DNA of 23,885 bases, taken from the IMG/VR virus record IMGVR_UViG_3300021138_000169, positions 1 to 23,885 of that record; one strand, written 5' to 3'. Each line of letters starts with the position of its first letter. Position 1 is the first letter of the stretch. The notes beneath the pieces are model-generated. The model was not told the origin of the DNA and searched no databases. It was given only the letters and a program-made list of their open reading frames with translations. This document shows positions 1 through 23,885 of this stretch, piece by piece. The stretch is from a virus. A program made the position numbers and the translations under genes.

Positions 1-132
1 GTTCCAAAGTATTTTATTGACCAACACGGCATTTCAGCAGACGCGATTAACGAAGCGTATTTTGTTGGGCGACAAGCAGGGCGGTTGGATATGGCAAAAA
101 ATATTATGGGCGTGATTGGTGAGGGTGAGTGA
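1..132 (+). CDS. C-terminal end of a small unidentified protein (5' truncated)
   Basis: Frame 1 is open from the window edge for 43 codons to the TGA at 130-132. The visible residues include FIDQHGISADAINEAYFVG and a Met-rich helix, and end in GEGE. I do not recognise the protein. The reading is supported by its end: the stop overlaps the next start as TGATG, exactly as in the following genes, and its last codons (GAG GGT GAG TGA) match the C-terminal junction shared by the EIERLR genes downstream. It is therefore probably the preceding member of the same operon. No EIERLR motif is visible in the part present, so I cannot say whether it belongs to that family. Its start lies outside the window. 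Confidence 0.6.
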   Translation, partial: VPKYFIDQHGISADAINEAYFVGRQAGRLDMAKNIMGVIGEGE

Positions 133-449
133 TGGATATCCTTGAACGGTTGCGTAATTTAAGCTGGCAAATTGAATTGGCAAAAGTACAAGCGGACAGA
201 CGTGAAGCCGCCGACGAGATTGAACGGCTGCGGGAAGATAAAGAAATGTGGGCGGACGCCACGGGGAAGGCCGCTAATGAAATTGAACGGCTGCGTAGCC
301 TCCTTAAAAATCCAACAGAGAAAATGTTGAAAGCCGGTCGTGCTGCTAACAAGCTGGTGGCGGGTAATGCTTTGGGGATGGATTGCATAGCGCCGGATGC
401 TGCATGGCGAGTTATGGCTGATCTTGTTTTGGCGGGGAATGAAGAATGA
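132..449 (+). CDS. EIERLR-type small coiled-coil phage protein, copy 1
   Basis: A 105-residue protein starting MDILERLRNL. It carries two EIERLR motifs, near residues 31-36 (AADEIERLRED) and 52-57 (AANEIERLRS). The N-terminal half is charged and predicted helical, so probably a coiled coil. The C-terminal third is more hydrophobic (GNALGMDCIAPDAAWRV). I take the ATG at 132, which overlaps the preceding TGA; a GTG one codon earlier is also in frame. Proteins of this kind (MDIxxRLR at the N-terminus, AADEIERLR inside) are common but uncharacterised in alphaproteobacterial phages. It shares its start region and core motif with the genes at 606, 965 and 1189. The stop overlaps the next ATG. Function unknown. 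Confidence 0.8.
   Translation: MDILERLRNLSWQIELAKVQADRREAADEIERLREDKEMWADATGKAANEIERLRSLLKNPTEKMLKAGRAANKLVAGNALGMDCIAPDAAWRVMADLVLAGNEE
204..237 (+). repeat. 34-bp EIERLR core repeat, copy A
   Basis: This 34-bp stretch encodes EAADEIERLRE and is identical at the nucleotide level to 1258-1291. Shorter, slightly diverged copies are at 279-295, 687-704, 783-805 and 1040-1059. The identity beyond the protein level points to recent duplication or gene conversion. Confidence 0.85.
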
Positions 450-613
450 AAAACGCAATTTTAAGTTCGGCGCTAATAGCAGTCAGCTACTGGATCGCCA
501 ACGTAGCACCGACTGAAGGCCCACTCGCGGTATGGTCGTTTGTCGCTTCGTTTTGTTCGGGGATATGCGGGGGCTTTGTCGCTTTTATCGCGTGGGTGGA
601 GTGGAATGATTGA
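446..613 (+). CDS. small two-helix membrane protein in the EIERLR operon
   Basis: A 55-residue ORF, ATG at 446 to TGA at 611-613. The ATG overlaps the previous stop (ATGA), and its 3' end overlaps the start of the next gene by 8 bases. It is strongly hydrophobic, with two likely membrane segments: residues 4-20 (ILSSALIAVSYWIANVA) and about 27-51 (rich in W, F, C and G). A short Pro/Glu-containing turn (APTEGP) separates them. This is the topology of a small inner-membrane phage protein. I cannot assign a function: a superinfection-exclusion or holin-like role is possible but nothing in the sequence selects one. It differs completely from the coiled-coil proteins on either side, so it looks like an unrelated cassette captured in the array. 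Confidence 0.6.
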   Translation: MKNAILSSALIAVSYWIANVAPTEGPLAVWSFVASFCSGICGGFVAFIAWVEWND

Positions 614-965
614 TATCCTTAAACGGTTAGCACAATGGGCAGAAAACGATATGAAAGCAGAGGCCATCGCTCTGGAAGCTAAATACGAGATTGAACGATT
701 GCGGAAACAAAACCAAACCATGGCGTTAGATCACCTCGCGTCCGAAAGTGAATGGTGGTATTTGTATGGCGATAAAGTCAAAGAAATTGAACGGCTGCGG
801 GAAGCGTTGCGTTCACTTATTGCGGCTTGTGACTCCGGTAAACATGTTCCAATTTTCGGCGTATCAGGCATAACACATGAAGCAATGTTAAAAAACGGGG
901 TAATAAACCGCGTCCCCGCATGGCCTGTTGAAGAAGCCCGTGCCGCATTGAAGGAGGGTGAGTGA
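606..965 (+). CDS. EIERLR-type small coiled-coil phage protein, copy 2
   Basis: A 119-residue protein starting MIDILKRLAQWAEN. EIERLR motifs lie near residues 28-33 (KYEIERLRKQ) and 61-66 (VKEIERLREA), and it ends ARAALKEGE. The frame stays open upstream to 540, but the ATG at 606 is preferred because it matches the MDIxKRLR start of its paralogs. Between the second motif and the C-terminus lies a non-helical segment (IFGVSGITHEAMLKNG) absent from the other copies. The stop overlaps the next start as TGATG. Family function is unknown; a coiled-coil scaffold or host-factor binder is only a guess. Confidence 0.8.
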   Translation: MIDILKRLAQWAENDMKAEAIALEAKYEIERLRKQNQTMALDHLASESEWWYLYGDKVKEIERLREALRSLIAACDSGKHVPIFGVSGITHEAMLKNGVINRVPAWPVEEARAALKEGE

Positions 966-979
966 TGGATATTGTTAAA
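939..979 (+). repeat. 41-bp gene-junction repeat, copy 1
   Basis: It spans the 3' end of the gene at 606 (RAALKEGE), the TGATG overlap and the start of the gene at 965 (MDIVK). It matches 1163-1203 at 39 of 41 positions. Duplicated gene junctions like this are natural sites for homologous recombination that would add or drop whole genes. Confidence 0.8.
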
Positions 980-1189
980 CGGTTGCGCCATGAAGATTGT
1001 TGTGATGCTGTGTATTGCAATTGTGATGAATCTGCTGATGAAATTGAACGGTTGCGGGGAATTTGTAAGGAACTCTTACAACATGCGGAATACCTGCTTT
1101 CTGAAACAGAAAAGGCAAAAGAAAAAGATGTCATTTTGTTGCAGAAACGCATTCTCCGCGCCCGTGCCGCACTGAAGGATGGTGAGTGA
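965..1189 (+). CDS. EIERLR-type small coiled-coil phage protein, copy 3
   Basis: A 74-residue protein, the shortest complete copy. It starts MDIVKRLRHEDCCDAVYCNC and has one EIERLR motif near residues 26-31 (SADEIERLRG), followed by a helical stretch and the shared end RARAALKDGE. Unlike its paralogs it has four cysteines within residues 12-20 (CCDAVYCNC), which could bind a metal, although no known zinc motif is met. The ATG at 965 overlaps the previous TGA; a GTG one codon upstream is the alternative. Start, core and end are each shared with neighbours while the parts between differ, as expected of a mosaic family. Function unknown. Confidence 0.8.
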   Translation: MDIVKRLRHEDCCDAVYCNCDESADEIERLRGICKELLQHAEYLLSETEKAKEKDVILLQKRILRARAALKDGE

Positions 1190-1203
1190 TGGATATTGTT
1201 AAA
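1163..1203 (+). repeat. 41-bp gene-junction repeat, copy 2
   Basis: Second copy of the repeat at 939-979. Within it, 1166-1191 is identical over 26 bp to 1591-1616, the junction between the last coiled-coil gene and the gcrA-like gene. Confidence 0.8.
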
Positions 1204-1614
1204 TATCTGCGTGAATACGCCGGTGAATTAACAGGCTATGCGCCCGATCTTATGGTTGAAGCCGCCGACGAGATTGAACGGCTGCGGGAAGCCCACGATG
1301 ATATGATTCGTCGTGGGCGGTCACAGGCATTGCAAGACATTGCCAACGAAGGCCAGTTGTGCGATCTGCTTGATGCTAAAGACAAAGTGATTGATCGATT
1401 ACAGAATGCTTTGGATCAAGTTCTTGATGACATGGGAGCGGAAGGATATTCTGTTTGCGGCGCTACAAAGGCTCAAGCGAGATATGCGCTTGGTTACAAA
1501 GTTGACCCTGATTTTGACCCTTACCCGCTTGATCGCGCTATTTCAGTTTTGGTTGAGGTTGGTGAGTTTGGCACAAAAGAAGAAGCCTATGCCGCACTGA
1601 AGGATGGTGAGTGA
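1189..1614 (+). CDS. EIERLR-type small coiled-coil phage protein, copy 4
   Basis: A 141-residue protein and the longest copy. It starts MDIVKYLREYAG, has AADEIERLREA near residues 26-36, and a second helical stretch (DAKDKVIDRLQNALDQVLDD) where IDRL replaces IERL. A unique C-terminal module follows, containing GYKVDPDFDPYPLDRAISVL, before the shared end AYAALKDGE. The 34 bp coding for the core motif are identical to copy 1 at 204-237, while its flanks are unrelated, which argues for segmental exchange. The ATG at 1189 overlaps the preceding TGA, and its own TGA overlaps the gcrA-like start. Function unknown. Confidence 0.8.
   Translation: MDIVKYLREYAGELTGYAPDLMVEAADEIERLREAHDDMIRRGRSQALQDIANEGQLCDLLDAKDKVIDRLQNALDQVLDDMGAEGYSVCGATKAQARYALGYKVDPDFDPYPLDRAISVLVEVGEFGTKEEAYAALKDGE
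1258..1291 (+). repeat. 34-bp EIERLR core repeat, copy B
   Basis: Identical to 204-237. The two copies lie about 1 kb apart in different members of the array. Confidence 0.85.
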
Positions 1615-2156
1615 TGACAATTTACTGGTCGAATGACGAAAGAGAGATCGTGTTGGATATGTGGCAGAAAGGGAAAACTGCCTCTGTCATAGCTGAAACG
1701 TTAGGCCAAGGTCGAACACGAAACAGTGTGCTTGGTTATCTTTTCAGGCTTCGCAAGGATCATCCTGAACTGGAAAAGAAAACTTCCCGATCTACAGAGC
1801 GTAAACCTGCGAAAGCCAAAACCTCAAAAGTAAAACGGCCTAAAATGGTCAAGGTTGTTAGAGAGCCTTTGCCAATGGTTAACGCTTACACGCCAATAGT
1901 TGAGGAAGATGCACCAGAAGGAGGCATCCCGTATTTTGAAACGAAACGCTTCCTTCACTGCTCATATATCCTGAATACGTCTCGCGATGCTCACAAAATC
2001 AAATGCTGTGGTGGCAAGCCATTCAAAAATTCGTCATGGTGTCACAAGCATTACCACGAAGTTTTTATAGAACGTACTTCCCACGGAAAACAGGCCGACC
2101 ATTTACCGACTGGCAAAGCTCCGGTGGCATCAGTATTCCTTCTTCGTCAAATGTGA
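1614..2156 (+). CDS. gcrA: GcrA-like cell-cycle transcription regulator
   Basis: A 180-residue protein. Residues 1-48 (YWSNDEREIVLDMWQKGKTA, then IAETLG, TRNSVLGYLFRL) match the GcrA N-terminal HTH. A Lys-rich linker follows (55-82). Residues 114-148 hold a Cys/His cluster (C116, C131, C132, C143, then HKHYH) like the GcrA C-terminal module. In Caulobacter, GcrA binds the housekeeping sigma factor and acts on promoters with methylated GANTC sites. A phage copy would be expected to steer host transcription or cell-cycle state; that is inference. It is last in the plus-strand operon, with the start overlapping the previous stop. Its last 30 codons run antisense into the metallophosphoesterase gene, beyond the conserved domain. 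Confidence 0.8.
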   Translation: MTIYWSNDEREIVLDMWQKGKTASVIAETLGQGRTRNSVLGYLFRLRKDHPELEKKTSRSTERKPAKAKTSKVKRPKMVKVVREPLPMVNAYTPIVEEDAPEGGIPYFETKRFLHCSYILNTSRDAHKIKCCGGKPFKNSSWCHKHYHEVFIERTSHGKQADHLPTGKAPVASVFLLRQM

Positions 2157-3015
2157 GAACGGCAAAACCTGTGTGGGCGCGCGATGGTGCGCCTTCATGG
2201 TACTGGAAGCACTTATGATCTGGATCGCCAAGCATGCCTGTTTCTACGCCCCAGTGCGTCCCCTTGCGGTTTCTGATAGCCGTCACCTGCTGGGCGTGGG
2301 TATGATTGGTCACTGTGGTGATCGCCGCGTTTAGAGCGTTGTTATACGCCGCATGAATACCGCCCCTAAACCGATGCCGCACTTCGACGCTTTCGTTTAT
2401 CGTATAGGCGTAGCAAAATTCCCAAAATGGGAAACGATCCGACAGTCGGCCAATGTAATCATCCAATTCATTAGCTTGATTCGCTAGATAATTATCGACT
2501 CGGATGTCATGGTTTCCGATGGTGAAGATGCGTCTTTTGGCTGCGGGTAATAGCGACATCCATTCCATTGCAGCTTCGATTTCAGCCGACACTTTGGGTG
2601 CAGCAGACTTAAGAGTCGCGCCATGTCGAGATACTCTCGCCCCGTCAATGATGTCGCCATTTAGAATAATTGTGTCGGGTTTAAGCATCTTTGCCGTTTT
2701 GACAAAAGCTTTCATCATTACACTGTTAGTATTTGGCCAGATGTGGGCATCTCCGCCAATTAAAACGCAATCTTCTTTAACTTCACCAGTAAGCATTTGT
2801 GGGTAAAGCCATTGCTGTACTTCGACGTTAATCTTTCCGCTTTCATAATCATTAATAATTTCGGGATAATTTTTTCTTGCCGTGTTTAGCCTACTTTGCA
2901 ATGTCGATGTTGGTATTTTCAGAATCATGGATGCTGCTACCAAACTCTTATTGGCGCGGTAAAAAGCTCTCACACAATCAGTCAGCAATTCTTTTGATAT
3001 TGGGGCAGGTGGCAT
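2065..3015 (-). CDS. calcineurin-like metallophosphoesterase with N-terminal HTH
   Basis: A 316-residue protein. The ATG at 3015 is preceded by a good ribosome binding site (AAGGAG). Residues about 19-47 (YRANKSLVAASMILKIPTST) look like a helix-turn-helix. The catalytic domain shows the family motifs in order: D89/H91 (GGDAH), GDIID at 120-124, GNHD at 167-170, H221 and NHTH at 237-240. The family hydrolyses phosphomonoesters or diesters with two metal ions; in a phage, a nucleic-acid or nucleotide substrate is likely but unproven. It is the last gene of the minus-strand replication group, separated from primase by a plus-strand HTH gene. Its 3' 92 bases overlap the gcrA-like gene antisense. 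Confidence 0.8.
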   Translation of the reverse strand: MPPAPISKELLTDCVRAFYRANKSLVAASMILKIPTSTLQSRLNTARKNYPEIINDYESGKINVEVQQWLYPQMLTGEVKEDCVLIGGDAHIWPNTNSVMMKAFVKTAKMLKPDTIILNGDIIDGARVSRHGATLKSAAPKVSAEIEAAMEWMSLLPAAKRRIFTIGNHDIRVDNYLANQANELDDYIGRLSDRFPFWEFCYAYTINESVEVRHRFRGGIHAAYNNALNAAITTVTNHTHAQQVTAIRNRKGTHWGVETGMLGDPDHKCFQYHEGAPSRAHTGFAVLTFDEEGILMPPELCQSVNGRPVFRGKYVL

Positions 3016-3041
3016 AAACAACTCCTTTTGACTTTCGGCAC

Positions 3042-3069
3042 AAAATACATAAAAACCAATTTATTGCAA
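3042..3069 (-). promoter_or_regulatory. possible sigma-70 promoter for the metallophosphoesterase gene
   Basis: On the minus strand TTGCAA (3069-3064) and TATTTT (3047-3042) are 16 bases apart, which puts transcription start about 20 bases before the ATG at 3015. The region is AT-rich throughout, so a chance match is quite possible. Confidence 0.3.
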
Positions 3070-3096
3070 CCACGTCACAAAAATAGGTTTACTGAC

Positions 3097-3330
3097 ATGA
3101 CCGCAGAGGAATTTACGGCTTTTGTTACTTACGTCAAAGAGGAGTTCGGGGCGTGGGAATATCAACTTGCAAAGGCAATGGGCGTCCATAGAACGTCCAT
3201 TGCAAAGTGGCAAAAGACTGGATCGCCAGCTTACATTGATCTGGCGGCGGCGGCTGTTATCGCTGGGTTAGACCCTTGGCGTCCATCAGTCGAACATCTG
3301 CCCAATCCGAGTTTACGAGTTCAGGGATAG
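3097..3330 (+). CDS. small Cro/CI-like HTH DNA-binding protein
   Basis: A 77-residue protein starting MTAEEFTAFVTYV. Residues 22-42 (YQLAKAMGVHRTSIAKWQKTG) form a clear helix-turn-helix of the Cro/phage repressor type, and a helix (DLAAAAVIAGLDPW) follows. The ATG at 3097 is chosen because the homology-like part begins there; the frame stays open upstream to a TTG at 3028 but has no ribosome site there. It is the only plus-strand gene inside the minus-strand replication block. Its last 25 codons lie antisense over the end of the primase gene, past the recognisable domain. Likely a transcription regulator of the phage; the target is unknown. Confidence 0.65.
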   Translation: MTAEEFTAFVTYVKEEFGAWEYQLAKAMGVHRTSIAKWQKTGSPAYIDLAAAAVIAGLDPWRPSVEHLPNPSLRVQG

Positions 3331-4216
3331 CCACCTCGACCTCCAGCTTGTCCTGCACGACTAACCGCTGGGCGAGGGTGTAAGCTGCCTTATGCCCCGT
3401 AAACGACGAATCGTTATCGCCAAAGATCGTCACCTTTCTGACCGTGTGTGGCGGTTTCCATTTGGCTAGATTCTGGGCGTTAATAGCTGACCAGACGGGT
3501 ATGCGGTTCATTGCAGATGCCGCAATTGCCGTTTCAATGCCCTCCGCAATCCCCATGTGGAAATCGGATGGGCTGAGCCTGATGGCGCATCCGTCTGGAA
3601 TTTGCCCTGCCCCGACACGCTTGGCTGGGTTGACCTTCGCCTTGTGGCCGTCATTCGTCAGATAGGTGATGTGGACGTTGTGAGCCAAATTATCATGGCC
3701 AACAACCTGAGCCACCATTGCCGGAAAACTCTTCTTCGCCTCTGGATGCCAAAGCAGGTTATCGCCCCGATATTCTCTGATCGATTTAGAGAGCCATACA
3801 AGCCCAAGACGCTCCTTCATGTAGGTTGCTACCGGACCGTCCCTTGAAGGCGGCTGTGCTGCCTCCCAAATTGATTTAACGATGCTTCTCTGGCGCAACC
3901 TATCTGTCTGGTCTGTCCCGATGGAAAGTTTCTTGCCAGTGATGCTGCTGATCGTGTTGCAGATCGTCGCAAAGCTTTTTCCGGTCGTCAGTTGAGCCAG
4001 TCGGAAACCATCACCCGCACCACACGAGTTGCAGATGAACGTTCCTCGCCCCTCTTTGTCGTCCCAACGAAAGCGATCCTTTCCGCCGCAGATCGGGCAA
4101 GAGCCATGCTTGTTGACCAAAAAACGGGAATCGACCCCAAGCTGGGGCAGGATTTCAAGCCACTGCCCGCGAGCCAAATCTTCAGGCCGCGCGAATATTT
4201 TGGTTGGATTTTGCAT
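3257..4216 (-). CDS. DNA primase: zinc ribbon plus TOPRIM, no helicase domain
   Basis: A 319-residue protein. The N-terminal zinc ribbon uses C40/C43 (CPICGGKDRF) and C62/C65 (CNSCGAGDG), as in the P4/T7 type of phage primase. The C-terminal TOPRIM part has GIAEGIETA (E225) and GDND (267-269), the acidic metal-binding residues for primer synthesis. Unlike P4 alpha or T7 gp4 there is no fused helicase; the separate SF2 helicase gene immediately upstream overlaps it by 35 bases and may work with it. The start at 4216 has a ribosome site (AAAGGA). It should make RNA primers at the phage fork. Confidence 0.85.
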   Translation of the reverse strand: MQNPTKIFARPEDLARGQWLEILPQLGVDSRFLVNKHGSCPICGGKDRFRWDDKEGRGTFICNSCGAGDGFRLAQLTTGKSFATICNTISSITGKKLSIGTDQTDRLRQRSIVKSIWEAAQPPSRDGPVATYMKERLGLVWLSKSIREYRGDNLLWHPEAKKSFPAMVAQVVGHDNLAHNVHITYLTNDGHKAKVNPAKRVGAGQIPDGCAIRLSPSDFHMGIAEGIETAIAASAMNRIPVWSAINAQNLAKWKPPHTVRKVTIFGDNDSSFTGHKAAYTLAQRLVVQDKLEVEVAIPELVNSDWADVRLMDAKGLTQR

Positions 4217-5684
4217 ATTTTTCCTTTGATTTTGCTTTTACGATGTTGCGGTGTTTGATCCAGCTTAGCGTTGCCGCCGATGGGGCGAGGGCAACACCCT
4301 TAAACGAGTTGGCAGGTCCAACGCCAAATTTATCCTTGTACGCCCAATAAGCCCACCCGTCTTTGAATCCACGAGTAATCGCGTAACCTCGCAATTCTGA
4401 ATAAAAGGTTTCCTTTTCCTTCGTGGTGTAAGCAGGTGTTTGGGTTTTTCCATCTCGTGAAAGCTCGCTGAGGACACCTGTAGCACTTTCAACCTTGCTA
4501 ACAGCCTCAGCCTTGAAACCACATGCAGGGCATTGCTGCGAACGCGGTGGTTTGACAAAAGCGCACGATGGGCAAGCTTTGGGAAGGGCGATCTTTTTTT
4601 CACGTTCTGCCGTTCCTTTTCCTTTTCCGTCATCAAGTTTGTCGTAGGCAATGTCCGTGACAAAGCCCAAACGCAATGTCGTATCGCTATGGTCAAGAAT
4701 CAAGCAATTTTCTTTGCCCTCGGCGGTACGAAGCCCACGCCCGATCATCTGCGTGTACAAAATTTCCGATTTGGTTGGTCTGGCAAGGATAATACACCGG
4801 ACATCCCAGTCAACGCCTGTGGTTAGTACTCCCACGTTGCAGACGATGCGCAAGTCACCATTGGCGAATTGCTTGGCGATTGACGCCCGTTCCAACATAT
4901 CGGTGTACGCATCCATGTAACCTGTTGGAACTCCGGCCTCCAGAAAAAGCGTCTGGATGTGCTTGGCATGCGCCCGATCTACCGCGAAGCAAATCGTCGG
5001 CCTGTTCTCGCCACGTTCGAGCCACGTCGAAATGATATCGGCAACCAACTGGGTCTTGTCCATTGCCTTGCCGAGTTGTTTCTTGTTGTAGTCACCCGCC
5101 ACCAAGGCCACGTTCGACAGGTCTGGGTGGGATGGGGCAAAGACCCTGAAGTCCGACAGATGGCCAAGGTCGATCAGATTTTGCGTTGTCGTGCCAATGA
5201 TCAAATCATCGTACAGGCGAGCCATGCCCTTCGCCCAAGGTGTCGCAGTCAATCCGACCACCGGAACATTTGCCCACTCTGGGCTATTGAACCAATCATC
5301 GTAAAATTTGAACATGACGTGGCACTCGTCCACAATCACCAGATCGGCTTGGGGAATCTTTCTCCTCGCCAGTGTTTGAACTGAACAGACTTGCACGGGT
5401 TGCATCGGGTCTGTGCGTTCATGCAGCGACTGGATGACGCCGATTTCCCAAATGTCGTGCCGTTCAAACTTTTCGACGGTCTGGTCAATCAGGCTGAGCG
5501 ATGGAACGCAGAACAGCACTCGCTTGTTTTTTTCCCGTGCCATTCGCACGATCTCTGCCGCCGCGATTGTTTTACCCGCCCCTGTGGGCATTTGCACGAC
5601 TGGTCTCTTGTGACCACTCGCCAGAGATTTTCGTAATTGGGTGATTGCGTCTGTTTGGTAGTCTCTTAGGATTGCCTTAGCCAT
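4182..5684 (-). CDS. superfamily 2 DEAD/DEAH-type helicase with C-terminal zinc ribbon
   Basis: A 500-residue protein. Motifs: DYQTDAI Q-like motif (8-14), Walker A MPTGAGKT (32-39), DECH (119-122), LTATPW (145-150), TGVDWD (289-294) and QMIGRGLRT (312-320). A four-cysteine zinc ribbon lies at C371/C374 and C385/C388, a layout like that of RadD-type helicases. About 110 residues of unassigned C-terminal domain follow. It should be an ATP-driven DNA helicase or remodeller. It heads the minus-strand group helicase-primase, downstream of the candidate origin gap. It may serve as replicative helicase or in fork repair; the SF2 type makes the second reading equally possible. Confidence 0.88.
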   Translation of the reverse strand: MAKAILRDYQTDAITQLRKSLASGHKRPVVQMPTGAGKTIAAAEIVRMAREKNKRVLFCVPSLSLIDQTVEKFERHDIWEIGVIQSLHERTDPMQPVQVCSVQTLARRKIPQADLVIVDECHVMFKFYDDWFNSPEWANVPVVGLTATPWAKGMARLYDDLIIGTTTQNLIDLGHLSDFRVFAPSHPDLSNVALVAGDYNKKQLGKAMDKTQLVADIISTWLERGENRPTICFAVDRAHAKHIQTLFLEAGVPTGYMDAYTDMLERASIAKQFANGDLRIVCNVGVLTTGVDWDVRCIILARPTKSEILYTQMIGRGLRTAEGKENCLILDHSDTTLRLGFVTDIAYDKLDDGKGKGTAEREKKIALPKACPSCAFVKPPRSQQCPACGFKAEAVSKVESATGVLSELSRDGKTQTPAYTTKEKETFYSELRGYAITRGFKDGWAYWAYKDKFGVGPANSFKGVALAPSAATLSWIKHRNIVKAKSKEKYAKSNQNIRAA

Positions 5685-5703
5685 ATCGCCTCGCGCATGT
5701 GTG

Positions 5704-5801
5704 TTATATATATATTATTATTACTATACTCTGGAAGATATACTCTGGAAGATATCCATTACATACACTGGCAAGGTTACTATAGCTAAGCACTGGAAGT
5801 C
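5704..5801. other. candidate replication origin: AT-rich tract plus CTGGAAG iterons
   Basis: The only gap over 200 bp in the window (5685-5905) lies between the DnaA-like gene and the helicase-primase pair. It has an AT tract (5704-5729), then CTGGAAG at 5731-5737, 5745-5751 and 5793-5799 and a variant CTGGCAAG at 5768-5775, all in one orientation. Next comes an alternating CG stretch (5804-5813). Iterons beside an AT-rich tract next to an initiator gene are a known origin layout. The assignment is inference. Confidence 0.4.
5725..5752. repeat. tandem 14-bp direct repeat (two copies)
   Basis: TATACTCTGGAAGA occurs twice without a gap at 5725-5738 and 5739-5752, followed by a further TAT. It contains the CTGGAAG core repeated elsewhere in this gap. 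Confidence 0.9.
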
Positions 5802-5813
5802 AACGCGCGCGCG

Positions 5814-5855
5814 AAAAAAAACCGCCTTGCGCGACGGGGATGACACGCAAGACGG
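5814..5855 (-). terminator. strong intrinsic terminator on the minus strand
   Basis: Read on the minus strand, CCGTCTTGCG (5855-5846) and CGCAAGGCGG (5831-5822) form a 10-bp stem with one G-T pair and a 14-base loop, directly followed by eight T (5821-5814). It lies 51 bases after the stop of the DnaA-like gene, so it should end the upstream 7118-5906 transcript and imply a separate promoter for helicase and primase. Confidence 0.8.
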
Positions 5856-5864
5856 CAAAGTCGG

Positions 5865-5897
5865 AAAAACAGCCGAGCCGGGTCATTCCGGCCAGCT
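5865..5897 (-). terminator. weaker intrinsic terminator just after the DnaA-like gene
   Basis: On the minus strand GCCGG (5892-5888) pairs with CCGGC (5881-5877), extended by AGC/GCT across an internal loop, and is followed by five T at 5869-5865. It would be the first of two terminators in series. The stem is short, so confidence is limited. Confidence 0.4.
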
Positions 5898-5905
5898 AGA
5901 AAAAT

Positions 5906-6322
5906 TTAGGAACTCAAACGGCTTTCTGCAAGTCTTTTCTCGTGAGCTTTTATCCCATAAATCACGGTCGAATGAGTGGTATGCATCATCAACCCGATCT
6001 GCGAATAGTTCATCCCTAACTCATTGGAAGCGCGATAGAATAATTCCTGACGGACACGGATAACGTCATGCTTCGGACATGGGTTTTTCACAATGTCAGG
6101 GTCAAGGTTGTGCATTTTCGCCACCTCACGAAGCATGCTAGAGAACCGCATCTTTGGCGGCACGATCTCCAGCACGCTAGAAGGCATTACGGGCTTCTCC
6201 TGCGCCCATCTGACCCGTTCGATAGGCACAACACCAGTCGGGCCGGAAACGCCTCCCAGCCGCTTCTTCATGGCGATATAGCGCGCCCTCAGTTCATCAA
6301 CCGTTTGCGGTTCTCTGTCCAT
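5906..6322 (-). CDS. DnaA domain IV-like DNA-binding protein (putative replication initiator)
   Basis: A 138-residue protein. Residues 84-130 (DVIRVRQELFYRASNELG, YSQIGLMMHTTHSTVIYGIK) resemble the DnaA C-terminal DNA-binding domain, including the helix-turn-helix and the HTTVLH-like signature (here THSTVIYG). There is no AAA+ ATPase part: at 138 residues it is only the DNA-binding domain plus about 80 residues of unassigned N-terminus. Stand-alone proteins of this kind occur in phages. It may bind the phage origin or compete with host DnaA; both are inference. The ATG at 6322 has a very strong ribosome site (GAGGAGG). The start overlaps the end of rusA, and two terminators follow the gene. 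Confidence 0.7.
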   Translation of the reverse strand: MDREPQTVDELRARYIAMKKRLGGVSGPTGVVPIERVRWAQEKPVMPSSVLEIVPPKMRFSSMLREVAKMHNLDPDIVKNPCPKHDVIRVRQELFYRASNELGMNYSQIGLMMHTTHSTVIYGIKAHEKRLAESRLSS

Positions 6323-6672
6323 GCGTCCTCCTCAATGCCGTAGATCATAACCACCATCGGGATGCCGTGATTGCCCCACTCGGCGGCGATGGCGCGACAT
6401 TCCGAATCGTCTTCCACAACCTTGTTTTTCACCAGCAGGTCGCTTGTCGATTTCAGCAAATTGTCCAAATCGCGCTTGCGCTTGTCTGGTTTCGTTGCCG
6501 ATATGTGCAGGATGTACTCCCCCACAATCTGGTTCTTGGTTTGTTCTTTAATCATCCAGCCAGCCTCTTCAAGCCAAGCCACATATTCGGGTGACTTGTA
6601 CATGCGGCCACCCCTGCCGATCTTCCACAGGCGGTTCGTGCTGGGTGCTAACGGAAGTTCAAGCCTTATCAT
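6289..6672 (-). CDS. rusA: RusA-like Holliday junction resolvase
   Basis: A 127-residue protein, close to the 120 residues of E. coli RusA. The N-terminal PLAPSTNRLW and the central KRDLDNLLKSTSDLL with a later EDDSEC segment match the family. The acidic residues D68, D70 and D88/D89 correspond to the metal-binding catalytic set. RusA cuts four-way DNA junctions, which fits recombination-dependent replication alongside the ERF and SSB-like genes. I start at the ATG at 6672; an in-frame TTG at 6687 would add five residues. The gene overlaps the HTH gene upstream by 14 bases and the DnaA-like gene downstream by 34, so all three are probably co-transcribed. Confidence 0.85.
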   Translation of the reverse strand: MIRLELPLAPSTNRLWKIGRGGRMYKSPEYVAWLEEAGWMIKEQTKNQIVGEYILHISATKPDKRKRDLDNLLKSTSDLLVKNKVVEDDSECRAIAAEWGNHGIPMVVMIYGIEEDAWTENRKRLMN

Positions 6673-6877
6673 TTCCAGTCCATTCAATCCAAAAATGGTA
6701 AAGGTTAATTTCTTCGTTCGTGGCGCGCATAATTCGAATCATCATGGCGAGAGACGGGTCTTGCGCACCGCGTTCGATGCGAGAAATAGACGCTGGTGTT
6801 GTTTCAGCAAGCTTAGCCAAATCAAGCAATGTGACGTTATTTTTTATACGCCACTGACGTAGTGGATGGTCACTCAT
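6659..6877 (-). CDS. XRE-family HTH regulator
   Basis: A 72-residue protein with a textbook Cro/CI HTH at residues 15-36 (VTLLDLAKLAETTPASISRI, then ERG). It lacks any C-terminal oligomerisation or peptidase domain, so it is of the Cro type rather than a LexA-like cleavable repressor. It is second in the minus-strand operon that begins at 7118; its start overlaps the preceding gene by 8 bases and its end overlaps rusA. A natural target is the divergent region 7119-7217, which has a short palindrome (7161-7171), but nothing here proves this. Confidence 0.85.
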   Translation of the reverse strand: MSDHPLRQWRIKNNVTLLDLAKLAETTPASISRIERGAQDPSLAMMIRIMRATNEEINLYHFWIEWTGNDKA

Positions 6878-7118
6878 TTGGTACTACTCTTGGTCTTTCG
6901 TGAACTGTCGCAAAGGGTTTTAACACATTCGGTCTGCTCATGCTTACATTGGTTTGGGCGCGAATTTCTTTGTTGTTAAATGTCCAACACTCGCCAGTTT
7001 CGTCTTGAAATGTAACCCATAATAGGTCAAATTCCGCGCCGTAGTCGATCAGGACATGTGCCAAGCCATTGCCTTTCGGGGTGATGACTGGGATGGGTGG
7101 GTCGAGTTGTAAAAGCAT
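6870..7118 (-). CDS. conserved small phage protein of unknown function
   Basis: An 82-residue protein starting MLLQLDPPIPVITPKGNG, followed by AHVLIDYGAEFDLLWVTFQD and GECWTFNNKEIRAQTN. I recall near relatives in many alphaproteobacterial and environmental phages (the LIDYG...LLWV...GECW pattern), where they are annotated only as hypothetical. No catalytic or metal site is evident; the segment is predicted mostly beta. The ATG at 7118 has a ribosome site (AGAGGG). It is the first gene of the leftward operon with the XRE regulator, rusA and the DnaA-like gene, opposite the recombination operon. Confidence 0.75.
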   Translation of the reverse strand: MLLQLDPPIPVITPKGNGLAHVLIDYGAEFDLLWVTFQDETGECWTFNNKEIRAQTNVSMSRPNVLKPFATVHERPRVVPNE

Positions 7119-7127
7119 GTTGCCCTC

Positions 7128-7171
7128 TTGACTTAATTTGCATCATGCGTAAATGATTGTTTCGTTACGAA
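7128..7171 (+). promoter_or_regulatory. possible rightward promoter with overlapping operator palindrome
   Basis: TTGACT (7128-7133) and AATGAT (7152-7157) stand 18 bases apart in the divergent intergenic region. An inverted repeat, TTCGTTACGAA (7161-7171), falls on the expected start of transcription. A repressor bound there would block the recombination operon. The -10 matches only 4 of 6 consensus bases. Confidence 0.35.
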
Positions 7172-7217
7172 CAACAAGAGAACAAAATCCTAAACAGGTT
7201 TTTGTGAAAGGAATAAA

Positions 7218-7715
7218 ATGACAAGCACCTATGACGTTGATATGTTGCGCCGCACAATTGAACTGCTTCTGGAACGTTACCCAGAACTGTCTGCGGACGA
7301 AGAGCTTCGGGCGGATATGCTTGAAGGAACTACAGATTTTCGCGAAACGATGGAACGATTGCTGCGCCGCACACAGGACGCAATCTATCTGTCAAATGCT
7401 TGCCAAGCAGCGATGCGAGACATCAAGGATCGGCAAGATAGGTTTGACAAGCGCGTTGAATTTGGCCGTGAATTGATGAAAAGGCTGATGGAAGTTGCAG
7501 AAATTCGTAAGATGGAATTTCCAACTGCCACAATTTCGATCAGGGTTGTGCCTCCGGCAGTTGTTATCCTCGACGAATCAGTGATACCGGAGGATTTCAT
7601 GCGGATCAAAAAAGAGCCTAACAAAACACTTTTGAAAGAAATGTTGGAGAAAATGGATGTGCCGGGCGTCACCATGTCTAACGGTGGAACAGCAATCACA
7701 ATCAGAGGGAATTAA
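7218..7715 (+). CDS. Siphovirus Gp157-family protein
   Basis: A 165-residue protein. The N-terminal half is helical and charged, probably a coiled coil. Residues about 90-150 carry the family pattern: EIRKMEFPTATISIRVVPP, then IPEDFMRIKKEPNKTLLKEM. This matches the Gp157 family first seen in Streptococcus thermophilus phages and often found just before ERF/RecT-type annealases and SSB. The molecular role is not established; the location suggests a partner in single-strand annealing or DNA-end handling. The start has a clear ribosome site (GAAAGGA) and it is the first gene of the rightward operon. Confidence 0.85.
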   Translation: MTSTYDVDMLRRTIELLLERYPELSADEELRADMLEGTTDFRETMERLLRRTQDAIYLSNACQAAMRDIKDRQDRFDKRVEFGRELMKRLMEVAEIRKMEFPTATISIRVVPPAVVILDESVIPEDFMRIKKEPNKTLLKEMLEKMDVPGVTMSNGGTAITIRGN

Positions 7716-7719
7716 GGTT

Positions 7720-8394
7720 ATGAGTGCAAAGATTGCAACGGCTCTACACAACGTAATGGCTAAGGTTAGCTACGTTCAAAAGGGCGGAGAAAACAAGTTT
7801 CACGGATATAAATACGCTTCAGAGGCAGACTTGCTTGAAAAGCTTCGTCCCGCTTTGATTGAAGAGGGTTTGATCCTGATCCCGTCTGTTGAAATGGTTC
7901 GCCCGATGGACGAGCATGGCAACACGATTGTGGATATGAAATACGAGATCGTTCACAAGGATGGCGATATTTGGCCACATGTTGTGCGCATTTCTGGTTG
8001 TGGCAACGACCGCTCAAAGAATGGTTCTGTTGGCGATAAGGGTGTTTACAAGGCTATCACTGGCGCGAATAAATACCTCTTGTTCAAGCTGTTCCAGATT
8101 GAAACTGGCGATGACCCAGAGAATGATCAGGCTTCCGCCCCAGCAGCACCAGAACCCGCCAAGGTTACGCCTTGGGATAACTATACAAAGGACATGCTGA
8201 CCTATATGCGTGTCTTCCAGATGGCTATCGAAATGTGCGATACTGTCGATGCAGTTCAAAAGTTCTGGAAGCAGGAAGTTAAGGAAAACTTCGCTACCAT
8301 GAAACTTGTGAAAGATGGGCCGGATTACGAAGAATTGCGTAATCTATGCTCGGAACGTGTTGCAGAAATTAATAGTGCTAAAAAAGGAAAGTAA
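7720..8394 (+). CDS. erf: ERF-family single-strand DNA annealing protein
   Basis: A 224-residue protein. The N-terminal two thirds show the ERF pattern: GGENKFHGYKYASEADLLEK (22-41), then LRPALIEEGLILIPS, and the glycine-rich GDKGVYKAITGANKYLLFKL (about 106-125) ending in ETGDDPE. ERF proteins (P22 Erf and relatives) form rings that anneal complementary strands for phage recombination and genome circularisation. A short Ala/Pro linker (SAPAAPEPAKV) leads to a helical C-terminal region that varies in the family. I use the ATG at 7720 after AAGG; an in-frame ATG at 7657 would lie deep in the previous gene. Next come an SSB-like protein and nucleases, the usual partners. Confidence 0.9.
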   Translation: MSAKIATALHNVMAKVSYVQKGGENKFHGYKYASEADLLEKLRPALIEEGLILIPSVEMVRPMDEHGNTIVDMKYEIVHKDGDIWPHVVRISGCGNDRSKNGSVGDKGVYKAITGANKYLLFKLFQIETGDDPENDQASAPAAPEPAKVTPWDNYTKDMLTYMRVFQMAIEMCDTVDAVQKFWKQEVKENFATMKLVKDGPDYEELRNLCSERVAEINSAKKGK

Positions 8395-8396
8395 AA

Positions 8397-8696
8397 ATGG
8401 CTTACGAACAACGTGATAATAGCGGCTCTTTCTTCATCAACAATCGCAAAACCCGTGACAATCAGCCCGATTTTAACGGAAGCGTGATGGTGGACGGGAA
8501 AGAGTTCTACATCAGCATTTGGTCGAAAAATGGCAAGTCTGGGGAATTTTGGACTTGCTCTTTCACCGAAAAAACTTCATCGGGCGAACGTGCGCCAGCC
8601 CCGACAAAGACTTCCTCAATGAGTAAGACGATGGCGAAAGCACCAGCAAAGGTTGAGGAAGAGATCGACCTTGACGATGATATCCCTTTTAACTAA
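8397..8696 (+). CDS. SSB-like single-stranded DNA-binding protein
   Basis: A 99-residue protein. Residues 5-55 (RDNSGSFFINNRKTRDNQPD, then GSVMVDGKEFYISIWSKNGK) form a compact beta-rich, OB-like region, also found in small proteins next to phage annealases. A Pro/Ala/Lys linker leads to the acidic end DLDDDIPFN. This closely resembles the C-terminal tip of bacterial SSB (DDDIPF), which recruits partner proteins. The tip and the position after ERF argue for an SSB role; the core is too short to be a classical SSB. The stop codon lies inside the hairpin at 8694-8731. Confidence 0.7.
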   Translation: MAYEQRDNSGSFFINNRKTRDNQPDFNGSVMVDGKEFYISIWSKNGKSGEFWTCSFTEKTSSGERAPAPTKTSSMSKTMAKAPAKVEEEIDLDDDIPFN

Positions 8697-8731
8697 CCTC
8701 TGTGGGACTGATTCCCAACTCGCAGAGGTTA
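8694..8731 (+). promoter_or_regulatory. hairpin sequestering the ribosome site of the HNH gene
   Basis: TAACCTCTG (8694-8702) and CAGAGGTTA (8723-8731) are perfect 9-bp complements. Inside, TGGGA (8703-8707) pairs with TCCCA (8713-8717) around a 5-base loop. The 5' arm begins with the stop codon of the SSB-like gene; the 3' arm contains AGAGG, the Shine-Dalgarno of the ATG at 8735. This layout would couple HNH translation to termination on the SSB-like gene. There is no T-run, so it is not an intrinsic terminator. Confidence 0.65.
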
Positions 8732-8734
8732 ATT

Positions 8735-9214
8735 ATGGGCGACACCAAGATTTGTGTTTCTTGTGAAAAAGAAAAGGAACTTCACTCTGGATTCTATTCT
8801 CACGCTAAAATGGCTGATGGATATCTCAATCATTGCAAGGAATGTGTTAAATCCAGAGTAAAGCTCCATCGTGCTGAAAATGATCACGTTCGAGAATATG
8901 ATCGTTACAGATATTATAATAATGAAGAACGAAAAAAATATTCAAAAACTCAAAGCAAGCAATGGGTTATTGAAAATAAAGATTTGGCTCTTCAAAGAAA
9001 CAAAGAATGGATTAAAAGAAACCCAGAAAAACACAATGCTCACAACATTGTTAACAGAGCTTTAAGGAGTAAAAAATTGATAAAGACTCCATGTGTAGTT
9101 TGTGGTAATTTACGATCTGAGGCGCATCATGAAGATTATTCAAAACCATTGGAAGTGATTTGGCTGTGCCGAACACATCATGCAGAAAGGCACAGAAAAT
9201 ATGGTACAAGATAA
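8735..9214 (+). CDS. HNH endonuclease with N-terminal zinc finger (homing type)
   Basis: A 159-residue protein. It opens with a four-cysteine knuckle (CVSCEKEKEL, then CKECVKSR). A very basic, Asn/Lys/Tyr-rich middle follows, and then the nuclease core CVVCGNLRSEAHHEDYSKPL, IWLCRTHHAERHRK near the C-terminus. The HH and HxxxH residues with two CxxC pairs fit the HNH fold. The gene is clearly richer in A and T than its neighbours (for example 8870-9070), as expected of a recently acquired free-standing homing endonuclease. The start at 8735 is set by AGAGG, which lies in a hairpin. An upstream in-frame GTG at 8702 is inside that hairpin and is not favoured. Confidence 0.85.
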   Translation: MGDTKICVSCEKEKELHSGFYSHAKMADGYLNHCKECVKSRVKLHRAENDHVREYDRYRYYNNEERKKYSKTQSKQWVIENKDLALQRNKEWIKRNPEKHNAHNIVNRALRSKKLIKTPCVVCGNLRSEAHHEDYSKPLEVIWLCRTHHAERHRKYGTR

Positions 9215-9422
9215 GGACAGCACTACCGAATACATTGTCCTGTCGTATCGGACAGACAAGTATGGCAATGTTCGCAAGACAAAGCTGGGCAAGGGCTTCT
9301 TGGGTCGCAATGGTGTAAACATCAATGTTTGCTTTGAAGCTTTGCCTATTTCCAATCAGGAAGGTGAATGCTGGGTTACGTTAGTCCCGTATGATCCAAA
9401 CTTTAACGAGAAATATGAATGA
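9201..9422 (+). CDS. small unidentified phage protein
   Basis: A 73-residue protein starting MVQDKDSTTEYIV. It is predicted mostly beta (YRTDKYGNVRKTKLGKGFLG, CWVTLVPYDPNF), with no motif I recognise. The ATG at 9201 overlaps the HNH gene by 14 bases and has AAAGG about ten bases upstream; an in-frame ATG at 9180 has no ribosome site. Its stop overlaps the next start (ATGA), so it belongs to the recombination operon. The frame has the codon usage of its neighbours, which supports it being real. Confidence 0.6.
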   Translation: MVQDKDSTTEYIVLSYRTDKYGNVRKTKLGKGFLGRNGVNINVCFEALPISNQEGECWVTLVPYDPNFNEKYE

Positions 9423-9754
9423 AGTTTATTAAAGACGATATGATGGAAGAAGCCCTTAACTTCCTCGCCACACACAGCGAGAACGGGGCTGAAGCTAGGT
9501 CTAATCGGTTTAAGGCTGAGCATGCACGTAAGAGGATCAGGGCTAACCTGATCCTCAATTCCAACGAGAAAACGTCTGCGATGAAAGAAGCGTGGGCTGA
9601 ACAGCATGAGCTTTATGTTCAGGCCATTGAAGTAGAAGCAGAAGCGATTCGTTATGACGAATATTTCAGGGCAGAACGAAACCGCGCAGATGCTATCATT
9701 GAAGCTTGGCGTTCGGAGCAAGCAAATCAACGAGCGGGAAGCAATTTCAAATGA
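9419..9754 (+). CDS. conserved helical phage protein of unknown function
   Basis: A 111-residue, almost entirely helical protein. It starts MKFIKDDMMEEALNFLATHS and ends with IIEAWRSEQANQRAGSNFK. Proteins with this pattern (FIKDD...EALxFLA at the N-terminus, a WRSxxANxR end) recur in the recombination region of many proteobacterial phages, from memory; I know of no assigned function. Heptad-like spacing in the middle suggests a coiled coil. It sits next to nuclease genes in a tight operon, with four-base overlaps on both sides. A role helping annealing or nuclease activity is only suggested by position. Confidence 0.75.
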   Translation: MKFIKDDMMEEALNFLATHSENGAEARSNRFKAEHARKRIRANLILNSNEKTSAMKEAWAEQHELYVQAIEVEAEAIRYDEYFRAERNRADAIIEAWRSEQANQRAGSNFK

Positions 9755-10227
9755 GGATAGAACTGACAGATGCCGATTTAGCTGTTTGTAGAATGTTCGC
9801 CACCTTGCGAACGATCAATAACCGGATGGGAGGCGTTAAAAGGCAAATTTTTAAGGATTACAAGGACTGCCTAGATCACGAAGAAGAAGGCGTTATGGGA
9901 GAGTATGCCTTTTGTAAGAAGTACAATTTGTTTTTCGATGGCACATTTTCCGGCAAAGATGCTGGGTATGATTGTGTTTTGAAGGGCAAAAAGATCGACA
10001 TAAAGACTACTTCACTACAAGATGGCAATTTGATTGCCTTTCAATCTTCCGAAAAATCAGACGTAGATATTTTTATTCTAACGGTCGTCGATAGAAATTC
10101 AGTCGAAATCGTTGGCTGGATCGAAAAAGAAAACTTCATCAATCCAGAAAATTTGGTCGATCACAAGTACGGCAAACGATACTTTTTGCCGCGTGAAAAA
10201 TTAAAGAAGATGAAAAATGGAGATTAA
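9751..10227 (+). CDS. PD-(D/E)XK-like phage nuclease (putative)
   Basis: A 158-residue protein. The likely active site is E51 (MGEYAFCKKYN), D74 (AGYDCVLKG) and D83-I-K85 (KKIDIKTT), the order and spacing expected of a PD-(D/E)XK nuclease core. The C-terminal half (DVDIFILTVVD, VEIVGWIEKENF) gives the remaining strands and helix. Such small proteins are often found near ERF or RecT genes and could process DNA ends or restrict host DNA. The ATG at 9751 overlaps the previous stop and has GGGAAG upstream. The assignment rests on motif spacing only, so a non-catalytic member is possible. Confidence 0.6.
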   Translation: MRIELTDADLAVCRMFATLRTINNRMGGVKRQIFKDYKDCLDHEEEGVMGEYAFCKKYNLFFDGTFSGKDAGYDCVLKGKKIDIKTTSLQDGNLIAFQSSEKSDVDIFILTVVDRNSVEIVGWIEKENFINPENLVDHKYGKRYFLPREKLKKMKNGD

Positions 10228-10233
10228 ATACGC

Positions 10234-10587
10234 ATGGAACACTCACAAACGACGAAACGAGGCCATCTTTCGGGGAAAAGAAAACTAGCAATTTGGGAAC
10301 GTGAAAAAGGACGATGCATGATCTGCAATGAAAAGTTGCTGGTTGGTGGGTTTATATATGAACATGTTATAGCCCTAGAACTTTCGGGAACGGATACGGA
10401 TGACAACATTCGTTTGACGTGCAAGCCATGCGCCAAAGAGAAAACGAAGAAAGATCATCAGATGACAGCTAAAGCCAAACGAACGAAGCAAACCCACCTT
10501 GGGTTAAAAGAGTCGCGTTCCCCTTTGCCATATGGTAAGACGTCAAAGTGGAAACGCAAGCTAGATGGCACTGTCGTCCCGCGATAA
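10234..10587 (+). CDS. HNH endonuclease, second copy
   Basis: A 117-residue protein. The core has CMICNEKLL, then YEHVIALELSGTDTDDNIRL, then CKPCAKEKTKKD: two CxxC pairs that would bind structural zinc and an HNH-type His/Asn/Asp set (EHV, DDN). A basic C-terminal tail (KTSKWKRKL) follows. It is unrelated in sequence detail to the HNH protein at 8735 and lacks its AT-rich composition, so it is more likely a resident phage gene, such as a nicking or packaging-associated nuclease, than a recent homing intruder. GGAG lies about 11 bases before the ATG. It is followed closely by the transglycosylase gene. Confidence 0.8.
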   Translation: MEHSQTTKRGHLSGKRKLAIWEREKGRCMICNEKLLVGGFIYEHVIALELSGTDTDDNIRLTCKPCAKEKTKKDHQMTAKAKRTKQTHLGLKESRSPLPYGKTSKWKRKLDGTVVPR

Positions 10588-10592
10588 GCGCG

Positions 10593-11012
10593 ATGAAGCT
10601 ATCGACCTTAATAGCTGTTGGGTGTTTTACAGTCGGATGCCAAACTGTAGGCCATACTTCAGAATCGCCCCTGCACGACATGATTCGTGCGGCAGCGATT
10701 TCGCACGACGTCGATCCGAGGATTGCCCTCGCACTAGTTGACGTAGAAAGCAACTTCAAGCCCACAGCCTCAAAGGACGGCAATTACGGGCTTATGCAGG
10801 TTAGGTACGGGACAGCCGTTTCAATGGGCTATACAGGCTCTGTAACAGGTTTAATGAACCCTGAAACTAACGTTGAATACGGTATGCGCTATTTAAGCTA
10901 TTGCTTTGCAAAACACAGCGACATAACGCTCATGCTTGGTTGCTATAATGGATCAACCTCGCCAAAGAACCGTTATGCTCGCCGTGTTATGCGCGCCTCC
11001 GAAAAATATTAA
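10593..11012 (+). CDS. lytic transglycosylase (SLT-like), predicted lipoprotein
   Basis: A 139-residue protein. The N-terminus MKLSTLIAVGCFTVGCQTVG is a short signal peptide with Cys at 11 and 16; either could be the lipidated residue, though neither fits a perfect lipobox. The catalytic part has Glu52 in VDVESNFKP, then GNYGLMQVRYG and a C-terminal GCYNGS, all typical of SLT-type enzymes that cleave peptidoglycan glycan strands. It may aid DNA entry or lysis, or remodel the wall. It is the last gene on the plus strand, not in the late minus-strand operon with the endolysin, and its stop overlaps the convergent 874-residue gene by four bases. Confidence 0.8.
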   Translation: MKLSTLIAVGCFTVGCQTVGHTSESPLHDMIRAAAISHDVDPRIALALVDVESNFKPTASKDGNYGLMQVRYGTAVSMGYTGSVTGLMNPETNVEYGMRYLSYCFAKHSDITLMLGCYNGSTSPKNRYARRVMRASEKY

Positions 11013-13633
11013 GCAGCTACAGATTTAGCAACTCGCAGTGCTTGCACGATAGCATCGTCAGGCATTGCGAGCATCTGTTCCGTATGGTTTGCCAGAAGCT
11101 TCTGGTTGCGCAAAGATTCATTGACAAGGGCATCAGCCTTTTTATCAATGACAGAACCACCATCCTTGCGCGGCTGGCGAGCTTCTGCCTCTGATGCTGG
11201 AACAGCCGTCTTTGCCCCTATTGTTTGCAAAGCTTTAGCAAGAGATGCATAGCCGTTAGGGTCTGGCCGATTTAGCAATGCCGTCATCAATTCAGGATCA
11301 GACGCAGCTTGTTGCAAAATTTTAATAGTCTGGTCTTTCGTCCCGCCAAAAACCACTTTGCTTATAAGGTCAGTGATCTTTGATGTAACGCCTCGACCAT
11401 ACCCAAGCATGCCAGCTACCGCACCAATGGTCGGGCTTCCGGCAATATTTAATGTATGCTGAGCGACTTGACCTAACAATTCACCCGCGACCGCATCGGA
11501 GATTGCACCAGTTGCTCGACCGTAAAGAATGGTAAACATTCTGTTATCGGCAAGGTTTTTCAATGTGGATTGATCGACAGCTTGGCTAGGTCTGATTTTT
11601 TGCAAAGCACGAGCAGAATTACCTAATGCAGAAACAAACTGCTTTTGCGTTGGGTCAGTGAAAACTTGATCGACCATATCGGCATGACGATCCAGAAAAT
11701 CGGCCAATGCTTTCGGGTTATTGTTTTTAGCAATGTCCGAAAACCGATCCGCAAATTGCCTTTTGGCAGCTTCGGTCGCGCTTTCGTCCGCTCGTTGAGC
11801 AATACCCATTAACCTATCCGAAAGACCCGGCACTTCCTGAATCATAGCCGCGTTTTTAGGATCGGCCATAAACCCGTCAACCGCATCTTTCGTTATATCA
11901 ATTTTATCGCCATTTTTCGTCAGCTTGCCAATCATCCAATTTGACACATCTTCGTCCGCCGCCGTTCCAAACTGGCTGCGAAGTGTGCGAAGATTGTTAA
12001 TGCCCGACATTCCGCCGTACATTTTATTTAATGTCATTTCTGGATCGACATTGGCATTGTTCGCTATGTCGCCAAGGAAATTGTCGCCAAATGTGTCGTG
12101 ATACTGCTTTGTCGCAGCACGAGCTTTGTTCCACGCTTCAATTTCACCATATGTATTACCGAAACGAACATTTTTCGGATCGGACATTACATCGCCAACG
12201 GCGTCAGCAAATCCATAAACGCTTGGGGCGTCCATAGGTTCAGGAGAAGCATAACTTTTTCTTGCAGCCCTTAAAGCCGATGCCCTTAAATCCTGCAACT
12301 CTTGAAAATCAATCTGCGAATTAGGAAGAGATTTCAATCTGTTCAAAGTGCTGACAATGGCACTTGGGAACGTTTGCTTCTTTGCTTCCGTTAATCCATC
12401 AACGTAGTCAAAGAGTGGTTGCAATGATTTATTTTTGTAAAGGCCAGCAGCCTTCAAAGATGGGTCTTGCCATGCAGCAGAAGCTTCCGAATCCATCTTC
12501 TGTTCTAGCGCATCAACCATGCTTCGAACATTGATCGACGCGTCACCTTGCGGGTTTACGCCATTAATACCAAAAGATTCTGGAACGTTAACAGTCGAAG
12601 AACTAACGCTAGTGTCAGCATTTTCAGATGCTTTAGCGGCGGCAGAACCTAACGATTCTTTCGAGACCTCTTCTTGGCCGCGTAATGCTTGAACTTCAGG
12701 TGTGTTTTCAGAGCCTTTCAGCCCTGTTACGTTCTGCGAGAATGCTTCGGCTCTACTTGCCGCTTGTGGACGCCCTTGCGCTTGCAAAGATTGTGCAGTC
12801 GTTAGGTCAACGCCGGGAACAGTTTCTGGTGCTGCTCCAATGGATGTTGGGCCGATCTGATCTGGTGCGACCATATGTTCACGAGCTATCTTGCCAGCAA
12901 TATCTCTGGCGCGCTCTTCCACAACAGGCGCACTTCTAGCCGCAGCAATGGATGATACACCAGCCGCGCCTAAACCGCCACCAATCGAACCAACGATCTT
13001 TGCCCACGGTTCATAATCTGTGCCACGGACAGGCTCTGATAAAGCTTGACCTGATGCACCGCTGATCGCGCCAATGGTGGCACGTTCCGCAGCAGACCCC
13101 GGACCAAGCAATAATGATGCTGGTATCTGCTCTGCCCCAGCTTCAATAATTCTGCCGGGAACTGTTTGCGCAGCAGGTGCAGTTGGGACTCCAACGGATT
13201 CAGCAGCACTTTGGACATCTTGCCTTGAAGGCATTTTAGGGATGTCTTCGCCATGCTTTTTCTCATATGCCGATTCAATGTTTCTTACATTTTGAGTGCT
13301 TTGTTCCCAAGCTTCCGACGAACCTTTTGGCAATATGCCAGCCTTCTCGCCAGCCCAAACGCCGCCACTAACGAGTTTAGCAGGAATGTTTTCGATTACA
13401 TCGCTTAAACCTTGGGCAGTTTCCGGCAAACTATAGACACCACGCTGTATGCCGCTGACCGGAGCCATAGCGACATCTTTTGCTAATGATGGTGGTTCTA
13501 CTTCGTGCCCCGGAATTTTATAATCTGACGGCAATGCAGGATATTTATTTTGACCCGTAGCTGGTTGAGCCGGAGGGTTAAAATATTTTGTAACATCATA
13601 GTCAGTAGGTAAGGGTGCGTAAGTTTCAGCCAT
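11009..13633 (-). CDS. large virion protein, probable DNA-ejection protein
   Basis: An 874-residue protein. The N-terminus has two similar segments (YAPLPTDYDV and YPALPSDYKI). Around residues 180-235 are Gly/Ala-rich hydrophobic stretches (ATIGAISGASGQAL, GSIGGGLGAAGVSSIAAARS) that could insert into membrane; another (SPTIGAVAGMLGYGRG) lies near residue 750. The rest is helical. The C-terminus carries RKDGGSVIDKKADALVNE. Size, composition and place at the end of the late operon suit an internal or ejection protein of a short-tailed phage. I recognise no enzyme domain. The start overlaps the previous stop as TAATG, so it is translated with the 957-residue protein. Confidence 0.65.
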   Translation of the reverse strand: MAETYAPLPTDYDVTKYFNPPAQPATGQNKYPALPSDYKIPGHEVEPPSLAKDVAMAPVSGIQRGVYSLPETAQGLSDVIENIPAKLVSGGVWAGEKAGILPKGSSEAWEQSTQNVRNIESAYEKKHGEDIPKMPSRQDVQSAAESVGVPTAPAAQTVPGRIIEAGAEQIPASLLLGPGSAAERATIGAISGASGQALSEPVRGTDYEPWAKIVGSIGGGLGAAGVSSIAAARSAPVVEERARDIAGKIAREHMVAPDQIGPTSIGAAPETVPGVDLTTAQSLQAQGRPQAASRAEAFSQNVTGLKGSENTPEVQALRGQEEVSKESLGSAAAKASENADTSVSSSTVNVPESFGINGVNPQGDASINVRSMVDALEQKMDSEASAAWQDPSLKAAGLYKNKSLQPLFDYVDGLTEAKKQTFPSAIVSTLNRLKSLPNSQIDFQELQDLRASALRAARKSYASPEPMDAPSVYGFADAVGDVMSDPKNVRFGNTYGEIEAWNKARAATKQYHDTFGDNFLGDIANNANVDPEMTLNKMYGGMSGINNLRTLRSQFGTAADEDVSNWMIGKLTKNGDKIDITKDAVDGFMADPKNAAMIQEVPGLSDRLMGIAQRADESATEAAKRQFADRFSDIAKNNNPKALADFLDRHADMVDQVFTDPTQKQFVSALGNSARALQKIRPSQAVDQSTLKNLADNRMFTILYGRATGAISDAVAGELLGQVAQHTLNIAGSPTIGAVAGMLGYGRGVTSKITDLISKVVFGGTKDQTIKILQQAASDPELMTALLNRPDPNGYASLAKALQTIGAKTAVPASEAEARQPRKDGGSVIDKKADALVNESLRNQKLLANHTEQMLAMPDDAIVQALRVAKSVAA

Positions 13634-16506
13634 TACTGCCTCATCAACAAATCAGTTACACCCTGACCAAATACCGAATCAATTTTTGATCTCATTTGGT
13701 CTGGACCATACTTTTTCAGGTCACTGACCAATGGTGCTGGAACAGTAGAAAGAATCGCCCTTTCAGCATATTTCTCTGGTGGGTTGAACTTCCTGAAAGT
13801 TTCTTCAGCACCATTCAAATTGCCGAATCTCGAATAGTAATCATTCAAGAATGTATTTTTGTCCTGCTTATAACGGGCTGCTTGTTCCAACCCAGTCGTG
13901 ATACGTTCCCAACCCATTTTGGTGTTATTCACACCGGGGTTAGCTTGAACGGATTGTTGAACAATAAAGCCCGGCTCACGTCCCAAAGTACGCGCCAATT
14001 CCGTTCCCAAACGGAAAGAATCTTTTGAGATTTCTTCCCCTGCTGCCAAATTATTAGGATCGAATATAGGTTTCCCGCCCAATGCAGTTACGAAAGCATT
14101 AGCATTTTGCGCAATTTGCAATCTTTGTTCCGCGTATGCTCCCTGTGCCAAGAACCCTGTCGGCTTGAAATTTTCAGCCTGATTCTTCATTTCAGCCAGC
14201 CTATAAATCTGCTGGTCAGCAGCATCAGAATCTGTCTGGTACTGCTTCAAAAGCGGCTCAGCAACTTCTTGCGCTGTTTTTGCAATAGCAGGATCATACA
14301 TATTCATTTGATTAGGAGGCAAATATCCCTTCGGGGCGGACAGAACGGGACTCCACGGTATTGTATCTGCCGCTGTTTTTGGCTCGGTTGCTTTAACTGC
14401 CGGAGCAGGTTGCCCCGTCACATCTGGAGAAACCGCTGGAACGCTTGGAACAGCCGTGCTTCCATCAACGCCCGGAAGCTTTAATGGCGATCCATTGGTG
14501 TCAACCTGACCAGTCAATTTATTGACACGAACCATGCCAACGCCCGGAACAGGCTTCATTTCATAAAGGCTGGCTTGTGACGACAATGCGCGAGCATTCA
14601 ACTCGGCAATTTCGGCAGGTGTCTTTGAGGCGTCAAGCGCAGTGCGAGCTCGCTCGTTCTGGCGAGCTTCTTCCGTCAACTGCAATTCTGCTTGCTGTTT
14701 CTGGAATGCGCGATCATTGGCTTGTGCATTATAGTATGTGCCAAGGCCAGCAGTAGCACCTTCACCAACACCCACGCCAAAGAATGGAGAACGGCTGGAT
14801 AGCATGCCAAGACCCGCCGCAAGCATGCCCATGCGAGCATTATCCGACAGATTAAGCCCCGTCATTTTTTCAACGGCAGTTTGGCCCTTTGAAGGCATCC
14901 AATTGCTAGGCTGATCCGTATTGTCTGACGTATCAGGCGCAACATCCGGCGTTACACCGCCCGACTGTCCATTATTGCCAGCAAATGCCTTGCGATCAGG
15001 AACAACGCCACCCGCCGCGAAATCTGCGCCGCCCCAACCATGCATGGTTTGAGTTGACGTTGGGTCGGATGATGGGAGGATAACGGAAGATGGGGCTACC
15101 GTGCCGTCGGGAGAAGAAAAGAAACTTCCAATCCTCGACATGTTGTTCTGCATATTATAGCGTTGATCTTTTGACGCATTAGCTAATTGCTTAGCCACGT
15201 CCATCATCGTGCCTTCTTCGAAAGGCCGTGGGGCTTCTGGAATAGTGGTCTTTCCGCCCAACTTGCCCTGAGCAATCAAGGAAGCCAATGGCATCAAACC
15301 CTTTAACGTTAAAGGAGAAGTTCCAGACCCACCTGATGGTTGGCTCGTATATGGAATGTCGGATACTGAACCAGCAGTAGCGAAATGACTGCGGCCAAGC
15401 CCCTCTTGAACTGCGCCGCCCATCCAGTCAGCAAGACCGCCATCAGCAAAATGGCCTCTGTCCGCCGCACCTTCCGTAGCGCGTTCATAATCGACCATGC
15501 GCATTCCATCGGTGGAATGATGCACGGCATCTGGTTTATGCTTTTCGACTTCCTGCGCGCTCAGGCCAAGCATCGTATGGCCATCACCCTTGTAGTTGAA
15601 TTTGTAGATATTCTGACCATCGAAGGTCTTACCTACGGGCTTCATGTTTTCCTTCAGGCGTTCATCAGAAGGCCAAGGAATTGAGCCAAGGGTCATCAAC
15701 CCGCCAAGAAGCTGCGAGCCAACATTTGGGCCGGGCTGCGATGTAAGCGACGTGCCGCCCGACTGTCCGCCAATACCCAAAAGAAGGTTGGCAAGATATT
15801 GCGTGGTTTCGAACGGATATGCCTGACCAGCTTGCCATTGCTGCTGATTGGCAGTGTCTTGAGCCTGTTGCACGGCCTGTTGCTGAGCACCAGCACCAAG
15901 CTGAGCTTGCGCCCCCTGCAATGCGGCAGATTGCGCCGCCGTACCAAAGCCACCAATCGTTTGACCAGCGGCAAGGGCGCGAGCCTGATCGGCGTTGAAC
16001 TGCTGTTCAGCCTGACCGTAGCCCCCCTGATAAACGTTAGCCATTGTTTGACCCGTAGCGAGACCTTGCTGGCGAGCCAATTCGGCTTGAGCGATACCAG
16101 CGCGATCACCACCAAATGCGCCGCGACCGATGGCACTTCCCAAAACCTGCTGCTGTTGCTGAGCATTGGTTTCGTTAAGGTTAGCCATCGTTTCGTTCGC
16201 CACATTGCTAATGTATGGCGACATATATTGATTAGCGGTTTGAGGCGTCCAGCCTTGCCCAGCTTGCTGAGCATAGCCAGTAGCAGCCTGATAGTATGGC
16301 TGAGCCATACCAGAAGCTGCGTTTACATTCTCGATGCCAGCCTGTTGTGTCGGGGTAAGACCCGCAACCATCTCACCGCCATATTGTGTAAATGGCGTAT
16401 TCGCGACGTTCTCGGCGCGTGAAGCTAACATTTTATAATTAGCCGCAACATCCGCCGGAGGGCTGAACGATGAAGAGGTAGTTGACGAGCCTTTAGAACC
16501 GCACAC
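13633..16506 (-). CDS. large virion protein with internal peptidase S74 chaperone-like domain
   Basis: A 957-residue protein. It begins with GTG at 16506, supported by a strong ribosome site (AGGAGA). Residues 1-275 are Gln/Ala/Gly-rich (NAQQQQQVLG at 114-123). At 280 comes SDERLKENMKPVG, then LSAQEVEKHKPDAV (315-328) and DYERA (340), the signature of the S74 intramolecular chaperone, which normally ends tail spikes. Ser280 is at the usual self-cleavage position. Low-complexity segments with FADGG-like motifs follow, then about 300 mainly helical residues at the C-terminus. Position next to the 874-residue protein suggests an ejected or tail-tip protein. Confidence 0.7.
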   Translation of the reverse strand: MCGSKGSSTTSSSFSPPADVAANYKMLASRAENVANTPFTQYGGEMVAGLTPTQQAGIENVNAASGMAQPYYQAATGYAQQAGQGWTPQTANQYMSPYISNVANETMANLNETNAQQQQQVLGSAIGRGAFGGDRAGIAQAELARQQGLATGQTMANVYQGGYGQAEQQFNADQARALAAGQTIGGFGTAAQSAALQGAQAQLGAGAQQQAVQQAQDTANQQQWQAGQAYPFETTQYLANLLLGIGGQSGGTSLTSQPGPNVGSQLLGGLMTLGSIPWPSDERLKENMKPVGKTFDGQNIYKFNYKGDGHTMLGLSAQEVEKHKPDAVHHSTDGMRMVDYERATEGAADRGHFADGGLADWMGGAVQEGLGRSHFATAGSVSDIPYTSQPSGGSGTSPLTLKGLMPLASLIAQGKLGGKTTIPEAPRPFEEGTMMDVAKQLANASKDQRYNMQNNMSRIGSFFSSPDGTVAPSSVILPSSDPTSTQTMHGWGGADFAAGGVVPDRKAFAGNNGQSGGVTPDVAPDTSDNTDQPSNWMPSKGQTAVEKMTGLNLSDNARMGMLAAGLGMLSSRSPFFGVGVGEGATAGLGTYYNAQANDRAFQKQQAELQLTEEARQNERARTALDASKTPAEIAELNARALSSQASLYEMKPVPGVGMVRVNKLTGQVDTNGSPLKLPGVDGSTAVPSVPAVSPDVTGQPAPAVKATEPKTAADTIPWSPVLSAPKGYLPPNQMNMYDPAIAKTAQEVAEPLLKQYQTDSDAADQQIYRLAEMKNQAENFKPTGFLAQGAYAEQRLQIAQNANAFVTALGGKPIFDPNNLAAGEEISKDSFRLGTELARTLGREPGFIVQQSVQANPGVNNTKMGWERITTGLEQAARYKQDKNTFLNDYYSRFGNLNGAEETFRKFNPPEKYAERAILSTVPAPLVSDLKKYGPDQMRSKIDSVFGQGVTDLLMRQ

Positions 16507-16523
16507 GGGCCTTCTCCTGAATT

Positions 16524-17093
16524 TTAAGACGCAAGGTCAGCCCGTTCAGGCTGGCCCGTCCTTGCCCCATAAATAAAGAAAGCACCCGCCGGGTCTCCAA
16601 AGTGCTTTTCATATAGTTCTACTTTAGCATTTGTCCGCTGATTTGACAAAACACCAATCATCAAAGGCAAGCCAAGTCCATCAGCCGCCTTTTTTGCAAA
16701 TTCAATCATCTTTTGAACGCGTGATACAGTAGCGTTTCTGTAGTCGGGGCGAACAAAAACTGACATTTCTTCAAGGAATGGCGTATCAGAATACCAATTA
16801 TTAGCCACCCTAAGCAAAATCATAGCTTCAAGTTCATCTTTTTTACCGATGACACCAATAATTCCGTGATGCTTATGAAGCATTGGGCGAATGGTATCTC
16901 GTACTTTGTCCTCGTTCAGATCGAACATCCCGATCTCTTCGTGAATCATCCGAGCCAATACCATGATGCCATCTTCGTCATCAGGCTGAGCAACACGCGC
17001 AATGGCATCGGTCGTTATACGTTCTGGTCGAGGCATACGGGCGCGAGCACTTTTGGAAAGGCGAACTCGTTGCTTTTTCAATGATACGTTCAT
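16524..17093 (-). CDS. GNAT-family N-acetyltransferase
   Basis: A 189-residue protein from the ATG at 17093 (ribosome site AAGGA); an upstream TTG would add two residues. After a basic N-terminus (KKQRVRLSKSARARM), residues from about 35 on show the GNAT layout: DEDGIMVLARMIHEEIGMF, an antiparallel sheet with GIIGVIGKKDELEAMILLR, then LEEMSVFVRPDYRNATVSRV with a helix, and a late strand/helix pair (PLMIGVLSN, ELYEKHFG). The acetyl-CoA loop is degenerate: RNATVS replaces the R/QxxGxG/A consensus, though related phage proteins share this. The substrate is unknown. Sitting between virion genes suggests virion or host-protein modification. Confidence 0.75.
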   Translation of the reverse strand: MNVSLKKQRVRLSKSARARMPRPERITTDAIARVAQPDDEDGIMVLARMIHEEIGMFDLNEDKVRDTIRPMLHKHHGIIGVIGKKDELEAMILLRVANNWYSDTPFLEEMSVFVRPDYRNATVSRVQKMIEFAKKAADGLGLPLMIGVLSNQRTNAKVELYEKHFGDPAGAFFIYGARTGQPERADLAS

Positions 17094-17095
17094 TA

Positions 17096-17632
17096 TCAAT
17101 CCTTTTTAGGAGGGGGGAGCTTTTGAAGAGTCTTTATGTGTTTCTGGCGAAGCTTTTTGACGTATTCATCCAGAATGCGATGGCCTTTGTCCAAATCACC
17201 TTCGCCAATACCGAAAACCGCGTTAGGGGGAATAACGTACTCTCCACCAGCAGCAACAATAGGAACGCCACTGCTAGAATCTTTATATGAGCGATCATAA
17301 TACTTCTTCACCCATTCGGTTATGTTTTTGAATCCGTTAAGGGTATTGCCCTCGCCAAGGAAAGCGACTTCTTCAGCCGGAATGACATAAGCGCCAGCCG
17401 GAACATGCATCGGCAAATGATCGGTCCGACCAGCGACAGGGCTATGAATTGGGCCGACATGAATTACGTTTTTGTCTTGAACCTTGGCATTTGCGCTACC
17501 ACCACCAGCTTTTTTATAGCCAGCAATGTTTAACGCAGCCGCAATAGATTGATCACGGGGATGACCCGAATGGATCATCTCTTCAATATTGGAACTAATT
17601 GTCTTTTTTGACGATCCGTGTGCCAGTGGCAT
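17096..17632 (-). CDS. conserved virion-cluster protein with duplicated YVIP motif
   Basis: A 178-residue protein. The start, MPLAHGSSKKTISSNIEEMI followed by GHPRDQSIAAALNIA, is a well-known opening of small phage proteins of the structural cluster. Next come KKAGGGS, VGPIHSPVAGRTDHLPMHV and two similar blocks: AGAYVIPAEEVAFLGEGNTL and GGEYVIPPNAVFGIGEGDLD. The repeat implies duplication of one folded unit. I recall close relatives in many alphaproteobacterial phages, all hypothetical. Position between the tail proteins and the GNAT gene suggests a virion or assembly role. A ribosome site (AGGTG) precedes the ATG, and two bases separate its stop from the GNAT start. Confidence 0.7.
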   Translation of the reverse strand: MPLAHGSSKKTISSNIEEMIHSGHPRDQSIAAALNIAGYKKAGGGSANAKVQDKNVIHVGPIHSPVAGRTDHLPMHVPAGAYVIPAEEVAFLGEGNTLNGFKNITEWVKKYYDRSYKDSSSGVPIVAAGGEYVIPPNAVFGIGEGDLDKGHRILDEYVKKLRQKHIKTLQKLPPPKKD

Positions 17633-17642
17633 ATAACACCTG

Positions 17643-17984
17643 TTAACTATAGATTACATTTAGAACCATTCCAGAACCGGGAACGACCACGATTCCGTTG
17701 GCAACTGGGATCAGGCATTGCACTAGTCCGATTGTCGCTGGAATGATCATAATCCGATTTGTCAGGCTACTCGTAGACGATGAATCATAAATGGTAGCAG
17801 GTGACGATCCGCCCACAATCACTGAAACAGAAACGAGGAAACCAGCTTTAGAGCTAACTTGCGTAGTGCCAGTTATTTCGCCGCTGTTCGCTTTGCCTGA
17901 CGTAGACAAAGTGGCGTTTGTCAGACCATTGAAAGCTGACACCTGATTTTTCTGTGTTGTGAGGAAGTCGTCCTGCGAGGCCAT
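17643..17984 (-). CDS. small beta-rich virion-cluster protein, unknown function
   Basis: A 113-residue protein. A short helical start (MASQDDFLTTQKNQVSAFNG) is followed by Ser/Thr/Gly/Val-rich sequence predicted to be all beta (GFLVSVSVIVGGSSPATIYD, then IMIIPATIGLVQ and VVVPGSGMVLNVIYS). This looks like a small decoration, adaptor or tail-associated protein, but no family is recognised. Its start overlaps the stop of the tail hub gene as TAATG, so translation is coupled to it. Composition matches the neighbouring virion genes. Confidence 0.6.
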   Translation of the reverse strand: MASQDDFLTTQKNQVSAFNGLTNATLSTSGKANSGEITGTTQVSSKAGFLVSVSVIVGGSSPATIYDSSSTSSLTNRIMIIPATIGLVQCLIPVANGIVVVPGSGMVLNVIYS

Positions 17985-20458
17985 TAGTATTTTCCATCCG
18001 GTTGAAAACGATAACGAATTTGTCCCAAACGCCAGAACGAATTTGCATCGCTAGATGACACTTGGAAGGCCAATAGTCTATTGCGAATGCGCGTAGAAAT
18101 ATATTCTGTGCTTTTCGTAACGGTGTATGGGCCATATTGAGTAGGAGTATCGCCGGGGTAGTTCACGCCAAAGAAAGTAATCTGTACGCTGGCATTCGCT
18201 TGACCCGTTTGATTCTGGTTATAGTCTCCCCACTTCATATCAGGCCACATCTGATCAATAAAGACCATCTGATCACCTTCCGACAAGGCAAAGTAACCTG
18301 TTTCAAAAGATGGCGTCATCGGGACTAAGCCAGCGTCGTTGCCAACTTCATGTTGGTAAATCACCAAATCCGTACCCGTTCCGATAGGTGGGCCAAGAAC
18401 AGACTGATCAATCCATGCAGTACGACCCATTGAGCCGTAATCCCATGTCATTGTGGAGACATTGTATTTTACATACGAATCATTTTCACCGCTAGTGCTG
18501 GCGGTGGATGGGTAAAACCACCATACTTCGCTGAACAAGCTATTGGTGGCGCAACGTATGTTATACACATAGGCCGAATTTAGGTTCTGGAAAACTACGT
18601 CCCAAACTGGGCATGGGATCGCCGTTACGCCCTGTGGTGAAAGCATGTTGAACTGTGATGGACTCATCCAGAAGACCATGTTGTTCATAGCACCGACGGC
18701 TTTTGGCCCAATCGCACCAACGCCTGTCGCGATCTTGTTAAAGGCATATACCAGCGGCGATCCGATGTACTGCATCGACCATACTGATTCGTCCGTCCAG
18801 AAAATCGCTTGTTGCTGCGTCTGTAGACCCGCTACAATCTGGCTTCCTTCAGGCAAACGATATGAGCCAGCCTGATTGACCGATGTAGCTATCCACGTCG
18901 TAGGGTCGCCCACATCGCACCAACGGATCAGCAGTGGGTCAATAATGCCAGTAAAGCTCGAACCGTAAGCAATGATCTGACGTTGTGGCATGGCCACGAA
19001 CATGCCATTGTTTACCGTTGGGCTATTGTTAAAGATAAAAGCCGTGGCAGATGGGCCTTCTGGCGTGTAATAGAAGATCGGGCCACCGCGCGGAGCAGCA
19101 ACGAGTAATTGCCCAAAATTGTCCAAACTCCAATCCGTTGCCGTGATCGTAGTTGGGCTATTCGTAGCCGTCATACTCGTAGAAGATACCGCCGCTATGG
19201 TCGATACTTGATATGTACCAGCCCCATACGGCGTACCCGTGATTTGAGATTGTATGGTTGTACCAGAAGCCACGCCAGAACCAGAAAGCGTCATGCCGGG
19301 AACAATGTTTCCGGTAACAGACGATGCCGTCAAAATTCCCGAACCATCAATAGAACCAGTGAACGAAGCTGTCGTGTTTCGACCAGTGTTTACTGGCTGA
19401 CCGACGCCATACCCACCATAACCATAGCCACCAAGGCCATATCCCGTATTTGCACCCGGAGGACCAATGTTGACGTAATATACGTCATCCATATTTCCAA
19501 AGTTCATAAAAGATGATTGCGTCGATGTAGCCTGAACTGCTGCAATGAAGGTGTAGGTGTTAACGTCGATTACTGTAGCTACAGTGTAATAACCATAGAT
19601 CGTTATGCCGCCCACAACCGTTGGAACGTTGAAGCTGACGGTAGAGCCAATCGAAAATCCGTGATTTGGATATACAACCGTGACAGTTCCCGAATTTGTG
19701 GCAGTCGAGAAAAATGGTAACGATCCACCGTTAACCGTTTCCGATGTTGGGTAATACGGAATGTTAATGGTATAAGTCTGCGTATCAATGACACTGGCGA
19801 TAGGGTAAAGCCCCTGAATCGTTCCACCGCCAACAGATACTTGCGTTAGATAGTTAACGTAATCACCAACGCGAACCGAGAAGCCGGGGTCTACAACTGT
19901 TACAGTTGTGCTGCCACTAGCCACCTGAAAATTATAGCTTGGATAGCTGGGAGTTAATGCTTCTGTTGTCAGGGCATTGCCGTTTTCAGTCAACAACACA
20001 CCGCTTTGCGCCGTGAAGTTGGGCAAAGGCATCGTGGTGATAGTTTCTGGCGTGATGTTAAACGATTGCGTAGATGGATTGTCTTGTAGCCCATAGCTTG
20101 GGTATAAAGGCGTTCCAGCTTCAGTCGTTATGATATTGCCGGATTCGGTCGTAAGCGCGTTAGATACGCCATACTGATAGGCATACAAGCCAGTGGTAGT
20201 GCCGACGCCGAGCCACTTGTAAAGATTAAGGTCTTCCCACGCCCATAATGCACGGGCGACCGAGGAAATCGTGCCGGAAAACCATTGAATCCAGCCGCCC
20301 AACTTTTGAACGATAGAAGAACCCTGCACACCCACATACTGGCTCGGCCTATCTGGCAAAAAACGGACAAAATTTGATTGAGAAATACCCGCCTGATTAA
20401 GCGTTTGCGTCTTTGTAGTATCGACGCCGGGCATAATCTGAATTGCATTATGGGGCAT
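17984..20458 (-). CDS. tail hub / DNA stabilisation protein, P22 gp10-like
   Basis: An 824-residue protein. The N-terminus (GVDTTKTQTLNQAGISQSNF, then VRFLPDRP) and the later part (TDWSLDNFGQLLVAAPRGGP, FNNSPTVNNGM, GDPTTW, GVGAIGPKAV, FWMSPSQF) match the beta-propeller tail proteins related to P22 gp10, which close the portal channel. A GYG-rich linker (338-353) precedes a Gly/Ser/Thr-rich insert at 365-432, also present in the neighbouring adaptor. There are two further internal duplications: TTESGN/TTEALTP units near 103-124 and 164-175, and VTVV...DxxTYT units at 183-233 and 256-305. It should bind the adaptor and form the hub of a short tail. Confidence 0.75.
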   Translation of the reverse strand: MPHNAIQIMPGVDTTKTQTLNQAGISQSNFVRFLPDRPSQYVGVQGSSIVQKLGGWIQWFSGTISSVARALWAWEDLNLYKWLGVGTTTGLYAYQYGVSNALTTESGNIITTEAGTPLYPSYGLQDNPSTQSFNITPETITTMPLPNFTAQSGVLLTENGNALTTEALTPSYPSYNFQVASGSTTVTVVDPGFSVRVGDYVNYLTQVSVGGGTIQGLYPIASVIDTQTYTINIPYYPTSETVNGGSLPFFSTATNSGTVTVVYPNHGFSIGSTVSFNVPTVVGGITIYGYYTVATVIDVNTYTFIAAVQATSTQSSFMNFGNMDDVYYVNIGPPGANTGYGLGGYGYGGYGVGQPVNTGRNTTASFTGSIDGSGILTASSVTGNIVPGMTLSGSGVASGTTIQSQITGTPYGAGTYQVSTIAAVSSTSMTATNSPTTITATDWSLDNFGQLLVAAPRGGPIFYYTPEGPSATAFIFNNSPTVNNGMFVAMPQRQIIAYGSSFTGIIDPLLIRWCDVGDPTTWIATSVNQAGSYRLPEGSQIVAGLQTQQQAIFWTDESVWSMQYIGSPLVYAFNKIATGVGAIGPKAVGAMNNMVFWMSPSQFNMLSPQGVTAIPCPVWDVVFQNLNSAYVYNIRCATNSLFSEVWWFYPSTASTSGENDSYVKYNVSTMTWDYGSMGRTAWIDQSVLGPPIGTGTDLVIYQHEVGNDAGLVPMTPSFETGYFALSEGDQMVFIDQMWPDMKWGDYNQNQTGQANASVQITFFGVNYPGDTPTQYGPYTVTKSTEYISTRIRNRLLAFQVSSSDANSFWRLGQIRYRFQPDGKY

Positions 20459-20461
20459 GTT

Positions 20462-21460
20462 TTACCCCCGCGTAGGTGTGGCGACAGGTGATGGAGAGAA
20501 CGATGTCCAACCAGCAGACTGATACTTCTTACGCGCTTCTTCAACCATCGCACCCTTCAAGAGTGCTTGGTATTGGCTCTCATACGTTTGAGCCATTTGC
20601 GGGTCATCATTAATGCGCCCAAAGTTACGCTGATACGCACTAATGTAAATCATGGAAGCCATGACCAGAATGTCAGGCAAGTTTTGGCTAATGAAAGTGT
20701 AAGTCGTATCGGCTTGTCCTGATACGGCATAATTGTTCAATGTGGGTTGACGAGTCGTACCCGTAATGCTTAAGGTATAAGCAGCATCAGGCCACGGACC
20801 AAAAATAATATTTTGGCTAAGCTGACCACCAGTAGCCAGATCGCCGCCATCAACCGCAAAATACGCTGGCGTTCCAGTGTTGGTAGATGAGCCGTAAACA
20901 TTTTGAATGAATGTCTTTGATACTGGTGTAAGCGCTGTCAAAGTTCCAGAAGCGTTCGTAATCGCTAAATCCTGCAAAGTGACAAACGAACTCGTAGGAA
21001 TTGACAGTTTATTTGCGACTGTGGTGATAGTCGTGGAGGACACTGTTTGTGATATAGATACAGTGTATGTTCCTACGCCACCCGCCCCAGTCCCCAATGC
21101 CGTGATGGATGTTTTAGGTGAAACGCCCACGCCAGCGATTTCAGCGTCAATCCCAAGCGTACCCGACGTAACCGCAGTAATGGTCAGCGTAGTGCCGCTG
21201 ATAGACCCAGTTCCCGTAAAAGTGGAATTGAGCGGAAAAGACTGAGCATTTTTGGTCGCGAGAAAATCAAGGTCACGCTGAATACGCAATTCTGCATAAT
21301 TCAGCATTTGTGGGATGATCGCTTGGAAGTTAGGATCAGAGGATGTCACAAGACTATTGGGAGAAGTTCCCGTGGTGACAAGCGTATTCTGCAACACAGC
21401 CAAGGTCGCAATTTGGGTGACGTATCCATTATACGACAGGGCTGTAGTCGCTACGGTCAT
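20462..21460 (-). CDS. head-tail adaptor (P22 gp4 / SU10 adaptor-like) with inserted beta domain
   Basis: A 332-residue protein. Helical parts are [20 protein letters not shown] near residues 44-62 and, near the C-terminus, [20 protein letters not shown] with [20 protein letters not shown]. These are the hallmarks of phage adaptor proteins that join portal to tail. Between them lies a long beta region, including a Gly/Ser/Thr-rich module at 81-147 very like one in the tail hub. It is longer than simple adaptors because of this insert. The ATG at 21460 has AGGA upstream, and only three bases separate its stop from the hub gene, so the two proteins are made together and probably touch. Confidence 0.7.
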
Positions 21461-21470
21461 TTACGAGTTC

Positions 21471-21983
21471 CTATGCCGCCATGCTGAGAGATGTTTGCTC
21501 AACTTCAGCAACTCGACGCCCCCAACCTTTTCCGAATGTACCCCAAGTGGATAGATTCTGCAAGAAAGCTAAGCGTTTTTCGCAGACGAGCGAAGCCACC
21601 TGACCAGCGTTTGCCTTTCGAGCAGCATCAATACTGGCTGGCCCGATTTCTCCGTCCTCATCCACGCCAAGAACCGACTGTAAGGTTTTTGCGGCACGGG
21701 TTAATCCAGAATTAATAGCAAAATCGAAAACGGCATAATCAATTCCACTAGGTAGTACGTCACCATTTATCCTATCCCAATACTTCTCTTTATATAGCGG
21801 CATGACGTCGTTCGGCGTCAAAGCCTTAATGTCGTCGATAGACACCTCGTGTCCGACAAATTCTTCCCATGTGGCCTTTGTGCAGCCGAGGTTTGTGGCT
21901 CCGCCCGGATCGGCGGGATTATTCACAAACCCACTTTCGTTTTTCAAAACAAGGGCAAAACACTGCTCCCAATTATCATTCAT
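21471..21983 (-). CDS. GH108 endolysin (N-acetylmuramidase) with peptidoglycan-binding domain
   Basis: A 170-residue protein. Residues 10-39 (ALVLKNESGFVNNPADPGGA, then TNLGCTKATW) are the GH108 catalytic signature with Glu16. From about 80, IDYAVFDFAINSGLTRAAKT and GVDEDGEIGPASIDA form the family's C-terminal peptidoglycan-binding domain. It cleaves the glycan backbone at lysis. No signal peptide or SAR helix is present, so a holin must release it; two candidates lie upstream. The ATG at 21983 overlaps the stop of the o-spanin gene (ATGA); a start at 22007 would extend into that gene and has no support. Confidence 0.9.
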   Translation of the reverse strand: MNDNWEQCFALVLKNESGFVNNPADPGGATNLGCTKATWEEFVGHEVSIDDIKALTPNDVMPLYKEKYWDRINGDVLPSGIDYAVFDFAINSGLTRAAKTLQSVLGVDEDGEIGPASIDAARKANAGQVASLVCEKRLAFLQNLSTWGTFGKGWGRRVAEVEQTSLSMAA

Positions 21984-22183
21984 TTTGCACCGCAAATCTG
22001 TTTCCACTTGTCATCGTGGGCAAGGATTTCAGCGGCAGTCGGAGCAGAAAGTTTATCAGCCTTGCGAACGAAAATCGGCTTTACCCAATTGCACGACGTA
22101 TCCACAATCTTAGCTTCTGGAGTTGCACAGGCGGATAGGAAACTAACCGACAAAACGACGATAAGTATCTTACTTACCCTCAT
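21980..22183 (-). CDS. Rz1: Rz1-like outer-membrane spanin lipoprotein
   Basis: A 67-residue protein. MRVSKILIVVLSVSFLSAC is a lipoprotein signal peptide with lipobox LSAC, giving lipidated Cys19. The mature part (SCNWVKPIFVRKADKLSAPT, ILAHDDKWKQIC) resembles small phage proteins annotated as Rz1-like; the two remaining cysteines could form a disulfide. It would pair with the inner spanin encoded just upstream to fuse the membranes. The ATG at 22183 overlaps the stop of that gene and has GGAG in front; an ATG four codons earlier lacks a ribosome site. It is followed by the endolysin, with a four-base overlap. Confidence 0.75.
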   Translation of the reverse strand: MRVSKILIVVLSVSFLSACATPEAKIVDTSCNWVKPIFVRKADKLSAPTAAEILAHDDKWKQICGAK

Positions 22184-22422
22184 GGCTGACTCCATTGTTT
22201 GTTAAGCGTATCTTGTGGCGATTGATCTTGCGATACAGCCTGATCTACAGCCGCAGCAGTTGCATCGACTTTTTGCTCATGCTGAATAGCGATGACTTCT
22301 TCACGAGCCTTTTCATTGGCCGCACCAATACTTTTCTCGCGATTTGCCCAATAAGCATACCCAGCGATCAATGCCAAAACGATTATAGCGCGTTGAACCC
22401 AAGGATTAAGAATTAGAAGCAT
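22180..22422 (-). CDS. Rz: Rz-like inner-membrane spanin
   Basis: An 80-residue protein. One N-terminal membrane segment (RAIIVLALIAGYAYWA, residues 10-25) is followed by a charged helical periplasmic domain (EKAREEVIAIQHEQKVDATA) and a short Pro/Gln tail. This is the i-spanin layout, and its stop overlaps the start of the Rz1-like lipoprotein. It is short for an Rz (E. coli lambda Rz is 153 residues). The assignment relies on topology and gene order. The start at 22422 has GGAG upstream and overlaps the previous gene by 17 bases. Confidence 0.7.
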   Translation of the reverse strand: MLLILNPWVQRAIIVLALIAGYAYWANREKSIGAANEKAREEVIAIQHEQKVDATAAAVDQAVSQDQSPQDTLNKQWSQP

Positions 22423-22645
22423 TGCCCGGCTCCGTTTTCGATTTTAAGGCAAGGCCACCACCGCCACCCGCAAGGATAGCCGATGCACCAATAGCCCAAT
22501 TTTGCGGGTCAAAAACACCATGTTGAATGGCGTGATAAGCACTTACAGCGCAGTAAACAATAGACATTTTAGCCCACAAAATTCGGCCAATGTCCCAAGT
22601 TTCATTATCAACGCCAGTAAAAAGGTGTTTCAAAACTTTTAGCAT
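22406..22645 (-). CDS. holin-like membrane protein (FTG...DxGR type)
   Basis: A 79-residue protein. It starts MLKVLKHLFTGVDNETWDIG and has two hydrophobic stretches: WAKMSIVYCAVSAYHAI (about 24-40) and NWAIGASAILAGGGGGLAL (about 49-67), followed by a polar tail. Similar small proteins (FTG.DN...DIGR..WA, then an AGGGxALxLK end) sit beside endolysins in many phages and are taken to be holins or lysis helpers. It is directly followed by spanins and endolysin. It abuts the gene upstream with no spacer, and GGGGAAAG is the ribosome site. Confidence 0.65.
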   Translation of the reverse strand: MLKVLKHLFTGVDNETWDIGRILWAKMSIVYCAVSAYHAIQHGVFDPQNWAIGASAILAGGGGGLALKSKTEPGNASNS

Positions 22646-22834
22646 CTACTTTCCCCTATCGGCGTGCCAGTCCCTAAATGCGAAAATTAACCGCATAATC
22701 ATCAAGATCAAACCCAGTAATCCCGCCAGTAATTGTATCCAAAAACTGGCTTCTACGACCCACAAGGGCATTGTGATAACGCCCGTGGCGAGGCCGACAT
22801 CAACGACAAGTTTTGTTTCTTCGCCATTTGTCAT
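22646..22834 (-). CDS. second small membrane protein, holin or antiholin candidate
   Basis: A 62-residue protein. After a short polar N-terminus (MTNGEETKLV) come two probable membrane helices: VDVGLATGVITMPLWVVEA and FWIQLLAGLLGLILMIMRLI, and a basic end (RDWHADRGK). This is the size and topology of a class II holin, with a charged C-terminus. Together with the neighbouring gene it gives two candidates for a holin/antiholin pair. Which one forms the hole cannot be read from sequence. The ATG at 22834 has GAGGT eight bases ahead. Confidence 0.6.
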   Translation of the reverse strand: MTNGEETKLVVDVGLATGVITMPLWVVEASFWIQLLAGLLGLILMIMRLIFAFRDWHADRGK

Positions 22835-22861
22835 TTTACCGACCTCGCTAGAGCCTACTGA

Positions 22862-23059
22862 TTACGATGGTTGCTGTTCAGCAGGTGCTGACGATTCCAA
22901 AGGCTGAGCAGTGGCCTGAGACGCTTCAAGTGCAGCTTTGCCTTTTGCCTGAATTTTGACAATCAGATCGGCAACTTCCTTGAATGGACGTTCAGCAAGG
23001 GCAGCAAGAATAGCGTTAACTTCTTCAACGCTATGTTCGAGGTTAATCAAGAGCGACAT
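22862..23059 (-). CDS. small conserved phage protein of unknown function
   Basis: A 65-residue protein: MSLLINLEHSVEEVNAILAA then LAERPFKEVADLIVKIQAKG, ending in an Ala/Gln/Pro tail. The N-terminal two thirds are a helical pair. From memory, proteins with the pattern INL..EEVN.IL.AL...PF.EV are frequent near lysis genes in podoviruses, with no assigned role. Its first 20 residues resemble the truncated product encoded at 23304 (MTLDLTINEINIILQALDG), so the two are probably paralogs. CTGGAG is the ribosome site for the ATG at 23059. Confidence 0.7.
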   Translation of the reverse strand: MSLLINLEHSVEEVNAILAALAERPFKEVADLIVKIQAKGKAALEASQATAQPLESSAPAEQQPS

Positions 23060-23083
23060 GTTATTCTCCAGTCAGATTAAAGA

Positions 23084-23304
23084 TTAGCTGATTCTATACA
23101 ACGAATAAGCACCAGCACCAGTTTTTGCTGCGCGGAAACGAGCAAAGCTGTTGGCTGTCGCAGCGGTGGCCATAGAACCCACAAGCGTCCAGCCTATAGC
23201 AGTTGCTAATGTAATAGCAAAGGCCGCAGTCGTAAACACCACAAATTCCCATCCAGTGCCTGAAGAATGATGTTGATTTCATTTATAGTCAGATCAAGTG
23301 TCAT
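23084..23304 (-). pseudogene. small gene broken between two frames (paralog of the 65-residue gene)
   Basis: The ATG at 23304 has a good ribosome site (AAGGGG) just after the fibre stop. It gives MTLDLTINEINIILQALDG and then loses family likeness, ending at 23206 after 32 residues. The -1 frame continues with a plausible protein, WEFVVFTTAAFAITLATAIG, then SFARFRAAKTGAGAYSLYRIS, to the TAA at 23084. Either a frameshift or a deletion joined two genes, or there are two tiny ORFs, the second from GTG at 23242. I saw no clear slippery heptamer. A third frame (23094-23282) is also open but Cys/Trp-rich and unlikely. Confidence 0.45.
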
Positions 23305-23315
23305 AGTACGTCCCC

Positions 23316-23885
23316 TTATGGATGGCTTGCTTTATATGCGTCAAATTCTGCTTTAAGTTCCTGCAAGGCTTTGACCAATAATGGAACCAATTTACTGTAA
23401 TCTACGCCCATCATTTCGTTTTCATCAATCGGCGTGTGTACAGCTTCTGGTACAAGTTGATTAAGTTCTTGGGCAATCACACCATAGCGGTTGTGAGAAC
23501 CGTCTGATTTCCAGTCGAAAGACCGGATTTGAATGGCGTCAATGATGGATGAGGCTGATGGAGCATCAACTATATTGGTTTTTAACCGTTGATCGGATGT
23601 AATGTTGTAAAGAACACCCGTTGTGCCGTTTTGCGCAATTGTTCCTATTGTTGTTCCAGCATATTGAAAGTTTGCATACCAATTTCCAGAAGCCGTACCG
23701 TTTGCATGTCCTATTGCAACATAAGAAATTGATCCAGCTTGATTGAAAATGCCGCCGTTTGTTACAGTGGCACTCGTCGTCCCAATACCTACGTTGCCGT
23801 TGGTATCAATTGTCATGCGAGTAGATTGGCTACCCGTTTTAAAGATAATACTGTCGGACGTACCCGCGCCAGACGTGGATTCCAG
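23316..23885 (-). CDS. C-terminal part of a tail fibre or spike with S74 chaperone domain (partial)
   Basis: The frame is open from the right edge for 189 residues, so the start is outside the window; an internal ATG at 23816 is not the true start. The visible part runs SIIFKTGSQSTRMTIDTNGN, GNVGIGTT, a beta-rich repeat, then SDQRLKTNIVDAPSASSIID, YGVIAQELNQLVPEAVH and VDYSKLVPLLVKALQELKAE. This is a canonical peptidase S74 chaperone: it helps the fibre trimerise and then cuts itself off before the Ser of SDQRLK. It is the first gene visible in the late operon and should determine receptor binding. Confidence 0.88.
   Translation of the reverse strand: MESTSGAGTSDSIIFKTGSQSTRMTIDTNGNVGIGTTSATVTNGGIFNQAGSISYVAIGHANGTASGNWYANFQYAGTTIGTIAQNGTTGVLYNITSDQRLKTNIVDAPSASSIIDAIQIRSFDWKSDGSHNRYGVIAQELNQLVPEAVHTPIDENEMMGVDYSKLVPLLVKALQELKAEFDAYKASHP

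Follow-up and report, generated by a model that had tools for sequence, protein, structure and literature searches.

In type I restriction systems, the HsdS subunit carries variable modules between conserved helical regions, and recombination swaps its specificity. In the T-even adhesin gp38, conserved motifs have a role in recombination and segments can be swapped in frame. Glycine-rich motifs are placed between the hypervariable segments of this adhesin (PMC12529663). Cluster K mycobacteriophages carry Start-Associated Sequences (SAS), a short asymmetric repeat located just 5' of the start codons of many unrelated small genes, which its authors propose as a possible target of homologous recombination (PMC3203893). 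Rad52-like phage recombinases drive mosaicism and recombine divergent DNA, with traces of homology at the mosaic borders (PMC3945230). The lambda exo-xis region contains early accessory, mosaic small genes, one of which, Ea22, is variable in its N-terminal region and also has a coiled coil and a distinct C-terminal domain (PMC8614690).

The DNA analysed here (the window) is the complete record of an uncultivated virus, 23,885 bases long, which may well represent a fragment. Four small genes (g1 to g4) lie on the + strand at its left edge, between positions 132 and 1614, and have a start block and an EIERLR core in common (Table 1). The initial annotation had described these four genes as built on three blocks, a start, a core and an end. 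This description holds for the start block (MDIxxRLR), present in all four genes, and for the core, but the end block AALKxGE is found in three genes only, since g1 terminates in ...LAGNEE, and the blocks of g2 are variant: this gene begins with MIDILKRLAQ and its cores read AKYEIERLR and VKEIERLR instead of AADEIERLR. Both g1 and g2 contain two cores. A degenerate codon pattern for EIERLR occurred six times in the record, always within the array, and the reversed control pattern never. As had been claimed, nucleotide identity is concentrated in the blocks: 203-237 and 1257-1291 are identical over 35 of 35 bp (34 of 34 in the earlier reading), and the two other repeats are slightly longer than first stated, with 42 of 44 bp between 936-979 and 1160-1203 (formerly 39 of 41) and 27 of 27 bp between 1165-1191 and 1590-1616 (formerly 26 of 26). 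The product of the gene interposed between g1 and g2 is probably membrane-spanning, as judged by its hydrophobicity, and gave no significant family match in Pfam, PHROG and NCBIfam scans. Very short hydrophobic genes, probably encoding membrane proteins (e.g. MEIGTNLAQTLQFLFAIIGAIGVACVVLKGE), are repeatedly interleaved between cassettes with the same junction element, in L112, L130, L132, L160, L184, L224 and at 446-613 of the window.

Table 1. Coordinates of the array and associated features in the window.
Feature	Position	Strand	Remarks
Junction element before g1	118-134	+	divergent copy, 3 mismatches
g1	132-449	+	105 aa; start block, two EIERLR cores, C-module KNPTEKMLKAGRAANKLVAGNALGMDCIAPDAAWRVMADLVL
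Core block, g1 core 1	203-237	+	identical to 1257-1291
Core block, g1 core 2	266-300	+	
Interposed gene	446-613	+	55 aa; overlaps of 4 bp with g1 and 8 bp with g2
g2	606-965	+	119 aa; N-module AQWAENDMKAEAIALEAKYE, inner module, second core, C-module, AALKEGE end
Core block, g2 core 1	674-708	+	
Core block, g2 core 2	770-804	+	
Junction element g2/g3	951-967	+	AAGGAGGGTGAGTGATG, Shine-Dalgarno and TGATG stop/start overlap
g3	965-1189	+	74 aa
Core block, g3	1027-1061	+	
27-bp junction repeat, copy 1	1165-1191	+	g3 end/g4 start
g4	1189-1614	+	141 aa; cassette missing from L007
Core block, g4	1257-1291	+	identical to 203-237
27-bp junction repeat, copy 2	1590-1616	+	g4 end/gcrA-like start
GcrA-like gene	1611-2156	+	borders array, uses same junction element; Pfam GcrA E 6e-9
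ERF-family single-strand annealing protein	7720-8394	+	candidate recombinase; Pfam ERF E 7e-18

The end block, with the stop/start overlap, had been described as one of the blocks common to the array genes. The AALKxGE repeat is real, but its bases, (GC)ACTGAAGGAGGGTGAGTGATG, are chiefly the Shine-Dalgarno site and the stop/start overlap of the next gene, and they also serve unrelated small genes. In the end-block DNA CTGAAGGAGGGTGAGTGATG, AAGGAGG stands seven bases 5' of the next ATG, and the upstream gene translates the same element as its C-terminal ...AALKEGE. Each gene junction would thereby carry, within a single element, the ribosome-binding site of the following gene (AAGGAGG) and the overlap between stop and start (TGATG). 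With at most three mismatches, AAGGAGGGTGAGTGATG is found four times in the window, always at the start of an array gene or of the gcrA-like gene, for 0.07 copies expected in shuffles. With at most two mismatches, about 100 copies were counted in 29 related records, on a single strand within each, for none of the reversed control; another record, L223, has one copy on the opposite strand. Across the fetched loci, 148 distinct junction elements were collected, 76 preceding EIERLR-type genes and 72 preceding other small genes, which include short hydrophobic (membrane-protein) and gcrA-like genes. Near position 2845 of L184, the upstream gene ends in a different frame and the element is still intact, so what is conserved is the DNA signal of the junction and not the peptide. 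A purely conserved protein tail was dropped as an account of the end block for the same reason.

Comparison of near-identical phages revealed the gain or loss of whole genes. A 4.9-kb contig, L007, is 100% identical to positions 21-1191 and 1590-5350 of the window and is missing exactly g4, with its joint inside the 27-bp repeat that flanks this gene in the window. The missing length is 425 bp, which is not a multiple of three, a loss that is harmless because the repeat carries both the stop and the start. This difference could also be an assembly artefact, given that an exact 27-bp repeat can collapse in short-read graphs. We find this explanation quite unlikely, as the same type of joint separates phages that are 1-4% diverged, one of the two states being found in two contigs, and as the module pairings described below are independent of the L007 case. 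L201 shares 96-98% identity with L237 and L242 over 5-6 kb and has about 0.8 kb, with three or four small genes, that is missing from both, the joint lying exactly at GGAGGGTGAGTGATG. Similarly, three small genes are absent from L219 compared to L224 (97-98.8% identical), with a joint at CCGCACTGAAGGAGGGTGAGTGATG. In these two comparisons, blocks of small genes appear to be missing or inserted, either direction being possible, and a shared assembly error is unlikely because the contigs are 1-4% diverged elsewhere. L161+L136, taken as one, differs from L184 (99.97% identity over 6.3 kb) by two genes and one N-module swap. A fixed gene set with uniform divergence was not seen among the related phages compared.

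To describe the organisation inside the genes, 165 distinct block-bearing genes from 102 loci were cut at their cores into modules. Among the recurrent families, 16 of the 18 on the N-module side were found with at least two different C-module families, and 17 of the 18 on the C-module side with at least two different N-module families. In 71 gene pairs, the DNA of the N-modules matched at 95% identity or above, and just 20 of these pairs had the C-module in common. The stretches between the blocks had been called unrelated, which is correct inside the window, but most of them are closely related to stretches that other phages carry in different combinations. The C-module DNA of g1 is 81% identical to that of L180 and 71% to those of L155 and L143, where it is carried on other N-modules; the N-module of g2 is 95.6% identical to that of L188 and 90% to that of L064, each with a different C-module, and its inner module 75% to those of L049 and L170. 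The two halves of g3 find their relatives in two different contigs (N-module, 94.6% to L105; C-module, 94.7% to L181), and the N-module of g4 is 78.6% identical to that of L134. In some genes (L139, 1164-1289; L181, 122-352), a C-module is joined straight to the start block, as expected because start and core have GAACGGTTGCGG in common.

These pairings bear on the possibility that the array arose by ordinary tandem duplication and divergence, the genes being paralogues in which the blocks are kept by purifying selection on the coiled coil and the linkers have drifted, with no special recombination. Such an origin would agree with the conservation of the core at the protein level (0.14, 0.07 and 0.33 differences at the three codon positions, respectively, hence mostly at third positions) and with the frequency of the same motif in unrelated phage contigs. 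However, linkers recur elsewhere at 75-96% DNA identity with different partners, identity ends abruptly at the blocks, and near-identical phages differ by whole-gene indels at the repeat. Duplication and divergence is largely refuted by N-modules more than 95% identical placed on unrelated C-modules, and we regard it as very improbable.

Some proteins related by position or motif were also noted. In relatives without the EIERLR array (L187, L190-L196; 7390-8500, - strand), the same slot holds other small proteins that follow the pattern MTGFxSKK...RYAD..T..LxxLRxEN..LRE...CSCKxRDxELxQMF. Segments of these MTGFxSKK-type proteins are fused to EIERLR modules in L170 (6377-6757) and L188 (7399-7641), and the pool of modules therefore extends beyond the EIERLR genes. 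A looser family, M(S/T)DDIVxRLR...AADEIERLR..., often ending in xxRGWDCxK, was found among the matches listed (L010-L129, e.g. L084 and L124); these matches come from many other viral contigs, where it occurs singly and not as a tandem array.

The position of the exchanges was then expressed as breakpoints, defined as the ends of homologous segments of at least 80 bp and at least 90% identity inside the arrays. Of 433 distinct breakpoints, 77% lay no more than 6 bp from a block (start, end or core), compared to a mean of 29% and a maximum of 35% in 2000 trials with random positions. It should be noted that the loci used for the breakpoint and pairing counts were found by searching for the block sequences and that near-identical contigs are only partly weighted out. 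Junction elements were also in excess within 1 kb of a contig end (27 of 60 vs 11.3 expected), as expected if repeats, or variable spots and population variants, interrupt contigs. Taken together, the near-identical contigs, the module pairings and the breakpoint statistics support the proposal of the initial annotation that cassettes are gained, lost and hybridised at junctions. At the level of the DNA sequence, they demonstrate the exchange of whole genes and half genes with joints in short repeats.

An enrichment of breakpoints at the blocks could nevertheless result from selection. The repeats would then be mere translation signals and helix-coding motifs, recombination would be generic and mostly illegitimate, and after selection for frame the blocks would be the places where breaks survive and not where they arise. 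This explanation gains from the Shine-Dalgarno site held by the junction element and the many gene types it serves, from the fact that junction exchange is always frame-safe and from the lack of a dedicated recombinase common to all records. By contrast, the joints in L007, L237/L242 and L219 are base-exact in the shared repeat, as predicted for homology-directed joining, and codon usage alone would give a less uniform core DNA. Indeed, core codons are more uniform than those of the rest of the same genes (ATT, 95% vs 60%; CGG, 79% vs 35%). Since third-position variation dominates in the cores, yet remains below that of the rest of the genes, the core is held at both the protein and the DNA level. 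On balance, we consider that breaks merely surviving at the blocks is an unlikely explanation.

Regarding the enzymes involved, the products encoded in the window include an ERF annealase together with a RusA resolvase. The initial annotation had suggested that ERF might take part. Its gene is indeed present in the window, but only 8 of the 29 array-bearing records, many of which are fragments, encode ERF (the window and 7 of the 28 others), and ERF was dropped as a universal marker of the array. RecT was found in none of the array records searched, many of them again fragments. Another possibility is a programmed, site-specific or retro-element diversification involving integron-like cassettes, an invertase or a diversity-generating retroelement. 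The cassette-like behaviour and the conserved element at every boundary would be in keeping with such a system. However, among 22 array records, which may be fragments, none encodes a tyrosine recombinase/phage integrase, none a reverse transcriptase and two a serine resolvase. Moreover, the cores too serve as exchange points, and the single-strand orientation of the element copies in 29 records, the opposite-strand copy of L223 set aside, is also unfavourable. Programmed diversification is refuted for the enzyme families searched, in records that may be fragments, and appears extremely improbable.

We therefore favour, as likely, the view that the array consists of cassettes for early accessory proteins, whose diversity results from recombination over short homologies, both at translational junctions and at coiled-coil cores. 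Homology is found at the borders of the exchanged segments, at the breakpoints as well as at the joints of L007, L201/L237/L242 and L219. Recombination between two junction elements would add or delete whole genes without breaking the reading frames. Inside the genes, the start block (MDIVERLR) and the core (ADEIERLR) would encode a conserved helix motif, and recombination between two cores, or between a start and a core, would swap N- and C-terminal halves in frame. The joints may be made by homologous recombination or annealing, the likely catalyst being a phage single-strand annealing or relaxed homologous recombination activity working on 20-45 bp of homology. The products retained by selection would most likely be short helical accessory proteins binding varied host or phage partners, a part of the model that we put forward with less confidence.

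The modules are under purifying selection, with a pN/pS of 0.15 over 222 pairs and of 0.20 when one pair per family is retained, and are therefore parts of working proteins. The array products are predicted to be short helical proteins: the AlphaFold2 monomer of g3 is composed of a short helix, a loop and one long helix (pLDDT 86.7), and that of g4 is a helical hairpin (pLDDT 80.2, pTM 0.40). Scans of the four array proteins against Pfam, PHROG and NCBIfam returned just sub-threshold coiled-coil matches, and 30 array relatives gave single weak matches only, with no common Pfam or PHROG family. A PDB sequence search and fold searches against PDB and viral structures gave no meaningful fold for the array proteins; the best viral fold match (E 0.009) was an uncharacterised uncultured-phage protein. 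Searches of cultured-phage records returned nothing useful, which is weak evidence of absence because the low-complexity filter may mask helical proteins. Two exact patterns had no match in bacterial genomes, a search that prophage relatives with other codons or spacing would escape, and a literature search with the motif retrieved nothing relevant.

Phages with a related phosphoesterase (65-73% identical) keep a backbone of Cro-like, phosphoesterase and gcrA-like genes, and the slot adjacent to gcrA is occupied by different small genes in each of them. The gcrA-like neighbour is conserved in the relatives L187-L196, and in L188 a C-5 cytosine methyltransferase precedes the array. The array region appears to be accessory in nature. 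In alphaproteobacteria, GcrA acts as a sigma-70 cofactor, and a gcrA-like gene beside the cassette slot hints at an alphaproteobacterial host and at phage control of methylation-dependent transcription. Elsewhere in the window, a Peptidase_S74 (endosialidase-type intramolecular chaperone) domain is present in two proteins (13633-16431 and 23316-23885); in the former, it lies mid-protein (residues 255-304 of 932 aa) and not at the C-terminus.

A broader reading can be offered tentatively, although we think it rather doubtful: helical modules of three kinds (N-terminal, inner and C-terminal), forming a common pool across several phage backbones, might be continually reassorted in frame at the three short blocks, giving each phage its own set of small partner-binding proteins, for example against varied host defences. 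In any case, these comparisons locate, to the base, the sites at which small accessory genes are acquired, lost or hybridised in natural phages. A ribosome-binding site can itself serve as such an exchange point, which provides a simple rule for frame-safe cassette evolution without an integrase. With the junction element as a DNA handle, small phage proteins can also be gathered from a large and unstudied pool, of the sort where host-takeover and counter-defence functions tend to sit.

When compared to the systems described above, the array resembles the lambda exo-xis region and Ea22 in its type of region and its module layout, and none of 30 array proteins gave an Ead/Ea22-type Pfam or PHROG match. 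Unlike HsdS, a large DNA-recognition subunit, the array proteins are mostly 40-200 aa long and have no apparent methyltransferase partner. As in the mosaicism driven by Rad52-like recombinases, exchange would proceed by homology, with homology at the segment borders, but the homologies reported there extend over hundreds of bases (PMC3945230), whereas the array blocks are short, regular and repeated within one genome and inside genes. As in gp38, short conserved coding motifs alternate with variable segments; however, gp38 is encoded by one tail-fibre adhesin gene per phage and has a known role in host range, whereas the array is made of many tandem small helical proteins. SAS provides a working analogy in that the array element also precedes several gene families (EIERLR, membrane-protein and gcrA-like genes). 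It differs from SAS in spanning the stop/start overlap, in encoding the C-terminal residues of the preceding protein and in that gene gain and loss are seen directly. The SAS sequence GGGATAGGAGCCC has no match in the window with up to two mismatches. By analogy, the array may work like SAS combined with the module swapping of T-even adhesins, and it is a member of neither because the SAS sequence is absent and no protein family is shared. The array is a form of known phage mosaicism, made unusual by its regularity and by the use of the ribosome-binding site as the exchange point.
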